The notes under the pieces: generated by a model | Told to the model about the DNA's origin: nothing | Database searches by the model: none | Seen by the model: the letters and a program-made list of their open reading frames with translations, nothing else | Made by a program: the position numbers and the translations under genes | Shown here: positions 1-64,000 of the stretch, in pieces | Position numbering within the stretch: the first letter of the stretch is position 1 | How the letters are laid out: each line of letters begins with the position of its first letter | DNA from: Thermoanaerobaculia bacterium | GTDB taxonomy: Bacteria > Acidobacteriota > Thermoanaerobaculia > UBA5066 | Assembly: GCA_022071945.1 (NCBI GenBank) | Contig: JAJVIN010000041.1 | Location: 1 to 64,000 of the forward strand | Reading direction: 5' to 3' | Length of the DNA: 64,000 bases

Positions 1-120
1 GATTCCATGGCCGTCCTGTCGACCCGCCTCAGGCGCCTTCGGCGGATGATGCTGATCAGAACCCTCTCTACACGGGTGGATCACTTCTCACGAGCACATG
101 TGGATCACTTCTGGCGAGCG
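1..120. mobile_element. Possible end of an IS21-like element (partial, runs off left edge)
   Basis: Two direct copies of GTGGATCACTTCT lie at 76-88 and 100-112 (24-base period). Short terminal direct repeats of this sort are typical of IS21-family ends. The repeats sit exactly where the adjacent response regulator reading frame stops resembling its family, which fits an element end inserted in that gene. No transposase is visible, because the element would extend left of base 1. The family assignment rests only on the repeat pattern and is tentative. Confidence 0.35.
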
Positions 121-466
121 TTGAAGACTCAGACTTGGCCACGTATCCCAGTGCGCCAGCCGCGAAAGCCCCCGCGACGTGCCGCGTATCGTTGTGCATC
201 GAGTAGACGAGCGTGGGCACGCCTCGAGCCTTCAGGTCACCCACGAGCACCAGTCCGTCCTCGCCATCCAATGACAGGTCCACGATCGCCAGATCTGGGC
301 GGCTCTCCTCCAGGTGCTCCAGGGCACCGGTCCTTGCTCCGGACTCCGCGCAAACGTCGATCCCCTCGGCAGCCAGCAAGAGCGCGAGCCCTTCTCGGAC
401 CGCGGGATGATCGTCCACGACGAGAACACGGATGGCCGGGGATGCGGGGGGATTCCCCTGTCTCAT
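68..466 (-). pseudogene. NarL/FixJ-type response regulator, truncated after the receiver domain
   Basis: The 132-residue product is a CheY-like receiver: VLVVDDHPAVREGLALLL near the N-terminus, the phosphoacceptor Asp in the IVDLSLDGEDG segment, and the late Lys in GYVAKSE. NarL/FixJ regulators are usually about 210 residues with a LuxR-type helix-turn-helix. Here the frame stops about 15 residues after that Lys, and the last residues (LARSDPHV, LVRSDPPV) are the translation of the direct repeats at 76-112. The start ATG overlaps the stop of the upstream histidine kinase by four bases (ATGA), so the pair was built as a coupled two-component operon. The DNA-binding output has probably been lost to an insertion. 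A deliberate stand-alone receiver is possible but less likely given the repeat-derived tail. Confidence 0.7.
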
Positions 467-1800
467 GGATTCGTTCCTTCGGAGGGTTTCCCGCCCGAGT
501 TCTCAGGCGGGGGGATGGCCAGGCGCGGCACCCGGCACGTGACGAGGGTTCCTCCACCGGGCGCGGGTTGGACCGCAAGGCTGCCACGGAGGATCTGCGC
601 CCGAAACGCCATCGTTCGAAGGCCCATCCCTCCGGTAGGCACCGTGCTCGGAATTCCCACCCCGTCGTCCCGCACCTGTAGGAGCAGGGAATCGTCGCCG
701 CCACTCAGCTCGACCGTGATGACGCCGGCCTTCGCGTGGCACACGGCATTGCTCAGGGCTTCCTGAGTGATCCGATAGAGATGCTGTGCGATCACAGGGT
801 CGGGGACGAGCAGATCGCCCGTCGCGCGGAACTCGCAAGCAAGACCGGAGGTGTGCTGGGTCCGCCTCGTGAGCGCGCGGAGCGCGGGCGCCAGAGCGTC
901 CGGCACGGGCTCGAGCGGGTAGAGGCCCTGAGCGACACCGCGCGCTTCGTGAATGGTCTCGCCCAGCAGGGACGAGAGGGCATCCAGGTCCGCGGCCGAA
1001 AGCGCGGTACCGCGCTGCACGCGAAGCTCGAGGGCCTGGCAACGCAGAAGCGCCCCGGTGAGCTGCTGGCAGATGCCGTCGTGGATCTCGTGTCCGAGAC
1101 GCCGGCGTTCGTCGTCGCCCGTCCGGGCAATCTCGCTCTCGAGACGCCGCCGCTCTTCCGTCTCGCTCTGCAGCTTGGAGCTGGCGGCCGCTCGCTCCTC
1201 GGCGGCCCGGCGCTCTGCCAGGAACGCCTGCTGCAGAAAACCGTAGAAACGCTCCAGCAAGACCATCAGGACGACCAGGTCTGCCGTCAGTGCCGCTCCC
1301 GGCCACCAGATCTGGCTGGGTGACAGGCCCACCGGGGCGGGATCCATCCCGAACCACTGAACGACGCCCGGAATGGACTGCAGTAACGGCGCGAGCATCA
1401 GGAGCACCGCGCTCAGAAGGGTACAGGCCCGGGCCGCCCGCATGCCCAGTAGCCCGATTGCCAGAAGTGGCGGGATCAGGGGAAGCGCCCGGATGTAGGG
1501 CCCTTGGGGCAGGACGAGAGCACCCACGAATGCCAGGCCGTAGATGGCTCCCAGCATGGCCCAGATTCGAACTCTCTGGTCGAGACCTCGAAACACGGCC
1601 CCTGCCACGATCACCATGTAGGCCGCCACTCCGGCGATCCTGGCAGGACGAGCGTTCAGGGGTCCGTACCCGGCGACGATCGGCACGAGGACGGGCGCGT
1701 GGACGATGGCGCTGGCGGCGATGACGAGATCGGCCGCCTTTCCGCGCCAATCACGGAGCACATCCTCCGCGCCCTTCGATCCGGCTTCCTGCTCTCTCAT
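463..1800 (-). CDS. NarX/UhpB-class membrane sensor histidine kinase
   Basis: The product is about 445 residues. The N-terminal 190 residues contain about six hydrophobic segments forming a membrane sensor without a clear periplasmic domain. A short coiled coil follows (roughly 195-235), then a HisKA_3 dimerisation domain whose phosphorylated His lies in GHEIHDGICQQLTG (H248 counted from the longer TTG start). The C-terminal HATPase_c domain has an N box (ITQEALSNAVCHA), DDGVGI and GGMGLRTM. It should autophosphorylate and pass phosphate to the receiver encoded next, which is now truncated, so the pathway may be broken. I chose the ATG at 1800; an in-frame TTG at 1824 would add eight residues. 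The signal sensed cannot be read from the sequence. Confidence 0.85.
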   Translation of the reverse strand: MREQEAGSKGAEDVLRDWRGKAADLVIAASAIVHAPVLVPIVAGYGPLNARPARIAGVAAYMVIVAGAVFRGLDQRVRIWAMLGAIYGLAFVGALVLPQGPYIRALPLIPPLLAIGLLGMRAARACTLLSAVLLMLAPLLQSIPGVVQWFGMDPAPVGLSPSQIWWPGAALTADLVVLMVLLERFYGFLQQAFLAERRAAEERAAASSKLQSETEERRRLESEIARTGDDERRRLGHEIHDGICQQLTGALLRCQALELRVQRGTALSAADLDALSSLLGETIHEARGVAQGLYPLEPVPDALAPALRALTRRTQHTSGLACEFRATGDLLVPDPVIAQHLYRITQEALSNAVCHAKAGVITVELSGGDDSLLLQVRDDGVGIPSTVPTGGMGLRTMAFRAQILRGSLAVQPAPGGGTLVTCRVPRLAIPPPENSGGKPSEGTNP

Positions 1801-2264
1801 GGCCGCCCCGGGAAGGGAAATCAAGTCGCAGCAATCCCGCGCCCACGAACGCGTCTGGCGAACACTGCGTCGACGTTCCCAACGCGATCATAGACGAGGG
1901 GCTCCCGCTCGCCAGGGTCAATTGGCCCCGAGGACACATCCGGCGAGTCTCGCACGGGGCGGCCGGAAAGGCCCGTACCTCGACGCTGTCCTGCCGACCG
2001 GGACAGATGGAGCCTCCCCTGGTCATCGAACAGGAGAGCGGCAGCCAGCGAGGGGAGACCGGGTATGCGCCCGTGTTGGACCGGACGATGGAACAGGACG
2101 GAACAGACGGAACAGCGACAAGACAGGGACAGACAGATCTCTGGAAGTTAGACGCGGACGCATCTCACGCGAGCTGGGAAGATCGTCGACAAACCGCCCG
2201 GCCCATGGATAGCCCGGCAACCTCGAGAAGCGATCGGCCGGAGTGTGATGGCACGGAATCGAAC
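1801..2264. other. Gene-poor stretch upstream of the histidine kinase
   Basis: No convincing gene. It contains an imperfect run of GGAACAG-type units (about 2090-2125) followed by GGGACAGACAG at 2126-2136, a motif that recurs elsewhere in the first 12 kb. Open frames here lack family resemblance and ribosome-binding sites. Confidence 0.5.
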
Positions 2265-2609
2265 TCATGGATCAACTCGGTTCAGTCCGAGCAGGAAGAC
2301 CGACGAATCGCCGTTCGCCCGGAAGGACTCTACGAGCAGATAGACGCTCAGGAACAGTGCCCCCCCAAAGAACGCCGCGACTCCCAGGAGGATCCCGGGC
2401 CCGCTGAATCGATGCCTCCACGATACCCACAGCCCTGACAGGGCGAGCAGGCACATGAAATCGAGGTTGAACTGGCCAGGCCAGCCCATCTTCGCCATGT
2501 CACCGAGGAAGATGGGCATCAGACCCCACCCGTGGTTCCAGACGACCACGGACGTGTAGCTCGCGACGGTCACGAGAATGAGCGACAAGAAGACTCGGAG
2601 CAGCCTCAT
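2265..2609 (-). CDS. Small integral membrane protein, unknown function
   Basis: The 114-residue protein has an N-terminal hydrophobic segment (about 4-26), a WPGQFNLDFMCLLALSGLW segment that begins a second membrane span, and a third span (about 72-92, GILLGVAAFFGGALFLSVYLL). The mix of spans and conserved-looking polar motifs supports real coding. I recognise the general type of short bacterial membrane protein with a WPGQFNLDF motif but no assigned function. It is transcribed away from the XRE regulator at 2871, so the operator at 2847-2863 could also affect it. An overlapping frame runs from 2847 to 2500 (PWPDLFLTPLGAIGLLG...) and might be a separate short gene or an older frameshifted N-terminus. 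Confidence 0.65.
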   Translation of the reverse strand: MRLLRVFLSLILVTVASYTSVVVWNHGWGLMPIFLGDMAKMGWPGQFNLDFMCLLALSGLWVSWRHRFSGPGILLGVAAFFGGALFLSVYLLVESFRANGDSSVFLLGLNRVDP

Positions 2610-2846
2610 CTGCGGGCCCCCGACATCGCGGACTCAAGCGCAAAGGCTCGACGCCGCGGGACTGGAGCGCCTCTTCCTGGCGCTGCAGCAGGCTTCGATG
2701 CACGGGATACCCCAGCAAACCAATCGCCCCCAGGGGCGTGAGAAACAAATCGGGCCATGGCATTCCTTTCAGCAGGACTGGCTCCCCGCCAGGCGTCGGC
2801 AGTTCGCCGGCTCCCCGGACTCTAGAAGGGGGTGTGCTACGGTTCA

Positions 2847-2863
2847 ATTACCTGTAAGGTAAT
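2847..2863. promoter_or_regulatory. Perfect operator dyad in front of the XRE regulator
   Basis: ATTACCT-GTA-AGGTAAT is a perfect 7+3+7 inverted repeat ending seven bases before the ATG at 2871. The position fits an autoregulatory site for the downstream helix-turn-helix protein. It leaves no room for a normal ribosome-binding site in front of that ATG. Confidence 0.65.
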
Positions 2864-2870
2864 CGCCACG

Positions 2871-3836
2871 ATGACAAGCCCGTCCCCCCCAGGCAACCGG
2901 CAAGAAGCTCTTCCGGGCGCGGAGGAAGCTGCTCGCTCCTATTCCATGCCCGTGGGCTTCGGCGCAATGCTGAAGTCCTGGCGGACATCTCGCCGCTACT
3001 CTCAACTGGACCTCGCCATGGAGGCCGAGGTCTCTCAGAGGCATCTCAGCTTTCTCGAGTCAGGGCGGGCCCAGCCCAGCCGCGAGATGGTCCTGAAGTT
3101 GTCGGAGGTCCTGCGCATTCCCCTGAGAGAGCGCAATGATCTGCTGCTGGCAACCGGCTTCGCCCCGCTGTACGAGGAGCGGACCCTCGACAGTGCCGAC
3201 ATGGTGGCCGTCAGGCAGGCTCTGGAGGTGACCTTGCGCCACCATGAGCCTTACCCTGCTCTGGCGGTCGATCGACAGTGGAATGTCGTGCTGCAGAACG
3301 CCGCCATGGACAGGCTGCTCGGACTGGTGGGTTCCCCGGCGAGTGTGTGGCAGAGGGTCGACCCATCGGGACGCCGCAATCTGATGCGCCTGACGCTGCA
3401 CCCTCGGGGCATGCAGCCCCTCGTGCGCAACTGGCTGCAGACGGCCACCGTTCTGCTCGCGCGGTTGCAGCGCGAGGTCGACGCCAATCCCTCGGACGCC
3501 CAGCTTCGGGCGTTGCTCACCGATCTCTGCGCCCTGCCCGGCATCCCCCTTGGCTGGCGTCATGCCACATGGGATCGCACGCCGCCTCCGGTCCTGTCGC
3601 TCGAACTCGGCACCTCAGGAACGGCATCACTCAGGCTCTTCTCGATGGTCTGCACGTTCGGCACAGCCATGGACGTCACCGCCGACGAAATGCGAATGGA
3701 ACTCTTCTTCCCGAGCGACGAGTTCACGGCCGCCTTCCTCCGCGAGGCGAACACCGCCGCGCCACCGCACTCCCGGCCGGGTAGGAAGACCCGGAAGCCC
3801 TCGACTCGCCCTTCATCGAGAGGAGAAGGAAAGTGA
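2871..3836 (+). CDS. XRE-family regulator with MmyB-like ligand-binding domain
   Basis: The 321-residue product has an N-terminal helix-turn-helix (about 30-85; SQLDLAMEAEVSQRHLSFLE) and an MmyB-like ligand-binding region (about 100-285). That region is recognisable from DRQWNVVLQNAAMDRLL and the late LFSMVCTFGTAMDVTADEMRMELFFP segment. The family are ligand-responsive transcription factors, often acting on a neighbouring oxidoreductase gene; none lies beside it here. The likely binding site is the dyad at 2847-2863, which suggests autoregulation. The start is uncertain: ATG 2871 follows the dyad directly and would be poorly led, while ATG 2946 begins just before the HTH and has a purine-rich stretch (GGAGGAAG) somewhat far upstream. 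The basic, proline-rich tail after about residue 290 looks disordered. Confidence 0.85.
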   Translation: MTSPSPPGNRQEALPGAEEAARSYSMPVGFGAMLKSWRTSRRYSQLDLAMEAEVSQRHLSFLESGRAQPSREMVLKLSEVLRIPLRERNDLLLATGFAPLYEERTLDSADMVAVRQALEVTLRHHEPYPALAVDRQWNVVLQNAAMDRLLGLVGSPASVWQRVDPSGRRNLMRLTLHPRGMQPLVRNWLQTATVLLARLQREVDANPSDAQLRALLTDLCALPGIPLGWRHATWDRTPPPVLSLELGTSGTASLRLFSMVCTFGTAMDVTADEMRMELFFPSDEFTAAFLREANTAAPPHSRPGRKTRKPSTRPSSRGEGK

Positions 3837-4154
3837 TGCCGGGCGGATTCGAAGATCGGACCAGGGGAATCCGCCCCTGGAGCGGTCGATCCGCATCACG
3901 CCGGAGGACGGCCACCGGGCGTCGAGTGGCGAACGGCTGACGGGAGTGGCCGATGCCCGATTCCTGTTGCCAGGCTTGGGGCTCGAGGTCTTGTTTCCGC
4001 CACGAGGCCCTCCGGGAGATCAAGGAGTGCACCTGATTCTTCTCGGCATCGTCTTTCCGGAGCGACGCAATGAGGAAAAAGGAGAGGCGGCTCGAACGAG
4101 TGGACCCGCGCCTCCCATTCGGGCACACTCCCGCTTTCCGAAAGGACGTGACCG
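3837..4154. other. Intergenic stretch, nothing recognised
   Basis: No gene, RNA or repeat recognised. The last few dozen bases should contain the promoter and ribosome-binding site of the secreted protein at 4155; I see no clear -35/-10 pair. Confidence 0.4.
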
Positions 4155-4859
4155 ATGAGTGTACCCATCGCGAACCGCCTGCTGCTCGCATCAACGCTCA
4201 TGGCGTTTGCGCTCCCGGCTGGAGCGGTGATCGACAAGATCGAGCACCCCGTCTGCGGGGACCGCCGGCCGAACGAGACGATCCAGATGCGCAACTCGCC
4301 CCAGGGCTTGGACGGTCTCTGGGTCTACGGCCTCGGCGTCGACCTCGCGCAGCGGGTCACCGTCTCGGGGATCACTGGCGTCAGCGCCAAGATCGAGCGC
4401 CGGAAAGGGGGAATCGGTTCCGCGATCGAACTCATCTTCACGATCCCCCCGGATGTGAAGAACGAAGACGAGGGGCGGGTGACGTTGCACTACCCGCTCG
4501 GTGAGGACTCCTTCCGGATCAAGGTCTTTTCCCGCCCGCAGATTGCGTCGATCACCATCGACGCTCCGCCGTCCGGACCCGTCTTCGTGCTCCGGGTGGG
4601 CCAGGAGTACCTGCTCACGGTGCGCGGACGAGACCTGGCGAAGCTGGAGTTGCGGCCCAACGAGGAGATGAGACAGATCGCGTCTCACCGCGTCGAGTCG
4701 AAGGACAACACCCAGATCCGCATCCGTGTCCGGGCGCTGAAGGAGGGCCGCTTCAACGTGCACCCCCTTGAGTTCCACTACGGCGGTCCGGAGTGCCTCA
4801 ATCGCGGAGTCGTTCGCCTGCCCGGCGCGGAGCAGCTGCAGGTACTGATCCGGCCATAG
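4155..4859 (+). CDS. Secreted protein of unknown function, beta-rich
   Basis: The 234-residue product starts with a signal peptide (about 1-25, RLLLASTLMAFALPAGA). The remainder is rich in beta-forming residues with two similar-sized halves (about 26-130 and 131-232), each resembling an immunoglobulin-like or IPT/TIG-type fold. Motifs such as LWVYGLGVDLAQRVTVSG and YLLTVRGRDLAKLELRP support this. Two Cys residues (about 35 and 213) could form a disulphide after export. It stands alone on the plus strand. The fold is inferred from pattern only, and no catalytic residues stand out. Confidence 0.6.
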   Translation: MSVPIANRLLLASTLMAFALPAGAVIDKIEHPVCGDRRPNETIQMRNSPQGLDGLWVYGLGVDLAQRVTVSGITGVSAKIERRKGGIGSAIELIFTIPPDVKNEDEGRVTLHYPLGEDSFRIKVFSRPQIASITIDAPPSGPVFVLRVGQEYLLTVRGRDLAKLELRPNEEMRQIASHRVESKDNTQIRIRVRALKEGRFNVHPLEFHYGGPECLNRGVVRLPGAEQLQVLIRP

Positions 4860-5438
4860 TCCAACACCCTGTTCTTGGTGGCTGCGGCTGTCCCCGTGTT
4901 TCCGGCGCTGTCCTGATATCGGAATGTCACAGGGTCAGTCCTACCGGGAGGAGCGTTGCTTCCGTCGAATTCCATCCTCCAACCTGAGGAACTGACCGCG
5001 TCGGAGGCGCTGGGCAGTTGTCCGTCGCGCTCCCTGCCGGCGAGAAAGGCGTGCTTCTGCAGCGAATCGATGTTGCCACTCTGCGCCGCTCTCCCGGCCT
5101 CCTTCACCGGCCGGATGTGGAGCCTCTCCAACTTCATGAAGTCGCTCAAACAGCACTTCTCCGGCTTCTACAACCGCAACAACCAGAGATCCGGCACCCT
5201 CTGGGCAGCCGCGCCTTCATCGACGGCTGGCTGGATCGGAATCGGTGGCGATTCGGCAAGAGATCGGTCTCTCGAAGCCCGGAGCGCCGCCTCCCCGACC
5301 TCGCGGCCCTGGGAGTGTTTCCTCTGGCCCCAGCCTGATTCTCGATCAGCTCAGAGGCGCGAAAAAACCAGGCCGATGAATTCCTCAGGCAAGGAACCTC
5401 TCACCCAGATCCTTCCTCGAGAGGACAAGGAGTCACCG
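4860..5438. other. Non-coding stretch containing a decayed transposase fragment
   Basis: No intact gene. The recognisable piece is the Y1-transposase-like remnant at 5114-5213. The rest of the open frame that reads through to 5870 has no family resemblance. Confidence 0.5.
5114..5213 (+). pseudogene. Fragment of a REP-associated (Y1/IS200-like) transposase
   Basis: In the frame that continues into the DUF1801 gene, the residues SNFMKSLKQHFSGFYN followed by RNNQRSGTLW match the conserved middle of RAYT/IS200-like tyrosine transposases (the segment reading roughly LMKxLxQxYxxYFNRRxxRxGxLW). The upstream HUH part and the downstream part, including the catalytic Tyr region, are not recognisable in any frame. 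This is a decayed remnant of about 35 codons. Recognition is by memory of the family motif, so confidence is moderate. Confidence 0.45.
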
Positions 5439-5870
5439 ATGGCTCAAACCAAAACCAAGCCCACCGACGCCAGCATCGACGAGTACCTCGCATCTCGAGC
5501 GAGTCCTGAGCAGCTGGCGGACTGCAAGATCATCATGGCCATGTGCGAGCGAGTCACGAAGCAACAGCCCAGGATGTGGGGCCCGAGCATCGTGGGCTAC
5601 GGCTCCTACACCTACCGGTACGAGAGCGGCCACTCGGGTCAGTCCTGTCTCGTCGGCTTCGCGATTCGCGGCAAGGAACTGGTGGTCTACCTCGCCATGG
5701 ACGGTGCCGAACAGGCCGGCCTGCTTTCAAGGCTCGGAAAGCACAGGAAGGGCAAGGTCTGCCTGTACATCAAGCGCATGGCAGACCTTGACGCCAAGGT
5801 CCTCGAGGCGCTCATCGCAGGATCGGTTGCGGAGGTCCGGCGCCGCTATCCGAGCACCAACGGCGCCTGA
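5439..5870 (+). CDS. DUF1801 (YdhG-like) domain protein
   Basis: The 143-residue protein matches DUF1801: IDEYLASRASPEQLADCKIIMAM at the start, MWGPSIVGYGSYTYRYESG in the middle, then FAIRGKELVVYL and KVCLYIKRMADLD near the end. Function is not established for the family; the fold is related to small YdhG/SCP2-like domains. The start is the ATG at 5439, preceded by AAGGAG at proper spacing. The frame is open far upstream, but that part is transposase debris rather than protein. A second DUF1801 protein follows 256 bases downstream. Confidence 0.8.
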   Translation: MAQTKTKPTDASIDEYLASRASPEQLADCKIIMAMCERVTKQQPRMWGPSIVGYGSYTYRYESGHSGQSCLVGFAIRGKELVVYLAMDGAEQAGLLSRLGKHRKGKVCLYIKRMADLDAKVLEALIAGSVAEVRRRYPSTNGA

Positions 5871-6126
5871 CTCCTCGCACAAGTCGCAACCCGCTCCCTC
5901 TCTCTCCCATGCCCGGCCGCCGGGCCTCGGCAGCGTGTCTCGGGCTTCAGAGTGAAGCCGCCGGCATGGGCCCTATCCTGTGTGCCGTAACCACGGCGGC
6001 ATGCCAAAGGCCGGGCTCTCTTCCCCCATCGAACATGGAGACCCGAGCGGACGAAGAGGGCTCTCACTGGTGTAACCCAGAATGCCGCAGCACGTACGTA
6101 AATGAGGTCCCCGTGTCGGAGTCGCG

Positions 6127-6519
6127 ATGAGAAGGCTCTTGGTATTCCCCACGGCTGTCGAGCGGGATCCCGCTGTCGACGCCTGGCTGGACGTACTTTC
6201 CGGAGAGCTCGGAACGATCGCCCGGCGGTGGTTCCAGGCCATGCGCGGCTGCGGCCCCGATGTTCGAGAGTTGCTTCATGACAGTCACCCGACTGCATGC
6301 GTCGGAACGGCCGCTTTTGGATACGTCAACGCATTCACTGCTCACGTCAACGTCGGCTTCTTCAACGGCACCGAGATCGAGGATCCCGGGAATCTGCTGG
6401 AAGGCACCGGTAGGTTCATGAGGCATGTCAAGGTCGGCACGGGCCGAACTATCGATCCCCAGGCGATCGGTCGACTCATCATGGCGTCCTACGCCGACAT
6501 CAAGAACTACCTCTCGTGA
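6127..6519 (+). CDS. DUF1801-type protein (second, divergent copy)
   Basis: The 130-residue product contains the motif set of a DUF1801 subgroup: FTAHVNVGFFNGTEIEDPGNLLEG followed by RFMRHVKV. It is not closely similar in sequence to the 5439-5870 protein, so it is not a recent duplicate. The start ATG lacks a strong Shine-Dalgarno sequence. Function is unknown; these proteins are often small, soluble and monocistronic. Confidence 0.75.
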   Translation: MRRLLVFPTAVERDPAVDAWLDVLSGELGTIARRWFQAMRGCGPDVRELLHDSHPTACVGTAAFGYVNAFTAHVNVGFFNGTEIEDPGNLLEGTGRFMRHVKVGTGRTIDPQAIGRLIMASYADIKNYLS

Positions 6520-6660
6520 ATCGCTGGAGGGTGCCCGTGGCTAATCCCGTGCAAACGGAACGACCGAATCGTGCGCCGCGACGGCTGAGCCCATACCGGC
6601 GCGACCGCAACCGGGACGAATCGAGTTCAGGCAGACTAGAGTGCGGAAGGAGCAGATCCC

Positions 6661-7200
6661 ATGAGGTCGCATGAAACCATTCTGATTCTCTTCTTCGCCA
6701 TGGCGTTCTGGACATCCAAGGCCATGGCGAAAGTGCCGCCTCCTCCACCGGCAATCGCCCTGGAAGCAGGAAAGGTCTACCCGGCTAACACCCGGCAGGA
6801 TGCGTTCATCTCCGAGGCGGACGACGCGACCGCCGTGTTTCGCAACCGCGCCGTCCTCTTCAAGGGTTGGGACGGCGATGGCGACAAGACGCAAGTGGGC
6901 GGAGCGTACAGGGTGTATCGGTTCAAGATCTCGTTCAAGGAACCTGTCCTCCTGCGCGAAGTCCTCATCCGCGGTGCGGGCGACCAGCGAGAGCATGCAC
7001 TTGTACGGATCCTCGACCCATCCGGAACTGTCGTCGCCTCCGGATCGCCGAAGAGCTTCAACGTCCTCACCTCCTTTTCCTTGAAGGTCGATGCCATTGG
7101 CTCTACCTTCTTCTTGGAAGAGTACGACCAGAGTTCGGTGTATCGACTTCGGGAGCGAATCGAGCTGGTCTACGAGGAGCCCCGGGCCAAGAAACAGTGA
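6661..7200 (+). CDS. Secreted protein of unknown function
   Basis: The 179-residue product has a signal peptide (about 1-23, ILILFFAMAFWTSKAMA) and a good AAGGAG ribosome-binding site before the ATG. The mature part contains a segment beginning YRVYRFKISFKEPVLLREVLI and alternating hydrophobic strands that suggest a beta-sandwich, perhaps carbohydrate- or ligand-binding like discoidin-type domains. No family was recognised. Confidence 0.6.
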   Translation: MRSHETILILFFAMAFWTSKAMAKVPPPPPAIALEAGKVYPANTRQDAFISEADDATAVFRNRAVLFKGWDGDGDKTQVGGAYRVYRFKISFKEPVLLREVLIRGAGDQREHALVRILDPSGTVVASGSPKSFNVLTSFSLKVDAIGSTFFLEEYDQSSVYRLRERIELVYEEPRAKKQ

Positions 7201-7513
7201 TCCCCCGCTACCTTGACGCCGCCAGCTCGAACGCCTCGAACCGTGCCGGCGCCATGAATAGGCGGTGCCGTCTCATCGCGTGGAATCAGCGTTTGAACGC
7301 CTCGGGGGACCGCGGGGACAGACAGGGACCACGGACCACGTTCAGGGACCACGTTCTCCAGGTGAGGCCTGAGGTCCGTGCGGCAGCGGCAACAAGGGCC
7401 CCCGGTCCCGCGGAAGGAACTTTCACTCCAGGCCCCCGGACCCGGCGTACCCGGGGTCCCATGAAGAGACCATCGACTATCGCAGAATCCTCACGGCACC
7501 CCTTCCATTGGCG
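7201..7513. other. Intergenic stretch with GGGAC-type short repeats
   Basis: No gene. GGGACAGACAG occurs at 7315-7325 and is followed by repeated GGGACCACG/GGACCACG units to about 7354. The same GGGACAGACAG core occurs at 2126 and, slightly changed, at 11144 and 12159. Confidence 0.45.
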
Positions 7514-10429
7514 TCATCGCTTCGTGCCGGCGATGAACTGGAGGGCCTGGTCGGCGGGGAGCGGCTTTGAGAAGAGGAACCCCTGGGCGTGGTCACAACC
7601 CGTGCCCTCGAGCCACTCGGCCTGTTCGACCGTCTCGACCCCCTCCGCCGTGACTTTCATGCCGAGGTTCTTCGCCAGGCCGATGATTGTCCGGGCGATC
7701 TGGCCCTTTCGTTCGTCCTTCTCGGCATCCGTGATGAAGCTGCGGTCGATTTTGAGCTCCTGGATGGGATAGCGAAGGAGGTAGCCCAGGGAGGCGTAAC
7801 CCGTGCCGAAGTCGTCGAGCACGAGCGCGGGCCCGAGCTCTCGCAGTTGCTGCAGGGCGTCCGAGATGGAGTCGCCCGCCTCGAGCAGGGCGCTCTCGGT
7901 GATCTCGAAGGCGAGCCTCGACGGGTCCACGCTCGACGAGTGCAGGGCCGTGCGGATGCCCTCGAGGAACCCGGGCTGCGGAATCTGCCTCGGGGACAGG
8001 TTGATGTTCATCCGGAGGGTCTTTCTTCCGGGCAGAGCGGAGGAAAAGCGTCTGAGCTGGCGGCAGGCCTCGAGGGCCACCCACTGGCCGATGGGTGTGA
8101 TGAGGCCCGTTTCCTCGGCGATCGGGATGAACTGGGTGGGAGGAATGATGCCCTTCTCCGGGTGAAGCCAGCGCAGGAGAGCCTCGAACCCGGTGATGCC
8201 CCGGCTCGACAGGGAGAGGATCGGCTGAAAGTGGAGCCGGAGCTCCTGCCGCTCGAGGGCCCGGCGCAGAGCGTTCTCGATTTCCAGGGTGTGCACGGCA
8301 TGGCGGTGCATCTCGCTGTCGAAAACGACATAGGAATCCCGGCCGGATGCCTTGGCGCGAAACATGGCCGTATCGGCATCCCTCAACACTTCCTCCGGAG
8401 TCGCGTAGTGAGGTCCACCCAGGACGATGCCGATGCTCGCGGTAATACTGATGGGACGGTTCGACAGCACGATGGGCTCGAGCAAGCTGCGGCGGATCCG
8501 CTCGGCAAGCCTCGGGGCCTCGCTGTCCTCGTCGATGGAATCGATGAGGATGGCGAACTCGTCCCCGCCGATCCTCGCGATCGTGGCTTGCGGCCGCACG
8601 CAGTCACGCAGCCTCCTGGAAAACTCGAGAATCAACGCATCCCCCGAGGCATGTCCCAGGCCGTCGTTGATGTTCTTGAAGCGGTCGATGTCGAGGAAGA
8701 GGACGGCGAATCTTCGCCTGTCCGCGTGGCGCGTTCGCGCCAGGCACACCTGGAGGCGGTCCTGGAAGAGCAACCGGTTCGGGAGATCGGTGAGGCGGTC
8801 GTAGAACGCGTTTCTGAAGAGCTCCTCTTCCGTGGTCTTCCGGCGCGTGACATCCCGGATGGTCCCGGCGGCCCTCAGGGGCTCCCCGGAGGCTGCCCTC
8901 CGCACGATCCTCCCCCCCATCTGGACCCAGACGACGTTCTCGTCCTGCCTCCGAATCCGGAACTCCGTCTCGAAGGAATCCCCGCCCGTTCGCGCGTACG
9001 CGCGGAAGACTTCCCGCACCCTTTCAGCGTCCTCCGGGTGCACGAACGACAGCCATTCCTCCACCGTTGCCGGGCTCTGTTCGAGCGGCACGCCCGCGAG
9101 CTCACGGGTCCGGTCGCTCACAACAACGCGTCCCGTCTGGAGGTTCCAGTCCCAGTAGCCGAGATTGGCCCCTCTGAAGGCGAGTTCCAGCCGGGTCTCG
9201 CTCTCCTGCAGGGCGCGCTCCGCCCTCTCCTTCTCGATGGCAATCGAGGCGATGTGAGTGGCCCGCTCGACCAGAAGCAGATCGAAGGGGTCCGGTTTCT
9301 GGGGAAACATGTAGTAGATGGCAAAGGTGCCGAGAACCGTGTCGTCCTTGGACGGGATGGGTGTCGCCCAGCAGGCCCTCAGTCCGAACGAGAGCGCGAC
9401 ATCCTTCATGCCGCTCCACACCGGATCCGTGCTGATGTCGCCCACGATGACCCGCTGCCGCGAATAGGCCGCCGCCCCGCAGGAGCCAGAGTTGGGACCG
9501 ATCTTGGTACCGTGAACCGCATTGTTATAGGCCTGGGGCAGACTCGGCGCCGCGGCGTGCATGAGCCGGTCACCATTCAGGAGGTGGACCGAACAGAGAG
9601 CCAGGGGTTCCTGGTCCTCGATGGCGAGGCAGAGCTCACCGAGGAAGTCATAGAGCGGCCGGCCCTGGGCAATGGACGCCAGGAGCTTCTTCTCGGCCGC
9701 GAGCAGGCGGTCGGAGCGTTTGCGACTGCTGATATCCCGGATGACGGCGAGGAGCCGGGAGGTTCCGCTCGACTGGACTCGATTCAGCGAGACCTCGCCC
9801 TCGCGGAACTCCCCCTTCGGCGTCAGGACCGCCCATTCGAACTTCTGCGGCTCCCCCGCGAGGCACTTCCGAAGTCTCTCCTCGCTCATGCCCGCGACCG
9901 AAAGACCCCCCGAGACCCCCGGCAGATGCGCCGAGAAGGCGGAGGGAACGAGACCGATGAGGTCTTCCCGTCTTCTCGCGAAGAAGGAGGCCGCCTGAGG
10001 ATTGCAGTCGATGATCTTCCCGCCTTCGATCACGACGATGGCATCGGACGCCGACTGGAAGAGCGTCTCGTACTTCCCCTCGTTCTCCGGATGCGGGCTC
10101 TCCGCGAAAGCGGCCTCGCCATCCTCCTCCACGACGATGAGCACCGAGGCCGGGGCGCCCTCCCGGAACATCGGCTGCATGCGGAACCGGAGGGAACCGC
10201 TCCATGTACCGGGACCGAGCCAGCGTCCCCTCTCGGTGGTCCCGGCTCTGTGGGCGAGAGCTTTCTCGAGCGCCGCGACCAGAGCCCCACCGCCGGGCTT
10301 GTTCCGGATGTTCGAGCCGATCAGGTCCGGAGCCGGGAGTCCCGCCATCCGCGAGAAGGCAGGATTGCAGGCAACGATGGTGCCCTCATCGTCGATGACG
10401 GCAAGACCGACGGGCGCCTGCACGAACAC
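7514..10429 (-). CDS. PAS/GAF sensor with GGDEF and EAL domains (c-di-GMP turnover)
   Basis: The 971-residue, probably cytoplasmic protein has PAS (about 1-110), PAS (118-235), GAF (245-395), PAS/PAC (400-530), GGDEF (535-700) and EAL (710-965) domains. The cyclase signature IGGDEFAI is intact. The usual RxxD inhibitory site just upstream is replaced by RPQA, so product inhibition at that site is unlikely. The phosphodiesterase residues look intact: FEALLRW, NINLSPRQ, FEITESALLE, DDFGTGYASLGYL, KIDRSFI and AEGVET. It could therefore make and degrade c-di-GMP under control of small signals sensed by the PAS/GAF modules. The listed start is GTG 10429, within the first PAS domain. The frame stays open to a stop near 10640 without another ATG/GTG/TTG, so the true N-terminus may involve a CTG start or a frameshift. 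Confidence 0.9.
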   Translation of the reverse strand: MFVQAPVGLAVIDDEGTIVACNPAFSRMAGLPAPDLIGSNIRNKPGGGALVAALEKALAHRAGTTERGRWLGPGTWSGSLRFRMQPMFREGAPASVLIVVEEDGEAAFAESPHPENEGKYETLFQSASDAIVVIEGGKIIDCNPQAASFFARRREDLIGLVPSAFSAHLPGVSGGLSVAGMSEERLRKCLAGEPQKFEWAVLTPKGEFREGEVSLNRVQSSGTSRLLAVIRDISSRKRSDRLLAAEKKLLASIAQGRPLYDFLGELCLAIEDQEPLALCSVHLLNGDRLMHAAAPSLPQAYNNAVHGTKIGPNSGSCGAAAYSRQRVIVGDISTDPVWSGMKDVALSFGLRACWATPIPSKDDTVLGTFAIYYMFPQKPDPFDLLLVERATHIASIAIEKERAERALQESETRLELAFRGANLGYWDWNLQTGRVVVSDRTRELAGVPLEQSPATVEEWLSFVHPEDAERVREVFRAYARTGGDSFETEFRIRRQDENVVWVQMGGRIVRRAASGEPLRAAGTIRDVTRRKTTEEELFRNAFYDRLTDLPNRLLFQDRLQVCLARTRHADRRRFAVLFLDIDRFKNINDGLGHASGDALILEFSRRLRDCVRPQATIARIGGDEFAILIDSIDEDSEAPRLAERIRRSLLEPIVLSNRPISITASIGIVLGGPHYATPEEVLRDADTAMFRAKASGRDSYVVFDSEMHRHAVHTLEIENALRRALERQELRLHFQPILSLSSRGITGFEALLRWLHPEKGIIPPTQFIPIAEETGLITPIGQWVALEACRQLRRFSSALPGRKTLRMNINLSPRQIPQPGFLEGIRTALHSSSVDPSRLAFEITESALLEAGDSISDALQQLRELGPALVLDDFGTGYASLGYLLRYPIQELKIDRSFITDAEKDERKGQIARTIIGLAKNLGMKVTAEGVETVEQAEWLEGTGCDHAQGFLFSKPLPADQALQFIAGTKR

Positions 10430-10641
10430 CTCGTCGTGCCGCCAGGGATTACCCGCGACGGGCTGGGTCGTCTCATCCAGCTCAGGCGGCTTCTCCGGAA
10501 GCTCTGGGAACGTCGACTTCGAGTTCAGCGGAACGGTCCTCCCATCGCTCCCTCCGATTCTCTCGCAGCACGAGGAGTTCCTGCTCCCACTTCTTCTTCC
10601 CTCGCGAAACTCCAGACGGGCGAAGAACCGAGGTCAGGCAG

Positions 10642-11124
10642 TCAGAACCACTTCCGCGCCTTGCGTTTGCGGCTCCGGAACTCCCAGGGGGGTTCGGGAT
10701 TCCTCTCCCGCCACAGACCGAGCCCCGCCTTTCTTGCATCGGACTCGAGGCGGGCGTAGACCGGGTCCGTGCAGTACTTCTCGTAGTTCCAGGCCATTCC
10801 CCTGGCGACCATCTGTCTGTTCACCGAGGAGCCGTCCGGAAGAAAGACCTCTCCGAGGGTGCGGCCGTATCGGTCTTGGCCCAACACCCGAACACGGATC
10901 TCCTGACCGAAGACGAGGGCACCCAGCGTGTACTTGGCCTGCTTTCCGAACGGCTGGCCGATCTCGGGAGCATCGATGCACTCGAGCCGCACCTTCTCGA
11001 GGCGGCCGCCGTGGAGGATCTCGATCGTGTCACCGTCCTTGACGGAAACAACCTTTCCAGAAACGCCGAACCCCATGGCGAGCTGCAGGAAGAGAGCCAT
11101 GGGAAGAAGCGGCAGGCTGTTCAC
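10642..11124 (-). CDS. Secreted staphylococcal-nuclease-like endonuclease
   Basis: The 160-residue product has a short signal peptide (about 1-22) and an SNase (OB-fold) domain. The catalytic set is visible: KDGDTIEI, VRLECIDAPE (Arg and Glu) and DRYGRTLGEV (second Arg). Family members are Ca2+-dependent enzymes that cleave DNA and RNA. The basic C-terminal tail (FRSRKRKARKWF) may help bind nucleic acid. It is about 210 bases upstream of, and co-directional with, the GGDEF/EAL gene. Export suggests a nutrient or eDNA-scavenging role. Confidence 0.85.
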   Translation of the reverse strand: MNSLPLLPMALFLQLAMGFGVSGKVVSVKDGDTIEILHGGRLEKVRLECIDAPEIGQPFGKQAKYTLGALVFGQEIRVRVLGQDRYGRTLGEVFLPDGSSVNRQMVARGMAWNYEKYCTDPVYARLESDARKAGLGLWRERNPEPPWEFRSRKRKARKWF

Positions 11125-11410
11125 GTGCCGTCTTTACCACGAAGGGACGGACAGATGGTGTCCGATGGTGTCTGTGGTGTGCCACCGGCAGCCATCTCCA
11201 CCTCCCGAGCCCTCAGCGCTTCCGCGACCCGTACCGGACGACGTCTTGGGGTCCTCTCGGCGCGCCTCCCGCCGGCCACGCTACCCTGCTGGAAGAAGCC
11301 GGGTGGGACGACTTCTACACGTCGATGGAGCGTTGCATCGCGGAGGTGCGTTCCGCGCTCGGGTCCGCTGCACTATGCTTGGACCACACTCGCAAGATTG
11401 GAGCGCCCCC

Positions 11411-12067
11411 ATGAGCCGTCCCGACCTCCTTGCTCTCCTGGTGCTCTCGACGACCCTCGTCTCGTGCGGAGCGAACCCTTTCGGCGCGCCCCCCCGCGTG
11501 AAGTCGGATGGTTTTCAGGCCTCGGCGTTCGTTGATGACGGCTCCGTGCAGGTGACATTCGAGCTGGCAGTCCGCGGCAAGAGCCTCCGTCGCGAGGAGC
11601 TCGGCGGTGGCCCCTGGTCGATTCTCGTCGTTCGAGGGGAGGATCAAAGAGCCTTCGAACTCGACACGGCGACGAAGAGCTGGCGGGATGCCGATCCGCT
11701 CCTCGCCGCCACGGTCCTCACGGGGCATCCCCTCTCGCCCGGGTTCTCGGAGGTCGAGGAGGCCAAGCAGCGCGGAACGGACAAGTACAGCAAGGAGAGC
11801 GACTCGATCTTTGCGGGGAACCGCTGCGTGCGCTGGCTCTACGAGAACGACCCATCGGCCCCGGGCACGGCCACCACGACGTACTGGGTCAGTCCGGCGC
11901 TGGACAACCTCGTGGTCCGATGCGATCACGTCTCGAGAGACGAGAGGGGCGGGACGCTGAGGCGTTCGACGGAACTCCGGGCGGTGAGGGTCGGGGCTCC
12001 TCCGGAACTCTTCGAGATTCCGAAGGGATTCCAGAAGGTCGAGGTGCCGGCCAAGCCGGCTCGTTGA
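11411..12067 (+). CDS. Predicted lipoprotein, unknown function
   Basis: The 218-residue product starts with a lipoprotein signal (LLALLVLSTTLVSC, lipobox LVSC with Cys about 19). The mature part is beta-rich with no recognised domain. The start is the ATG at 11411; the frame is open further upstream but that part has no signal sequence and reads as shadow. It is flanked by gaps on both sides, so probably monocistronic. Confidence 0.65.
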   Translation: MSRPDLLALLVLSTTLVSCGANPFGAPPRVKSDGFQASAFVDDGSVQVTFELAVRGKSLRREELGGGPWSILVVRGEDQRAFELDTATKSWRDADPLLAATVLTGHPLSPGFSEVEEAKQRGTDKYSKESDSIFAGNRCVRWLYENDPSAPGTATTTYWVSPALDNLVVRCDHVSRDERGGTLRRSTELRAVRVGAPPELFEIPKGFQKVEVPAKPAR

Positions 12068-12148
12068 GACTCCGGAGCGGCAGGCTCAGCAGAACCAGGG
12101 CGTTCACGTCCGAGAGGAGAGCCATGGCAGGCCATTCAGGGGTCCTCT

Positions 12149-12559
12149 TCACCATGAAGGGACAGACAAATCGTGTGCACGGCCGGGACCTCTCGGTCCG
12201 CCGGCAAGGACCGTCACCACCGCCCGCCGGAGCCGGCGAAGTCCGCGCCAGAACGAACCCCAGGCGATCAGGATCCCGTCATTGACCGGCAGAGTCGCCA
12301 GTTCGTGGCGGCGAAGGCCCCTCGCACAGACCCTGACCTTCAGGTAGGTATCCGCATCGAGCAGAAGCGGTTCCCCCTCCCAGATCGTGACCGCAGGCCG
12401 CGCCGGGACCCGTAAACGGATTCCGAGCAGCGTACGGATGAAGGCCGGAGTCTCCGGTTCCGCCGCGATTCCCTCCCGCCTCAGCTCCGCAGCCAGCTGC
12501 TGGAGTCCATCCTGGAGCGCGACCGCGTCCCTCTTTCCCTTCGGAGCTCCCGTCATCAT
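12149..12559 (-). CDS. Hypothetical protein
   Basis: The 136-residue product starts at one of two adjacent ATGs (12559 or 12556), preceded by a strong GGAGGAG site, which supports real coding. It has a helical N-terminal part (ALQDGLQQLAAELRREG) and a beta-rich middle (VTIWEGEPLLLDADTYLKVRV). The C-terminal part is basic, and its last residues overlap the GGGACAGACA repeat at 12159, so the tail may have been replaced by the repeat insertion. No family recognised. Confidence 0.5.
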   Translation of the reverse strand: MMTGAPKGKRDAVALQDGLQQLAAELRREGIAAEPETPAFIRTLLGIRLRVPARPAVTIWEGEPLLLDADTYLKVRVCARGLRRHELATLPVNDGILIAWGSFWRGLRRLRRAVVTVLAGGPRGPGRAHDLSVPSW

Positions 12560-13113
12560 CGCCGTCTCCTCCCCTCGCACATCGATCTGAGAAGGCAATC
12601 TGGGCCGGGGGTGTGGACAGATAGCGTCCAGGGGTCCCCGAGGGGCAAAGAAAGTCCGCCGTTTCTTCGCGTCCCCCATCTCCCGGTCACACCGACCGCC
12701 GCAAGGCTGAACTCCTCCGCCTGGTCTTTTCGGAACCTGGTGGCGTGACAGCGCCGCGGATCCCGGTCGAAGGTCACCTGACCGGGAAGGGACCTTGAAA
12801 AGAGACCACGAGGTCATCGGGGTGAGCCAGGGCGCCCTTGAGAAGCTCGACGACGCAGAGCTGGTGGGAGTCGCCCGGCACGGGATCTCTCATCTCGTCA
12901 ATCGAGATTCGCCGCTTCAAGCGCGACTGGTTGCGATGCTGCTCGGGCTCTCGGCGCTCATCGTCGTTTCCGGGTTCGGCTGCCTCAACCTTGAGACGAA
13001 CGACCGCCCGTTCCTCCTCTGGATAGCGGGAGGCCCGAGGCACCGCCGGAAAAGGGTCCCAGCTCCCCGCAGATTCCTTGCAATTCGATGATGCGACGGA
13101 TAATCTGTTAGGT
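12560..13113. other. Intergenic stretch, no gene recognised
   Basis: No supported gene. A plus-strand frame at 12795-13091 contains a hydrophobic stretch but lacks a ribosome-binding site and similarity to anything I know. No promoter for the ATPase at 13114 is obvious. Confidence 0.4.
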
Positions 13114-14376
13114 ATGTACCTTGAGCGGGCCGCGGGACGGAAGCTCCTCCTTCTCCTGAAGTCATTTCCTGCCGTTGTCCTCAGCGGAGCACGCCAGGTC
13201 GGGAAGAGCACGCTGCTCGCGCATACGCTCGGGAACAGCGCTGATTTCGTTGTCTTCGATCCCGTGATGGACGTCGAGAACGCCCGGAGGGATCCGGAAC
13301 TGTTCCTCGATAACCACAAGACCCCTCTCGTACTTGACGAGATCCAGTACGCACCGGAGTTGCAGCCTTCGATCAAGCGGCGGATCGACCGGAAGAGGGA
13401 TCCGGGTCAGTACGTCCTGACGGGATCCCAGCAGTGGGGCGTCCTCAAGTCGGTCGCTGAGAGCCTTGCCGGCCGGGTTGGATTCCTCGACCTCGAGGGT
13501 TTCTCCCAACTCGAGTCCGCTGGCGCGGCAGGAGCCACACACTGGCTACAGGCCTGGCTCGACTCGCCAGAGGCGGTCATCGAGAACGGCATCGAGAGGG
13601 TGCCGGAGCCCTATCCCCTCTACGAGCGGCTCTGGCGCGGATGGCTTCCAGAAGCAAACTTCCTCCCCCGTGAGGTCGTTGGCGATTTCCACATGGCCTA
13701 CCAGAGGACCTACATCGAACGCGACGCCCGTCTTCTGGCGGACGTCGCTGACTGGCAGCAGTTCGGCCGGTTCATGCGGCTGGCCGCCGCACTGACGTCC
13801 CAGGAGATGAACCACTCTCAGCTTGGCCGGGAGATCGGCGTGACGCCGCAGACGGCGCACCGCTGGCTCGGAATCTTGAACGCCACGTTTCAGTGGTTCG
13901 AGGTGCCTGCCTATGCGGGGAACACGGTCAAACGGATCAGCGGCAAGCCGAAGGGATACGTCGCCGACACCGGACTGGCGTGTTGGTCGCTCGCCATCTC
14001 GGCACCCAGAGCGGTCGGGAGTCATCCCGCGTGGGGAGCCCTGTTCGAGACCGCGGTTGCTGGCGAGGTGCGGAAGGCGGTGTCGCTTCTCTCACCGAGG
14101 CCCTCGATCTACCACTGGCGAACGAACGGTGGGGCGGAAGTCGACATCCTCCTGGAGAAGGATGGCGTCTTCTTCCCCATAGAAGTGAAGTCCTCGAGCA
14201 ACCCGTCCCGTCGGGATACGTCTGGCATCGGCGCCTTCCGCAAGAGCTATCCGGGCCTCACCGTCGCCAAGGGTCTCGTAGTCGCCCCATGCGAGAAGTT
14301 CCTTCCCCTTTCAGAAGTCGATTACGCGATGCCGTGGGATGCCATCGCCCGGCCCCCACGTGAAGAAGCCGGATGA
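13114..14376 (+). CDS. AAA_14 ATPase with DUF4143 C-terminal domain
   Basis: The 420-residue protein has an AAA_14 P-loop domain (about 10-150) with Walker A (GARQVGKST) and Walker B (PLVLDEIQ), and a C-terminal DUF4143 domain (about 190-370). The latter includes a winged-helix-like segment (QLGREIGVTPQTAHRWLGIL) and a nuclease-fold signature (GAEVDILLEKDG...FPIEVKSS). Such proteins are widespread in bacteria and archaea; many are orphan genes with no settled function. The ATG at 13114 is preferred to an upstream TTG (13078) because it begins the family-like region (MYLERAAGRKLLLLL). It is isolated between two gene-poor stretches, consistent with lateral acquisition. Confidence 0.88.
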   Translation: MYLERAAGRKLLLLLKSFPAVVLSGARQVGKSTLLAHTLGNSADFVVFDPVMDVENARRDPELFLDNHKTPLVLDEIQYAPELQPSIKRRIDRKRDPGQYVLTGSQQWGVLKSVAESLAGRVGFLDLEGFSQLESAGAAGATHWLQAWLDSPEAVIENGIERVPEPYPLYERLWRGWLPEANFLPREVVGDFHMAYQRTYIERDARLLADVADWQQFGRFMRLAAALTSQEMNHSQLGREIGVTPQTAHRWLGILNATFQWFEVPAYAGNTVKRISGKPKGYVADTGLACWSLAISAPRAVGSHPAWGALFETAVAGEVRKAVSLLSPRPSIYHWRTNGGAEVDILLEKDGVFFPIEVKSSSNPSRRDTSGIGAFRKSYPGLTVAKGLVVAPCEKFLPLSEVDYAMPWDAIARPPREEAG

Positions 14377-14766
14377 TCGACCGCCGGGAGCTGCTGAAGC
14401 CCCATCTCATCCTCGCAGGTCGGTCGATTGGGTTCCGCCGATCCGGCCCTCCCTGATCCTGCGGCAAAATGGACTCGTGGCTCTCAAGGATCGCCAGTTC
14501 ACTCGAGGGCACTTCGTCACGACGACGGCCCGGAGGGGGGCGGGTGGAGAACCCCCACCGTGCCGTGCGTGCCTGGAGATGGACAAGAGACCTGGGAGCC
14601 CCCACTCCGACGGCGCGGAGGACTTTCCCGGTCGTTCCAGTGGACCTCGATCAGATACCTACTGCTCGAGTGTCGAACGCTCGTTCATCATCTCAAACCC
14701 GGCGCCGCGACAAACCCCTGCTCGGAATGACACCTGCTGTGGTTATCAGCTCTTGCGGATTCAGCT
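14377..14766. other. Intergenic stretch, nothing recognised
   Basis: The gap lies between the convergent ATPase and kinase genes. I see no clear terminator hairpin with a T-run and no gene. Confidence 0.4.
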
Positions 14767-17700
14767 TCACCTCACCGGCCCGAGGTACTTGTCCAACCAG
14801 GCGAGCGTCTCCTTGACGAACTCGTTTCGTGGCGGTATGTGGTCGGTGTCGTAGAGAATGAGCTTCTTGTGCTCGGGCCGAGTCCCGAGCATGTCGAACG
14901 TCGGCCGGATCGCGTCGTCGATCGCCCGGTCGTACCGACCATTGAGCATCAGTGTCGGCGACTTCACCCTCGTGATGTAGTTGATCGGGCTCGCGGGCGG
15001 AAGAGCGGGCGCCCCCATCATCCCCCCGGCGACGAGCACGTTGACCTTCACACGCTCTTCAACGGCCGGAATGATCGTTCCCAGCACCCCGCCCCAACTC
15101 ATTCCGTAGTACGCGATCTTCCGGCTGTCGATGTCTTCTCTGGTCTCCAGATAGTCAACTGTGCGCCGGAAGTCCTTGACGAGCTGAGTCAGGAACTCGG
15201 TGTAGGCATGAGATTCCGCTCCGGCGTGAATCGGCACCAGCGCCGGGTCCCCGCGCTCGAAAGTCCCCTTGTAGACCGGGTACAGAACCGCGCGGCCGTT
15301 CCTTACGAGGAATGAGAGAAACATCGGGAACTCGTAGTAGGTCTCGATCGACTTGCTCGATCCTGCCCACGTCGATGCACTTCCCGGGAAGTAGATCACC
15401 GGCTGGAACGGCGGCTTCGAGCCCTTTGGCAGGAAGAGATATGCGACGACACGCTCGCCGCCATAGGCGGCATCGAAGCTCACTTTCTCCCGAACCCAGC
15501 CTCCAGGGCTGTCGACACGCTCTTCAACTCTCGGGTGGAGATCTGTCCGGTCGTACGCGAATTGCCCCTTGAAGACCTGAAAAATCGCGTCGTCCACGGG
15601 TCGAGCGCTACGAAGGCTTGCTGGCGCGGGGAGTGCCTCCGGCTGCAGCGCCTTCGCAGGAATCTTCGCCGGCTCGAGATAGAGCGCGCAGCGGAACCCG
15701 TTCGCCGCGGAACGATCCATCGCGGGTGCCTGCCGCAGCGACCTGAAGTCGTATGTGTTCCCGTTCCATGCGCCTCCACGGATGATCCTTCCTTGCGGAG
15801 CCTCGTTCCAGCACCATTCCCTCACGTTCCCTGCCATATCGAATGCACCAAAGGCCGTAATGCCCCCCAGGCTCCCCACCGGCATGGTCCCCTTGCCGCC
15901 AAAATTGTGGAACGACGCAAGGACTGCATATCCTCCAAGTTGCGGGAACTGAACCATCGGCGTGAACCCACCGCTCGCGACTCCCCAGTGAATCCAGGAG
16001 GGCAGGGTCTTGCCTGCAAACTCGGCGTACGCTGCCGCCTCATACCAGCTCACCCCTGAGACGGGATGCTCAGCCTGTCCCTCGGGGTAATCGCCCGCCT
16101 GCCAGGTCGAGGGGCCGGGCAGAGCCGTCTGGTCGACGAACTGCGCGATTGCATCCTCCCAGCTGAGCTCGGCACCGCTCTTTACAATCGGATGCTTCCA
16201 GTAGCCCCTGTCTCGATATCCGCCCTTGTCGATGAATTCCTTGAACTGCCTGTTCGTGACCTCGTAGCGGTCGATGAGGAAGTCGCCCAACATGCCTCGC
16301 GGAGTCTCAGCACCCTGCACGCGCACCATCCCGGGAGGAATGCCGCCCTTCTTGTCGAGCGTCCTGACCAGGTCGTACGGAGCGGGAACCCCGACGCTGC
16401 CCGCCGTTCGCCTCATGTTCCAGCTCGAGGCCGCGGCCAGCACAGTCTCGTAGCCTTCCTTCTCCAGCCTCCAGCGGAAGACCCCGATCGGAACGCGAAG
16501 CCTCTCGATCGGACTCGTGCCGGCCTCGACCCACGCGCCATCAGGCTCGCCGTACTCCTTCATGAAGACTGTCGCTCCCGGAGGGTCGGTCCTGACGTTG
16601 ATCTTCAGCGAGCACTTCGAGAACAGCTCGGCCAGTTTCGGGTCGTCTGGGATGATCTCCTCCACTTTCTCCGCCAGTCTGTATGGGGCCGACAGGTTTC
16701 TCCAGACGTCGTTCTCCTCGATCATCCGCTCGATCTCCGGTAGCGCCACACCTCGCGCCCAGTGCACTCTCGAGCGATGCCGGTAAGAAACGACCCCGAG
16801 CACAACAAGACCGAGACACAGCACCGCCACCGGGATCGCGAGCTTCGGCCTCGCGAGCGCGCGCACCAGCCTCCTGCGTGCGCCGGACTCGCCCGCCGCA
16901 AGGGAGCGGAGTTCCCGCGTCACCTCGGCCACCGAGAGGAATCGCTTCTCCGGATCCTTCTCGAGGCATCGGCTGACGATCCGCTGCAGGGCGGGAATGC
17001 ATGGCCCGCCACTCGCGACGATTGGCCTTGGATCGTGCTCGAGGATCGCGGCGATCAGCCGGGCCTTGGTACCGCCGTGGAACGCCCGCTTCCCAGTCGC
17101 CATCTCGTAGAGAATCGCGCCCAGCGCGAAGATGTCGCTCCGTGCGTCGGCCTCGCCTCCCTCGATCTGCTCGGGCGCCATATACGGCAGCGTCCCGACG
17201 ATGGCACCTTCGGCCGTCAGCGGCTTGACCGGTGACACTGGTGTGCTGGGCTCCGGCGACGGCTCCACGGCGTAGAGCCTCGCCGTGGCGTCCGACACGC
17301 TCGCTTGTTCAGGCTGCGAGGGTGGCTTGCTCGGCCGGCCGCCCCCGGAGTCGATTGCCTCGAGCACCGAAGCGATTCCCTTCGCCAGGCCAAAGTCGAG
17401 CAGTTTGACGCCACCGGTCGTCGTCAGCATGACGTTCGCCGGCTTGAGGTCCCGATGAATCACGCCTCGGCTGTGCGCCGCGCTCAGAGCCTCGCCAATC
17501 TGAACTCCTATCGCAAGCAGGTCGCTCAGGGGCATGGCGCCTCGCGCCAGGCGGTCGGCGAGTGTCTCTCCCTCGAGATGCTCCATCACGAGGAAGTCGG
17601 TCCCCTCCTGTTCGCCGATGTCGAAAAGCGTGCAGATGTTCGTATGACTGAGCGACGAGATCGTCTTCGCCTCGCGGTGGAATCGCTCGCGAAGCGCCGC

Positions 17701-18714
17701 GTCCTCCGAGAACACCGGGGCCAGGACCTTGATCGCGACTTTCCGGTCGAGACGCACGTCGCGAGCCGCGTAGACGTCACCCATGCCTCCGGAGCCGAGC
17801 GGCTCGACGACCTCGTAAGGCCCGAGGCGCGCGCCGCGCTTCATCTGCTCGCGCAGGCCCGACGGAGGCTTCCTCGCCCCCCGGCCCGCGCCCGACGACT
17901 CCGGCCTTCTGAACGCCTCCAGTTCCGCAGCGACGTCGGCCGCCGAGGCGATCCTCTGCAGTGGGTCCTTCCGGAGCATCCTCTTCACGAGCCGCTCGAG
18001 TTCGTCTGGCACCTCCGGGGCAAACTCCCGGACCGCCCGTGGATGCTCGTTGAGAATCACGTACGCCGCGGCCGCGGGTCCGTCGGCCTTGAACGGCCGC
18101 CGCCCCGTCAGCAATTCGTAGAGGACCACGCCTAGCGCCCAGATGTCGGCGGCCGGCCCCACCTCGTCGCCACGCAGCTGCTCCGGGGCCATGTACGCCA
18201 GCGTTCCCATGACCATGTCGGGCTTCGTCAGCGTTGACGTGCCCGAGGGCTTGGCCAGGCCGAAATCTAGAATCTTCGCGACGCCATCGGTCGTCACGAT
18301 CACGTTCGCCGGCTTGACGTCGCGGTGAACGATCCCCTGTTCGTGCGCCTTCGCAAGTCCCCGCGCGACCTGTTGCGCGAATTCCGCCGCTTCGCCGACC
18401 GTCATTCTTTCGTGCGCGATCTTCGCCTGCAGCGTGACACCCTCGTAGAGCGCCATCGCAATGAAGAGCTGGCCATCTCCGGTCTCGCCGATCTCATGAA
18501 CGGTGCAAATGTTCTGGTGGTCGAGCTTCGACGCGGCACGTGCCTCGCGAAGAAACCGCTTCCGCGCCTCCTCGTCGCGCGTCAACTCCGGCGCGAGCAC
18601 CTTGACTGCGACCGTCCTGCCTAACCTCTCATCCTCGGCGCGGTAGACGACACCCATCCCGCCACCGCCCAGGTATTGAATGATCCGGTAGTGTCCGATG
18701 GTCGTGCCGATCAT
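14767..18714 (-). CDS. Tandem Ser/Thr kinase fused to FGE-like and alpha/beta-hydrolase domains
   Basis: The 1315-residue protein contains two complete Hanks-type kinase domains. Kinase 1 (about 8-268) has GGGGMG, Lys38, HRDVKPAN with Asp132, and DFG Asp150. Kinase 2 (about 300-605) has GSGGMG, Lys329, HRDLKPAN with Asp422, and DFG Asp440, with a proline/serine-rich insert (about 455-500) between DFG and APEQ. A single membrane span follows (about 624-643). Outside it lie a PEGA-like segment (700-760), a formylglycine-generating-enzyme-like domain (795-1013; YEVTNRQF, HPVSGVSWYEA, DMAGNVREW, RGGAWN) and an alpha/beta hydrolase (1080-1315). The hydrolase has a visible triad: Ser1206 in GMSWGG, Asp1262 and His1292. 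Kinases should be cytoplasmic and the FGE/hydrolase part extracytoplasmic. FGE-like domains in such fusions usually act as binding modules. Single kinases with such tails are known in Acidobacteria; two active-looking kinases in one chain is unusual. Confidence 0.93.
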   Translation of the reverse strand: MIGTTIGHYRIIQYLGGGGMGVVYRAEDERLGRTVAVKVLAPELTRDEEARKRFLREARAASKLDHQNICTVHEIGETGDGQLFIAMALYEGVTLQAKIAHERMTVGEAAEFAQQVARGLAKAHEQGIVHRDVKPANVIVTTDGVAKILDFGLAKPSGTSTLTKPDMVMGTLAYMAPEQLRGDEVGPAADIWALGVVLYELLTGRRPFKADGPAAAAYVILNEHPRAVREFAPEVPDELERLVKRMLRKDPLQRIASAADVAAELEAFRRPESSGAGRGARKPPSGLREQMKRGARLGPYEVVEPLGSGGMGDVYAARDVRLDRKVAIKVLAPVFSEDAALRERFHREAKTISSLSHTNICTLFDIGEQEGTDFLVMEHLEGETLADRLARGAMPLSDLLAIGVQIGEALSAAHSRGVIHRDLKPANVMLTTTGGVKLLDFGLAKGIASVLEAIDSGGGRPSKPPSQPEQASVSDATARLYAVEPSPEPSTPVSPVKPLTAEGAIVGTLPYMAPEQIEGGEADARSDIFALGAILYEMATGKRAFHGGTKARLIAAILEHDPRPIVASGGPCIPALQRIVSRCLEKDPEKRFLSVAEVTRELRSLAAGESGARRRLVRALARPKLAIPVAVLCLGLVVLGVVSYRHRSRVHWARGVALPEIERMIEENDVWRNLSAPYRLAEKVEEIIPDDPKLAELFSKCSLKINVRTDPPGATVFMKEYGEPDGAWVEAGTSPIERLRVPIGVFRWRLEKEGYETVLAAASSWNMRRTAGSVGVPAPYDLVRTLDKKGGIPPGMVRVQGAETPRGMLGDFLIDRYEVTNRQFKEFIDKGGYRDRGYWKHPIVKSGAELSWEDAIAQFVDQTALPGPSTWQAGDYPEGQAEHPVSGVSWYEAAAYAEFAGKTLPSWIHWGVASGGFTPMVQFPQLGGYAVLASFHNFGGKGTMPVGSLGGITAFGAFDMAGNVREWCWNEAPQGRIIRGGAWNGNTYDFRSLRQAPAMDRSAANGFRCALYLEPAKIPAKALQPEALPAPASLRSARPVDDAIFQVFKGQFAYDRTDLHPRVEERVDSPGGWVREKVSFDAAYGGERVVAYLFLPKGSKPPFQPVIYFPGSASTWAGSSKSIETYYEFPMFLSFLVRNGRAVLYPVYKGTFERGDPALVPIHAGAESHAYTEFLTQLVKDFRRTVDYLETREDIDSRKIAYYGMSWGGVLGTIIPAVEERVKVNVLVAGGMMGAPALPPASPINYITRVKSPTLMLNGRYDRAIDDAIRPTFDMLGTRPEHKKLILYDTDHIPPRNEFVKETLAWLDKYLGPVR

Positions 18715-19404
18715 GAGGCACCCCTACGGCAGCACTGGCGTTTTGACGAGGTGAAGAGCCGCATGACCGAGGCCCTGACGCAGAGATGGGATTTGGGGCA
18801 GGGATAGACATCGCCGGTCCCGCTCGAACCGGCATTCGCTGGCATCCCTAACGGGCCGAACCGACTGCCCGCGGCGGCATCCATTGTGCGTATGAGTCTA
18901 TGCCTTCGGCGAGCGGAACTTACGAACTTCACTATGCAAGAGCCGGGGTGCTGAGGCCCGGCAGTTTCTCGCCAGATCGTCGCGAACTGAAAACTCTTGC
19001 GCTGTCGGGCACCCTTTCCCAGATGCATTGGCTCCGCCGGTCAATCCTCCGAGCCAGGGACGAATCGATGGTCCGCTGGGTACTGAGGTGTGGGGTACTG
19101 AGGGGTGGTGAAATGCCTCGGGACACCTGTGACAGGTGGGAGGTTTCATGCGTGCGCCGCAGATCGTCCGGATCGAGAAGGGCCAGTCGGCAGCCGGACG
19201 TCGAGAGTGCGCATCACGACCGAGCCGGGACGCGGTGCGCCCCCCTTTTCAGGGTCACCCCCCGAAAAATTGAGGCGGTCACGTGGCGGTAATCCGGCGG
19301 CAGAGGGCGGAAAAGGGCGGTTCGTCCCCCGAAACCGGCTTCCCGCCTCGGGCGGCAGTTCCCTCGGGCAAACGGAAGAGGCGGCCCGTAAGTGCTTGAT
19401 TCCA
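18715..19404. other. Gene-poor stretch with short repeats, possible mobile-element debris
   Basis: No gene recognised. Visible structures are a direct repeat GGGTACTGAGG near 19078-19105 and a perfect dyad CACCTGT-G-ACAGGTG at 19124-19138. The following 250 bases are G/C-tract rich and resemble decayed insertion-sequence DNA, but I cannot name a family. Confidence 0.4.
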
Positions 19405-19409
19405 AAGGA

Positions 19410-19435
19410 AAAGGGCCCGATATCTCGGGCCCTTT
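19410..19435 (-). terminator. Rho-independent terminator after tRNA-Gly
   Basis: Two perfect 11-base arms (AAAGGGCCCGA / TCGGGCCCTTT) flank a four-base loop. On the minus strand the hairpin is followed by TTCCTTT. It lies 14 bases past the tRNA 3' end, as expected for its terminator. Confidence 0.8.
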
Positions 19436-19448
19436 GTCGTTGGAGGTT

Positions 19449-19523
<75 letters not shown>

Positions 19524-19638
19524 CCAACGGGAGCGAGAAGATAACCCGGAGACCCGGATTTGTAAAGCCCCCCGCGAAGCACCTCGTCGCGGGAACCCCT
19601 GCCGGGACCTCTCCCCAATTAGGTATCCTCCCCCCTCG

Positions 19639-20325
19639 ATGGCAGCGCCCGCCTCCCGCCGCTCCCGGCCCAAGCCGGCCCCCGTGCCCGAATCCCTCGA
19701 GATCCTCGCCCGCGAATTCCCGGAGGCGGAGTGCGCTCTCACGCACAAGGACGCCTACCAGCTCCTCGTCGCCACCATCCTCTCGGCCCAGTGCACCGAC
19801 GCTCGCGTGAACATGGTCACCCCGCGCCTCTTCCAGGAATACCCGGACGCCAGGAGCCTCGCCGCTGCCCCCGCGGGACTCCTCGAGGACCTGATCCGGT
19901 CCACCGGCTTCTTCAACGCGAAGGCCCGCTCGCTGCGCGGCATGGCCGCCCAGGTCGTCGAGAAACACGCCGGCCAGGTCCCGAAGACCATGCAAGAGCT
20001 CGCGAGCCTGCCGGGCGTCGGACGCAAGACCGCCAACGTCGTCCTGGGCAACATCTGGAACGCCCCCGACGGCGTCGTCGTCGATACCCACGTCGGCCGC
20101 CTCGCCCGCCGCCTCGGCTGGTCAAGGGAGACGGACCCGGAAAAGGTCGAGCGGGACCTCAACAAGAAGATCCCTCGCGACCGCTGGGTCTGGATCAGCC
20201 ACGCCCTCATCCTCCACGGCCGCAGGACCTGCTCCGCCCGCTCCCCCCGCTGTAACGACTGCGCCCTCGCCGCGCTCTGCCCGAAAACCGGCGTTCCGGC
20301 CCCCAAAGGAGAACCCTCCAAGTGA
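19639..20325 (+). CDS. nth: Endonuclease III (DNA glycosylase/AP lyase)
   Basis: The 228-residue protein removes oxidised pyrimidines and nicks AP sites in base-excision repair. The helix-hairpin-helix [14 protein letters not shown] carries the catalytic Lys, VVDTHVGR carries the catalytic Asp, and the C-terminal iron-sulphur motif is Cys-X6-Cys-X2-Cys-X5-Cys ([17 protein letters not shown]). It has a short basic N-terminal extension (about 20 residues) relative to E. coli Nth. Its stop overlaps the GTG start of the thymidine kinase gene (GTGA), so the two are translationally coupled. Confidence 0.96.
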
Positions 20326-20930
20326 TCACCATCGGTACCGGCTCGATCGAGGTCATCTGCGGCTCCATGTTCTCCGGCAAATCCGAGGAGCTCATCCGCC
20401 GCCTCACCCGGGCCAAGATCGCCAGACGCAGGGTCCAGGTCTTCAAGCCCCGGATCGACTCGAGGTACTCGGAAGTCGAGGTCGTCTCTCATGGAGGTCT
20501 CAGACTCCTGGCTCTCGCCGTCGAGTCCTCTGCCGAGATCCTCGAGAAGACCCACGATCGAACCGAGGTCATCGGAATCGACGAGGCCCAGTTCTTCGAC
20601 AAGGGCATCATCGAAATCACGAACCGTCTCGCCGATCTCGGCAAACGCGTCCTCATCGCCGGCCTCGATCAGGACTTCCGCGGCGTCCCCTTCGAACCCA
20701 TGCCCGCCCTGATGGCCATCGCCGACGACGTCGTCAAGATGCGAGCCATCTGCGTCCGCTGCGGCGCCCCCGCCTCCCGCACCCAGCGCCTCATCGCTTC
20801 CGACGAGCTCGTCGTCGTCGGCGCCACCGGCATGTACGAGGCCCGCTGCCGCCGATGCTTCGAGCCCGGCGTCGCCACCGTCGATGGCTCCCTTCCCTTC
20901 CCCGACGGTGAGCCCCCCCCAAATCCCTGA
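20322..20930 (+). CDS. tdk: Thymidine kinase (type II, zinc-binding)
   Basis: The 202-residue enzyme phosphorylates thymidine in pyrimidine salvage. It shows the P-loop GSMFSGKS, the catalytic Glu in IGIDEAQFF, the [11 protein letters not shown] lid region, and zinc-binding Cys pairs (CVRC and CRRC). The start is GTG 20322, overlapping nth by four bases. Pairing with a repair glycosylase links thymidine supply and base repair only loosely; co-transcription is the firm inference. Confidence 0.95.
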
Positions 20931-21165
20931 GCTGGAACGCCTTGCGACCCGGGCAAATGGTCTGTGGAAAACCCTGTGCAATTCCCGGACGAAAGCCCGA
21001 TGGATGGCTGACCCGGCCCCGTGCACACACTCCGGTGCATAGAGCGCAAGTATCTGAGAGACAATGAGTTATATCGTTACGGTCCCCGCCGATCCGCTGT
21101 CAAGGGATTCGAACGGCGCAACTCATCGAATTGCACAAGCACGTCCTTCTCTCTTGACAATCGAC
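20931..21165. other. Gap between convergent tdk and mutase genes
   Basis: No gene recognised. It leads into the compound hairpin at 21166-21208 that probably ends transcription from one or both sides. Confidence 0.4.
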
Positions 21166-21208
21166 GGGGGAATCCCCCTTCCCGGTCCCGGTCGAACCGG
21201 GAAGGGGG
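21166..21208 (-). terminator. Compound hairpin at 3' end of the mutase gene
   Basis: A 13-bp perfect stem (CCCCCTTCCCGGT at 21174-21186 with ACCGGGAAGGGGG at 21196-21208, nine-base loop) starts 12 bases past the mutase stop. The CCCCC arm can instead pair with GGGGG at 21166-21170 (loop AAT), giving two mutually exclusive hairpins. There is no T-run, so this may be a stability or processing element rather than a classic terminator. Confidence 0.5.
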
Positions 21209-21220
21209 GAACCGATGGAG

Positions 21221-22825
21221 CTAGAGAGAGATGTACTCCTCGTGGTCCCCGAAAACAGACTTCAGGGACGAGACGATCTCTCCCAGGGTGACCCCCTCGT
21301 CGACGGCCTCCACGATGGGGGGCATGAGATTCCGGCCTTCCCGCGCGGCCGCGACGAGGTCCTCTCGCCTGCGATCCACCGCGGCGGCGTTGCGCCGCTG
21401 CCGGAACGCCTCGAGCCTCTGGACTTGCTCCGCCTCGATCGAGGGATCGATCGACATCGTCGGGATCGGGGCCTCCTCCTCGACCTTGAAGTCGTTGACA
21501 CCGATCACGATCTGGGCCTTCTCCTCGATCGCCTTCTGGGCCCTGTAGGCGGCATCCTGGATCTCCCGCTGATAGAAGCCCTTCTCGATGGCGGCGAGGG
21601 CGCCCCCCATCCCGTCGATCTTGGCGATGAGGGCCCCCGCCTTCTCGACGATCTCCGCCGTGAGCGCCTCGACGGCGTACGAGCCGCCGAAGGGGTCGGC
21701 CACCTTCGCGACACCGGTCTCGTAGCCGATGACCTGCTGTGTCCTCAATGCCAGGAGAGCCGCCTGGGCCGTCGGCAGGGCGAGGGCCTCGTCCCGGCTG
21801 TTGGTGTGCAGCGACTGCGTGCCCCCCAGGACAGCGGCGAGCGCCTGAATGGCCACCCGGATGACGTTGACCTCCGGCTGCTGCGCCGTGAGCGTCGAGC
21901 CAGCAGTCTGGGCATGGAATCTGAGAGCCTGGGCGCGGGGATCAGTGATCCCGAAGCGGTCCCGCAGAAGCCTCGCCCAGAGGGTCCGGGCCGCCCGGAA
22001 CTTCGCGATCTCCTCGAGGAAGTCATTGTGGACATTGAAGAAGAAGGTGAGCCGGGGGGCGATCGCCGCGGCGCTCAGACCAGCCTTTACGGCCGCGTCG
22101 AGATACTCGACCCCATCCGATAGCGTGAAGGCGACCTCCTGGACGGCCGTCGAACCCGCTTCGCGGATGTGATAGCCGGAGATCGAGATCGTGTTCCACC
22201 GGGGGACGCTCTCGCTACAGAACTGGAAGATGTCGGTGATGAGGCGCATGGACGGCTTCGGGGGGAAGGCATACGTGCCGCGAGCCGCGTACTCCTTGAG
22301 GATGTCGTTCTGGATCGTCCCCGAAAGGGCGCTCCACGGAGTCCCCCTTCTGCGCGCGACCGCTAGGAGGAGCCCGAGCAGGATCGATGCGGTGGCGTTG
22401 ATCGTCATCGAGATCGAGACCTTCTCGAGCGGCAGGCCGTCGAGGAGAGTCTCCATGTCCTCGATGGAGTCGATGGCGACTCCGACCCGGCCCACTTCTC
22501 CGCGGGCCAGCGAGTGATCCGAGTCAAAGCCGATCTGGGTCGGGAGGTCGAAGGCCACCGACAGTCCGGTCTGTCCCTGTTCGAGGAGGAAGCGGTAGCG
22601 CTTGTTGGATTCTCGGGCCGTCGAGAAGCCGGCGTACTGCCGCATCGTCCAGAGCTTTCCCCGGTAGCCCCCGGGAAGGACCCCTCGGGTGAACGGGAAG
22701 GCGCCGGGCTCTCCTGGTTCGTGCCCGGCGGGGAGGTCAGCCTGACCATACGAAGGCTTGATCACGATCCCTGAAGACGTGACCACGGGTGGAGAGGCGG
22801 GTCTTGCCTTGTCTTGGGGAGTCAT
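21221..22825 (-). CDS. Methylmalonyl-CoA mutase, large (catalytic) subunit of split type
   Basis: The 534-residue protein is the substrate-binding TIM barrel of an adenosylcobalamin-dependent acyl-CoA mutase interconverting methylmalonyl-CoA and succinyl-CoA. Hallmarks are [69 protein letters not shown] and [17 protein letters not shown]. Tyr in RQYAGF is typical of methylmalonyl-CoA mutase; isobutyryl-CoA mutases normally have Phe there. The cobalamin-binding domain (DxHxxG) is absent, so a separate small subunit must be encoded elsewhere; none is in this window. It is divergent from the DUF4388 gene and ends at the compound hairpin at 21166-21208. Confidence 0.92.
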
Positions 22826-22990
22826 ATCTCCATGATGCTAAGCTGAACGCCGGGCGAAAAGAACAGAACCAGTTGCACTCGTTCACATGACCTCCCTCCG
22901 CCTCTCGCCTCGCGGCGCCCGTCGCGCAAAAGCCAGCCGCCCGGCCTATCCACAGGCGGGCCGAGACGTGTCAGACTTGGGGTTCGTGCC

Positions 22991-24430
22991 GTGAACGTGC
23001 TGCGCGGAAGTCTCGACACCTTCTCTCTCGCGGACCTGCTTCAGTGGCTGGAGATCAACACGCTCTCCGGCCGCTTGACGCTTCACCGCGGCGACGAGAG
23101 ACGGACCATCGACATCAAGCGCGGCTCGGTCGTCTTCGTCTCATCGTCCCGGCCGGAGGAGCGTCTGGGGATCTTCCTGCTCCGGCGCCGCCTCCTGGCC
23201 ACAGAGGTCCTCTACGAGGTCTTCGCGGAGAACTTCGCCACCGGCAAGAACCTGACCCGGATCATCATCGATCGCAAGCTCCTGTCCCGGCACAAGCTGG
23301 CCGAGGCGGTCGAGGCACTCGCCATGCAGGTCCTGTTGGACTTGTTTCTCTGGCGAGGGGCCTCATTCGAGTTCGACCCGACGGTCAAGACGGAGGACAT
23401 CCTGCGCGTCCAGCTCTCCCTGAGAGGTCAAGTCCTGGCCTTTCACGGAGCAAAGTCGATCGACGACTCGCGCCGGCTCCCGGCGGTTCCAAAGGAGCCC
23501 GCAAAGGCGAGCTCTTCCTGGGAATCCCAGTTCGAGAAGTCCGTCCTCTCCGACACCTTCTTCCGGATCCTGGAAGACGTCAACCCTTCCGGCGCCGAGA
23601 TCCACACCGTGAAGGACCGGTTCCGCCAGTTCCATCTCTTCGCGGAGAGGCTCCGGGAGAAGATGAAGGCTCCGTTCCGTCTCGTCCCGATCTTCGACGA
23701 CACCGCCGCTCTCGTCAGGGCCGCTTTCAAGCGCGACGAGAAGCCGGAGCCCGACCACCTCATCCAGATCGCGGCGCTCGACCCGGCTCTCACCCTGAAC
23801 CTGCTCTTCTTCGCGAATGCCCTCCGGACGGGAAACGACAGCCGGGTCGGAACACCCTCGGAGGCTGCCGAGATCGTCGGCCCCACGGCCTTGCGGACCT
23901 TCTTCGACCTCGTCGCCCGGCCGGGTCACCTCGTCCCCTCCTCGGACCGGCTCGAGCGCATCTTCCGAAGATCCTCCCTCAGCACTGCCGTTTCCGCCTC
24001 GTACCTGGCCGAGTTCCTCGAGATCGACCCCGAGCTGGGCTACACCCTCGGACTCCTGGAGCTGATCGGCGGGTACGACGCCCTCAGACTCATCCTCGAG
24101 ACCGATCTCGAACCGGGACCTTTCAGAGCCGCTGTCCTCAATGAGTATCGCCCGATGTACGGACGCCTCCTGGCCCAGAAATTGAATCTACCGGAGGCAA
24201 TGGTCGACCTCTTCGGCACGTCCGGAGTGGTCACCACCGAGAGCCCCGATACGCAGCAGCTGATCTTCTTTGCCAAGCAGATGGTTCCAACGGAGCGGAT
24301 CGGAAGGGAATTCACCAGTGAGGATCCGGAGCTCGCCGACCGGTACGCCTCCCTGGCTTCTGTTCCGGAGCTCGCGCCGGCCATCGCCGCCGAGATCGAC
24401 CGGCTGCGGCAGATCGTCTCGTTCCAGTAG
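22991..24430 (+). CDS. DUF4388 protein with HDOD-like C-terminal region
   Basis: The 479-residue protein begins with a DUF4388 (PatA N-terminal-like) domain (about 1-130): LRGSLDTFSLADLLQWLEINTLSGRLTL and KRGSVVFVSSSRPEERLGIFLL. The C-terminal half (about 250-450) reads like an HDOD helical domain (LIQIAALDPALTLNLLFFANA, SEAAEIVGPTALRTFFDLV). Both domain types occur in signalling proteins of Deltaproteobacteria and Acidobacteria, often in motility or stress regulation; no metal-binding HD pair is evident. The start is GTG 22991. The VWFA gene follows after 28 bases, suggesting co-transcription. Confidence 0.8.
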   Translation: MNVLRGSLDTFSLADLLQWLEINTLSGRLTLHRGDERRTIDIKRGSVVFVSSSRPEERLGIFLLRRRLLATEVLYEVFAENFATGKNLTRIIIDRKLLSRHKLAEAVEALAMQVLLDLFLWRGASFEFDPTVKTEDILRVQLSLRGQVLAFHGAKSIDDSRRLPAVPKEPAKASSSWESQFEKSVLSDTFFRILEDVNPSGAEIHTVKDRFRQFHLFAERLREKMKAPFRLVPIFDDTAALVRAAFKRDEKPEPDHLIQIAALDPALTLNLLFFANALRTGNDSRVGTPSEAAEIVGPTALRTFFDLVARPGHLVPSSDRLERIFRRSSLSTAVSASYLAEFLEIDPELGYTLGLLELIGGYDALRLILETDLEPGPFRAAVLNEYRPMYGRLLAQKLNLPEAMVDLFGTSGVVTTESPDTQQLIFFAKQMVPTERIGREFTSEDPELADRYASLASVPELAPAIAAEIDRLRQIVSFQ

Positions 24431-24458
24431 CCTTAACGAACGACTTCAGAGGTGAACC

Positions 24459-26105
24459 ATGAGGACGTCACGAGCCCTTTTTCTCTGCATCCTCTTCGCC
24501 GTTCCCTTCAGCGGCCCCGTCCGGGGGACAGACCCGCCCGCGATGGAGCGTGTCCCCGGAATCCGGGCAGCCGTTGAGGTGACGGCTCTCGACCTGGACA
24601 TCATCGCCACGGGCAAGGACGGAAAACCGGTCGGTGACCTTCGAAAAGAAGAAGTGTCGCTTTCGGTGGACGGAAAGGTGCTCCCGCTCGACTACTTCAC
24701 CCGGATCGACGCCGGAACGCTCCACGGGCCCGATCTCGGCACCGCCTCGCCCGATCTCATTCTCGAGACGATGCGCGATGCGGAAGGCAGCCGCTTCGTC
24801 CCCCGGCAGTTCCTCATCTTCTTCGACGATGAGCACCTGCTCCCCTGGGAACGGAAGCCCATCCTCGAAGGCCTGAGAGACTTCGTCACCCGCCTCTCCC
24901 CTTCCGATTCGGTCTCGGTCGTCGCCTACAACGCTTCCGCCCGGGTGGTCGTCCCGTACACGAGCTCGAAGGAGGAGATCCTGGCCGGATTCTCGAAGAT
25001 CGAGAAGACGATGCCGAGGGGACTCGTGTGGGACAACGACTTCAAGGCTTCGGTGAACGAGCTCCGGAGGAGCCCGGGGCCAGCCTCTCGCCAGGCCGTC
25101 ATCCGGTCGTGGTCCGAACAGGTCAGGGCTCGCGAAGCCGGCACTCTGGAGGAGCTCCGCCGCGCCGTTTCGGCACTTTCTGGCCGTTCGGGCAAGCGGG
25201 CCCTCATCTACGTCTCGCGCGGCCTCGAGCTCCGGCCCGGCCAGACTCTCGTCCAGTCCCTCGGACCGAACCTCATCAGCCAGTTCGACTACTCGGTCCA
25301 TCGCGAGTTCAACGCCGTGATCGAGGAGGCGAACAAGTCCGGCATCACGATTCACTCGCTGGACGGCAAGGGCCTCATGACCGATGCCACCGGAGCGGAC
25401 ATGGCCTTGCCTCCCCCGAACATCAGCCAGTTCTACATGAGCACGAACCTCAGGCAGGGCCTCTCGATGCTGGCCGAGTCGACCGGCGGAATCCTGGTCA
25501 CCGAGAGCAACACGTTCGGGCGCTCGCTCGACACCATCTACCGCGAGTCGTCGAGTTACTACTCGGTGGGCGTCACGCTCGCGAACCTCGACCCGAAAAA
25601 GAAGAGCTTCGACGTCAAGGTGAAGTCGACGCGTCCCGGGGTGAAGGTGCGAACTCGCCAGACCTATGGTGTGCGCACCCCCGAGGATTCCTTCCGGGAC
25701 CGCTCCGAGATGGCCCTCGTGACTCCGTCCGCCAAGGGTGACTTTTCAATCGAGTTCGAGATGGGTGCCCCCGTGAAGGGGGGAGGCCTCGGACGCCGCC
25801 TCATCCCATTCACGGTCCGGATTCCCATCAAGGACCTGACGTTCACCACCGAGGCGGGCCAGCGGAAGGCCCTCGTCGACCTGACGGTCGCGGCCATAGA
25901 GGACACGGGCGCCAAGTCGAAGATCAACCCGACTCGGGTCCCGGTCGTCATTCCAGAAGCGGACTGGCAGAAGGCCGGCGGCGAAGCCTTCGTTTACAAG
26001 GGGGAGGCCAAGAGCGGAACCGGCAACATTCGTTTCGTCGCCTCCGTGAGGGACGCGGCGAGCGAGCGAATCGCCTTCGGTTCGACCATGCTCCGGGTCG
26101 AGTAG
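24459..26105 (+). CDS. Secreted VWFA-related protein (Acidobacteria type)
   Basis: The 548-residue product has a signal peptide (about 1-23), a beta-rich segment (35-90; VTALDLDIIATGKDGKPVGDL) and a von Willebrand A-like domain (about 118-365) of the VWFA-related family seen mainly in Acidobacteria. The first MIDAS position reads FFDDEH instead of DxSxS, so metal-dependent adhesion is doubtful. Later motifs (RALIYVSRGLELRPG, GGILVTESNTFGRSLDTIYRESSSYYSVG) fit the family. The C-terminal third is another beta-rich region. It probably forms an operon with the DUF4388 gene and ends at the terminator at 26131-26162. Its partner is unknown. Confidence 0.88.
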   Translation: MRTSRALFLCILFAVPFSGPVRGTDPPAMERVPGIRAAVEVTALDLDIIATGKDGKPVGDLRKEEVSLSVDGKVLPLDYFTRIDAGTLHGPDLGTASPDLILETMRDAEGSRFVPRQFLIFFDDEHLLPWERKPILEGLRDFVTRLSPSDSVSVVAYNASARVVVPYTSSKEEILAGFSKIEKTMPRGLVWDNDFKASVNELRRSPGPASRQAVIRSWSEQVRAREAGTLEELRRAVSALSGRSGKRALIYVSRGLELRPGQTLVQSLGPNLISQFDYSVHREFNAVIEEANKSGITIHSLDGKGLMTDATGADMALPPPNISQFYMSTNLRQGLSMLAESTGGILVTESNTFGRSLDTIYRESSSYYSVGVTLANLDPKKKSFDVKVKSTRPGVKVRTRQTYGVRTPEDSFRDRSEMALVTPSAKGDFSIEFEMGAPVKGGGLGRRLIPFTVRIPIKDLTFTTEAGQRKALVDLTVAAIEDTGAKSKINPTRVPVVIPEADWQKAGGEAFVYKGEAKSGTGNIRFVASVRDAASERIAFGSTMLRVE

Positions 26106-26130
26106 ACGAACTCTCTGGACCCGAAAAAAG

Positions 26131-26162
26131 AAGCGGGGCCTTGCGCCCCGCTTCTCGTTTTC
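26131..26162 (+). terminator. Rho-independent terminator of the VWFA gene
   Basis: A perfect 9-bp GC-rich stem (AAGCGGGGC / GCCCCGCTT, 26131-26139 and 26145-26153) is followed by CTCGTTTTCG on the plus strand. An A-run precedes the stem, so it may also act on the minus-strand gene that ends at 26182. Confidence 0.8.
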
Positions 26163-26181
26163 GTTCCGTTCTTTCGGGTCT

Positions 26182-26892
26182 TTACCTTGGGCTCGTGGGG
26201 TTCGCCGCCGGACGCGCCGGCGAAACCGGCTGCGTCTCGCCGCCGCCGCTCGAGATCACGATCCCCGTCCCGACCGCCGCCACCGCCCCGCCGATCAGGA
26301 GCCCCGCCGCAACCGGCGCCACTCCCGCCGCGGCCGCCAGGATCTGCCGGCACTCGTCGTGGGGCATCAGAACGCCGTCCTCGCCGTCCTTGACGGCGAT
26401 CTTGCTGACGACCCCGTCACACTTGAACCCCTGCGGCACGACCGGCAGGCTCATGTCGACGATGCCGATGACCAGATTGTTGGCAAAAGCCGTCTCCTCC
26501 GTGTTGAGGGGCGAGGAGCACGGCGAGGAGACCGAGACCTTGAAATCCTCGGAATTCGCCTTCTTCCCCTCTCCATCCATGGCCACGAAGCGGTAGACGA
26601 CGTCTTTCGTCTCGCTCTTGGGCTTCGGGAGGACCGCCCAGAACACGTTCCCCTCGCCCCGGCGCATCTCGAGGTAGTAGTCGCCCTGGTACTGGGCGGC
26701 GTGGTAGTAGACGCGCACGAAGGAAAGGCCTCCATCGGAGAGGACTTTCACGGTGACCTTGGCATTCTCGCCGGGCGGGATACAGGCGACCCTCTCGTGA
26801 GAAAGGGTCGGTGCCGCCATCGCCTGGAAGGAAAAGACCAGCGCCAAGGCGCCGATCCCCGCTTTCCTGAGAAGTGAGCTACACGTCAGCAC
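26182..26892 (-). CDS. Secreted/membrane-anchored protein of unknown function
   Basis: The 236-residue product has a signal peptide (about 1-26), a beta-sandwich-like region (30-125; YYHAAQYQGDYYLEMRRGEGNVFWAVLPKP) resembling domains that bind or decorate carbohydrates, and several Cys residues. A C-terminal Ala/Gly-rich hydrophobic span (about 185-212) is followed by a short proline-rich tail. It is convergent with the VWFA gene and shares its terminator region. No named family was recognised. Confidence 0.65.
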   Translation of the reverse strand: MLTCSSLLRKAGIGALALVFSFQAMAAPTLSHERVACIPPGENAKVTVKVLSDGGLSFVRVYYHAAQYQGDYYLEMRRGEGNVFWAVLPKPKSETKDVVYRFVAMDGEGKKANSEDFKVSVSSPCSSPLNTEETAFANNLVIGIVDMSLPVVPQGFKCDGVVSKIAVKDGEDGVLMPHDECRQILAAAAGVAPVAAGLLIGGAVAAVGTGIVISSGGGETQPVSPARPAANPTSPR

Positions 26893-27009
26893 GGATTTCC
26901 CTCCACAAACTCCAACTTAGAGCCAAACTCAAGACACGTCAAGTCTACCGCAACCCTCAGGAATGACAACCGGACGGACTTCCCACAACTTTACGGTTCA
27001 TTCCGCCGC

Positions 27010-28545
27010 CTAGTTTCCAATCGGGACCGCCCCCTCGGGCCCCAGGACGAACGACCTCGAGAAACCGTCGATCACGTCGCGCAGCGTCACCTGCACGCTT
27101 CCGTCCGCGGAGCAGGAATAGCGCTCCTCCACGAGAGGCCCATCCCAGAGCCTCAGAACCGGCAGCCCGCGCAGCTCTTTCTGGCCTCGAAGCTCGCGTG
27201 CGAACGGGAAGAGAAGCTCCGCCCAGGAACTGACGTCCCCGTCGGGCCTCCCGTTCTTCAGCCGGGTGCACTCGACGAAGCGGTAGTGCCCGATGTTGTG
27301 CGCCGCCTGGTAGCGCCTGACGACCTCGACCGGCGGCTCGCCGGGCGCCGGGAGAGTCATGTCGCGCCCGAAGATCGGGTCGAAGACGACCCCGGCTCCG
27401 CCCTCGGCCTCGCGAAAGACTCCGAATGTCCTCGTCAACCGGTCCGCGAGGGAATAGCCTGCCTCCTGATCGAGGAAGATCGCCAGGCCGATGGCCGTCG
27501 CGGCAAAGGGGTGGGGCGATCTCTTGACCCGGCGCTCCCCGAACCTCTCCCTCAGGTACCTCGGGACGAGGGGGAACGAACCTGATCCGCCGACCACGTA
27601 GATTCCGGCGATCTCGGCCTCCAAGACCTCGTCCCGGTCCCCTTCCCTGAACGGGTCACGCAGGACGAGCTCGAGCGCATCCACCGAACGGGCCACCAGC
27701 CCCTCGCACGCCTGAAAGATCTCCTCGACGGGCACCGCCAGGGGGGCGTCCTCGATGAAGTCGAGATCGAACAGGACACGCCTCGTGTTCGGCCGGATCG
27801 CCTCCTTCTGCCGGGCGCACTCCTCGAGCAGCAGGTCACGCTTGTCAGAGTCCAGGTCCGGCCGGCCAGCCTTTTCCAGGACGAGGGCGGCGATGGCGGC
27901 GTCGAAATCGTCGCCTCCCAGGCGGCCGACCCCCTCGCTCGACACGACCTCGCTCCTGCGTCCCGTCATCTTGAGAAGCGACGCGTCGAAGGTCCCGCCT
28001 CCGAGGTCATAGATGGCGACGTACTCGCGGCGCGACGTGATCGAGGACCGGTACCGGTGGGCGTACTCGAACCCCGCCGCGGACGGCTCGTTCAAGAGGG
28101 CGGTGACGTGAAAGCCCGCCTGGGCGAAGGCATCGAGGGTGAGGAAGCGCTGGGAGCTGCCGGAGTTGGCCGGAACGCTGACGGCGATCTCGATCGGACT
28201 GTCCCCTCCGGCCGGCACCACGTTCGAGTGGGTGAGCAGCTCTTCCCTCACATGGAGGAGAAAGCGGGTCACGAGGTCCTCGACCCGGTACCTCTGGCCA
28301 GCTACATCGATCTCCGCATTGGGCCCCGCTTCGGCCAGGATCCGCTTGATCGAGCGGACGACCTTCCAGCGAGGATCGCGCCGCACGGCGGCGGCCGCGT
28401 GCCCGAAGACGAGGCTCCCGTCGTCCCGGCCGGCAATCAAGGACGGGACGACCTCGCCCCCCTCGAAGGAAACGACCGGATAATTGCCGCGGTCGACCCA
28501 GGCCACCACCGTGTGCGTCGTGCCGAAGTCGACTCCGAACTTCAT
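27010..28545 (-). CDS. Hsp70-family (DnaK-like) ATPase
   Basis: The 511-residue protein begins with the actin-fold phosphate-1 loop GVDFGTTHTVVAWVD. It has the connecting region ALLNEPSAAGFEYA, phosphate-2 loop IYDLGGGTFDASLLK and adenosine motif IYVVGGSGSFPLVPRYL. DnaK is about 640 residues; here the ATPase domain is followed by only about 110 residues with no recognisable lid, so this is an Hsp70-like protein of the short type, not the housekeeping DnaK. The start ATG 28545 is where homology begins; the frame is open upstream. It is divergent from the exonuclease gene. Substrate is unknown. Confidence 0.88.
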   Translation of the reverse strand: MKFGVDFGTTHTVVAWVDRGNYPVVSFEGGEVVPSLIAGRDDGSLVFGHAAAAVRRDPRWKVVRSIKRILAEAGPNAEIDVAGQRYRVEDLVTRFLLHVREELLTHSNVVPAGGDSPIEIAVSVPANSGSSQRFLTLDAFAQAGFHVTALLNEPSAAGFEYAHRYRSSITSRREYVAIYDLGGGTFDASLLKMTGRRSEVVSSEGVGRLGGDDFDAAIAALVLEKAGRPDLDSDKRDLLLEECARQKEAIRPNTRRVLFDLDFIEDAPLAVPVEEIFQACEGLVARSVDALELVLRDPFREGDRDEVLEAEIAGIYVVGGSGSFPLVPRYLRERFGERRVKRSPHPFAATAIGLAIFLDQEAGYSLADRLTRTFGVFREAEGGAGVVFDPIFGRDMTLPAPGEPPVEVVRRYQAAHNIGHYRFVECTRLKNGRPDGDVSSWAELLFPFARELRGQKELRGLPVLRLWDGPLVEERYSCSADGSVQVTLRDVIDGFSRSFVLGPEGAVPIGN

Positions 28546-28759
28546 CGCCGCGGAGTTTACCCCGCCCCCCTTGAAGACGCCCCGTTGATGCTCCCTGCCG
28601 CGACCCGCTCTATGATCGAGCCGCTGGATCCTCTGCCCGCGAGCCGTTTCCGAAGGCCGCGCGGCCGGCTGGGCCCTGATCGCCCTTGACCGAAAGCCCC
28701 AACAACCCGGGAGGAACGCTCCCCCGCCGGGACGCTCCCCAAAGTAAGGACTCACCCGC

Positions 28760-29587
28760 TTGCCCGAGACGCGCACCATCGACATCCCCGAGAAAGTCCT
28801 GGCCAACCTCCGGGCTCTGGTCCAAGAGAAGCCCCTCGTCTTTTTCGACCTCGAGACCACGGGAACCGACCGGTTCATGGACCGGGTCGTCGAGATCGGG
28901 GCGCTCCGGATCGAGACCTCCGGGGGCCTCTCGTTTTTCGAGCAGCGGATTCACCCGGGCATCCGGATCCCCAGGGAGTCGAGCGCCATTCACGGCATCA
29001 CGGACGCGGACGTCCGGGACTGCCCTCGGTTCGCGGAGGTCATCCCCCAGATCGAAGAGGTCTTCGCGGGCGCGGATCTTTCGGGATACAACATTCGGAC
29101 CTTCGACGTGCCCGTCCTTCAGAAAGAGTACGAGAGGGCTGGCCGCGAGCTCAGGCTCGAGGGACGCCGCATCGTGGACGCCCAGGTCATCTTCTTCCGG
29201 AAGGAGCCCCGGGACCTCTCGGCGGCCCTGCGCTTCTTCTCGGGACGCGAGCACACCGGGGCCCACTCGTCCCTGGCGGATGTGATTGCGGCGGCCGAGG
29301 TCCTCTCGGGCGAGCTCTCGCGCTACTCGGACCTCCCCAGGACCATCGCGGGTCTTGCCGAGTTTTCATCCCCCATCGAAGGCCGCTACGTGGACCCCGA
29401 CAAGCGCTTCCTGTGGCGAGACGGCGAGGCGGTCTTCGCCTTCGGCGAGCACCGTGGCATCCCCCTGAAGGAAGTCGCCCGGACAAGCCCGGGGTACCTG
29501 GAGTGGATGGCGAATCGGGACTTCCCGAGCGAGACGAAGAGGATCGTCCGAGAGGCCCTGCGTGGAAGCTTCCCCGAGAAGTCCTGA
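28760..29587 (+). CDS. DEDDh 3'-5' exonuclease (DnaQ-like)
   Basis: The 275-residue protein has the DnaQ exonuclease motifs: FFDLETTG (Asp, Glu), IHGITDADVRD, GYNIRTFDVPVL (Asp) and HTGAHSSLADVIAA (His, Asp). The C-terminal 70 residues (DPDKRFLWRDGEAVFAFGEHRGIPLKEV...YLEWM) match the small domain found at the end of exonuclease X-like proteins. It therefore more likely acts as a stand-alone repair exonuclease than as the Pol III proofreader. The start is TTG 28760 with AAGGA about 9 bases upstream. Its end overlaps the next gene. Confidence 0.88.
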   Translation: MPETRTIDIPEKVLANLRALVQEKPLVFFDLETTGTDRFMDRVVEIGALRIETSGGLSFFEQRIHPGIRIPRESSAIHGITDADVRDCPRFAEVIPQIEEVFAGADLSGYNIRTFDVPVLQKEYERAGRELRLEGRRIVDAQVIFFRKEPRDLSAALRFFSGREHTGAHSSLADVIAAAEVLSGELSRYSDLPRTIAGLAEFSSPIEGRYVDPDKRFLWRDGEAVFAFGEHRGIPLKEVARTSPGYLEWMANRDFPSETKRIVREALRGSFPEKS

Positions 29588-29906
29588 GGACCCCCGGCCG
29601 AACGCCAACGGCAAGGGGTTGTCTCGAAAGCGCCACCGGCTCCTCAGGCCCCTCCTCATCGGTCTGGGCTGGGTTCTCCTTGGCGTGGGGCTGCTCGGGG
29701 GCCTGCTCCCGGTGATCCCCGGGTGGCCCTTCGGGGTCACGGGCGCCGCGATCCTCTACCTCGAGAGCCGCTGGGTTCAACGCCAGGTCCGCCGGTGGCG
29801 TCAGCGTCACCCGAAGCTCGAGCGGACGTGGCTGAAGGCGCGTGCCTGGCTCAAGGAGAGAAACCGCCAGAGACGCGCCAGGGCGGCGCCCGGCAACGGT
29901 CCGTAG
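29562..29906 (+). CDS. Small membrane protein, PGPGW/DUF454-like
   Basis: The 114-residue product contains a hydrophobic hairpin (about 30-68: LLIGLGWVLLGVGLLGGLLPVIPGWPFGVTGAAILYL) resembling PGPGW or DUF454 proteins, followed by a very basic amphipathic tail. The GTG start at 29562 overlaps the exonuclease by 26 bases; a TTG at 29619 is an alternative that drops a nondescript N-terminus. Function is unknown. It is convergent with ftsZ, 77 bases away. Confidence 0.65.
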   Translation: MEASPRSPEDPRPNANGKGLSRKRHRLLRPLLIGLGWVLLGVGLLGGLLPVIPGWPFGVTGAAILYLESRWVQRQVRRWRQRHPKLERTWLKARAWLKERNRQRRARAAPGNGP

Positions 29907-29983
29907 CCAGGTCTCCGCCCTTCTTCCCGCCCGAAGGCTGGGACCAGACCATCCGGGCCTCGCCCGGCCGCGCCTGGCCCAGC

Positions 29984-31162
29984 CTAGTCCATCTGCCTCC
30001 TGAGGTAAGTCGGAATGTCGTAGACGTCCTCCCGCCCCGTGAGGTTCACGCCAAAGCCGTAGTCGTCGTTGACGATGGGCTCGGGGGCGCGGGGCTTCTC
30101 GGCCGCCCTCTGCTTCATCGGCGGCGGCGGGATGACGAAGTCTGCCATTCGCTTCGACGGCATCATGGCCGGAGCCTCGAAGCCCGTTGCGATGACGCTG
30201 ATCTTCACCTGGTCCTTCATCTCGGCATCGCGCACGAGACCGATGATGATGTTGGCGTCCTCGTCGGCGGCCTTCTGGATGATGTCGCACGCCTCTCCGA
30301 ACTCGGACGAGGAGAGGTCGTCGCCGCCCGTGACGTTGATGAGGATGGCGCGGGCCCCCTGGATCGACTGCTCTTCCAGGAGCGGGTTGGAGATGGCCTT
30401 CTGGGCAGCCTCGACCGCGCGGTGTTCGCCCGTGGCGACCCCGGTCCCCATGAGGGCCATGCCCATGTTCTCCATGACGGCCTTGACGTCGGCGAAGTCG
30501 ACGTTGACCTCTCCGGGGAACGTGATGAGGTCGCTGATTCCCTGAACGGCCTGCCGGAGGACGTCGTCGGCGATACGGAAGGCCTCCCAGATCGTGACGT
30601 TGCGGTCGACGAAGGCGTAGAGCTTCTCGTTGGGGATGGTGATGAGGGTGTCGACGTACTCCCGCAGTTCCGCGATCCCCTGCTCGGCGACTTTCAGCTT
30701 TCGGCGTCCCTCGAAGCCGAACGGCTTGGAGACGATGGCGACGACGAGGGCTCCGGTCTCGGAAGCGATCTTGGCCACGACGGGAGCGGCGCCGGTGCCG
30801 GTGCCGCCGCCCATGCCGGCGGTGACGAAGACCATGTCGGCACCCTTGAGAGCCTCGGCAATCTGTTCCGCGTTCTCCAGGGCGGCGTCACAGCCGAGCT
30901 TCGGGTTGGCTCCGGCCCCCATGCCGCGTGCCGAGTTGACCCCGAGCTGGAGCTTGACCGCGGCGCGGTTGAGCCTCAGCACCTGCAGGTCCGTGTTGGC
31001 GACGATGAAGTCGACACCGCGGATTCCCGCCTGGATCATCCGGTTCACGGCGTTGCCGCCTCCCCCTCCGACTCCGACGACCTTGATCTTCGCGGGCGAG
31101 GGTGCCTCTTCGCCCAGAGAGATCGTCAGGGGTGAGCGCGCGTCTTTGTCAATTCCCGGCAT
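29984..31162 (-). CDS. ftsZ: Cell division GTPase FtsZ
   Basis: The 392-residue tubulin homologue forms the cytokinetic ring. The nucleotide-binding elements are complete: VVGVGGGGGNAVNRMI, the tubulin signature GGGTGTGAAPVVA, and the T7-loop region TFPGEVNVDFADVKAVM. The C-terminal conserved peptide (DIPTYLRRQMD), which binds FtsA and other partners, is intact after a short linker (about 325-375). It is the last gene of the cluster, 18 bases after ftsA, with a purine-rich site before the ATG. Confidence 0.98.
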   Translation of the reverse strand: MPGIDKDARSPLTISLGEEAPSPAKIKVVGVGGGGGNAVNRMIQAGIRGVDFIVANTDLQVLRLNRAAVKLQLGVNSARGMGAGANPKLGCDAALENAEQIAEALKGADMVFVTAGMGGGTGTGAAPVVAKIASETGALVVAIVSKPFGFEGRRKLKVAEQGIAELREYVDTLITIPNEKLYAFVDRNVTIWEAFRIADDVLRQAVQGISDLITFPGEVNVDFADVKAVMENMGMALMGTGVATGEHRAVEAAQKAISNPLLEEQSIQGARAILINVTGGDDLSSSEFGEACDIIQKAADEDANIIIGLVRDAEMKDQVKISVIATGFEAPAMMPSKRMADFVIPPPPMKQRAAEKPRAPEPIVNDDYGFGVNLTGREDVYDIPTYLRRQMD

Positions 31163-31180
31163 TCTGAGCCTCCCTCACAT

Positions 31181-32440
31181 TCACATCCCACTCACGGTTG
31201 GAAACAGAGCTTTCATCTTGTTCTTCAGCCTCGAAAGGAAGTCGGAGCCAGATCCGGCCCGGCCCCGCGCCGGACCCTGGCTCCCGCGGGAATCGAGGAG
31301 CAGGCCCGCCGCGCAGGCCCACTCTGGCCCCGAGATCACGTCCGTCAGCCCGCCGAAGCCGTGCGGCCTTCCGCGCCTCACCTGGATCCCGAGCTTCTGT
31401 TCGGCCAGCTCGGAGAGCCCGTCCAGGTCGGCTCCGCCGCCCGTCAGGACGAGACCACTGCGGATCTCGTCCGTCTTGACGGCCTGCATCACCGTCCGCC
31501 AGAGGAACTCCTCGAGGAGCTCGTCCGCGCGCGCCCCGAGGTACTTGGCGATGTCTCTCTTGGGAACGGGCCGGATTCCCCGCCCTCCGGTCAGCGCGAC
31601 GTCCACCACCTCGTCTTCTCCGACGAGCGTCTGCAGCGCGGCTCCGTACTTCTTCTTGATCCTCTCCGCCTCGGTCACCGGGGTCTTCAGGAGGACGGCC
31701 AGGTCGTTCGTGAAGTACTCGCCCCCCATCTTGACGACCGTGCTCATCGTCACGGCGCCGTTCACCCAGACCGCGATCTCGGTCGTCCCCGCGCCGACGT
31801 CCGCCAGAACGACTCCATGCTCCTTCTCGTCCGGCGTCAGGACGGAGGCGCTGGCGGCAAGGGGCTCGAAGATCAGGTCGACGACCTCGATGCCGGCGCG
31901 GTTGACGCAGTTGACGAGATTCTGCTTGGCCGCCGAGGGGACCGTGACGACGTGGACGTCGGCCTCCAGGCGGCTGCCGACCATCCCGAGAGGGTCCTGC
32001 ACTCCGTCCTGCCCGTCGACGATGAACTGGCGCTGGAGCACATGCAGGATCTCCGTCTCCGGCGAGAGCCTCTCGCTGCGCGCCGCATCGAGCGCCCGGG
32101 CGATGTCCTCCTGAGTGATCTCGCGGTTCTTGGCCGCCACCGCGACGGCCTGCCGCGTGTTGAAGCACTTCATGTCCGGAACCGCGATTCCGACGACGGC
32201 CCGCTCGACCTGGACCCCGGCCATGATCTCCGCTTCCTCGGTCGCTCGCTTGATGGCCTCCACGGTGCTCGGGACGTCGATGATGACCCCCTTGCGGGCC
32301 CCCTTGTGCAGGGCGGTTCCTTTCCCGGCGATATCCAGCCGGTCCTCGCGCGTTTCGGCGATCAAGACGCAAACCTTCGACGACCCGATGTCTAGGCTCA
32401 CGAGATAGGGGGCGTTCTTCTGCACGTCCAGCTTCCTCAC
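31181..32440 (-). CDS. ftsA: Cell division protein FtsA
   Basis: The 419-residue actin-like ATPase anchors FtsZ to the membrane. Visible are the N-terminal SLDIGSSKVCVLIAE, the SHS2/1C region, the phosphate-2 motif LADVGAGTTEIAVWVNG, LVLTGGGADLDGL, and a C-terminal amphipathic membrane helix (FLSRLKNKMKALFP). The GTG start overlaps the ftsQ stop by four bases. Gene order ftsQ-ftsA-ftsZ is canonical. Confidence 0.97.
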   Translation of the reverse strand: MRKLDVQKNAPYLVSLDIGSSKVCVLIAETREDRLDIAGKGTALHKGARKGVIIDVPSTVEAIKRATEEAEIMAGVQVERAVVGIAVPDMKCFNTRQAVAVAAKNREITQEDIARALDAARSERLSPETEILHVLQRQFIVDGQDGVQDPLGMVGSRLEADVHVVTVPSAAKQNLVNCVNRAGIEVVDLIFEPLAASASVLTPDEKEHGVVLADVGAGTTEIAVWVNGAVTMSTVVKMGGEYFTNDLAVLLKTPVTEAERIKKKYGAALQTLVGEDEVVDVALTGGRGIRPVPKRDIAKYLGARADELLEEFLWRTVMQAVKTDEIRSGLVLTGGGADLDGLSELAEQKLGIQVRRGRPHGFGGLTDVISGPEWACAAGLLLDSRGSQGPARGRAGSGSDFLSRLKNKMKALFPTVSGM

Positions 32441-33246
32441 GTCTTTCCGCGCGCCGCGTCCGCCGCGGGCGCCCTGAGAACGATCCGTCCCGAGAACCTC
32501 AGATCCACGTCAGTCTTCAGGAGGGAGTGGCGATCCAGTTCGGGCTGGAGAGCGAGGAGGGCCCTCCACGACGCCACCGCTTCACCCTTGCGCACGGATT
32601 CCTTCGAAAAGAGGATCCGCAGATGAGAGTACCTGTCGATCACCGCGAACGAGTCCGGCGCGACCTCGACCTCCGAGAGACGCGCGTGCAGCGTTGCATC
32701 CTCTTCCAGGACCGCCGCCACGAAACTGGCCCCGGCCGCCACGAATCCTGGTTCGTCGGTCTTGGGCCGGATGATGACGAAATCCTCCGCCGGACTTCCC
32801 GGACGGTCGCCGTGCGGTCCCAGCCACATCCCGCGCCGGTCTACCGTCCAGAGCTCGCCGTCCTTCATCGCCACGGCGACGGCCGGCCGCGCCTTGACCC
32901 TCACGAAGATCGTGTCGGGGATCACACGGCGCGCCTCGACTTCTTCCACCCACGGCAGCTGCGCGAGACCGCCGAGGCTGCGCTCGAAATCCAGGAACAG
33001 GATCGGCGCTCCGATCCAGGCATCGGTGATCTCTTCGGTCTGCGCCTGCCGGATCGGGGGAACCCCCTCGAGAACCACCCTCGCCACATGGAACCTCGGG
33101 TGGAACCTCAGGGCCCAGAACACCAGCACGGCCGACGCTCCGGCCAGAACTCCGAGCACGACTCGACTCACGACCCTGCCGACGGGCACCGTCCGCCGGG
33201 CCTGCGCGAGCGTGTGCTGGGCCGTCTGTCCAGATCTCACGGTCAC
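32437..33246 (-). CDS. ftsQ: Cell division protein FtsQ
   Basis: The 269-residue bitopic protein has one N-terminal span (about 27-46, VLGVLAGASAVLVFWALRF), a POTRA domain (about 52-120; FHVARVVLEGVPPIRQAQ), and the FtsQ beta domain with EARRVIPDTIFVRVKARPAVAV. It scaffolds the FtsL/FtsB divisome subcomplex in the periplasm. Its GTG start overlaps the murC stop, and its stop overlaps the ftsA start. Confidence 0.92.
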   Translation of the reverse strand: MTVRSGQTAQHTLAQARRTVPVGRVVSRVVLGVLAGASAVLVFWALRFHPRFHVARVVLEGVPPIRQAQTEEITDAWIGAPILFLDFERSLGGLAQLPWVEEVEARRVIPDTIFVRVKARPAVAVAMKDGELWTVDRRGMWLGPHGDRPGSPAEDFVIIRPKTDEPGFVAAGASFVAAVLEEDATLHARLSEVEVAPDSFAVIDRYSHLRILFSKESVRKGEAVASWRALLALQPELDRHSLLKTDVDLRFSGRIVLRAPAADAARGKT

Positions 33247-34646
33247 ACCGCCTCCCCGGGCACGGTCACGGCCAGCCTCTCCTCGAGAAAGCGCTCGCCA
33301 AAGCGATGGACGTCACCCGCGCCCATGGTGATCAGGACATCGCCCGGCAGGAGGACCGTCCGGAGCATCTCGAGGATCTGCTCCCTGTCGGGAACGTACA
33401 GGGACGCCCGGTGACCGCGGGCGAGGGCCGCCTCGGAAACGAGGGCACCCGTCACGCCCGGCAACGGAGCCTCGCGGGAGCCGTAGACCGGAGCAACGAC
33501 GAGCACGTCGGCCGCAAGAAAGGCCCTGCCGAAGTTCTGCGCCTGGTCCTTCGTCCGGCTGTAGAGGTGGGGCTGAAAGAGCACCACGATCCGGCGCCCG
33601 GGAAAGGCCTGCCGGGCCGACGCCAGCGTTCCCGCGACCTCGGTGGGATGGTGAGCGTAGTCGTCCATGACGAGGACCCCGTCCCGCTCCCCCTTGCGCT
33701 CGAAACGCCGGATCACTCCCGAGAAGGAATTGAGGGCGCTGGCCGCCACCGGGAACGGAATTTCCAGTTCCAGGGCGATCGCGATCGCCGCGAGGGCATT
33801 CTTGACGTTGTGAAGGCCGGGAACAGGCAGCTCCACGGGTCCGAGGACCTGGCCCCCGCACACGGCCACGAACCGGGACCCCGACGGCTCGAGTCTCACG
33901 TCCCGGGCGGTCACATCGGCATCCGGCGTCAGACCGAACGTCACCACGCGCCGTGAGAACCGCGGACGGATCTCGCGGACGTTCGCGTCGTCCAGCCCGA
34001 GGATCACGGCGCCGAAGAACGGAACGGTCCGGGCGAACGCCGTGAAGGAAGTCTTCAGATCGTCGAGGTCCTTGTAGGTATCGAGGTGCTCGAGATCGAT
34101 GTTGAGCACGACCGCCAGGACGGGCCGGAGCTCGAGGAACGACCGGTCGTACTCGTCGGCCTCGGCGACGAGGAGATCCCCCTTGCCGAGGCGGGCATTC
34201 GTGCCGATCATCCGGAAGCGGCCCCCGACGACGATCGTCGGGTCGAGCCCGCCGTTCATCAGGACCGCGCCCGTCATCGAGGTCGTCGTCGTTTTACCGT
34301 GAGATCCCGCGATCGCGACGCCTCTCTTGAAGCGCATCACCTCCGCCAGCATCTCAGCCCGCTTGATGACGGGGATCTTCGCCGCCCTCGCCGCGACGAC
34401 CTCGGGATTGTCCTCGGCCACAGCCGAGGAGTAAACGACGACGTCCGCTCCCGCCACCTGCTGGGACCGGTGACCCGCCGGATACACCGGGATCCCGAGC
34501 TCCCGCAGCCTCTCGGTCGTCTCGCTCTCCTTGGCGTCCGAACCCGTCACGGCAAAGCCCACGCTCTTCAGGAGCTCGGCCAGCCCGGACATCCCGATGC
34601 CGCCGATCCCGACGAAGTGGAGGCGTTTGACCTTCAGAAAGTTCAC
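33243..34646 (-). CDS. murC: UDP-N-acetylmuramate-L-alanine ligase
   Basis: The 467-residue Mur ligase adds L-Ala to UDP-MurNAc. It shows the N-terminal dinucleotide-like fold (HFVGIGGIGMSGLAELL), the ATP loop GSHGKTTTTSM, the central YDRSFLELRPVLAVVLNIDLEHLD, and the C-terminal DDYAHHPTEV. In most clusters murG lies directly before murC; here ftsW does, with a 16-base gap. The start is GTG 34646. Confidence 0.97.
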   Translation of the reverse strand: MNFLKVKRLHFVGIGGIGMSGLAELLKSVGFAVTGSDAKESETTERLRELGIPVYPAGHRSQQVAGADVVVYSSAVAEDNPEVVAARAAKIPVIKRAEMLAEVMRFKRGVAIAGSHGKTTTTSMTGAVLMNGGLDPTIVVGGRFRMIGTNARLGKGDLLVAEADEYDRSFLELRPVLAVVLNIDLEHLDTYKDLDDLKTSFTAFARTVPFFGAVILGLDDANVREIRPRFSRRVVTFGLTPDADVTARDVRLEPSGSRFVAVCGGQVLGPVELPVPGLHNVKNALAAIAIALELEIPFPVAASALNSFSGVIRRFERKGERDGVLVMDDYAHHPTEVAGTLASARQAFPGRRIVVLFQPHLYSRTKDQAQNFGRAFLAADVLVVAPVYGSREAPLPGVTGALVSEAALARGHRASLYVPDREQILEMLRTVLLPGDVLITMGAGDVHRFGERFLEERLAVTVPGEAV

Positions 34647-34662
34647 GAGCGCGAGTCTCCCG

Positions 34663-35766
34663 TCATGACGAGTGTTGCGAGATGTTCAAGAGGATCCCGA
34701 CCGCGATGAGGTCCGCCCACAGGGCGGAACCCCCGTACGACAGGAACGGCAGCGGGATTCCCTTTGTTGGGACCAAGGCGAGGACCACCGATATGTTGAG
34801 CAGCGCCTGAAAAACGATCATCACGCAAATTCCGGTCCCGGCGAGCCTTCCAAAACTGTCCGGTGAGTTGACGGCGGCTCGAAAGCCCCTTGCGAGCAAG
34901 AGACCGAACACTCCGAGCACCAGAACGCAACCGATAAATCCCAGCTCCTCCCCCACGATCGCGTAGATGAAGTCGGTGTAAGGGTAAGGGAGAAAGAAGA
35001 GTTTTTGTTTGCTGTTTCCCAGTCCGAGACCAGAAATTCCACCCGTGCCCACGGCGATGAGGGACTGGAGCGACTGGAACCCCTTTCCGAGGGGATCCGC
35101 CTCCGGATTCAGGAACGTCATCAGCCGGTCCTTGCGGTACGGCGCCGACATGACGTAGGCCCAAGTCGTGGGGACGAGGAGCAGAGCCGCCCAGAGGAAG
35201 TAACGGAGTCTCACGCCGGCCACGAAGAGCATCGCCGAGGCAATCGCGACGAAGGAGAAGGCCGTTCCGAAGTCGGGCTGCGCCAGAACGAGGCCGGCGG
35301 GAACCAAGACGATGGCCGCCGCGGGAATCAGCGTCCGCTGCAAGTTCTCCTCTTCCCCTTCACGCCGCGACAGGAGCGCCGCCAGCGCGAGGATCAGCCC
35401 CAGCTTCATGAACTCGGAAGGCTGCAGCGAGAACATCCCGAGATCGATCCACCTTCGCGTCCCGTTGACGGGATGCGCGAACAAGACGGCCACGAGGCTC
35501 GCCACGAGGACCGTCATCGCGACAGCGACGACCGCGGGACGGTTGAACTCGCGGTAGTCGACTGCGTGGACCGCCCAGGCGAGAAACGCCCCGACCAGAA
35601 GCGCGAAGCCCTGCTTCATGACGAAGTGGAAGGGGTTCGCCGGTCCGCCCGCCGCCGGCAGGTAGATCTGCATCGCCGAGGCGCTGTAGATCATCAGGAG
35701 GCCGAAACAGCTCAGGGTCAGGGCCGAGAGGAACAAGTACCGGTCGGACGCCAGCTTCTTTGCCAT
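34663..35766 (-). CDS. ftsW: Septal peptidoglycan glycosyltransferase FtsW (SEDS)
   Basis: The 367-residue polytopic protein (about ten spans) carries the SEDS signatures NGTRRWIDLGMFSLQPSEFMK, the catalytic-loop area VGTGGISGLGLGNSKQK and PYPYTDFIYAIVGEELGFIG. It polymerises lipid II at the septum with FtsI. The ATG at 35766, four bases after the murD stop, is preferred over a longer frame. Confidence 0.96.
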   Translation of the reverse strand: MAKKLASDRYLFLSALTLSCFGLLMIYSASAMQIYLPAAGGPANPFHFVMKQGFALLVGAFLAWAVHAVDYREFNRPAVVAVAMTVLVASLVAVLFAHPVNGTRRWIDLGMFSLQPSEFMKLGLILALAALLSRREGEEENLQRTLIPAAAIVLVPAGLVLAQPDFGTAFSFVAIASAMLFVAGVRLRYFLWAALLLVPTTWAYVMSAPYRKDRLMTFLNPEADPLGKGFQSLQSLIAVGTGGISGLGLGNSKQKLFFLPYPYTDFIYAIVGEELGFIGCVLVLGVFGLLLARGFRAAVNSPDSFGRLAGTGICVMIVFQALLNISVVLALVPTKGIPLPFLSYGGSALWADLIAVGILLNISQHSS

Positions 35767-35770
35767 CGCC

Positions 35771-37162
35771 TCAGACCTCCGCCCCTTCCGGCAGAGCGCG
35801 CACGAGCGCCTCGAAGACATCGCCCCGATGCTCGAAGTTGCGGAACTGGTCGAAGGAGGCGCACGCGGGACTGAGGAGGACCGTGTCGCCCGGCCGGGCC
35901 CTTCGCGCAGCCTCCGCGACCGCCCGGTCGAGAGTCCCGCTCGGAATCGTCTCGATGACTCCAGAAAGCGCTTCCCCGATGGCCTCCGCCGCCTTTCCGA
36001 TCAGGTAGACCGCACGGGCCTTCTTCCCCACCACCCCCCGCAGACGGGTGAAGTCCGACTTCTTGTCCTGCCCCCCCAGAATCAGGTGAACCGAACCGTC
36101 CGGGAACCCCTCGAGACTCTTCAGGGACGCGTCGATGTTCGTCCCCTTCGAGTCGTTCACGTAAGCAACGCCACCCCGCTCCCTGACGAGGACCGTCCGG
36201 TGAGGCAGACCGCGGAACTCCGCGAGGACTTTCCGCAGAGGGTCATCGCCGAGCCCGAGAGGGAGGGCCACGGCCAAGGCGGCCAGGAGATTCTCGGTGT
36301 TGTGCTCTCCGGGCAGCCTGAAGGCCTCGCGCCTCACCACCTCCACGACACCACGCCTCGGGTCCGTCCAGAAGATCGTGCCGTTCTCGATCCAGATTCC
36401 ACGCTCCTGCCGGGAGAGGCGCGAGAAGAACGAGGCACGGGCCCTCGGGCGGATCCTCGCGGTGGCGGGATCATCGGCATTGAGGATCGCAAGCTGCGCC
36501 GGGTTCTGGTTCTCGAGGATCCGTGCCTTGGCCGCGGCGTAATCGTCGAAGCCGCGATACCGGTCCATGTGGTCGGGAGTGATGTTCAGGATCACCGCCG
36601 TGTCGGGGGCGAACCGGCGGATGGTCTCGAGCTGGAACGACGAAATCTCGACCACCCAGACCCTCGGCTTCATCTCCCCGGCGTTCCCCTGGTTCTGGGC
36701 GTAGGAGATCCAGGGAACCCCGAGGTTGCCGCAGGCGATCGCGTCGCGGCCACTCGCCTTCACCAGATCCGCCGTCAAGGACGTCGTCGTCGACTTCCCG
36801 TTCGTTCCGGTGATCCCGATGACGAGCCCAGGGAGAAGGCGCGAGGCGAGCTCGATCTCGCTGATGACCGGAATCGCCCGGGCGCGGGCCGCGTCGAGAA
36901 ACGGGTGCAGCGAGGGCACTCCCGGCGAGACCACGACGAGGTCGGCCTCACCCAGGATTCCTTCCGGAAAAGACCCCGCGAAAAGGGTGAACCCCTCGGG
37001 TTCAGGGATCGGTCCGAGATCCCCCTCCGGACGCTCGTCCGTCGCCATCACCGCAACCCCGCGATCCAGAAGCACGCGGCAAGCGGCCCGCCCAGATCGT
37101 CCAAACCCCACGACAACCGCGCGGTTCACGTCGGGCAGGTCGGGCCCGAGCTCGAGACTCAT
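35771..37162 (-). CDS. murD: UDP-MurNAc-L-alanine-D-glutamate ligase
   Basis: The 463-residue Mur ligase adds D-Glu. Motifs: VVVGFGRSGRAACRVLL (UDP-binding fold), GTNGKSTTTSL (ATP loop), EISSFQLETIRRFAPDTAVILNITPDHMDRY, and a C-terminal FVNDSKGTN-type motif (YVNDSKGTNIDASLKSL). The ATG at 37162 overlaps the murF stop by four bases, leaving no room for mraY, which normally sits between murF and murD. The open frame continues far upstream as a shadow of murF. Confidence 0.96.
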   Translation of the reverse strand: MSLELGPDLPDVNRAVVVGFGRSGRAACRVLLDRGVAVMATDERPEGDLGPIPEPEGFTLFAGSFPEGILGEADLVVVSPGVPSLHPFLDAARARAIPVISEIELASRLLPGLVIGITGTNGKSTTTSLTADLVKASGRDAIACGNLGVPWISYAQNQGNAGEMKPRVWVVEISSFQLETIRRFAPDTAVILNITPDHMDRYRGFDDYAAAKARILENQNPAQLAILNADDPATARIRPRARASFFSRLSRQERGIWIENGTIFWTDPRRGVVEVVRREAFRLPGEHNTENLLAALAVALPLGLGDDPLRKVLAEFRGLPHRTVLVRERGGVAYVNDSKGTNIDASLKSLEGFPDGSVHLILGGQDKKSDFTRLRGVVGKKARAVYLIGKAAEAIGEALSGVIETIPSGTLDRAVAEAARRARPGDTVLLSPACASFDQFRNFEHRGDVFEALVRALPEGAEV

Positions 37163-38544
37163 CCCGCACCTCCTGTCAGTCTGTCCACGGCGCGGTCGAG
37201 CTTGACCCCGCGCGACCCCTTCACGAAGACCGCGTCTCCTCTCCGCACGGCTCGCAGGAGCACCTCCGCGGCCTCGTCCGCGTTTTCCGCGAAGATGGCG
37301 TCCGGTTCCTCGCCCCCGGCCTCTCGGGCCCCCTCGATGAACCCGGCGGCCTCTCCACGAACGGCGATCAGGAGGTCGAATCTCCTGGCCAGGTCCCGGC
37401 CAACCTCGCGGTGGAAGCTCTGGCTGGAAGGTCCCAGCTCGAGCATCTCTCCCAGGACGGCGATTCGCCTCCGTCCCGAGGAGATCGCCTCGAACGCCCT
37501 GTAGCCCGCCCGGACCGCGGCGGGAGAAGAGTTGTAGCAGTCGTCGTAGAGCAGAATCCCGGAGCGAAGCTCGATGACCTGGCTGCGATGAGGGGCCGGA
37601 CGCAAGAGGGCGGCCGCTTCCGCCAGCTCGCTGACGGGAACGCCGAGGACCACCCCCACCGCCGCGGCGGCCAGGAAGTTCCGCGCGTTGTGCAGCCCGG
37701 GCAGGGGCAGCTCGATGGACACCGTCTCGCCGAACGCCGTGAGGGCAAAGCGGGGCCCCTCGAACCGCTCCTCGAGATTCGAGAGCCAGACATCCGTGGC
37801 ACGGACATCCGTGGCCGAATACGTGACGACCCGCCCCGAATGCCTGCGGGCGATGTCCCTCACCCTGGGATCGTCCGCGTTGGCCACGAACGTCGAGGCG
37901 GGACCCATTCCGTCCAAGATCTCGGCCTTGGCCTCCCGGATCCCCTCGATCGAATCGAAGTTCATCAGGTGAACCGGCGCAACCGCCGTCACGATCCCGA
38001 TGTCGGGCCTGGCGAGCCGGGAAAGCGTCGAGATCTCTCCCGGAAAGGACATCCCCATCTCGAGCACCGCGACCTGGGTTCCCTCGGGCATCCTCGACAG
38101 AACCAGCGGGAGCCCGATCGTGTTGTTGAGGTTGCCCTCGGTCCGGTGCACCGCGTACCGCCGCGCGAGGACGGCGGCCACCATCTCCTTGGTGGTCGTC
38201 TTGCCGACGCTGCCGGTGATCCCGACGACCGTCGGGTTGATCTCGTCTCGGGTCTGGCTCGCGAGGGAGCGAAGGGCCGAAGACGGATCCTCCACCCTCA
38301 GAAGCACCTTCTCTGGGGAGAGATCCGGAGGCGGAACGAAGCTCATCGCCACGACCGCCCCGGCCCCGCGGGAAAGCGCCTGGGAAACGAAGTCGTGTCC
38401 ATCGAAGCTCGGCCCCTTCAGGGCGAAAAAGAGGTCCCCCGCCGAGATGGTCCTCGAGTCGATGGAGACGCCGGAAAAGACCGTCCGGGGCCCCTCGTGG
38501 GTGGCCCGGATGATCTCGGCGGCCCGCGTGCTGTCGCCCGTCAT
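37159..38544 (-). CDS. murF: UDP-MurNAc-tripeptide-D-alanyl-D-alanine ligase
   Basis: The 461-residue Mur ligase adds D-Ala-D-Ala. Visible are the N-terminal domain (SRTISAGDLFFALKGPSFDGHDF), ATP loop GSVGKTTTKEM, LNNTIGLPLVL, and the C-terminal ligase domain with YDDCYNSSPAAVRA. It overlaps murE upstream and murD downstream by four bases each, so it is translationally coupled on both sides. Confidence 0.96.
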   Translation of the reverse strand: MTGDSTRAAEIIRATHEGPRTVFSGVSIDSRTISAGDLFFALKGPSFDGHDFVSQALSRGAGAVVAMSFVPPPDLSPEKVLLRVEDPSSALRSLASQTRDEINPTVVGITGSVGKTTTKEMVAAVLARRYAVHRTEGNLNNTIGLPLVLSRMPEGTQVAVLEMGMSFPGEISTLSRLARPDIGIVTAVAPVHLMNFDSIEGIREAKAEILDGMGPASTFVANADDPRVRDIARRHSGRVVTYSATDVRATDVWLSNLEERFEGPRFALTAFGETVSIELPLPGLHNARNFLAAAAVGVVLGVPVSELAEAAALLRPAPHRSQVIELRSGILLYDDCYNSSPAAVRAGYRAFEAISSGRRRIAVLGEMLELGPSSQSFHREVGRDLARRFDLLIAVRGEAAGFIEGAREAGGEEPDAIFAENADEAAEVLLRAVRRGDAVFVKGSRGVKLDRAVDRLTGGAG

Positions 38545-40040
38545 CGCGCCGGTAGCTCCTGCGCCGCAAGGCCCGCGAGAAGGCGGGCCGTCACCTCGCG
38601 GTCGTCGAACGGAAGGTGGTCGTCTCCGATGATCTGGTACGTCTCGTGTCCCTTGCCGGCGATCAGGACGATGTCTCCCGGGCGCGACCTCCTGAGAGCC
38701 TCGGCTATCGCCTCTTCACGGTCCGCGATGGTCGTCGCCGCCTTCCCCGTGCTCTCATAGCCTTCCCGGATCTGGGCGAGGATCGCCAAGGGGTCCTCGG
38801 AGCGCGGGTTGTCGGATGTCAGGATGGTCTCGTCGGCCAGAAGCGCCGCGATCCGGCCCATGAGGGGACGTTTTCCGCGGTCGCGCTCTCCCCCGCAGCC
38901 GAACACCGCGATGACGCGCGCCGGGCCGTGCCCCGCCAGATCGCGAACCGTGCGGAGGACGCCCTCCAGGGCGCCGGGCTTGTGGGCGTAGTCGACGAAC
39001 ACCCTGCGGCCGCTGTCGTTGAGGATCTCTTCCAGGCGCCCGGGCACCTTGTCGACCGATGCCAGAGCCTCGCCGATTTCCTCCGGGGCGATTCCGAGGG
39101 AAAGACCGGTTGCCGCCGCGGCCAGGAGGTTCTGGGCATTCGGAGCCCCCGTGAGCCTGGAGACGAACTCGACGGCGCGGCCAGTGGCGCGGTCCGCGAT
39201 CCCCATCCTGAGACCGGCCCTCTCGTGCCGGTACGCCCCGAAGATGCGGGCGTAGGACTCGTTCTCGAACGTGAAGCCCCAGGTACGGCCAGGGAACCTG
39301 GCGAGGATCTCCTGGCCGTGAGGGTCGTCGGCGTTCACGACTCCGGTGCCGTCCGCCTTCAGCATCGAAAAGAGCCTCGCCTTGGCCTCGAAGTAGGCCT
39401 CCATCGTGCCGTGGAAGTCGAGGTGGTCGCGGCTGAGGTTGAGATAGACGGCCGAGTCGAATTCGCAGCCCGTCAGCCGGTCGAGCATCAAGGCGTGCGA
39501 GGAGCATTCGAGGACCGCGGCCGTTCCCCCGCCGGACACGAGATCTCCCAGCATGTTCTGGAGATCCGTCGCCTCGGGAGTGGTCCGTGCCGCCTCGATC
39601 TGCCGGCGGGCCCCCCGGTAGACGAGGGTGCCGAAGAGCCCCACGAGCCTGTTCGTGCGGGCGAGGATCCGCTCGATGAGAAGCGTGGTGGTGGTCTTAC
39701 CGCTCGTTCCCGTCACGCCCACCATCAAGAGCCTCGCGGCGGGGTTCCCGGCCAGCGCGGCCGCGCAGAGGGCGGCGGACTCGCGAGGGCGGCTCGTCGA
39801 CACGTACGGCACCGGAAGATCCTCTGGAGCCGGCGGCCGTCCGAGACAGGCTGCGGCGCCCCGGCTCACGGCGTCCGGGAGGAAGGTCCGGCCATCCGCG
39901 GCCTGGCCCGGAAAGGCACAGAACAGCGCTCCCGGTCCGGCTCGCCTCGAGTCGTGAGTGACGGAAGAGATGACGGGATCCGCGCCGGCCGGCGTGATCG
40001 AAGCTCCGTCGATTTGACGGGTCAGTTCCGAAAGCCTCAT
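38541..40040 (-). CDS. murE: UDP-MurNAc-tripeptide synthetase (meso-DAP type)
   Basis: The 499-residue Mur ligase has VTHDSRRAGPGALFCAFPG, ATP loop GTSGKTTTTLL, and the amino-acid selectivity motif DNPRSEDP. The DNPR form indicates addition of meso-diaminopimelate rather than lysine. The start ATG overlaps the ftsI stop by four bases. Confidence 0.96.
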   Translation of the reverse strand: MRLSELTRQIDGASITPAGADPVISSVTHDSRRAGPGALFCAFPGQAADGRTFLPDAVSRGAAACLGRPPAPEDLPVPYVSTSRPRESAALCAAALAGNPAARLLMVGVTGTSGKTTTTLLIERILARTNRLVGLFGTLVYRGARRQIEAARTTPEATDLQNMLGDLVSGGGTAAVLECSSHALMLDRLTGCEFDSAVYLNLSRDHLDFHGTMEAYFEAKARLFSMLKADGTGVVNADDPHGQEILARFPGRTWGFTFENESYARIFGAYRHERAGLRMGIADRATGRAVEFVSRLTGAPNAQNLLAAAATGLSLGIAPEEIGEALASVDKVPGRLEEILNDSGRRVFVDYAHKPGALEGVLRTVRDLAGHGPARVIAVFGCGGERDRGKRPLMGRIAALLADETILTSDNPRSEDPLAILAQIREGYESTGKAATTIADREEAIAEALRRSRPGDIVLIAGKGHETYQIIGDDHLPFDDREVTARLLAGLAAQELPAR

Positions 40041-42109
40041 CGGTTCTGTGCCTCCGGCGCGAAGGCAGGAGCCGCGGGCTCCTCGTCAGGCGGGTTCAGA
40101 GAAAGGGTCAAGCGTGCCCACGTGCCCGGCTCGATGGCGGCCCCCGGCGGGGGTTCCTGGGCCACGACGAAACCGCTCCCCTCCAGGCGGACGCGGACAC
40201 CCAGGAGGGCTAGAGTCCGGGTGGCATCGCGGGCGCTTTGCCCCGAGAGGTCCGGAAATCCGTCACCCGACAGGCCGTGAGAAGGACGCCGGAAGCGGGT
40301 CGATGCGGGGACGAGATCGGAGGTCAGGATGGGCGAGAGGACGGGAGCCGAGCGGGACAGCTCGGCCACGAGGGTGGTGGGCGTGGTTCTCGATTCGTCC
40401 GGATGAGGCGCCTCGTGAAGGAGCTGCATGACCTGCGAGGCCACGGCGGAGAAGACGGGAGCCGCGACGTCACCTCCGTACTGCTTTCCCTTCGGCTCGT
40501 CCACCTCGACGGCGATCACGACCCGTGGAGTATCCGCCGGAACGAAGCCGATGAACGAGGCGACGAACCGGTCGCGGGAATAGCCTCCGCCAGGCACAGC
40601 CTTCTGGGCGGTCCCCGTCTTTCCGGCCACCGTGAAGCCCGGAACGGCCGCCCGCTTTCCCGTTCCCTTGGAGACGACGAGTTGCAACAGGCGCCTGAGG
40701 GTTTCCGCCGTCTTCTCCGAGAGAACTCGCTCGGCGGCCGGGCGCCGCATCTTCTCGACCCGGCCATCCGGATAACGGACCTCGGAAATGAGATGAGGGC
40801 CGACGAGCATGCCCCCGTTCGCGATGGCCGAGTACCCCCGGGCCATCTGCAAGAGAGTCACGCCGATCTCCTGCCCGAACGACATGGTCGGCAGCGTCAG
40901 GGCACTCCAGGAACGGACATCACGCAGGAGCCCCGCGGTCTCGCCCTCGATCTCGATCCCGGTCTTTTTCCCGAAGCCCAGATTTCGGAGGACCTTGAAG
41001 AACCCGGTCCTGCCGACGCTCATTCCGATCCGGGCGCTCCCGATGTTGGAGGAGAAGGCGAGGACGTCCCCCACCGGGAGGGCGCCGTAGCGGCTCCGTC
41101 CGTGCTCATGGATGGTCGTCGATCCGATCGTGAGAGCCCCGCCCCCGCAGTCGATGACGTCGCCTTCCTCGATGACGCCGGTTTCCAGCCCCGCGGCGAC
41201 CGTGAAGGCCTTGAAGGTGGACCCAGGCTCGTAGACGTCCGCTATGGCGCGGCACTTGCGGAACTCCGGGTCGAACTCCCCGTACCGGTTCGGATCGAAG
41301 ACCGGGGCGGAGGCCAGGGCCAGGATCTCGCCCGAGTACGGGTCCATCACGACCACGGACCCCGCGCGCGCCCGGTAGGTCTGAAAGGCCTCCATCAGTT
41401 CCTTTTCGGCGATGTGCTGGATCGAGGCATCGAGGGTGAGGGACAGGGCGGCCCCCTCGACGGCTCCCCCGTCGCGCTCCAGGCGCAGGGGCCTCCCCGG
41501 GGCCGCGTAGTAGCGCTGGGCGGCATCGCGCAGCACGGTCACGCGGGCCGGACGGCCACGAATCGCCCGGTCGAACCGGAACTCGATCCCCGACAGACCC
41601 TGGTTGTCCAGGCCGACGTAGCCCAGGACCGACGAGGCGAGTTCCGACTGCGGGTACCGGCGGATCGATTCCTTGATGAGCCTGACGCCCTTCAGCTTCC
41701 GAGCCGACACCCTGTCCGCGAGGTCCTCTTGCACTCTCCTCGCGATCCAGACGAAGTCCCGCTCCCTATCCGAGAGCTTTCTGAGGACTTCGGCATGAGG
41801 GACGCCGAGGATGTCGGAGAGAACCTTCGCCGTCGGTTCCGGTCCATCCATCTCCGAGGGAATGGCAAAGACGGAATCGACGCTGGCCGTGATCGCCAGG
41901 GGCTCGCCCGTCCGGTCCAGGATCGCGCCTCGCCGGGGCGGCAGCTCGATCGTCCGCTCCTGCTGGCGCTTCGCCTTGACGGCGAATTCCTCGCTGCGAT
42001 GAAGCTGCAGATCGGCCAGGCGCGCGATCAGGATGATGATCCAGACACACCCGGCCCCGAGCAGGATCCAGATCCGCTTCGCCGCCGGATTCGAGCCGGG
42101 ATCGGACAC
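40037..42109 (-). CDS. ftsI: Septal transpeptidase (class B PBP) with a C-terminal PASTA domain
   Basis: The 690-residue protein cross-links septal peptidoglycan. It has one membrane anchor (about 13-31), a PBP dimerisation region (45-215) and a transpeptidase domain (245-570) with S297-TFK, S353-SN355 and K497TGT. After a linker, a single PASTA-like domain (about 615-672) is present; PASTA tails are usual in Gram-positive or SpoVD-type PBPs and in some other phyla. GTG 42109 is chosen because it comes one base after the ftsL stop. The frame is open back to 42289, but that extension is the out-of-frame reading of the ftsL repeat (RPPGH repeats). Confidence 0.95.
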   Translation of the reverse strand: MSDPGSNPAAKRIWILLGAGCVWIIILIARLADLQLHRSEEFAVKAKRQQERTIELPPRRGAILDRTGEPLAITASVDSVFAIPSEMDGPEPTAKVLSDILGVPHAEVLRKLSDRERDFVWIARRVQEDLADRVSARKLKGVRLIKESIRRYPQSELASSVLGYVGLDNQGLSGIEFRFDRAIRGRPARVTVLRDAAQRYYAAPGRPLRLERDGGAVEGAALSLTLDASIQHIAEKELMEAFQTYRARAGSVVVMDPYSGEILALASAPVFDPNRYGEFDPEFRKCRAIADVYEPGSTFKAFTVAAGLETGVIEEGDVIDCGGGALTIGSTTIHEHGRSRYGALPVGDVLAFSSNIGSARIGMSVGRTGFFKVLRNLGFGKKTGIEIEGETAGLLRDVRSWSALTLPTMSFGQEIGVTLLQMARGYSAIANGGMLVGPHLISEVRYPDGRVEKMRRPAAERVLSEKTAETLRRLLQLVVSKGTGKRAAVPGFTVAGKTGTAQKAVPGGGYSRDRFVASFIGFVPADTPRVVIAVEVDEPKGKQYGGDVAAPVFSAVASQVMQLLHEAPHPDESRTTPTTLVAELSRSAPVLSPILTSDLVPASTRFRRPSHGLSGDGFPDLSGQSARDATRTLALLGVRVRLEGSGFVVAQEPPPGAAIEPGTWARLTLSLNPPDEEPAAPAFAPEAQNR

Positions 42110-42110
42110 C

Positions 42111-42650
42111 TCAGAACCCCTCTTCGGTCGACGCCGTCGCGGGGACGGCGGCCGGTGACCCGGCGGCCGGTGACCCGGTGGCCGGTGACCCGGCGGCCGG
42201 TGACCCGGTGGCCGGTGACCCGGCGGCCGGTGACCCGGTGGCCGGAACCCCGGCGGAAGGGGAAACGCCGGCGGGTTCTTGATCCACACGCGGAAGGGGT
42301 GCCGGGACCGGCTGCAGAGCCTTTCCCTGAACCAGAATGATCTGGTCGGGCCGGGCCGGGCCGAGCCCGAGGCTTGCGCGGGCGATGAGCTCCGTCCGCG
42401 CGAGCGAGGCCGCGTTGGCCCTCTCCACTTCCAGCTGCCGCCTCTTCTCGAGCAGCACCTCGCGCTGCTTCTCGAGACGTCCCAGCTGGTACCCGATCTG
42501 GATCGTCTCCAGATTCGCCCGCATCGCCCAGAAGAGAACGCACAGGGGCGGGATCAGCGCCACCGAGAATGCCAGGAGTTCCCTCGCCTTCTTCCGGTCC
42601 CGCTCCCTGATCAGGTAAGGGTTCTCGACGGGCTTCTTGACGGCGTACAC
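42111..42650 (-). CDS. ftsL: FtsL-like divisome protein with repetitive C-terminal tail
   Basis: The 179-residue protein occupies the ftsL position and has its architecture: a short cytoplasmic N-terminus, one span (about 25-44, ELLAFSVALIPPLCVLFWAM) and a coiled coil (about 47-90, QLGRLEKQREVLLEKRRQLEVE). A segment typical of this family (ARASLGLGPARPDQII) follows. Ordinary FtsL proteins are 90-120 residues. The extra about 60 residues form a proline/alanine/glycine tail (PATGSPAAGS repeated) encoded by the tandem repeat at 42151-42255. The assignment as FtsL rests on position and topology, since primary sequence conservation is weak in this family. Confidence 0.85.
   Translation of the reverse strand: MYAVKKPVENPYLIRERDRKKARELLAFSVALIPPLCVLFWAMRANLETIQIGYQLGRLEKQREVLLEKRRQLEVERANAASLARTELIARASLGLGPARPDQIILVQGKALQPVPAPLPRVDQEPAGVSPSAGVPATGSPAAGSPATGSPAAGSPATGSPAAGSPAAVPATASTEEGF
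42151..42255. repeat. 15/30-base tandem repeat (minisatellite) inside ftsL
   Basis: Six perfect 15-base units, alternating GCCGGTGACCCGGCG and GCCGGTGACCCGGTG, give three 30-base periods (42151-42240), followed by one degenerate unit (42241-42255). The period is a multiple of three, so copy-number change keeps the ftsL frame and the overlapping ftsI-frame extension open. Confidence 0.97.
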
Positions 42651-42666
42651 CGCAATCCCCCGCGAC

Positions 42667-43614
42667 TCACCCTTCCCCGGTTCGCTCGATTGCCCTCAGA
42701 CGGGCCGAGCGGGAACGGGGGTTCTTGGAGACCTCCTCGTCCGAAGGACGAATCGGCTGCCGCGTGACGAGCGCCATCACGCGCTTGCGTGCGCAGACAC
42801 AGGCGGGGAACGAGGGCGGACACGTGCAGACCGCGGTGTGCCTGGCAAAGGTCCGCTTGACGATCCGGTCCTCGAGGGAGTGATAGGAAAGGACGGTCAG
42901 CCGCGAGCCGAGGGAGAGCCTCTCGATGGCGTCGTCGAGGAACCGGGTGAGACCCGTCAATTCCTGGTTCGTCGCGATCCGAAGGGCCTGGAAGACCCTC
43001 GTGGCGGGGTCGATCTTCCCCGGACGGCGGGGAACCGCTGCGTGGACGAGGCTCCTCAGCCCGTCCGTCGTGTCGATGGGGGCTCCCTTGCGTTTCTCCA
43101 CGATCAATCGAGCGATCTTTCCTGCCATGGGCTCCTCTCCGTATTCCCAGAAGATCCTTTCGAGTTCGTCCCGGTCTTCATCCCGCACGAGGTCCGAAGC
43201 CGACCTCCCCGCCCGGCTCATCCGCATGTCGAGCGGGCCCGGCCGCATGAAAGAAAAGCCGCGCTCCGCCCGGTCGAGCTGCATCGAGGAGACCCCGAGG
43301 TCCGCCAGGACCCCGTCGACTCGCGCAACCCCGAGCCCGTCCAGGATCTCCGCGAGATCCTCGTGACGCCCCGCCACGAGCGAGACCCTGCTCCCGAACC
43401 TCGCCAGCCGCTCTCCCGCCAGGGCGAGGGCGTCGGGGTCCCGGTCGATCCCCACGAGACGGACTTCCGCCCCGGAGTCGAGAAGAGCCTCCGCATGCCC
43501 TCCCAGACCGAGCGTCGCGTCGACGAAGATCCCGCCCCTGCCGGGCTGGAGCAGCTCGAGCACCTCGGGGAGAAGGACGGGGACGTGGCCGGAGGCATCG
43601 CTCTTCTCCTCCAC
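42667..43614 (-). CDS. rsmH: 16S rRNA m4C1402 methyltransferase
   Basis: The 315-residue SAM-dependent enzyme N4-methylates C1402 of 16S rRNA. Signatures: HVPVLLPEVLELL, the SAM loop FVDATLGLGGHAEALLD, LADLGVSSMQLD, RGFSFMRPGPLDMRM, and the C-terminal VLSYHSLEDRIVKRTF. The GTG start abuts the mraZ stop with no gap. Position directly after mraZ is canonical. Confidence 0.97.
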   Translation of the reverse strand: MEEKSDASGHVPVLLPEVLELLQPGRGGIFVDATLGLGGHAEALLDSGAEVRLVGIDRDPDALALAGERLARFGSRVSLVAGRHEDLAEILDGLGVARVDGVLADLGVSSMQLDRAERGFSFMRPGPLDMRMSRAGRSASDLVRDEDRDELERIFWEYGEEPMAGKIARLIVEKRKGAPIDTTDGLRSLVHAAVPRRPGKIDPATRVFQALRIATNQELTGLTRFLDDAIERLSLGSRLTVLSYHSLEDRIVKRTFARHTAVCTCPPSFPACVCARKRVMALVTRQPIRPSDEEVSKNPRSRSARLRAIERTGEG

Positions 43615-44067
43615 TCAGCGCAACCCCAGAAGCCGCGCGAGCTCCTGGTGGTCCTCGTCGGTGACCGTCGTCTCCTTGAGCTGGGCCAGGTGCCGGCCCT
43701 TGTCGACCAGCTTCAGATGGTCCGTCTGCCCCAGGACGAGCGCCTCGCCCGTTATGCCGGCCGTCTCGCGAAGCAAGGCGGGGATCAGGACACGGCCCTG
43801 ACCGTCCATCTTCGCAACCTGGCCGAACGTGTTGTAGCGTTCCAGGAACTTGTCCCTCACCCGGCTCACCAGCGGCATCGCCGCCAGCTTTTCCTCGAAG
43901 GAGCTCCAGATTGGCATCGGATAGACAAGCACGTCGGTTCCGGTCAAGGACGTGACAAAGAACTCGGATCCGTACGTCGATTCGATCGGTTCACGGAAGA
44001 TCACCGGGACCTTAAAACGGCCCTTGTCATCCACCGTGGTGTCCGCCGACCCGCGCAGGCGATCCAT
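43615..44067 (-). CDS. mraZ: MraZ transcriptional regulator
   Basis: The 150-residue protein has two AbrB-like SpoVT half-domains: DDKGRFKVPVIFREPI and the later MDGQGRVLIPALLRETAG, each with the family GR-x-x-P-type pattern. MraZ forms a ring and represses its own operon by binding 10-base-spaced repeats. Such repeats are visible at 44106-44150 in front of this gene. It is the first gene of the division cluster. Confidence 0.96.
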   Translation of the reverse strand: MDRLRGSADTTVDDKGRFKVPVIFREPIESTYGSEFFVTSLTGTDVLVYPMPIWSSFEEKLAAMPLVSRVRDKFLERYNTFGQVAKMDGQGRVLIPALLRETAGITGEALVLGQTDHLKLVDKGRHLAQLKETTVTDEDHQELARLLGLR

Positions 44068-44105
44068 GAGCTCCTTTCAGGGGATGCCTGAGCGCCAGAT
44101 CCACC

Positions 44106-44150
44106 TCCCCGGAGGACCACTGGCAACCACAGACAGCCATCCTTGACCAC
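44106..44150 (-). promoter_or_regulatory. MraZ-type operator boxes
   Basis: On the minus strand GTGGT occurs at 44146-44150, 44126-44130 and 44116-44120, with weaker matches at 44136-44140 (ATGGC) and 44106-44110 (GGGGA). All are in exact 10-base phase. MraZ boxes in other bacteria are short GTGG-type repeats with this spacing, located between the promoter and mraZ. Confidence 0.75.
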
Positions 44151-44154
44151 CGTG

Positions 44155-44184
44155 AGTATTGTGAGGGTCGACCGTTCGAGTCAA
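44155..44184 (-). promoter_or_regulatory. Sigma70-type promoter of the dcw cluster
   Basis: On the minus strand, TTGACT (44184-44179) and AATACT (44160-44155) are separated by 18 bases. The MraZ boxes begin five bases past the -10, a position suited to repression of initiation. Confidence 0.6.
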
Positions 44185-44255
44185 GCCGTTCCGGGGGGCG
44201 TCTTTTCGGCGAGGTGTTAAGCTCTCGGCCGCCCGGTGGCGAAGTCACGAGAACG

Positions 44256-45440
44256 ATGGAACTTACAGAGATCAACGCCGAAGATACGTCTGGAGCGGTC
44301 CCGGTTTCCGAGATCGAGCTCGTGGAAACGCTTGACAAACTGGCCGGAGTTGTTGCAGCACTCTCCGCCCCGCTTTCGGAGCCGGTCGCGCTCGATACCG
44401 AGGCCGATTCACTCCATCACTACAGCGAAAAGACCTGCCTTCTGCAGCTCGGGTTTTCGGGCCGGATTTTCATCGTGGACCCGCTGGCCCCGGGCATGGA
44501 TTTGAAGCCGTTCCTCTCGGCGCTCTCGTCCCGCCGGTTGATCCTGCACGGCGCGGACTACGACCTGAGGCTGCTCCACAAGGGCTACGGGTTCACGGCG
44601 TCCTCGATCTTCGACACGATGATCGCGGCACAGCTTCTGGGTGAGGCGGAGTTCGGCCTTGCGGCGCTTCTTTCGAAACGGCTGGGGATTCGGGTCGACA
44701 AGAGCTTCCAGCGAGCGGACTGGAGTGAGCGGCCTCTCCCCGAGGAGCTCCGGACCTACGCCGCCGCCGACGTCGTCTCCCTCCACCGGCTGATGGACTC
44801 GCTTCTGGAGGACCTCGGCAGGAAGGGCCGGCTCGAGTGGCACGAAGAGGACTGCGCGCGAGTCGTGGTGGCGGCGAAAAACCACAGGGAGCGGGACCCC
44901 GCCAGCGACTGGAGAGTCAAGGGCACCAACGCGCTGAGCAATCGCGAGCGCGCGTTCGCCCGGGCACTCTGGAGGGTGCGGGACGAACGGGCGAGAGAGC
45001 TCGACAGGCCTCCCTTCCGGATCTTCACGAACGAGCGGCTCCTGGAGGCCGCGAAGGCGGCCGCGAAGGGAGAGCGCGACCCCGAGGTCTTGCTCCAGAG
45101 CCGGCGGGGGTATCCCGCGCCGCTTCTGGCCTCGGTGAAAGCCGCGGTCTTCTCGGCTTCGTCCCTCCCCCCCACGGAATGGCCGGGCCCCAAGCGGGAG
45201 ACGGAGCCGGGAGACTCCGATCCGGCCCTGAAGAAGGAGATGGAGAGGCTGAAGGGATTCCGCGAACGCCTCGCGAAGTCCCTCTCCATCGATCCAGGAG
45301 TCCTGGCGTCCAAGCCGTTCTTGACGGCCCTTGCTAAGGTGAAGCTCCGAACGGGGTCGCGGGATGCGGACGCTCTGGCGCGTGAAGCCGGAGTTTCCCT
45401 CTGGCGCACGCGCCTCCTCATGGAAGCGGCGGCGGCCTGA
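44256..45440 (+). CDS. rnd: RNase D-like 3'-5' exoribonuclease with HRDC domain
   Basis: The roughly 394-residue product has a DEDDy exonuclease domain (about 25-200): ALDTEADSLHHY (Asp, Glu), LHGADYDLRLLHKGYG (Asp), and TYAAADVVSLHRL (Tyr and Asp at Y-x3-D spacing). An HRDC-like helical domain lies near 225-305 and a second helical region at the C-terminus. RNase D trims tRNA and other structured RNA 3' ends. ATG 44256 is preferred to a TTG at 44214 because the latter lies in the divergent mraZ promoter region. It is convergent with the PpiC gene, three bases apart. Confidence 0.88.
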   Translation: MELTEINAEDTSGAVPVSEIELVETLDKLAGVVAALSAPLSEPVALDTEADSLHHYSEKTCLLQLGFSGRIFIVDPLAPGMDLKPFLSALSSRRLILHGADYDLRLLHKGYGFTASSIFDTMIAAQLLGEAEFGLAALLSKRLGIRVDKSFQRADWSERPLPEELRTYAAADVVSLHRLMDSLLEDLGRKGRLEWHEEDCARVVVAAKNHRERDPASDWRVKGTNALSNRERAFARALWRVRDERARELDRPPFRIFTNERLLEAAKAAAKGERDPEVLLQSRRGYPAPLLASVKAAVFSASSLPPTEWPGPKRETEPGDSDPALKKEMERLKGFRERLAKSLSIDPGVLASKPFLTALAKVKLRTGSRDADALAREAGVSLWRTRLLMEAAAA

Positions 45441-45443
45441 CCG

Positions 45444-46436
45444 TCAGGAGAACTTGAGCTGGCCCCCCGTCGGGTCGAAAACGACACGGATGATGGCTTC
45501 TCGCTGCAGCTTCTCGAGGTACTCCGCGAGCTTTTTCTGGAACTGCGTGTCCTGCTCGCGCTTGAGGAGCTCGGCCTTCACCTCGGCAAAGGGCTTGTAA
45601 GAGACGGGCTTCTTGTCGGTGACCTTGACGATGTGGAACCCGTGAGAGGTCTTGATGGGGTCGGAGACGGTGCCAACGGCCATCGAGAACGCGACCGCCT
45701 CGATCTCGGCGGCGAGGTCACCCTTGGCGATGAGGCCCAGGTCTCCTCCCCGGCCTCGTGTCGCGCCGTCGGAATACAGGCCCACGGCGGTGTCGAACTT
45801 CATGCCCCCCTTGATCTTCTCCTGCGCCTCGGCCGCCCGCCTTTCCGCCAGCGCCCATGAGGCCGGCGAATCGCCCCCGCTGATGAGGATCTCGGCGAGG
45901 TGAATCTGCTCCGGCACACGCCACGCCTCCTTCTCCCTTTCGTAGACGACGCGGAGGGCGTCATCGGAAAGGTCGACCTTGTTGTGAACCTCGCGCCCCA
46001 CGACCCGCTGGACGGTCATCGACCGCCTCAGCTGGTCTCTGAGCTTGTCGACGGTCAGGTTCGCCGCGGCCAGGGCCTGCGCGAACTCCTCGTCGCTCTT
46101 GACCTTGTTCTGCTCCTTCAGCTTCGCGATCTGATCGTCGATCTCGGCCTCGGTGGTGAACAGATCGAGATCGCGGGCCCGGTCCTCGAGAAGGGCCTCG
46201 TGGATCAGCTCCTGCATGACGGCCTTCTTCGCCTCGGTCCGCTGGGCTTCGGAGAGCGTTCCCGGCGTGTCCTTCATCGCTGCTTCCAGCCGGGCGTCGT
46301 ACTGGCTCTGCGTGACGACACGGGAATTCACCCGGACGAGAATCCGGTCGACGAGATCGGCCCCATGGACCGGTATGGAGGAGAGGGAGACCCACGCGAG
46401 GAGGACGGCCAGGCAAGAACGACGATTTCGGCGCAC
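45444..46436 (-). CDS. SurA-like periplasmic peptidyl-prolyl isomerase
   Basis: The 330-residue product has a signal peptide (about 1-25), a SurA N-terminal chaperone region (VDRILVRVNSRVVTQSQYDARLE, then helices to about 165), and a parvulin (PpiC) domain (about 175-285; HLAEILISGGD, GGDLGLIAKGDLAAEIEAVAF, TSHGFHIVKVTDKKP). It should assist outer-membrane protein folding. It follows a second PpiC protein by 63 bases in the same direction. Confidence 0.92.
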   Translation of the reverse strand: MRRNRRSCLAVLLAWVSLSSIPVHGADLVDRILVRVNSRVVTQSQYDARLEAAMKDTPGTLSEAQRTEAKKAVMQELIHEALLEDRARDLDLFTTEAEIDDQIAKLKEQNKVKSDEEFAQALAAANLTVDKLRDQLRRSMTVQRVVGREVHNKVDLSDDALRVVYEREKEAWRVPEQIHLAEILISGGDSPASWALAERRAAEAQEKIKGGMKFDTAVGLYSDGATRGRGGDLGLIAKGDLAAEIEAVAFSMAVGTVSDPIKTSHGFHIVKVTDKKPVSYKPFAEVKAELLKREQDTQFQKKLAEYLEKLQREAIIRVVFDPTGGQLKFS

Positions 46437-46499
46437 GGAGCGGAGTGTAGCGAAAGACGGGCCAGGAGACTCATCGGGCCCGAGAAGCCCTCGCCGCTC

Positions 46500-47414
46500 C
46501 TATCGCTCGGTCCTTCTGGGCAGCCTGCCGACGTAGGGAAACGGAAGATGGTCCTCGAGGATGGCGACCGGGTTCTTGCCGAGGCTCTCCTTCAGGATGG
46601 CCTCCAGCGCCACCGAAGCTCTCTGTTCCGCCAGAGCGAGCCGCAACGCCGCCCGAGCCTCTTCGAAGCTCACGGTGCGGCCATCCAAGCGCTCCTCTAT
46701 CTTGAAGATGTGAAATCCGGACCCCGACGGCACGGGCGCGGTCACCTCGCCCGGCTTCTGGGTCCAGATCACCTTCTCGAAGTCCCGCGGCAGGTCCTTG
46801 CGCGAGAGAAACCCGAGCGTCCCGCCCGAGGCCTTGTTGGGGGCCTGACTCATCTCCCTGGAGACCTCGAGCCAGCTCTCCCCCTTTCCGAGCCGCTTTC
46901 TCGCGAGCTCTGCCTTCTCCTTGTCCGGCAGGATCATCTGCGACAGCCGCATCATCTCGGGCTTCTGATACAGGTCGAGGTGCTTCTGGTACTCGGCTCT
47001 GAGCTCGTCCTCCGTGATCTCGCCGAGCTTCGACCTTCGATTGATGAGCTCCCTCCGCCTCTCCTCGGGAGAGGTCCCCTTGCTCTCGCCCAGGGCTTGC
47101 TCGGCCGCCAGATCGAGCAGGATCTCCTCGATGTACTGGTCGAGCAGGCTGGAAGCAACCTGGGGAGAAACGGAGCGGGCGTCCTCGCGGGCCGCCTTCC
47201 TCACGTAGTCGGCAAAGGCATCGTATTCGACCTCCCTCTCTCCGGCCAGGGCGACGACCGAGCTTCCGGGCGAGCCGAGGCGTCCCTTCTTCCCGCACCC
47301 CGGAATCGCGATCCACACGGCCAGCGTCAGCAGGATCGCGAGTCCACGCCAGCGGCCGGGCCGCCCGGCGGCCCGCTGTTCGCCTGACCCTTCAGCGGGG
47401 AAGCCGGATCTCAC
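46500..47414 (-). CDS. PpiC-type peptidyl-prolyl isomerase, probable lipoprotein
   Basis: The 304-residue product has an N-terminal hydrophobic segment ending in a lipobox-like site (AVWIAIPGC, Cys about 40), helical chaperone parts, and a parvulin domain (about 150-245; MMRLSQMILPDKEKAE, GGTLGFLSRKDLPRDFEKVIW, GSGFHIFKIEERLDG). It is likely anchored in the envelope and folds exported proteins, like PrsA. The start is GTG 47414, overlapping the mfd stop (GTGA); the frame upstream is open through mfd but is shadow. Confidence 0.88.
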   Translation of the reverse strand: MRSGFPAEGSGEQRAAGRPGRWRGLAILLTLAVWIAIPGCGKKGRLGSPGSSVVALAGEREVEYDAFADYVRKAAREDARSVSPQVASSLLDQYIEEILLDLAAEQALGESKGTSPEERRRELINRRSKLGEITEDELRAEYQKHLDLYQKPEMMRLSQMILPDKEKAELARKRLGKGESWLEVSREMSQAPNKASGGTLGFLSRKDLPRDFEKVIWTQKPGEVTAPVPSGSGFHIFKIEERLDGRTVSFEEARAALRLALAEQRASVALEAILKESLGKNPVAILEDHLPFPYVGRLPRRTER

Positions 47415-50400
47415 GAGGGACTCCCGGACGGCAGGAACGGGCGGATCGCCGCCAGGGCCGCCGGTCGCGCCAGGCCAGCCAGGACCGAGGCAGCACGCGC
47501 GGGCACGAGGAGGGAGGCCACCTCGAGGCCCTCGAAGGCGCCGAGGTAGCGGAACGCGTCGGGGCCGGACGCAGCGAGCTCGCCCTTCTTCAGCGCGAGA
47601 AGCACCCGGTCGGGGTCGAGCTTGTGATCCCGTTCCAGAACCGCCGAGAGCTCGGGCCCCCTGCGCTGCAGGACCTTGACACCCAGAGACCTCGCCATGA
47701 GGCGGAGCCTCGAGAGCTCGACTAAGCGGCCGAACTCCGGGGGCGGAACCCCGTACCGGTCTCTCACCTCTTTCTCGAGGCGATCGAGGCTGGCGGCGTC
47801 CTCGGCGGCCGCGAGCCGCTTGTAGACCGCCATCCGGAGGCTCTCTTCCCCGATCCACTTCGCCGGCAGCCCCAGCGGCACCCCGAGCTGGATCGTCACC
47901 TCGCGGACCTCCGGCACCGGCTCGCCCTTGCTTTCCGCGATGGCCTCCTCGAGGAGCTGCATGTACGTCTCGAAGCCGACCGAGTCGATGTGCCCCGACT
48001 GCTCGCCGCCGAGCATGTTCCCCGCGCCCCGGATCTCGAGGTCTCGGGCGGCGATCCGGAATCCCGCGCCGAGATCCGAGAACTCCTGGATGGCCTTCAG
48101 GCGCCGGCGCGCGTCGTCCGTCAGGGGACGGCCGGGGGGAACGAGGAGCCAGCAGTACGCGGGCTTGTCGCTGCGGCCGACCCGTCCCCTGAGCTGGTAG
48201 AGCTGGGCGAGGCCGTACAGGTCCGCCCGGTCGATGATCATGGTGTTCGCCGAGGGGATGTCGAGACCGTTCTCCACGATGGTGGTCGCCAGCAAGAGAT
48301 CGGCCGCCCGCGTCGTGAAGGCCCTCATGCCGCGTTCCAGCTCGGTCTCGTTCATCTGGCCGTGGGCCAAGGCGATGCGGACCTCGGGGACGAGCTCGGT
48401 GAGCTTCTCGCGCCAGAATCCGAGCGACTCGACCCGGTTGTGGACGAAGTAGACCTGCCCTCCCCTGTCGAGCTCGGCGCGGATCGCCTCGCGAATCACG
48501 TCGTCGGCGAGAGGGACCACCTGGGTCGAGACCGCGAGGCGGTCCTTGGGAGGCGTCTCGATGACCGACAGGTCGCGGATTCCCGCCAGAGAGAGGTTGA
48601 GCGATCTGGGGATCGGCGTCGCCGACATCGAGAGGACGTCGACCGAGGCCCGCCACTCCTTGATCTTTTCCTTCTGGGCGACCCCGAATCGCTGCTCCTC
48701 GTCGACGACCAGAAGTCCGAGGTCCTTGAATGCGACGTCCTTGGAAAGGAGGCGGTGAGTCGCCACGACGACGTCGAGCGTCCCCTCCGAAAGGCGCCTG
48801 AGCGTTTCCTTGCGCTGTTCGGGCGGCTGGAAGCGCGACAGGATGTCGATCGAGACGGGGAATGCCGCAAAGCGGCGTTTCAGGGTCCGGAAATGCTGAT
48901 CCGCCAGGATCGTCGTCGGACACAAGAGCGCCGCCTGCTTGCCATCCAGGACGGCCTTGAAGATCGCCCGCATGGCGACCTCGGTCTTCCCGTAGCCGAC
49001 ATCCCCGCAGAGAAGCCGGTCCATCGGCTTCTCGGACTCCATGTCCTTCTTGATGTCCCTTATTGCCGAGAGCTGATCGGGCGTCTCGGTGAACTCGAAG
49101 GAGTCCTCGAACTCCTTTTGCCAGGGCGAGTCCTTCGAGAACGAGTAGCCGCCCGACGTGGCCCGCCGCGCATAGAGCGTCAGGAGCTGACCGGCGATGT
49201 CCTTGACGGCCTTTCTGACGGAGGCCTTTCGCTTGGCCCAGCCCGTGCCGCCGAGCTTGTCCAGAACCGGGGCGGGTCCTTCGCCCGCGCTCGCGTACTT
49301 CTGGATGAGATCGAGCCGTTCGACCGGCACCATGAGCTTCGCGTCCCCCGCGTAGCGCAGGTCCACCATCTCGCGCCTGACCCCGGCATCGTCGATCGTG
49401 ACGAGTCCGGCGAAGCGGCCGAGCCCGTAGTCGCGGTGAACGACGATGTCCCCGGGGCGGAGGTCTCTCAGATCGGAGAGAAACGCCTCGGAGGCCGCCT
49501 TCCGCTTCGGGCTGACGGTGCGCGGCTCTCCAAAGATGTCGTTGGAGCTCAGAACGTAGAGACCGGCCGAACGCCACAGGAAGCCCGACACGGGACCTCC
49601 GAGAACGACCCGGCACGAGCCCGGCGAGATCTCGGTCTTGACGGGCCCTTCGGCCCCCGAAAAGTCGATGTCGTAGGCGTTCAGGAAGCGGACGAGGTGC
49701 TCGAGCTCGCCGTGGGCGGTGGCGGTGAGGACCACTCCCATCCCGTCCCGGCGGCTTCTGAGGATCTCCCTCGGGGCATCCGGCAGCCGGTCCTCGAAGG
49801 AGACATTCGACTCGGCCCCCATCGCGAGCACTTCCCCGGAGGGGACGGCAGGGGACAAGGCCAAAAGCGTCCTTTGCCGAACCTCCTCCGCGAGGGCGTC
49901 GGGATCGGCCGTCAGGCGCATCGGGTGAGGCACGACCTTGCCGTTCTTGCGGCAGTGCTCGTAGTCGAGCAGGAGGATCTCCGCGGACCGCGAAAGCTCC
50001 TCCGCCACGGCATCCGGGTCGGAGACGGCGATCGAGAACGACCGAAGGTACTCGAAGAGGCCGGTTCCCTCTCCCTCCGCCAGCAAGGGCAGGATTTCCT
50101 CCAGCCCGTCATGCCGTCTGGGGGCGTCGAGATCCCTGGGGAGAGGGGGATCGTCGTCGGCCGTCCGGCAGGCGTCCAGGACCCGCTGCGCTTCTTCCCG
50201 GTTCCTTCGATTGTCGGGAGTGAGCGCCAGGGGCGGAAGCAGCACCTGGTCGAGGTCGCCGGTGGAGCGCTGCGTATCGGGATCGAAGGACCGAATCGAC
50301 TCCAGTTCGTCGAAGTCGAGCTCGAACCTGACGGGTTGGGGCAGGTGAGGGGGAAAGACGTCGAGAAGCCCTCCGCGCACCGCGATGTCGCCGCAGTCGG

Positions 50401-50932
50401 TGACGAGATCGGTCCGGCTATATCCCTCTTCCAGGAGCCGGCCCACGATCTGGGAGATCTCGATGGTCTGCCCCCGCCTCAAACGGAGGGTTCTCCGCGC
50501 CAGGGCTTCGGGCCGGGGCAGACGCCGGTAGAGGGCCCGCGCGGGCAGGACGAGAAGCGACAGGAGGCCGGCGTTGATCCGCGCCAGGGCCCCGAATTCG
50601 TCCCTGCGGATCTTCAGCGACGGAGGGATGCCCTGATAGGGCGTCAGGGAGGGGGACGGGAAGAGCGCGGCCGCCTGGGGTGCCAGGCACGCCTCGGCGT
50701 CCCGGAGGAAAGCGAGCGCCTCCTTCTCATGAGGGAAGACGACGGCCCACTTCAAACCATGAACGGCGGAGGCAGCCTGGAGCAGGTAAGGCGCTAGACC
50801 CGCCGGCGCGCCCGTCAAGGCCACGGGCTGAGGTGAGTCCTCCAGAACCCGGGCCTCGAGGAGCGAGAGAAGCCTCTGGCAGGCCGGAGCCTCCAGGACT
50901 TTCGAAAGAAGGGGATCCGGCCGTTCCGGCAT
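47411..50932 (-). CDS. mfd: Transcription-repair coupling factor Mfd
   Basis: The 1173-residue protein displaces stalled RNA polymerase and recruits UvrA. Domains in order: UvrB-like module (about 10-350), RNA-polymerase-interacting CarD-like domain (about 490-560; LRPGDIVVHRDYGLGRFAGL), RecG-like translocase with Walker A (LLCGDVGYGKTEVAMRA), DEEQ box (LLVVDEEQRFGV) and motif VI (YQLRGRVGRS), and a C-terminal TRCF domain. Length is normal for Mfd. It is translationally coupled to the PpiC lipoprotein gene downstream. Confidence 0.97.
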   Translation of the reverse strand: MPERPDPLLSKVLEAPACQRLLSLLEARVLEDSPQPVALTGAPAGLAPYLLQAASAVHGLKWAVVFPHEKEALAFLRDAEACLAPQAAALFPSPSLTPYQGIPPSLKIRRDEFGALARINAGLLSLLVLPARALYRRLPRPEALARRTLRLRRGQTIEISQIVGRLLEEGYSRTDLVTDCGDIAVRGGLLDVFPPHLPQPVRFELDFDELESIRSFDPDTQRSTGDLDQVLLPPLALTPDNRRNREEAQRVLDACRTADDDPPLPRDLDAPRRHDGLEEILPLLAEGEGTGLFEYLRSFSIAVSDPDAVAEELSRSAEILLLDYEHCRKNGKVVPHPMRLTADPDALAEEVRQRTLLALSPAVPSGEVLAMGAESNVSFEDRLPDAPREILRSRRDGMGVVLTATAHGELEHLVRFLNAYDIDFSGAEGPVKTEISPGSCRVVLGGPVSGFLWRSAGLYVLSSNDIFGEPRTVSPKRKAASEAFLSDLRDLRPGDIVVHRDYGLGRFAGLVTIDDAGVRREMVDLRYAGDAKLMVPVERLDLIQKYASAGEGPAPVLDKLGGTGWAKRKASVRKAVKDIAGQLLTLYARRATSGGYSFSKDSPWQKEFEDSFEFTETPDQLSAIRDIKKDMESEKPMDRLLCGDVGYGKTEVAMRAIFKAVLDGKQAALLCPTTILADQHFRTLKRRFAAFPVSIDILSRFQPPEQRKETLRRLSEGTLDVVVATHRLLSKDVAFKDLGLLVVDEEQRFGVAQKEKIKEWRASVDVLSMSATPIPRSLNLSLAGIRDLSVIETPPKDRLAVSTQVVPLADDVIREAIRAELDRGGQVYFVHNRVESLGFWREKLTELVPEVRIALAHGQMNETELERGMRAFTTRAADLLLATTIVENGLDIPSANTMIIDRADLYGLAQLYQLRGRVGRSDKPAYCWLLVPPGRPLTDDARRRLKAIQEFSDLGAGFRIAARDLEIRGAGNMLGGEQSGHIDSVGFETYMQLLEEAIAESKGEPVPEVREVTIQLGVPLGLPAKWIGEESLRMAVYKRLAAAEDAASLDRLEKEVRDRYGVPPPEFGRLVELSRLRLMARSLGVKVLQRRGPELSAVLERDHKLDPDRVLLALKKGELAASGPDAFRYLGAFEGLEVASLLVPARAASVLAGLARPAALAAIRPFLPSGSPS

Positions 50933-51000
50933 CGCCCGCGATTATGGCGAAAACCGGAAAAGCCGCGCGGCGTTCCTGCCTGACCTTCCTGGCGAGAGCC

Positions 51001-52320
51001 TCAGAACAGCGCTCGAAGCGTGATGAGGAACTCGTCCGGATAGGAAACGCCCGAGAGCCGCCGCATCTCGTGGCGCGCCCACTCGACCGTGAAGTCGATG
51101 CCGCGGATGATTCCGACGCGCACGCCCAGGTCGTACTTCGTCCAGTCCCAGGCGAACGACGGAGCGACGTAGCGAGGCGGATTCGTGAAGTCGTTGTCGA
51201 TCCTCGAGATCCTCACCGCGGGAGCAATCCAGTTGATGACCGGGGTGTCTCCCGATGCGAAGAGACCGGGGAGCGGAAAGCGGTAGGCAGCCTCGATCTC
51301 GTAGCCCTTGCGCACGAGCCCGGCGATGTCCTGGTAGACGTACTGACCAAACATCGAGAAGCGGCCCCACCGCGCCTCGAGGTTGAACCCGTACTCCGTC
51401 TTCTCGCGTCCGTCCAGGGGAAGGCTGACGCCCCCGACACCCCTGAGGAACTCGAGGTCGCCCTGGTAGAAGGACCCCTTGATCGGAACCGCTTCTTCCA
51501 TGTCCCGGGTGAAGTACCACCCCATCCAGTCCGCAGCCCAGTTCTCGCCGGCGAATCGTGTTCCGAGGCCGAATCCGAGCTGCATCCGGCCCGAGAGATT
51601 CACGTCGGTCGCCTTCGTGTCGTAGATGATGGGGAATCCCGTCCCGTATACGGAAGGGTCGATGCTGCCCGGTGCCCGGTCCGGCGTGCCGTGGTCGCCG
51701 GCGAGGGCGTTGGTGTCTCGCATGAAGAGGGGATTCCCGTTGGCCACCTGGGCGCGGACGTAGAAGTTCTGACCCAGGGAAGCCCCGGCCTCCAGGCCGA
51801 GCTCCTCGAACCGGCCGACGGCCGTCCCCCAAAGACCGTAGCTTTCGAGCCTCCGGACCAGCTGCTTGGAGAACCGGGGTGCCTTGCCAGCCTGGAAGTA
51901 GACCCGCGTTCCCTCCGGGAGTTTCATCGCCTCGTATTTCCTGCCGAAGCGGAGCCAGGCTTCCCTCACGTCAACCTTGTCACCGCTCGACGTCGGGTTC
52001 CTGTTGTAGAGATCGATGAAGTGGATCTCGACCTTGCCGCTGATGTCGGGGGTGAAGTCCGCCGTCGCGATCAGGTTCACGGTCGAGATCTCGAACGACC
52101 CGCCGGAAGACGGCGTCGTGGCCGGGACGCGGCTTCCGTCCGGCAGGGTGAAGAAGAACGTGAGCGGCTTCGAGCTCCGGAAGTGAGCCTTCACCTCTGC
52201 GTTCAGCTTGACCGGCCCGAGGCTCAGACCACCGGTGGCTCCCTGGGCGGCAGCTCGATCGGCGGCCGCGAAGACCATCGCAAGAAAAACTGACGCAACG
52301 ATTCGTCCAGGACGACCCAT
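51001..52320 (-). CDS. Outer-membrane porin, OprP/OprO-like
   Basis: The 439-residue product has a signal peptide (about 1-26, VASVFLAMVFAAADRAAAQ). The rest alternates beta strands with aromatic girdles (GSFEISTVNLIATADFTP, FNLEARWGRFSMFGQYVYQ) and ends in Phe (FLITLRALF), the Omp85 recognition signal. The pattern resembles phosphate-selective porins O/P. Substrate is unproven. It starts 33 bases after the symporter stop, so outer-membrane entry and inner-membrane uptake may be co-expressed. The start is ATG 52320; a longer frame lacks a signal peptide. Confidence 0.82.
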   Translation of the reverse strand: MGRPGRIVASVFLAMVFAAADRAAAQGATGGLSLGPVKLNAEVKAHFRSSKPLTFFFTLPDGSRVPATTPSSGGSFEISTVNLIATADFTPDISGKVEIHFIDLYNRNPTSSGDKVDVREAWLRFGRKYEAMKLPEGTRVYFQAGKAPRFSKQLVRRLESYGLWGTAVGRFEELGLEAGASLGQNFYVRAQVANGNPLFMRDTNALAGDHGTPDRAPGSIDPSVYGTGFPIIYDTKATDVNLSGRMQLGFGLGTRFAGENWAADWMGWYFTRDMEEAVPIKGSFYQGDLEFLRGVGGVSLPLDGREKTEYGFNLEARWGRFSMFGQYVYQDIAGLVRKGYEIEAAYRFPLPGLFASGDTPVINWIAPAVRISRIDNDFTNPPRYVAPSFAWDWTKYDLGVRVGIIRGIDFTVEWARHEMRRLSGVSYPDEFLITLRALF

Positions 52321-52352
52321 GATCTCACCCTCCCTGCTTATTGCGACGGATT

Positions 52353-54065
52353 CTAATCTGACGGATTCGCGTGCTCGCGAGGGAAGCGCGACGAGACGAG
52401 AGAAAACAGGGTCGCCAGGACGACAACCGCCAGACACCCTGCGACGTTGAACCACAGAAACGAGACCTTCGTCTTCCAGAACATCCAGAGGACGAGGCCC
52501 TCCGCCAGGATCGCGGCCCAGAAGACCGCGTCTCCCCCCACTCTCTTCACGTAGAACGCCACGAGGAAGATCCCGAGGATCGTCCCGTAAAAGAGCGAGC
52601 CGAGGATGTTCACCGCCTCGATGAGGGTTCCGAGCCGGCTCGCGTACTGCGCGAAAGCCACCGCGACGAGTCCCCAGAACACCGTCAGGAGTCTCGAGAC
52701 GACCACGTAGTGGGCCTCTCTTCCGTCCTTGTGGATGAAGCGTAGGTAGACATCGACGACGGAGGTCGTCGCCAGGGCGTTCAGCTCCGCGGACGACGAG
52801 GACATCGAAGCGGCGAAGATCGCGGCCAGAACGAGCCCGACGAGCCCGGCCGGGAGGTAGTCGAGGACGAACCGCAGGAAGATGTAGTTGGTGTCGCGAC
52901 GGTCGGCCTTCTTGTCGTTCTCCTTGATGAGGTCCCCCGCCGCCGCCTTGACGAGCAGGACCTGATCATCCGCCTTCTTCAGCTCGGCTCTTGCCCGGGC
53001 CTCCCTTTCGGCGTCGTGGGACCGTCTCGCCCGGATGAAGCGCTCCACGGCTTGCCGGCGCTTCGCGAAGGCCTCCGCGTGCTGCTGCTCGAGGGCGGTG
53101 AACTCCCCCTTCAGGGGCCCCGACTTGACCTTGTTGACCTCGACGGGGTTGAAGAAGAGAGGGGGCATCACGAACTGGTAGAAGGCGAAGACCATCGCGC
53201 CGACGAACAGGATGAGGAACTGCATCGGGACCTTGGCGATCCCGTTGAAGAGGAGCCCCAGCCGGCTCTGCGCGACCGAGCGACCGGTCAGATAGCGGCC
53301 CACCTGAGACTGGTCGGTCCCGAAGTACGAGAGGGCGAGGAAGAACCCCCCGATGAGGCCCGACCAGATGTTGTAGCGGTTCGTCCAGTCGAACGAGAGG
53401 TCGATGGCATTCAGCCGGCCCAGGGCGCCCGCCACGGCCACCGACTCGACGAACGAGACGTTTTTCGGCAGGAGCCTGAGGATGACGACGAAGGCCAGGA
53501 ACATCCCGGCCATGATGACGATCATCTGCTGGAGCTGGGTTTCGTTCACCGCCTTGGCTCCGCCCCAGGCCGTGTAGAGGACGACCAGGGCCCCCGTGAC
53601 GGCGGTCGTGATCCCGATACTCCACCCCAGGAGAACCGAGAGGATGACGGCCGGGGCGTAGATCGTCAGTCCCGTCGCCAGGCCGCGCTGGATGAGAAAG
53701 AGGAACGCGGCCAGGGCGCGCGTCTTCACGTCGAACCGGTTCTCCAGGTACTCGTAGGCGGTGAAGACCTTGAGCTTGTGGAAGATCGGGACCGCCGTCA
53801 CCGACAGGACGACCATCGCGAGCGGCAAGCCGAAATAGAACTGGACGAACCGCATCCCGTCTGCAAAGGCCTGGCCGGGCGTCGAGAGGAACGTGATGGC
53901 GCTCGCCTGGGTCGCCATGATCGAGAGCGCGACGGCCCACCAGGGCATCTGCCGGCTGGCCAGGAGATAGCTCTGCATGTCCCGGTGGTGCCGGTTTCGC
54001 CAGACCCCGTACGTCACGATGAAGACGAGGGACCCGCCCAGGACGACCCAGTCGATCACCCTCAC
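52353..54065 (-). CDS. Sodium:solute symporter (SSS/SLC5 family)
   Basis: The 570-residue polytopic protein has about 13 spans. Family motifs are visible: the N-terminal SLVFIVTYGVWRNRH then YLLASRQMPWWAVALSIMATQASAITFLSTPGQAF, and the GTDQSQVGRYLTGRS segment. A hydrophilic, highly charged insert of about 85 residues (about 305-392, coiled-coil-like) sits between two spans; typical family members lack it. The substrate cannot be read from sequence. Its ATG overlaps the stop of the 51-residue protein (ATGA), and the porin follows. Confidence 0.92.
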   Translation of the reverse strand: MRVIDWVVLGGSLVFIVTYGVWRNRHHRDMQSYLLASRQMPWWAVALSIMATQASAITFLSTPGQAFADGMRFVQFYFGLPLAMVVLSVTAVPIFHKLKVFTAYEYLENRFDVKTRALAAFLFLIQRGLATGLTIYAPAVILSVLLGWSIGITTAVTGALVVLYTAWGGAKAVNETQLQQMIVIMAGMFLAFVVILRLLPKNVSFVESVAVAGALGRLNAIDLSFDWTNRYNIWSGLIGGFFLALSYFGTDQSQVGRYLTGRSVAQSRLGLLFNGIAKVPMQFLILFVGAMVFAFYQFVMPPLFFNPVEVNKVKSGPLKGEFTALEQQHAEAFAKRRQAVERFIRARRSHDAEREARARAELKKADDQVLLVKAAAGDLIKENDKKADRRDTNYIFLRFVLDYLPAGLVGLVLAAIFAASMSSSSAELNALATTSVVDVYLRFIHKDGREAHYVVVSRLLTVFWGLVAVAFAQYASRLGTLIEAVNILGSLFYGTILGIFLVAFYVKRVGGDAVFWAAILAEGLVLWMFWKTKVSFLWFNVAGCLAVVVLATLFSLVSSRFPREHANPSD

Positions 54066-54217
54066 GAGAAAAGCCTCGTCACGACATAGAAGAGAACGAT
54101 CTCGACTAAGAGACCAAGGAGAACGGCCGCATAGAGCCTCGGCCAGGTTCCGAGGACCGGCGGCGGTTCTTCTTCACTTTCCTTTGTGGCGAGATTCTGG
54201 TTCTCGCCAGGGCTCAC
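54062..54217 (-). CDS. 51-residue single-span membrane protein, coupled to the symporter
   Basis: The GTG start at 54217 overlaps the PIG-L stop (GTGA), and the TGA stop at 54062-54064 overlaps the symporter ATG. The product has a charged N-terminus (about 1-27), one span (about 28-47, LYAAVLLGLLVEIVLFYVVT) and a short tail. Such double overlaps strongly suggest stoichiometric expression with both neighbours. It may be an accessory subunit of the symporter; no family recognised. Confidence 0.75.
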   Translation of the reverse strand: MSPGENQNLATKESEEEPPPVLGTWPRLYAAVLLGLLVEIVLFYVVTRLFS

Positions 54218-56721
54218 TTCTGACCTCGGGCGGCGATCAGGTTCGCGAAGACGCGGTAAGCGCCCGGCACGCCTGCCGGCAGCTGCCGGAACCACGCGTA
54301 GCCGGTGTAGATGAAGACTCCCTTGCCGTGGCGGGCGTAGAGGAGTCCGCCCTCCTTGCCCGGCTCGCCCGGGTCCGAGCACGACAGGACTGTTTCGTAC
54401 CTGTCGTCCCATGAGCCCGGGAAATAGAGGCCCCTCTCCTGGACCCACCCGTCGAAGTCCGAGTGCGTCACGACGTTCGGTTCCGAAAGGAGCGGGTGCC
54501 CCTCCTTCACGAACTTGACCGGGGCTTCCTCGAGGGTCACGCGATCCCTGGAGAGCTTCATGGGGTAGGGCCCGAGGTCCTCCGTGACGAGATCCGCCGT
54601 CGTGTTGTACTGGGCGACGAAGGTTCCGCCCTTCTGAACGTACTCGAGGATCCTCTTCTGAAGGGACTTCAGGCGGGGACGCGTGTTGTAGGCCCGGATG
54701 CCCGCGATGATCACGTCGAAAGCGGAGAGGTCGGAGAGCAGGTCGTCGTCGGAAAGAAGCGTGACCCTGTACCCGAGCTGCCGGAGCGCATCCGGGATGC
54801 CGTCGCCCGATCCGTTGATGTAGCCGGCATTCCTCCCGCGGGTTTCGATCCCGAACCTCACGAGCTTCGACTCCGCCGGTGGAACGAGCGTCTGGATGGG
54901 GATGTGGGGGTGGTCGATCCGGACGATCCCGTGTGAGAAGACGCGGCCCTCGACCTCGGCCTCGGCCCGCATGGTTCCCTCGGCGAACGCATCCGGGGGA
55001 GTCAGTTCGAAAGCCAGGCGAGCCTCCTCGCCCGTCTTCTCGAAGACGAAAGGCCGTGGCTCCGAGACCTTGAAACCCTCCGGGACCCGGAGCCTGACCG
55101 TTCCCGAGACCTTCGCCCTGTTCGCCCTCACGGAGACGTAGACCGTCTTTGAGGCCGGATTCGGGAAGAGGATCACGGGATCCTCGAGGAGGAGCGAGAC
55201 CTTCGGGACGACTTCGAGGAGGCGGTAGCGCTCCCCGTGGACCGGATCCGTGAAGCGGTACTGGACGGGAGACGTGAAGACGAGCTTCTCCTGGCCGGCC
55301 CTGAGGGTGAACCGCGCCGTGAGGACGGGCCGATTCTCCGGTTCGAGAAGGTCAGCCTTCCGGGTCACCTTGAAGAGGCCCTTGCCGGCCTTCTCTTCGA
55401 GCCAGTAAGGGTGAGTCTCCTCGGTGTCCTCCGGGATCCGCGAGACGAATTCGACCTTGACCGGCTGGTTGTTCGACAGTTCCTGGGGAAGGGCCGGGCC
55501 CTTACCGGGCGCGGTCTGACGATCCACCTCGACCGCCTCGAGGATCCATCCGACTCCGGAGCGGTTGATGACGGTCGCCGCCACGGCCACCTCTCCGGCC
55601 GGATAGGTGGTGGGGGACGCGGCGATCGCCTCGACCCAGAGTCCCGTTGCGGCGCGGATCACTTCCTGGATTTCCTCTCGCTTTTCCGCGACGAAGGGGT
55701 CCGGGCCCAGCGCGCGAAGAACCCCGAGGGCCTTGAGAAGCGGCGGGACGACGAGCTCGGGCTTCTCGGGCCGGTAGGCCTTCCGGGCGGCTGTGATCCA
55801 CTCTTCGACGGCGGCCCCGCCCTTGACACGCTTCCAGCTCAGGTCGATGCCCTCGAGGGGGTCCTTCTCAGCTTCGTCCCCCCCCGTGAGGGACAGGTAA
55901 TTGAGGATCGAGCCGCGTCTTTCCGGGGCGCCGAAGCCCTGACTCTTGTGCATGGACCGGCTCTCGCCCGCGATCTCGGAGTACGCCCGGCCGAGGTAGG
56001 GGTTGAAGGCCCCGAGATCGACGGCGAGCGATTTCGGGGGCTTGGGGTCTTCCTGCCGGAAGCGGAAGACGTTCCAGAAGACCCGTTTCGGCCGCCAGGG
56101 CGTCAGGCCTTCCTTCGTGATCTGCTCGGGGAAGCGCTTCGGGTCACCCGCGGCGGCGAAGGCCTCCTCGGCCAGGATCGCCGACGCCGTGTGCTGTCCG
56201 TGCCCTCCCTCTCCGGTTTTCGGAAAACGGGTCACGATGATGTCCGGACGGAAGGATCGGATGACCCGCACGACATCCGAAAGGACCTCTTCCTTGCCCC
56301 AGATGGCCAGGGTTTCCTCGGGCGATTTCGAGTAGCCGAAATCGACGGCCCGGGTGAAGAACTGCCGCGCCCCGTCGATTCGGCGCGCCGCCAGGAGCTC
56401 CTGTGTACGGATGACCCCGACGAGCTCGCCCTTCTCGGGCCCGATGAGATTCTGGCCGCCATCTCCCCGGGTCAGGGAGAGGTAGGCCGTGCGCATGAGC
56501 CTCCCGTGGGTGAGGTAGGCGAGCATGGCGGTGTTCTCGTCGTCGGGGTGGGCCGCGATGTAGAGCGCGTTTCCGAGAACGGAAAGCCGCTCGAGGGCAA
56601 GCGGAATCTCCGCGGCGGGAAAAGGCCGCGGAGGCTGCGAGAGGAGGACGGAGCGGGCAAGGACGAGGAGAGCAAGGGCGGCTCCGGCCACGAGCCGCCC
56701 GGAAAGACACGGCACCTTCAT
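54214..56721 (-). CDS. PIG-L-type deacetylase with C-terminal GATase-like domain, secreted or anchored
   Basis: The 835-residue product has a signal or anchor segment (about 7-27), a PIG-L (LmbE) domain (about 45-290) with the zinc motif AHPDDEN (His58, Asp60, Asp61) and a later His in GEGGHGQHTA. A beta-sandwich region (about 390-590) follows, then a C-terminal alpha/beta region (about 600-830; LLSDLSAFDVIIAGIRAYNTRPRL, VQKGGTFVAQYN) like the class I glutamine-amidotransferase fold. PIG-L enzymes remove N-acetyl groups from sugars. The start ATG 56721 is where the signal sequence begins. It is coupled to the 51-residue protein and the symporter downstream. Confidence 0.88.
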   Translation of the reverse strand: MKVPCLSGRLVAGAALALLVLARSVLLSQPPRPFPAAEIPLALERLSVLGNALYIAAHPDDENTAMLAYLTHGRLMRTAYLSLTRGDGGQNLIGPEKGELVGVIRTQELLAARRIDGARQFFTRAVDFGYSKSPEETLAIWGKEEVLSDVVRVIRSFRPDIIVTRFPKTGEGGHGQHTASAILAEEAFAAAGDPKRFPEQITKEGLTPWRPKRVFWNVFRFRQEDPKPPKSLAVDLGAFNPYLGRAYSEIAGESRSMHKSQGFGAPERRGSILNYLSLTGGDEAEKDPLEGIDLSWKRVKGGAAVEEWITAARKAYRPEKPELVVPPLLKALGVLRALGPDPFVAEKREEIQEVIRAATGLWVEAIAASPTTYPAGEVAVAATVINRSGVGWILEAVEVDRQTAPGKGPALPQELSNNQPVKVEFVSRIPEDTEETHPYWLEEKAGKGLFKVTRKADLLEPENRPVLTARFTLRAGQEKLVFTSPVQYRFTDPVHGERYRLLEVVPKVSLLLEDPVILFPNPASKTVYVSVRANRAKVSGTVRLRVPEGFKVSEPRPFVFEKTGEEARLAFELTPPDAFAEGTMRAEAEVEGRVFSHGIVRIDHPHIPIQTLVPPAESKLVRFGIETRGRNAGYINGSGDGIPDALRQLGYRVTLLSDDDLLSDLSAFDVIIAGIRAYNTRPRLKSLQKRILEYVQKGGTFVAQYNTTADLVTEDLGPYPMKLSRDRVTLEEAPVKFVKEGHPLLSEPNVVTHSDFDGWVQERGLYFPGSWDDRYETVLSCSDPGEPGKEGGLLYARHGKGVFIYTGYAWFRQLPAGVPGAYRVFANLIAARGQK

Positions 56722-56759
56722 CAGGGGTGTTCTACTCCAGAAACGGGGATCGAGTTTCG

Positions 56760-57527
56760 CTAGCGCTTCGCCGCCTGGACGATCTGCTTGGCTCGCGAAG
56801 CCTCCGGAGCGTCGGGAGCGAGCTTCAGGAACCGGTTCATGTCGTTGACGAGCTGGTCTTTCTTGCCGAGCTTCTCCTGGGAAAGCGCCCGGTAGTAGTA
56901 CGCGTAGGCCCACCCGCCGTCCTTCTCGATGGACTTCGTGAAGAAGTCGACCGCCTCGGGCCACTTCTGCTGAAGCACGTAGTTGATGCCCGTGCGGTAC
57001 AGGGCCTGGACGTTGGCGGGCTCGTCCTCACGGAGCTTGGCGAGTGTCTTCTCGGCGTCCTCGAACTTCTTCAGACGCTGCTGAGCGATCGCGAGCGAGA
57101 GCCGGGCGGAGGAGTTCTTCGCATCCCCCTCGAGGATCTTGGTCGAAAGCTCCTCCGCCTTCTTGAAAGCATCGTCCGCCTCGCCGCCCTTGTTGGCCCG
57201 AAGAAGCATCTCGCCCAGGACGGCGGCCGCTTCGGGATCGGACGGCGAGAGCTCCCTCGCCTTCTTCGCGAGGCCAAGCGCCTCATCCGTCTTCTTTTCC
57301 ATTTCGAGAAGGCGGCCCATCGCCAGGGCGAGGCTGGCGTTCTCGGAAGCCTTCGAGGCCACGGGATCGAGAGCCTTTCGCGCCTCCTTGGGCTGCGCCA
57401 CGTCCAGCCTCTTGACCGCCTCCGCAACGGCTTCTGGAACGGAAGGCTGCTTGACCTCCGCCATCGCGGGCAACGAGAGCACGAGCAAGGAACAGAGAGA
57501 AAGCGAAAGGAACCGGTCGAGCGTCAT
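56760..57527 (-). CDS. Secreted TPR-repeat protein
   Basis: The 255-residue product has a signal peptide (about 1-23, FLSLSLCSLLVLSLPAMA) followed by about five TPR-like helix pairs (for example ALAMGRLLEMEKKTDEALGLAKKAREL and LYRTGINYVLQQKWPEAVDFFTKSIEKDG). It probably mediates protein contacts in the periplasm. ATG 57527 is preceded by AAGGAGG, an excellent ribosome-binding site. It lies 38 bases before the PIG-L gene, same direction. Confidence 0.85.
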   Translation of the reverse strand: MTLDRFLSLSLCSLLVLSLPAMAEVKQPSVPEAVAEAVKRLDVAQPKEARKALDPVASKASENASLALAMGRLLEMEKKTDEALGLAKKARELSPSDPEAAAVLGEMLLRANKGGEADDAFKKAEELSTKILEGDAKNSSARLSLAIAQQRLKKFEDAEKTLAKLREDEPANVQALYRTGINYVLQQKWPEAVDFFTKSIEKDGGWAYAYYYRALSQEKLGKKDQLVNDMNRFLKLAPDAPEASRAKQIVQAAKR

Positions 57528-57573
57528 CGGGACCTCCTTAGGTATTGCGAGTCTGTCGTTTCCAGGACCGGGG

Positions 57574-58641
57574 TCAGGACACGAGGGCGGACCGCCTCGG
57601 AACATCGCGCCCTTTCAGCTGTCCGCAGGCGGCATCCGCTCCGAGACCTTTGGACCACCTCACGGTGACCGCCACACCGAGGGATGCAAGCGTCCTGCCG
57701 AAGAGATCGACCGTCTGATCGGACGAGCGGTTCAATCCGGGCAGCCACTCCGTGGACTCGTTCAGCGGGATGAGGTTGACCTTGCACGGGAACGGGCGCA
57801 CGAGGCGGGCGAGCCGGCGTGCGATTTCGACGGAATCGTTGAGACCCTGAATCAGGACGTACTCGAAGGTGAGCCTCCGTCCCTTCTCGAGCGGCCAGCG
57901 GCCGAGGACCGCCATCAGGGCGTCCAGGGGATAGGCCCTGTTGATGGGCATGATGCGGCTCCTCATCGCGTCGTCGGGAGCGCACAGAGACACGGCCAGG
58001 TTCGGCCGGATCTCGCGGGCCGAAAGGGCCTCGATCCCCGGCACGATTCCCGAGGTCGAAACGGTGACGCGTCGGGGCGACACCTCCCGGAAGAGGAGGT
58101 CGAGAGCCTGATTCACGGCCTCGACGTTCAAGAGAGGCTCACCCATCCCCATGAAGACGACGTTGGCCTCGCGGGGTCCGAAGCCCTTCTCGCGGGAGAT
58201 GGCCAGGTACTGCCCGATGATCTCGCCGGCGGTCAGGTTTCTCCCCCCTCCCATCCGGCCCGTGACACAGAACTTGCAGTCGACGGCGCACCCCGACTGG
58301 GAGGACACACAGATCGTGGTCCGCTCTCCGTCGGAGATGTAGACGGCCTCGATCCGAGCCCCGTCGCCGAGCTCGAAGAGGTACTTCAGGGCGCCGTCCT
58401 CGGCGGGAGTTCTCCCCACAACCGCCGGGAGGCCGACACAGAAGCTCTCGGCGAGAGCCGACCTGAGCGATGCGGGCAAGTTGGTCATCTCGGAAAAGGA
58501 CGCCGCCCGCCGGTCGTGAATCCACTGGAAGACCTGCCGGGCCCGGTACGGCTCCCGGCAGACGGAGGAAAGGAGAGCGGCGATCTCCTTCTCCGAGCGC
58601 CCCAGGAGGCTCTTCTTCTCGGGAATCCCGGGAGCTGACAT
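57574..58641 (-). CDS. rlmN: 23S rRNA m2A2503 / tRNA m2A37 methyltransferase
   Basis: The 355-residue radical-SAM enzyme has the iron-sulphur motif CAVDCKFC (Cys-X3-Cys-X2-Cys), MGMGEPLLNVEAV, TVSTSGIVPGIEAL, LAVSLCAPDDAMRSRIMPINRAYPL, and the C-terminal methyl-carrying Cys in GADAACGQL. It sits 15 bases after the hypothetical gene upstream, in an apparent operon with the isoprenoid genes. Confidence 0.96.
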   Translation of the reverse strand: MSAPGIPEKKSLLGRSEKEIAALLSSVCREPYRARQVFQWIHDRRAASFSEMTNLPASLRSALAESFCVGLPAVVGRTPAEDGALKYLFELGDGARIEAVYISDGERTTICVSSQSGCAVDCKFCVTGRMGGGRNLTAGEIIGQYLAISREKGFGPREANVVFMGMGEPLLNVEAVNQALDLLFREVSPRRVTVSTSGIVPGIEALSAREIRPNLAVSLCAPDDAMRSRIMPINRAYPLDALMAVLGRWPLEKGRRLTFEYVLIQGLNDSVEIARRLARLVRPFPCKVNLIPLNESTEWLPGLNRSSDQTVDLFGRTLASLGVAVTVRWSKGLGADAACGQLKGRDVPRRSALVS

Positions 58642-58656
58642 CAGGAAGGCCGGGGC

Positions 58657-59031
58657 TCAGTCCTTGGGGACGATCTTCGACCGCGAGGAGAAGGCGGCCG
58701 TCGAGCGGCGCCTGGCCCTGACGGGACGAGTCGGGTCGATACCGAGAGATTTCAGGAGCTTCAGATCCTTCACGTTGATCTGAAAGGAAGCGCTTTCGGC
58801 TTCTTTCCTGTGAGCCGACTGCGAGCCCCGGCGAATCGAGGGCAGGGCGGCCTCGGTCCTCTCACCGAGGTGCTCGAGCGCCACCGTCACGTCCAAGATC
58901 AGGTAAGGGTCCTGACCGAGCTCGCGGATCCTCTCCAGGATCTCGTGGACAAGAGGAGAGACGGAGATCGCTTCATTGATGGCCGACCCCAGCTCCTTCA
59001 GCTCGTTCCGCACGTTCTCGTCGAGCGCCAT
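58657..59031 (-). CDS. Hypothetical protein
   Basis: The 124-residue product is mostly helical at the N-terminus (ELKELGSAINEAISVSPLVHEILERIRELG), with a basic, Ser/Arg-rich C-terminus. Tight spacing (11 bases after the synthase, 15 before rlmN) supports it as a real gene. It has no recognised family; a small adaptor or regulator is possible but unsupported. Confidence 0.6.
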   Translation of the reverse strand: MALDENVRNELKELGSAINEAISVSPLVHEILERIRELGQDPYLILDVTVALEHLGERTEAALPSIRRGSQSAHRKEAESASFQINVKDLKLLKSLGIDPTRPVRARRRSTAAFSSRSKIVPKD

Positions 59032-59042
59032 GGCGCGTGACT

Positions 59043-59957
59043 CTAGAGCCCGGCCTTCTCCGAGTCAATCGAAGAAAGGAGGCGGCGGTCCCTGACGAAG
59101 CGCCTGTCGAGAAGCCTCTTCCCGACTTCCAGGATCTTCTCGGAGCGGGAGAGGCTCACCCGCCCGAAGAGCGAGAAGAGCGGATCCTTCTCGACTCGCC
59201 GGGCGACCTCCGCGTAGATCCCGCCCATCATGGTGACGGCGAACTTGCAGGGAGGGTCGACCAGGAACTTGATGGGCTCTGCCTTGACGAAGAAGGTCAG
59301 AGCCCGCCGTGCCTCGAATCTCAGGAGGGAGGCGAACTCCGCCGACGGGCGCCGCGTGAGGAGGTCGAGCTCTGTGACCCCGAACTGATCCAGATCCTCG
59401 GCGGGCAGGTAGATCCGGTCCCGGTCGAGGTCATCCCCGACGTCCCGGATGATGTTCGTGAGCTGCAGAGCCGTGGCCAGGTAGCGGCCGTGGCGTTCGG
59501 CCTCGAGGTTTCCGAGGCCTCCGAAGATCGCGAGCGAGATGGTGGAGATGGTGGAAGCCACGAGATCGCAGTAGCCCAGCAGCTCCTGGAAGGTCTCGTA
59601 GCGCGTCTTGACGAGGTCCTGCCGGCAGCCCTGGATGAGTCCGGCGAAGGCTTCCTTTGGAATCGGGAAGGTCTCGAGGGCCGCGGCGAGAGCGACTCCC
59701 GTCGAGGTTTCGGGCCGGCCCGCGTAGATGGCCTCGAGCTCCCTTGCCCAGACGTCGAGACGCGCGGGAGCGGTCTCGGGATCCCCCTCGTCGACCGCGT
59801 CGTCGGCCATCCGGCACAGGGAGTAGGCCGCGTAGACGGCCTGGCGGCGGTCCTTCGGGAGGAAACGGAAGCCGACGGAGAAGTTCGCTCCCTGCGAGTG
59901 GGTGAGGGCCCTCGTCTCGCGCCGCGCGTCCTTCAGGGGCTGGGGGGCGGCCGTCAT
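59043..59957 (-). CDS. Squalene/phytoene synthase family enzyme
   Basis: The 304-residue protein is a head-to-head prenyl synthase. Both aspartate-rich motifs are present (MADDAVDEGD and IIRDVGDDLDRDRIYLP), as is the YCDLVAST active-site helix. Family members make squalene, presqualene diphosphate (HpnC/HpnD) or phytoene; the sequence alone does not settle which. Its ATG overlaps the stop of the FAD-dependent reductase (ATGA), so the two probably act in the same isoprenoid pathway (hopanoid, carotenoid or another lipid). Confidence 0.9.
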   Translation of the reverse strand: MTAAPQPLKDARRETRALTHSQGANFSVGFRFLPKDRRQAVYAAYSLCRMADDAVDEGDPETAPARLDVWARELEAIYAGRPETSTGVALAAALETFPIPKEAFAGLIQGCRQDLVKTRYETFQELLGYCDLVASTISTISLAIFGGLGNLEAERHGRYLATALQLTNIIRDVGDDLDRDRIYLPAEDLDQFGVTELDLLTRRPSAEFASLLRFEARRALTFFVKAEPIKFLVDPPCKFAVTMMGGIYAEVARRVEKDPLFSLFGRVSLSRSEKILEVGKRLLDRRFVRDRRLLSSIDSEKAGL

Positions 59958-61093
59958 GCGATCCTCCCGAGCTCCGGTGCCCGGATCTCCTTCTCCCTGG
60001 CCCGGCACCAGTGGTCTTCCAGCCGGTGGGCGCAGCGGCCCCGGTTCTTCCACGCGCGCATGATGACGGGCGCCAGGGCGCGGCGCCACCAGGAGGGCCG
60101 GTACCAGAACGAGAGGAACCGCCGGAAATCAACGTGGCGCGCCAGCAGCATGAAGAGCGACAGGCCGAAGTTCCCGCCCGCCTCGTAGAGAAACCGGTTG
60201 ACGATGGAGGCTCGCTGCCGCCGCAGAAAGCGCGCGCGCTGAAGGGCCTGGAAGTCCTCGCCGGAAAGAAGAGCCTCGGCCGCCAGGGCGCCCGAGCTGA
60301 TGGCGTACCGCATGCCGAGGCCGAAGAGGTAGTCCTGGAAGGCGCCGGACTCCCCCACCGCATCGCGTCCGTCCCTCTTGGCGGTCTCTTTCACGGCGAA
60401 GTTCATGAAGGAGTAGGCATCTTGCCTGTTTTCCATGTGAACGTCCTCGACCTCCAGAAGGCGCTTGAGGGACGAGTCGAAGTACGCGTCGATGCGCGAG
60501 AAGTCCCGCACGATGGCACATCCGAAGGTTCCGCGTCCGCCGAGGGTAAAGAGGTAGGCGTAGCCGCCGGGGGCGTGGCGGTGGTCGTAGAGGACGCGGA
60601 CGCGGTCGACGGAGTCGGTTGTGAACGTGGTCTCGCGAGCGAGGCCATCGGGCGTCTGCGGGCCCGTGGCAACGAGACCCGCCGCTTTCGGTTCGAGGCG
60701 TGAGCGAAAACGGACCTCGGCCCCCGAGGCCTGTGCGTGGGCGAGAAGGACGGAGTCGAGGGTGCCCTCGCCCGGACCGCGAGTGACGAACCAGCCGTAC
60801 GGAACCTTCGATGTGATCCGGACGTGGCGGAGCCTGGAGTCGAAGAAGTCCGCCCAGGTGGCGGGCCGCCAGGGAGGGGCGGGAAGGCCCAGCCGGGAGA
60901 AGAGGGCAGGCACGGAGTCGCTGGGGTCGGAGGCGTCCTCGATGACCTGGTAGTCGCCGATGAAGCGGGCGCCGACGGTGGCGTTCTTCTCGTGGACCGT
61001 GACCTTCCATCCGGCCCGGGCGAGAAGCGAGGCCGCGACGAGCCCCGCCGGGCCGGCCCCGGCGATGTCGATCGTTCTCGGCGTCGTGCTCAC
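59954..61093 (-). CDS. FAD-dependent oxidoreductase, geranylgeranyl-reductase-like
   Basis: The 379-residue flavoprotein opens with the dinucleotide-binding motif DIAGAGPAGLVAASLLARAG and a matching late segment (FLFGLGMRYAISSGALAAEALL). It is closest in layout to the geranylgeranyl reductase / Lhc-like FAD family, which saturates or modifies isoprenoid chains. The C-terminus (about 310-379) is basic and contains two Cys (GRCAHRLEDHWCR). It is the first gene of the set, followed by the prenyl synthase, so a role in polyprenyl or carotenoid processing is inferred. Confidence 0.85.
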   Translation of the reverse strand: MSTTPRTIDIAGAGPAGLVAASLLARAGWKVTVHEKNATVGARFIGDYQVIEDASDPSDSVPALFSRLGLPAPPWRPATWADFFDSRLRHVRITSKVPYGWFVTRGPGEGTLDSVLLAHAQASGAEVRFRSRLEPKAAGLVATGPQTPDGLARETTFTTDSVDRVRVLYDHRHAPGGYAYLFTLGGRGTFGCAIVRDFSRIDAYFDSSLKRLLEVEDVHMENRQDAYSFMNFAVKETAKRDGRDAVGESGAFQDYLFGLGMRYAISSGALAAEALLSGEDFQALQRARFLRRQRASIVNRFLYEAGGNFGLSLFMLLARHVDFRRFLSFWYRPSWWRRALAPVIMRAWKNRGRCAHRLEDHWCRAREKEIRAPELGRIA

Positions 61094-61135
61094 CGGTTCG
61101 GGATTATGGGCGAAAGGAGAGGGCCGTAAAACGAA

Positions 61136-61157
61136 GGCCCCCTCGCGAGAGGGGGCC
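61136..61157 (-). terminator. Rho-independent terminator of the SLH-gene tail
   Basis: A 9-bp GC-rich stem (GGCCCCCTC / GAGGGGGCC) with a four-base loop is followed on the minus strand by TTCGTTTT. It lies 29 bases past the stop of the SLH fragment. Confidence 0.7.
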
Positions 61158-61185
61158 GGGTTTAGAGGGTTGAGGGAAAAACCCG

Positions 61186-61362
61186 CTAGGGTGTCGTCAC
61201 GAGACCCAGCAGGCGTCCGAGGAACTCACCGATTTGAGCCCTCGTGACGAGGTCGTAGGGGCAGAAGGCCAGGTTGTTGCCAGGGGCGCCCGCGCATCCG
61301 CGAGTGAGCCTGTCTGCATAGCCCACGTTGGCCTCACGGCGCGGCCACGTCGCGACCTTCAT
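61186..61362 (-). pseudogene. C-terminal tail of an S-layer-homology (SLH) protein
   Basis: The last residues read GCAGAPGNNLAFCPYDLVTRAQ followed by an FL motif, matching the end of an SLH domain (the GC...FCP...VTRAQ...FL pattern). SLH proteins are normally hundreds of residues with a signal peptide and up to three SLH repeats; here only about 40 family-like residues remain, though stop codon and terminator survive. The missing 5' part would lie where the divergent cyclase gene and its promoter now start, so a deletion or rearrangement is likely. Confidence 0.55.
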
Positions 61363-61468
61363 TCCGGGGTAGCTCTTTCCGGCGGTTCGGTCTTTCCGGG
61401 GACCGTCCCATCCAGCCTCTCCGAATCCATCTCCGTCTTTACCCAGGCCTGTGGCACCATTAGTACTC

Positions 61469-62380
61469 ATGAACCCGTTCCCGAAAGCGCTGCAGGATCT
61501 CCACTCGCTGGGGAAGGAAGAAACTCTCGAATACGGCCGGTTTCTCTGGAGAGAGGGCGACCGGGGCGAGGAGGTTGTCTTGCTCTTGGACGGCAACCTC
61601 GAGGTCGTTCACGAACCGTCCGGGGGCGAGACCGTCGTTCTCAGGAGCCTGGAGCCCGGGGCCATCGTCGGCGAGCTCGCTTGCCTGGACGGCCGGGAAC
61701 GATCGGCCGGGGTCCGGGCGGTCTCCGCCTGCAAGATCCTGAGGATTCCGGCCAGCGAGTTCCGCAGGATCGTCTCGGAACGGCACGACATCGTCCTCGA
61801 GCTCTTCTGGCAGCAGGTCGACCGGGTTCGCAGCCTCACCGGCCGGGTCACGCAGGTCCACCGCGCCTCCATCACCGACTCCTTGACCGGCCTCTACAAC
61901 TTCGGCTTCTTCAGGGAACGGCTCCACCTCGAGGTCGACCGGGCCCTCGCCACGGGCGACCCGCTCTCGCTCGCCGTCTTCGACATCGACCACTTCAAGA
62001 ACTACAACGACACCCACGGCCACTCCGCCGGCAACGACGCCCTCGCAAAGCTCGCCAAGACGATACGGTCCAGCAGCAGGCGCGGTGACGTCGTCGCCCG
62101 CTACGGAGGCGAGGAGTTCGTCGTCCTTCTCTACGGCACGGCCCGCGACGAGGCGGCCACGTTCGCCAACCAGATCCGCCTCCGGATCGAGGAGACGGTC
62201 TTCATCGAGGGCGACCCGGAGGTCCATGTCACCGTCAGCGGGGGCGTCGCCGTCTTGCCCGACGACGCCCATTCCGCCCCCGCCCTCTTCGAGGCCGCGG
62301 ACCACAACCTCTACAAGGCCAAGCAGTCCGGCCGCAACCGGATCGTGTCCGAGCCTTCGGGGGCGGAAAAGAGCGCCTAG
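61469..62380 (+). CDS. Diguanylate cyclase with N-terminal cyclic-nucleotide-binding domain
   Basis: The 303-residue protein has a cNMP-binding (CRP-like) beta-barrel (about 10-125; VLLLDGNLEVVHEPSGGETVVLRSLEPGAIVGELACLDG) and a GGDEF domain (about 140-298). The active-site motif is YGGEEFVV, and an inhibitory RxxD site (RRGD) sits at the right spacing before it. The protein should make c-di-GMP with product feedback, under control of a small ligand bound at the N-terminus. The Arg that binds cAMP phosphate in CRP is not obviously conserved, so the ligand may differ. ATG 61469 is preferred to GTG 61451. Confidence 0.92.
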   Translation: MNPFPKALQDLHSLGKEETLEYGRFLWREGDRGEEVVLLLDGNLEVVHEPSGGETVVLRSLEPGAIVGELACLDGRERSAGVRAVSACKILRIPASEFRRIVSERHDIVLELFWQQVDRVRSLTGRVTQVHRASITDSLTGLYNFGFFRERLHLEVDRALATGDPLSLAVFDIDHFKNYNDTHGHSAGNDALAKLAKTIRSSSRRGDVVARYGGEEFVVLLYGTARDEAATFANQIRLRIEETVFIEGDPEVHVTVSGGVAVLPDDAHSAPALFEAADHNLYKAKQSGRNRIVSEPSGAEKSA

Positions 62381-62405
62381 CCAGAAACAGCGCCGGCCGC
62401 GCAGC

Positions 62406-62596
62406 GCCTCTCTCGCCTCCCCTTGCGAAGGGGAGGCGGGCCGGAGGGGTCCAGGCGCCGGCTGCGATGGATCTGGAGCTCATTCGGATCGGGCTCGGGA
62501 CCCCTCCCGAGCCTTGCGGCTCGGCCTCCCCTTCGCAAGGGGAGGCGGGGACCCTCGCCACGATCAGTCGCTCCGGAAACCGGGCGAGAGAGGGGC
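62406..62596. repeat. Nested palindromic MITE-like element
   Basis: Outer arms CCTCTCTCGCC (62407-62417) and GGCGAGAGAGG (62583-62593) are inverted repeats. Inside lie two 23-base palindromes with 10-bp stems (arms GCCTCCCCTT/AAGGGGAGGC) at 62415-62437 and 62524-62546, which are exact reverse complements of each other. A further inverted pair is GGAGGGGTCC (62443-62452) / GGACCCCTCC (62498-62507). There is no coding capacity. The arrangement suggests a non-autonomous mobile repeat of about 190 bases. Confidence 0.75.
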
Positions 62597-62639
62597 ATCC
62601 TCTCCACACCGCGTGACATTCGAGCTCTAACTCCCCCGA

Positions 62640-62662
62640 CCCCCTCTTTACAAAAGAGGGGG
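62640..62662. repeat. Short perfect hairpin downstream of the S9 peptidase gene
   Basis: CCCCCTCTTT and AAAGAGGGGG form a 10-bp perfect stem with a three-base loop. It may end transcription of the peptidase gene (stop at 62765) but lacks a following T-run on either strand, so it could equally be a repeat. Confidence 0.5.
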
Positions 62663-62764
62663 TTCTGCAGCTGAGAAGGTGCATCGCGCCCAGGCGCGAC
62701 GTGAATGTGATGCCGGGCAGTTTCTCGAGAGGGGGCTTTCGGACGCAGCGGCGGATGAGACGAT

Positions 62765-64000
62765 CTACTGTGCCGGCGGGTTCCCCTTCAAATGCTCCTG
62801 CATGAAGCGCAGGGCGTGGCCCGTCATCAGGACGCGGTTCTCCCGCTTCCCCGCCCCATGCCCCTCGTCGGCGTAGATGATGAGCTCCGTCGGAACCCCT
62901 GTCTTTTTCGCCGCCTCGTACATCTGGACCGCCTCCCCGACGGGGACCCGCGGATCGGTCGCCCCCTGCTGGATCTGGAGAGGCGCCTTCAGCTTGCCAA
63001 TGTGCGTCGTCGCGGAAAGCTGGACGAGAGCCTCGCGGTCCTTCTCCGGATCGCCGTACTCGGAGATCCGGAGGATCCGGCGGTATGGGGCCGTGTTCTC
63101 GAGGAACGTCACGAGGTTGGCGATCCCGACGATCGAGACACCCGCATCGTAGGCCCCGGCGAACTTCGTCATCGCGACGAGCGTCGAATAGCCGCCGTAA
63201 CTCCCGCCCATGACCCCGACCTTCGGCGCCTTCCCGTTGACGGCGAAGGTCTTCCGGGCCCACGCCGCCGCGTCCTCGATGTCGGTCCAGATCTGGAGCC
63301 GCTTCTTGCCGTTGTCGGCGTCGAGCCACGTCTTGCCGTAGCCGTCGCTCCCCCTCACGTTCGGCTCGACGAAGACGAACCCCGCGTCGACGAAGATCTG
63401 GGCATAGGTCGAGAAGCCCGGCTGCGCCTGGCCCTCCGGGCCTCCGTGGAACTCCACCACGACCGGACACGGAGCCGGATCACATGCTCTGGGTCGCCTC
63501 ACAAAGACCGGAATCGGCGTCCCGTCCCTTGCCGGGTAGGACTCCAGGGTCGCCGCCGAGAACGTCGCCGTGTCGATCTCGGGCGAGCTCGGAAGCACCC
63601 ACCTCGTCAGCGACCCCGTCTCCCAGTCGTAGACGTAGCTCGAACGGGGAGCCTTCGCGGTCTCGACCCCGAACGTCGTGTAGCGGCCGTCCATGGTCGA
63701 GGAGCCGAAATAGACGTGGTCCGCTCCCTCGGGCAGCTTCGGGAGGGCAAGAGGCTGGAACGTCTTCGCGTCGAGCGCCTGGATGCGCGTGTATCCCGCC
63801 TCGTTGACCGTGTAGAGGATCCGCTTCTTGGCGTCATCGATGCCGAAGCCCGAGACGTCCCACTTCAGTTCCCCGGTCACGGGAGTCAGTTTCCCCTTCT
63901 CGAACCGGCAGAGCCGCCGGAACTCACCAAGCTTGGGCGTCAAAACGAGGAGTTGCCCCGGAGCTGCCCCGTAGACCGCCTCGTACTCTTCCTTCTCACC
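62765..64000 (-). CDS. S9 family prolyl-oligopeptidase-like peptidase (C-terminal part)
   Basis: The frame is open to the right edge, so the N-terminus is missing; a TTG at 63943 is not a credible start because family-like sequence (GAAPGQLLVLTPKLGEFRRL) continues upstream. The visible part is the end of a beta-propeller (about the first 150 residues) and a complete alpha/beta hydrolase domain. The nucleophile Ser lies in GVMGGSYGGYS, the Asp in GATDPRVP and the His in DEGHGAGKREN. The domain architecture matches acylaminoacyl- or oligopeptidases. Confidence 0.9.
   Translation of the reverse strand, partial: GEKEEYEAVYGAAPGQLLVLTPKLGEFRRLCRFEKGKLTPVTGELKWDVSGFGIDDAKKRILYTVNEAGYTRIQALDAKTFQPLALPKLPEGADHVYFGSSTMDGRYTTFGVETAKAPRSSYVYDWETGSLTRWVLPSSPEIDTATFSAATLESYPARDGTPIPVFVRRPRACDPAPCPVVVEFHGGPEGQAQPGFSTYAQIFVDAGFVFVEPNVRGSDGYGKTWLDADNGKKRLQIWTDIEDAAAWARKTFAVNGKAPKVGVMGGSYGGYSTLVAMTKFAGAYDAGVSIVGIANLVTFLENTAPYRRILRISEYGDPEKDREALVQLSATTHIGKLKAPLQIQQGATDPRVPVGEAVQMYEAAKKTGVPTELIIYADEGHGAGKRENRVLMTGHALRFMQEHLKGNPPAQ

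What the first reader, a model, noticed from the sequence alone, without database searches (positions are those of the whole stretch)
14767..18714. One chain with two complete Ser/Thr kinases, an FGE-like domain and a hydrolase
Both kinase domains keep the glycine loop, Lys, HRD Asp and DFG Asp. One membrane span then separates them from a PEGA-like segment, a formylglycine-enzyme-like domain and an alpha/beta hydrolase with a visible Ser-Asp-His triad. This reads as a transmembrane receptor in which an extracellular enzyme or binding module could report to two cytoplasmic kinases that may activate each other. It stands alone between gene-poor flanks with no evident substrate gene.
Basis: partly seen in the sequence, partly recalled or inferred. 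Interest (0 to 1): 0.72.

Follow-up and report, generated by a model that had tools for sequence, protein, structure and literature searches.

The report
Two-kinase bacterial receptor with esterase-like sensor
This acidobacterial gene encodes a membrane receptor that combines a rare two-kinase signalling unit inside the cell with a widespread enzyme-like sensor outside it, and relatives carry the same sensor on other kinds of signalling domains, so bacteria seem to reuse it as a plug-in part.

Summary
In detail: one 1315-codon ORF at 14767-18714 on the minus strand, with two motif-complete Ser/Thr kinases, one membrane span, a weak PEGA segment, an FGE-like domain and an alpha/beta hydrolase. 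The claim of gene-poor flanks is wrong. The receptor reading gains independent support. The TM-PEGA-FGE-hydrolase sensor is widespread: 44 of 396 sampled genomes of the phylum carry it, and it also occurs in MAGs of other phyla. It is mostly joined to one kinase, but also to TIR domains, a ToxR/CadC-type winged helix and a weakly detected HTH. The Ser1206-Asp1262-His1292 triad is kept in every intact member aligned. No member checked has the FGE cysteine pair, so the domain is probably a lectin-fold binding module, not an oxidase. The hydrolase resembles acetyl-xylan esterases (Z 24.8). The two-kinase unit is not unique: a related K1-K2 cassette occurs in two other genomes of the class, joined to beta-propellers, TPRs or an independently acquired FGE-hydrolase sensor. 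K2 has lost catalytic motifs in three of nine cassettes; every readable K1 keeps them. The window gene looks like a recombinant of two modular families. Ligand, catalysis and cross-activation are untested. New variant of a known kind.

The parts
14767..18714 (-). CDS, 1315 aa: tandem-kinase receptor with FGE-like and hydrolase sensor
17920..18693 (-). Kinase 1 (K1, aa 8-265), all catalytic motifs present; belongs to the tandem-cassette K1 clade
16879..17826 (-). Kinase 2 (K2, aa 297-612), all catalytic motifs present here; belongs to a different kinase clade from K1
17215..17379 (-). Insert in the K2 activation loop (aa ~446-500), Ser/Pro-rich
   Evidence: sequence; matches split there
16780..16848 (-). 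Single transmembrane segment (aa ~623-645); most similar to the single-kinase sensor family, so probably inherited with the sensor
16612..16752 (-). Helical stalk (aa ~655-701) next to the membrane on the sensor side
   Evidence: predicted helices
16438..16605 (-). PEGA-like segment (aa 704-759), weak here (E 0.009), above cut-off in some relatives
15673..16338 (-). FGE-like domain (aa ~793-1014), C-type-lectin-type fold, without the FGE catalytic cysteine pair
14779..15618 (-). Alpha/beta hydrolase (aa ~1033-1312), nearest fold acetyl xylan esterase/cephalosporin C deacetylase
15097..15099 (-). Ser1206 codon, nucleophile in GMSWGG; in 56/56 members aligned
14929..14931 (-). Asp1262 codon, acid; in 55/56 (the other is broken at a contig edge)
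14839..14841 (-). His1292 codon, base; in 55/56 (the other is broken at a contig edge)

Best explanation
The gene encodes a single-pass receptor Ser/Thr kinase made by recombination of two modular families. The cytoplasmic half is a K1-K2 tandem-kinase cassette, so far seen only in a few members of this acidobacterial class. The other half (TM, helical stalk, PEGA-like segment, FGE-type lectin fold without oxidase cysteines, CE7-like serine esterase) is a widespread sensor that is also joined to single kinases, TIR domains and DNA-binding domains. Most likely working: the outer lectin-fold and esterase domains bind an acylated ligand, probably an acyl-ester-bearing glycan or glycopeptide; binding or turnover at the conserved Ser-Asp-His site changes the packing or dimerisation of the stalk and TM; this brings cytoplasmic cassettes together for activation, with K1 as the main catalytic kinase and K2 as a partner or modulator. 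Shown by computation: architecture, conserved motifs and triad, loss of the FGE cysteines, swapping of both halves. Inferred: topology, ligand class, catalysis-coupled signalling, division of labour between the kinases.
For: Both kinases have complete motifs. Single TM; charges weakly favour N-terminus inside (mean +3.4 against +1.7 over 56 sequences). Sensor with other N-terminal domains: TIR in L041/L042, Trans_reg_C E 2.5e-19 in L091, weak HTH in L212, single kinase in most. Cassette with other sensors: PD40 propellers in L170, L171, L172, L199, L200; TPR in L168, the nearest cassette at 69% over 608 aa; FGE-hydrolase in L141. K1s form one clade (SH-aLRT 99); K2s lie together in a clade of 96 that also holds one single kinase. 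Identity to L141 is K1 58%, K2 67%, sensor 40%, while the window's sensor is 65% identical to single-kinase proteins L048/L030; similarity switches near the TM. Triad kept in all intact members; FGE cysteine pair absent. Fold: CE7 esterases Z 24.8, EgtB FGE-type domain Z 21.6. NG86 dN below dS for K1 (0.28/0.81) and K2 (0.21/0.96) against L168.
Against: No experiment. Ligand unknown and no conserved neighbour gene hints at it (one search found only neighbouring kinases in Aminicenantes). Positive charges lie on both sides of the TM, so topology rests mainly on the N-terminal domains. dS is near saturation. K1 and K2 as sisters were not rejected by an AU test on the first tree (p 0.205). G421 is a fragmented assembly with about 5% contamination. 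The fold model does not place sensor and membrane relative to each other.
Confidence: 0.62

Rival explanations
1. The hydrolase is a working extracytoplasmic esterase whose job is metabolic, and the kinases report its presence or sense the membrane independently; tethering, not ligand sensing, is the point of the fusion.
For: The triad is invariant across 56 members over several phyla, as expected for a working enzyme; CE7-like fold.
Against: The same sensor is fused to TIR, winged-helix and kinase domains, which suits a signal input better than a tethered enzyme; the FGE-like domain has lost its own catalytic cysteines.
Confidence: 0.18
2. The hydrolase fold is a binding pocket only and the whole outer part is a ligand-binding receptor domain; catalysis is dispensable.
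For: Alpha/beta hydrolases have become receptors elsewhere (plant D14/GID1, bacterial RsbQ; own knowledge); FGE-type lectin folds serve as putative antigen sensors (PMC10907252, PMC7159879).
Against: GID1-type receptors lost part of the triad (own knowledge), whereas here Ser, Asp and His are kept in every intact member.
Confidence: 0.15
3. A recent gene fusion or mis-assembly with no selected function as a two-kinase protein.
For: No relative in the window's own family keeps the same combination.
Against: The frame is open across all junctions; the K1-K2 cassette recurs in other genomes with conserved order; dN below dS for both kinases.
Confidence: 0.05

Closest known systems
Single-span receptor Ser/Thr kinases with a periplasmic SUMF1/FGE-type domain (described for Planctomycetota, PMC11032199)
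   Same: Cytoplasmic Hanks-type kinase, one TM, outer FGE-type domain; reported there as the third most common accessory domain of such kinases
   Different: Here an invariant-triad esterase follows the FGE domain, there are two kinases, and the same sensor also drives TIR and DNA-binding outputs
Carbohydrate esterase family 7 (acetyl xylan esterase / cephalosporin C deacetylase)
   Same: Fold (Z 24.8, 264 residues) and Ser-Asp-His triad
   Different: Only 17% identity, part of a membrane receptor, activity and oligomer unknown
FGE / SUMF1, EgtB and pFGE (SUMF2)
   Same: FGE-sulfatase domain and fold (EgtB 4x8b Z 21.6)
   Different: No FGE cysteine pair; closer in kind to non-oxidase members such as SUMF2 (own knowledge)
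FGE-type C-type-lectin sensors of DGR and ternary conflict systems (PMC7159879, PMC10907252)
   Same: FGE-type domain proposed as sensor, in systems that include TIR and kinase domains
   Different: No diversity-generating retroelement or NTPase partner was noticed here; membrane-spanning single chain with an esterase
PknB/StkP-type PASTA kinases
   Same: Kinase domains and single-TM layout
   Different: No PASTA domains; the NCBIfam score above cut-off (590 against 450) comes from two kinase domains adding up

Membership tests
Hanks-type receptor Ser/Thr kinases | Complete kinase core motifs (Gly loop, Lys, HRD, DFG, APE) | tested here: met
   both kinases
Hanks-type receptor Ser/Thr kinases | Single TM between kinase and outer domain | tested here: met
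   one hydrophobic peak at aa 625; one strong peak in 52 of 56 relatives
PASTA kinases (PknB/StkP) | PASTA repeats in the outer part | tested here: not met
   no PASTA match in Pfam up to E 0.01
Formylglycine-generating oxidase (FGE) | Catalytic Cys pair in the C-terminal subdomain (human FGE Cys336/Cys341, own knowledge) | tested here: not met
   RGGAWNGNTYDFRSLRQAPAMDRSAANGFRC has no Cys before GFRC; no member aligned has the pair, a few have one isolated Cys
Formylglycine-generating oxidase (FGE) | FGE-sulfatase fold | tested here: met
   Pfam 2.9e-27; T. curvata FGE Foldseek 2.2e-11
CE7 acetyl esterases | CE7-like alpha/beta hydrolase fold with Ser-Asp-His triad | tested here: met
   geometry of the triad in the model was not measured
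CE7 acetyl esterases | Deacetylase activity and hexameric assembly | not testable with these tools
   needs biochemistry
K1-K2 tandem-kinase cassette (defined here) | K1 and K2 each grouping with the corresponding kinase of other cassettes | tested here: met
   K1 clade 99; K2 clade 96 including one single kinase L096
DGR-diversified FGE/CLec sensors | Nearby reverse transcriptase with template and variable repeats | not tested
   no dedicated search; none noticed among the genes examined around the ORF

The most novel reading that the evidence does not exclude
A catalysis-coupled receptor system: an invariant-triad esterase joined to a lectin fold works as an interchangeable outer sensor that drives kinase, tandem-kinase, TIR and transcription-factor outputs across phyla, with the ester-cleavage cycle itself as the signal, and with a dedicated kinase/co-kinase pair as output in this lineage.
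Probability: 0.25. Interest if true: 0.75.

Novelty: new variant of a known kind. Interest (0 to 1): 0.52.

Why it matters
The ligands of almost all of the roughly 100 receptor-like kinases in genomes like this one are unknown. A sensor that is itself an enzyme with a predicted active site gives a direct handle: assay esters, find the substrate, then ask whether turnover switches the output. Because the same sensor is wired to kinases, TIR domains and DNA-binding domains, one ligand could be identified through the easiest output (a promoter) and carried over to the others. The tandem cassette, in which one kinase decays in some paralogues, offers a bacterial parallel to the kinase/pseudokinase pairs of eukaryotes.

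Tried and rejected
Uniqueness of the tandem arrangement: held after the relatives and phylum scans, overturned by the class scan. Insertion of K2 into a family kinase from a native paralogue: first favoured, dropped because K1 groups with the K1s of other tandem proteins. Tandem duplication of K1: not favoured (lnL 22.75 lower) but not rejected by AU (p 0.205); two further AU tests did not finish. Foreign origin by base composition: GC and GC3 are near the window's, so nothing decisive, although the sensor is 65% identical to proteins of distant lineages and at most about 44% to those found in its own family and order. Plasmid location: no match in PLSDB. Conserved neighbour genes: none beyond kinase arrays in Aminicenantes. 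RNA elements in the upstream gap: only the tRNA; two other Rfam matches are below their gathering scores. Paper searches found no description of this sensor or of bacterial tandem-kinase receptors in the held library; subscription papers are mostly missing.

Full report
Observation. The ORF lies exactly at 14767-18714 on the minus strand and encodes 1315 aa. Pfam finds two protein kinase domains, FGE-sulfatase (E 2.9e-27), an alpha/beta hydrolase (DLH E 2e-5) and a sub-threshold PEGA. Both kinases have Gly loop, Lys, HRD, DFG and APE. K2 carries an insert of about 50 aa between DFG and the P+1 loop. There is one hydrophobic segment at aa ~623-645. The flanks are ordinary: tRNA-Gly 19449-19523, nth, tdk on one side, an AAA_14/DUF4143 ATPase on the other.

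Genome context. The window belongs to a 6.17 Mb genome, very probably Acidobacteriota. The phylum is inferred: a genome in the 'same phylum' sample, G137, has a contig of the same length as an Aminicenantes record and holds the same gene. One search lists 135 matching stretches in this genome, roughly 100 of them separate Ser/Thr kinase genes by my count. It also has a single-kinase + FGE + hydrolase paralogue that is cut at a contig edge (L002, 36-38% identical).

The sensor family. With the C-terminal 676 aa as query, 44 of 396 genomes across the phylum and 20 of 149 in the class (at a stricter threshold) have a match. Relatives also lie in MAGs labelled Aminicenantes, Caldithrix, Bacteroidetes, Ignavibacteriales, Gammaproteobacteria, Planctomycetes groups and Gemmatimonadetes. 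In an alignment of 56 members Ser1206 is invariant, and Asp1262 and His1292 are missing only where L002 is broken. The stretch RGG...GFRC, where FGE carries its cysteine pair, lacks the pair in all of them (a few members have one isolated Cys). The closest sensor sequences are single-kinase proteins L048 and L030 (65% identity, clade support 96), not proteins of the window's own family or order (43-44%), so the sensor half probably moved horizontally or through ancient paralogues.

Structure. AlphaFold2 on an 18-row alignment gave mean pLDDT 83.7 for aa 655-1315. The hydrolase matches CE7 acetyl xylan esterases and cephalosporin C deacetylase (Z 24.8 over 264 residues), with S9 peptidases next (Z about 21); the FGE-like part matches the FGE-type domain of EgtB (Z 21.6). 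I did not measure the geometry of the triad in the model; the claim that it assembles rests on the fold match and on conservation.

Swapped outputs. Most members have one kinase, some with an N-terminal zinc ribbon. Two gammaproteobacterial members have TIR_2 instead (E 9e-14 and 3.5e-16) and a Bacteroidales member a weak TIR match (E 0.011). One acidobacterial member has a Trans_reg_C winged helix (E 2.5e-19). Another has an HTH seen only weakly (HTH_23 E 0.002, HTH_17 E 0.0075, both below cut-off). A hydrophobic span separates the N-terminal domain from the sensor (in the winged-helix member it is weaker, 1.56). A DNA-binding domain, a TIR domain and a kinase all act in the cytoplasm, so the sensor should lie outside; net charge at the two ends of the TM agrees weakly.

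The tandem-kinase cassette. A scan of the class found a second tandem-kinase + FGE + hydrolase protein, L141. Against the window its K1 is 58%, K2 67% and sensor 40% identical, and its sensor is nearest to other proteins, L074/L023/L084/L075 (47-51%). The K1-K2 unit (aa 1-615) as query matched three of 149 class genomes across both kinases: the window's, G421 with several copies, and G038 (for the phylum sample). These copies end in PD40 beta-propellers (L170, L171, L172, L199, both L200 proteins) or TPRs (L168). The nearest cassette to the window's is L168 (69% over 608 aa), with a quite different outer part. All K1s form one clade (99), and the K2s sit in another (96) that includes one single kinase of the window's genome, L096, itself followed by a propeller-like sequence. 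The switch in similarity lies near the TM, which resembles the sensor family's more than L168's. The simplest account is that a cassette was joined to an FGE-hydrolase sensor at least twice. Genomes G471-G474 carry a different tandem pairing, with a K1-like kinase second.

Are both kinases working? In the window all motifs are present. In three of the nine K1-K2 cassettes K2 looks damaged: L199 lacks the Gly loop and has HRDLRLAN, one L200 protein has HGN and the other HRN in place of HRD. Every readable K1 is intact. Against L168, NG86 gives dN 0.28/dS 0.81 for K1 and 0.21/0.96 for K2, so both are under constraint in that comparison, with the caution that dS is near saturation. I therefore think K1 is the core kinase and K2 a partner that is still catalytic in this protein. 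Cross-phosphorylation between bacterial kinases has been tested before (PMC4166321, abstract seen), so mutual activation is plausible but not shown.

Mechanism and novelty. The best reading is a receptor whose outer lectin-fold and esterase domains recognise, and perhaps cleave, an acylated ligand. That the triad never decays argues that catalysis matters. Kinases with an outer SUMF1/FGE domain are known from Planctomycetota (PMC11032199), and FGE-type lectin folds are proposed antigen sensors in conflict systems (PMC7159879, PMC10907252). I found no description of the FGE-esterase sensor, of its swapping between kinase, TIR and DNA-binding outputs, or of tandem-kinase receptors in bacteria, within a library that lacks most subscription papers. 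This is a new variant of a known kind, not a new category.

Noticed in passing
L088 / L031 (Aminicenantes contig DIXU01000020): Run of at least six receptor-kinase genes on one strand with overlapping or nearly touching ends, alternating FGE-hydrolase sensors with TPR-type sensors on closely similar kinases.
   Followed up: partly
L041:1287-3875, L042:5347-7998: TIR - TM - PEGA - FGE - esterase proteins in gammaproteobacterial MAGs: a TIR receptor with an enzyme-like outer part.
   Followed up: partly
L202, L203, L204, L205 (genomes G471-G474): A second, different tandem-kinase architecture, a kinase followed by a K1-like kinase; the one scanned with Pfam (L203) ends in PD40 repeats.
   Followed up: partly
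L139:1127-5533 (G493): 1469-aa member with kinase, TPR block, then TM and the FGE-hydrolase sensor: two sensor types in one chain.
   Followed up: no
L002 (G000:C7:95-3103) and G000:C50:156-374: Paralogue of the sensor family in the same genome that appears split between the ends of two contigs.
   Followed up: no
window 19403-19451: GC-rich inverted repeat followed by a T run directly after tRNA-Gly, probably its terminator.
   Followed up: no

What the first reader, a model, noticed from the sequence alone, without database searches (positions are those of the whole stretch)
42151..42255. In-frame 30-base minisatellite in ftsL, open in two frames
Three perfect 30-base periods encode PATGSPAAGS repeats in the FtsL tail, adding about 60 residues to a normally short divisome protein. 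The same DNA is also open in the ftsI frame, where it would read RPPGH repeats upstream of the GTG start. Because the period is a multiple of three, slippage would change tail length without breaking ftsL, offering a way to tune the distance between the coiled coil and the periplasmic partners. Perfect identity of the units suggests recent expansion.
Basis: partly seen in the sequence, partly recalled or inferred. Interest (0 to 1): 0.62.

Follow-up and report, generated by a model that had tools for sequence, protein, structure and literature searches.

The report
Recently expanded repeat in FtsL's tail
A cell-division protein of an uncultured acidobacterium has gained a short stretch of repeated amino acids in a floppy end piece that relatives vary freely or lack; this looks like ordinary repeat expansion in a tolerant spot, not a new control device.

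Summary
The repeat is real: on the minus strand, a 15-base unit repeated 7.4 times (42146-42256). One alternating A/G site makes it exactly periodic at 30 bases over 42150-42245, and it encodes (PATGSPAAGS)x3 in ftsL. The gene sits between rsmH and ftsI; its relatives are Thermoanaerobaculia (Acidobacteriota).

The repeat lies after the segment matching FtsL's last strand (window V107, next to E. coli V118 by alignment), so it lengthens a free C-terminal tail. It is not a spacer between the coiled coil and its partners. In 107 FtsL proteins of the class the tail runs 4-72 residues (median 13); the window's is the longest. Of 57 tails of at least 36 bases, 7 hold tandem repeats beyond shuffling, of periods 7, 12, 15 and 21. 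The unit occurs nowhere else in this genome and in none of 59 relatives.

The open ftsI frame is a by-product. ftsI most likely starts at GTG 42109, behind a Shine-Dalgarno sequence inside ftsL's last codons.

Best explanation: slippage or unequal recombination expanded a weakly constrained, disordered Pro/Ala-rich tail. Length tuning is unsupported but not excluded, because strain variation could not be tested. Interest is low.

The parts
42146..42256 (-). 15-base tandem array, 7.4 copies; exact 30-base period over 42150-42245
42114..42329 (-). variable Pro/Ala-rich C-terminal tail of FtsL (72 residues, after V107 of DQIILV)
   Evidence: tail defined against a 30-sequence alignment and a 107-position core model; AlphaFold2 block means of pLDDT about 52-65 over residues 101-179, no helix or strand
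42111..42650 (-). ftsL, 179 aa, GTG start, TGA stop
   Evidence: ORF; weak Pfam FtsL hit below cut-off; profile aligns to E. coli FtsL 8hhf_L; between rsmH and ftsI
42117..42125 (-). Shine-Dalgarno-like GAAGAGGGG for ftsI, inside the ftsL codons for EEG of TEEGF
   Evidence: anti-SD duplex -7.7 kcal/mol
40037..42109 (-). ftsI (PBP dimerisation, transpeptidase, PASTA domains) from the likely GTG start at 42109
42667..43614 (-). rsmH (mraW), upstream neighbour of ftsL
   Evidence: Pfam Methyltransf_5, E 2.2e-105

Best explanation
The array is a lineage-specific minisatellite that grew by replication slippage or unequal recombination in the C-terminal tail of FtsL. The likely order is inferred: a 15-base duplication, one A/G change in a copy, then copying of the resulting 30-base dimer. 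It could grow here because the segment between FtsL's last strand and the ftsI ribosome-binding site is disordered, dispensable in much of the class and constrained mainly in composition (rich in Pro/Ala, poor in Lys/Arg). The conserved end TEEGF mainly reflects the ftsI Shine-Dalgarno sequence. Shown: position, uniqueness, tail variability, independent repeats in other tails. Inferred: the expansion mechanism and its near-neutrality.
For: Array and reading. Core 1-107 aligned with E. coli FtsL 8hhf_L (profile 42-106 to chain 46-117, E 0.017); the last FtsL strand in E. coli is E115-V118 (PMC10076392, passages seen). Tail 4-72 aa, median 13, in 107 of 107 loci examined; 49 of 94 loci outside the family have tails of 8 residues or fewer. 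Of 57 tails of at least 36 nt, 7 have repeats reached by at most 2 of 200 shuffles (periods 15, 12, 7, 7, 7, 7, 21); same-length windows of the 57 cores score at most 13, against 70 for the window's tail. Unit found only here in its own genome and in 0 of 59 relatives. Tail amino acids differ about five times as often as core ones (0.30 against 0.06 over 142 pairs of 21 loci). ftsL 3' ends match anti-SD: median -8.6 against -3.7 kcal/mol for 962 core windows; 77% against 21% at -6 or lower, n = 105. A second 15/30-base in-frame array sits in an unrelated ORF of the same genome. AlphaFold2 tail unstructured.
Against: All 13 family loci keep a tail of at least 20 residues. Family tails are richer in Pro/Ala than any of 200 nucleotide shuffles (0.434 against a maximum of 0.39) and poorer in Arg/Lys (0.076 against a minimum of 0.129), so the tail is translated and some composition is kept; it is not wholly free. 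Of the 7 repeat-bearing tails, L022 scores only 11, and L158 with a score of 12 missed the threshold (3 of 200 shuffles). The genome is an assembly of unseen reads, so copy number may be off.
Confidence: 0.82

Rival explanations
1. The repeat number is a slippage-driven dial: the tail reaches towards peptidoglycan or divisome partners, and its length is tuned by gain and loss of 15- or 30-base units without breaking ftsL.
For: Unit length a multiple of three; all 13 family loci keep a Pro/Ala-rich tail of 20-72 residues with biased composition.
Against: Tail is distal to the last strand; many class members have 4-8 residues; tail sequence not conserved and unstructured; other tails carry period-7 repeats.
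Confidence: 0.08
2. The second open frame is real: FtsI is made with an N-terminal RPPGH-repeat extension from the GTG at 42289, overlapping ftsL.
For: The frame is open for 443 nt upstream of the ftsL stop and has a GTG at 42289.
Against: Anti-SD energy -2.2 at 42289 against -7.7 at 42109; ftsI frames open for 34-1408 nt upstream of the ftsL stop are seen in all 30 loci; 12 of 12 family relatives have ftsI in the other frame relative to ftsL, with no similar upstream reading.
Confidence: 0.02
3. The array, or its exact length, is an assembly artefact (false expansion or collapse).
For: Draft assembly of 69 contigs; tandem repeats are a known source of assembly error (PMC6868369, abstract seen). 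Reads were not available.
Against: The array is about 111 bases, which ordinary reads can span (general knowledge); ftsL stays open through it and its flanks; copies carry an ordered A/G alternation; a similar array exists elsewhere in the genome.
Confidence: 0.05
4. The array acts in the RNA, as a structure that couples or tunes translation of ftsI just downstream.
For: It lies immediately upstream of the ftsI ribosome-binding site, and the unit contains CCGG...CCGG inverted repeats.
Against: Folding is no better than shuffled sequence (z -0.78; 39 of 200 shuffles fold as well); family relatives lack it and most keep a strong SD without it.
Confidence: 0.03

Closest known systems
In-frame minisatellites / low-complexity regions in disordered parts of bacterial proteins
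   Same: Short unit that is a multiple of three, head-to-tail copies, disordered Pro/Ala/Gly/Ser-rich product, lineage-specific; the same genome has another such array in a different ORF.
   Different: It lies in a divisome protein; searches for 'FtsL' with 'tandem repeat' and 'divisome' (0 papers) and 'FtsL' with 'tandem repeats' (3 papers, listing only, none about FtsL repeats by title or abstract start) found no earlier report in the held library.
FtsL of the FtsQLB complex (E. coli, PDB 8hhf)
   Same: N-terminal segment, one membrane helix continuing into a coiled coil, then a short helix and a segment aligned with the last strand; gene between rsmH and ftsI.
   Different: E. coli FtsL (121 residues in 8hhf_L) ends just after its last strand (E115-V118); here 72 further residues follow.
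Phase-variable simple-sequence contingency loci (recalled, no call)
   Same: Tandem repeats inside a coding sequence that may slip.
   Different: Units are multiples of three, so no on/off switching; no strain variation shown.

Membership tests
FtsL | Position in the division and cell wall cluster between rsmH and ftsI | tested here: met
   Pfam Methyltransf_5 upstream; PBP_dimer and Transpeptidase downstream
FtsL | Sequence match to the FtsL family | tested here: inconclusive
   Only Pfam hit is FtsL, but E 0.2 and 12.1 bits against a 22.9 cut-off; profile of 30 relatives matches E. coli FtsL chain with E 0.017, while FtsB chains score slightly better
FtsL | One membrane helix continuing into a coiled coil | tested here: met
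   AlphaFold2 helices 19-80 and 83-94, block means of pLDDT 93-98 over residues 21-80; membrane span judged by inspection only
FtsL | Complex with FtsB and FtsQ, essential for division | not testable with these tools
   needs experiment
Minisatellite | Head-to-tail units of roughly 10-100 bases | tested here: met
   15-base unit, 7.4 copies
Minisatellite | Copy-number variation between individuals or strains | not testable with these tools
   one genome per species held; own genus g1 has only this genome in the class search
Overlapping coding frames (ftsL tail and extended FtsI) | Second frame conserved and with its own start signal | tested here: not met
   weak SD at the upstream start; no similar reading in relatives

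The most novel reading that the evidence does not exclude
In this family of Thermoanaerobaculia the Pro/Ala-rich FtsL tail is a functional, length-tunable tether at the membrane-distal end of FtsQLB (for example contacting peptidoglycan), and in-frame repeats are its source of heritable length variation.
Probability: 0.06. Interest if true: 0.5.

Novelty: new member of a known kind. Interest (0 to 1): 0.2.

Why it matters
It shows where FtsL tolerates change: beyond its last strand the protein can gain or lose dozens of residues, and repeats have arisen there several times in one class. It also warns that GC-rich repeats open several frames at once, so a second open frame through such an array is no evidence of a second gene. 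The by-product, that ftsL's last codons double as the ftsI ribosome-binding site, explains an apparently conserved C-terminal protein motif without a protein function.

Tried and rejected
Distance tuning between coiled coil and partners: rejected as stated because the array lies after the last strand. N-terminally extended FtsI: rejected on start signals and lack of conservation. RNA structure controlling ftsI: no excess folding. Mobile or dispersed repeat: unit is unique in the genome and absent from 59 relatives; no plasmid match. Protein-level role for the conserved C-terminal TEEGF: 8 of 12 family relatives end in TEEGF or TAEGF while the 4 members of genus g3 (L007, L010, L012, L014) do not but keep purine-rich stretches there; anti-SD energies support a ribosome-binding role. 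L007 (-3.3), L010 (-5.9) and L014 (-5.6) are weak and do not fit this well.

Limits. Of 148 genomes in the class search 138 had a match; I analysed one locus each from 107 of them (the window and the 29 relatives that got loci, 5 further loci, 72 fetched), leaving out 31 with weaker or doubtful matches, including G013 of the same family. Two of the 107 had too little ftsI sequence for the SD count (n = 105); the automatic ftsI frame is probably wrong for a few (for example L030, L136, L144, L164, L168, L170, L171), which does not affect the anti-SD energies, measured at the ftsL stop. The genome sample for background repeats was 464 kb of 6.17 Mb (window plus 20 stretches of 20 kb, 19 of them contig starts, which may be richer in repeats). 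One search read minus-strand loci in the wrong orientation and was replaced; nothing is cited from it. Searches on heptanucleotide repeats and on CTG starts gave listings only and no paper was used. From PMC7733951, PMC10076392 and PMC7614612 I saw passages only; from PMC6821194 and PMC6868369 the abstract and outline; nothing rests on PMC7733951, PMC7614612 or PMC6821194.

Full report
What is there. On the minus strand at 42146-42256 lies a 15-base tandem array of 7.4 copies, the highest-scoring of five arrays in the window. Units alternate between CCGGCCACCGGGTCA and CCGGCCGCCGGGTCA, so the array is exactly periodic at 30 bases over 42150-42245. In the ftsL frame it reads PATGSPAAGS three times (residues 136-165) and then runs out in PAA. 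None of 200 dinucleotide shuffles of the tail reaches its repeat score.

Where it is. The gene is 179 codons plus stop (42111-42650) between rsmH and a penicillin-binding protein with dimerisation, transpeptidase and PASTA domains, i.e. ftsI. Pfam gives only FtsL, below its cut-off. A profile of 30 relatives aligns with E. coli FtsL 8hhf_L, positions 42-106 to residues 46-117 (E 0.017), although FtsB chains score slightly better; both are coiled-coil partners of one complex. In the E. coli complex the last FtsL element is strand E115-V118, joined to FtsB and FtsQ (PMC10076392, passages). Window V107, the end of DQIILV, falls at that place. The 72 residues after it are a free tail: AlphaFold2 gives block means of pLDDT of about 52-65 from residue 101 on and no helix or strand. 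A longer or shorter array therefore should not change the distance between the coiled coil and FtsQ or FtsB (inference from position).

Relatives. Named relatives are metagenome assemblies of Acidobacteriota, many titled Thermoanaerobaculia. Among 107 loci, one per genome, the tail runs from 4 to 72 residues with a median of 13; the window's is the longest. In the window's own family (13 loci) tails are 20-72 residues; in 49 of 94 loci outside it they are 8 residues or fewer. The 12 family relatives with a found ftsL lack this repeat, and the unit is absent from 59 relatives' genomes and found nowhere else in the own genome. Seven of the 57 tails of at least 36 nt have tandem repeats that at most 2 of 200 shuffles reach: the window (15), L010 (12), L030, L019, L048, L024 (all 7) and L022 (21). 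Same-length windows of the 57 cores score at most 13, against 70 for the window's tail. Period 7 is not a multiple of three, so frame-preserving units are not the rule. Tail residues differ about five times as often as core residues within one genus-level set (0.30 against 0.06, 142 pairs of 21 loci).

Is the tail free of constraint? Not wholly. Family tails read in the ftsL frame have 43% Pro+Ala and 7.6% Arg+Lys, outside the range of 200 nucleotide shuffles (maximum 39% and minimum 12.9%); the two other frames have 38% and 24% Arg+Lys. The tail is thus translated in the ftsL frame and kept Pro/Ala-rich and poor in positive charge, as for an exposed periplasmic tail (inference).

The ftsI junction. 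All 107 ftsL genes end in TGA; outside the family 84 of 94 are ATGA or GTGA, the classic overlapping start. The last ftsL codons match the anti-Shine-Dalgarno sequence: median -8.6 against -3.7 kcal/mol in 962 core windows, and 77% against 21% at -6 or lower (n = 105). The family's C-terminal TEEGF is the reading of sequences such as ACGGAGGAGGGGTTC, i.e. that site. In the window ftsI starts at GTG 42109, one base after the stop (-7.7 kcal/mol); the start upstream of the repeat at 42289 has -2.2. In 12 of 12 family relatives ftsI lies in the other frame relative to ftsL, so the RPPGH reading is private to the window and a by-product of a stop-free GC-rich unit.

Background. In 464 kb of the own genome four sites have arrays of score 150 or more, all inside ORFs. 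One (L190:9734-9888) has the same 15/30 build with one alternating residue (LEASS/LEGSS), just after an apparent signal peptide (by eye) of an 827-aa ORF, and is also open in other frames. Such arrays seem to be a general habit of this genome, as far as the sample goes. RNA folding of the ftsL array is no better than shuffled (z -0.78).

Judgement. The most economical account is near-neutral expansion in a permissive, disordered, composition-biased tail squeezed between FtsL's last strand and the ftsI ribosome-binding site. Whether copy number varies in nature was not testable here.

Noticed in passing
L008, L009, L011-L017 (ftsL stop, offset -1): In 9 of 12 family relatives the only plausible ftsI start is a CTG overlapping the ftsL stop (CTGA), behind an SD-like stretch (anti-SD -5.6 to -12.6 kcal/mol); other in-frame ATG/GTG/TTG nearby are absent or lie further in with weaker sites. 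A conserved CTG start for an essential gene would be unusual.
   Followed up: partly
ftsL/ftsI junction, 107 loci: The ftsL stop is TGA in 107 of 107 loci, mostly as ATGA or GTGA overlapping the ftsI start; the window is an exception, with GTG one base downstream in another frame.
   Followed up: yes
L030 (G037), ftsL end: A 7-base repeat (AGAAGGC)n in the ftsL tail is followed, just after the stop, by inverted copies, a potential hairpin before ftsI.
   Followed up: no
L190:9734-9888 (own genome, contig C9): An exact 30-base, 5.2-copy array (LEASSLEGSS) lies right after an apparent signal peptide of an 827-aa ORF, with the same 15/30 dimer build as the ftsL array.
   Followed up: partly
L196:17516-17612 and L199:4084-4163 (own genome): Two arrays of 14-base units, 6.9 and 5.7 copies, one inside an ORF and one with no ORF spanning it.
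   Followed up: no
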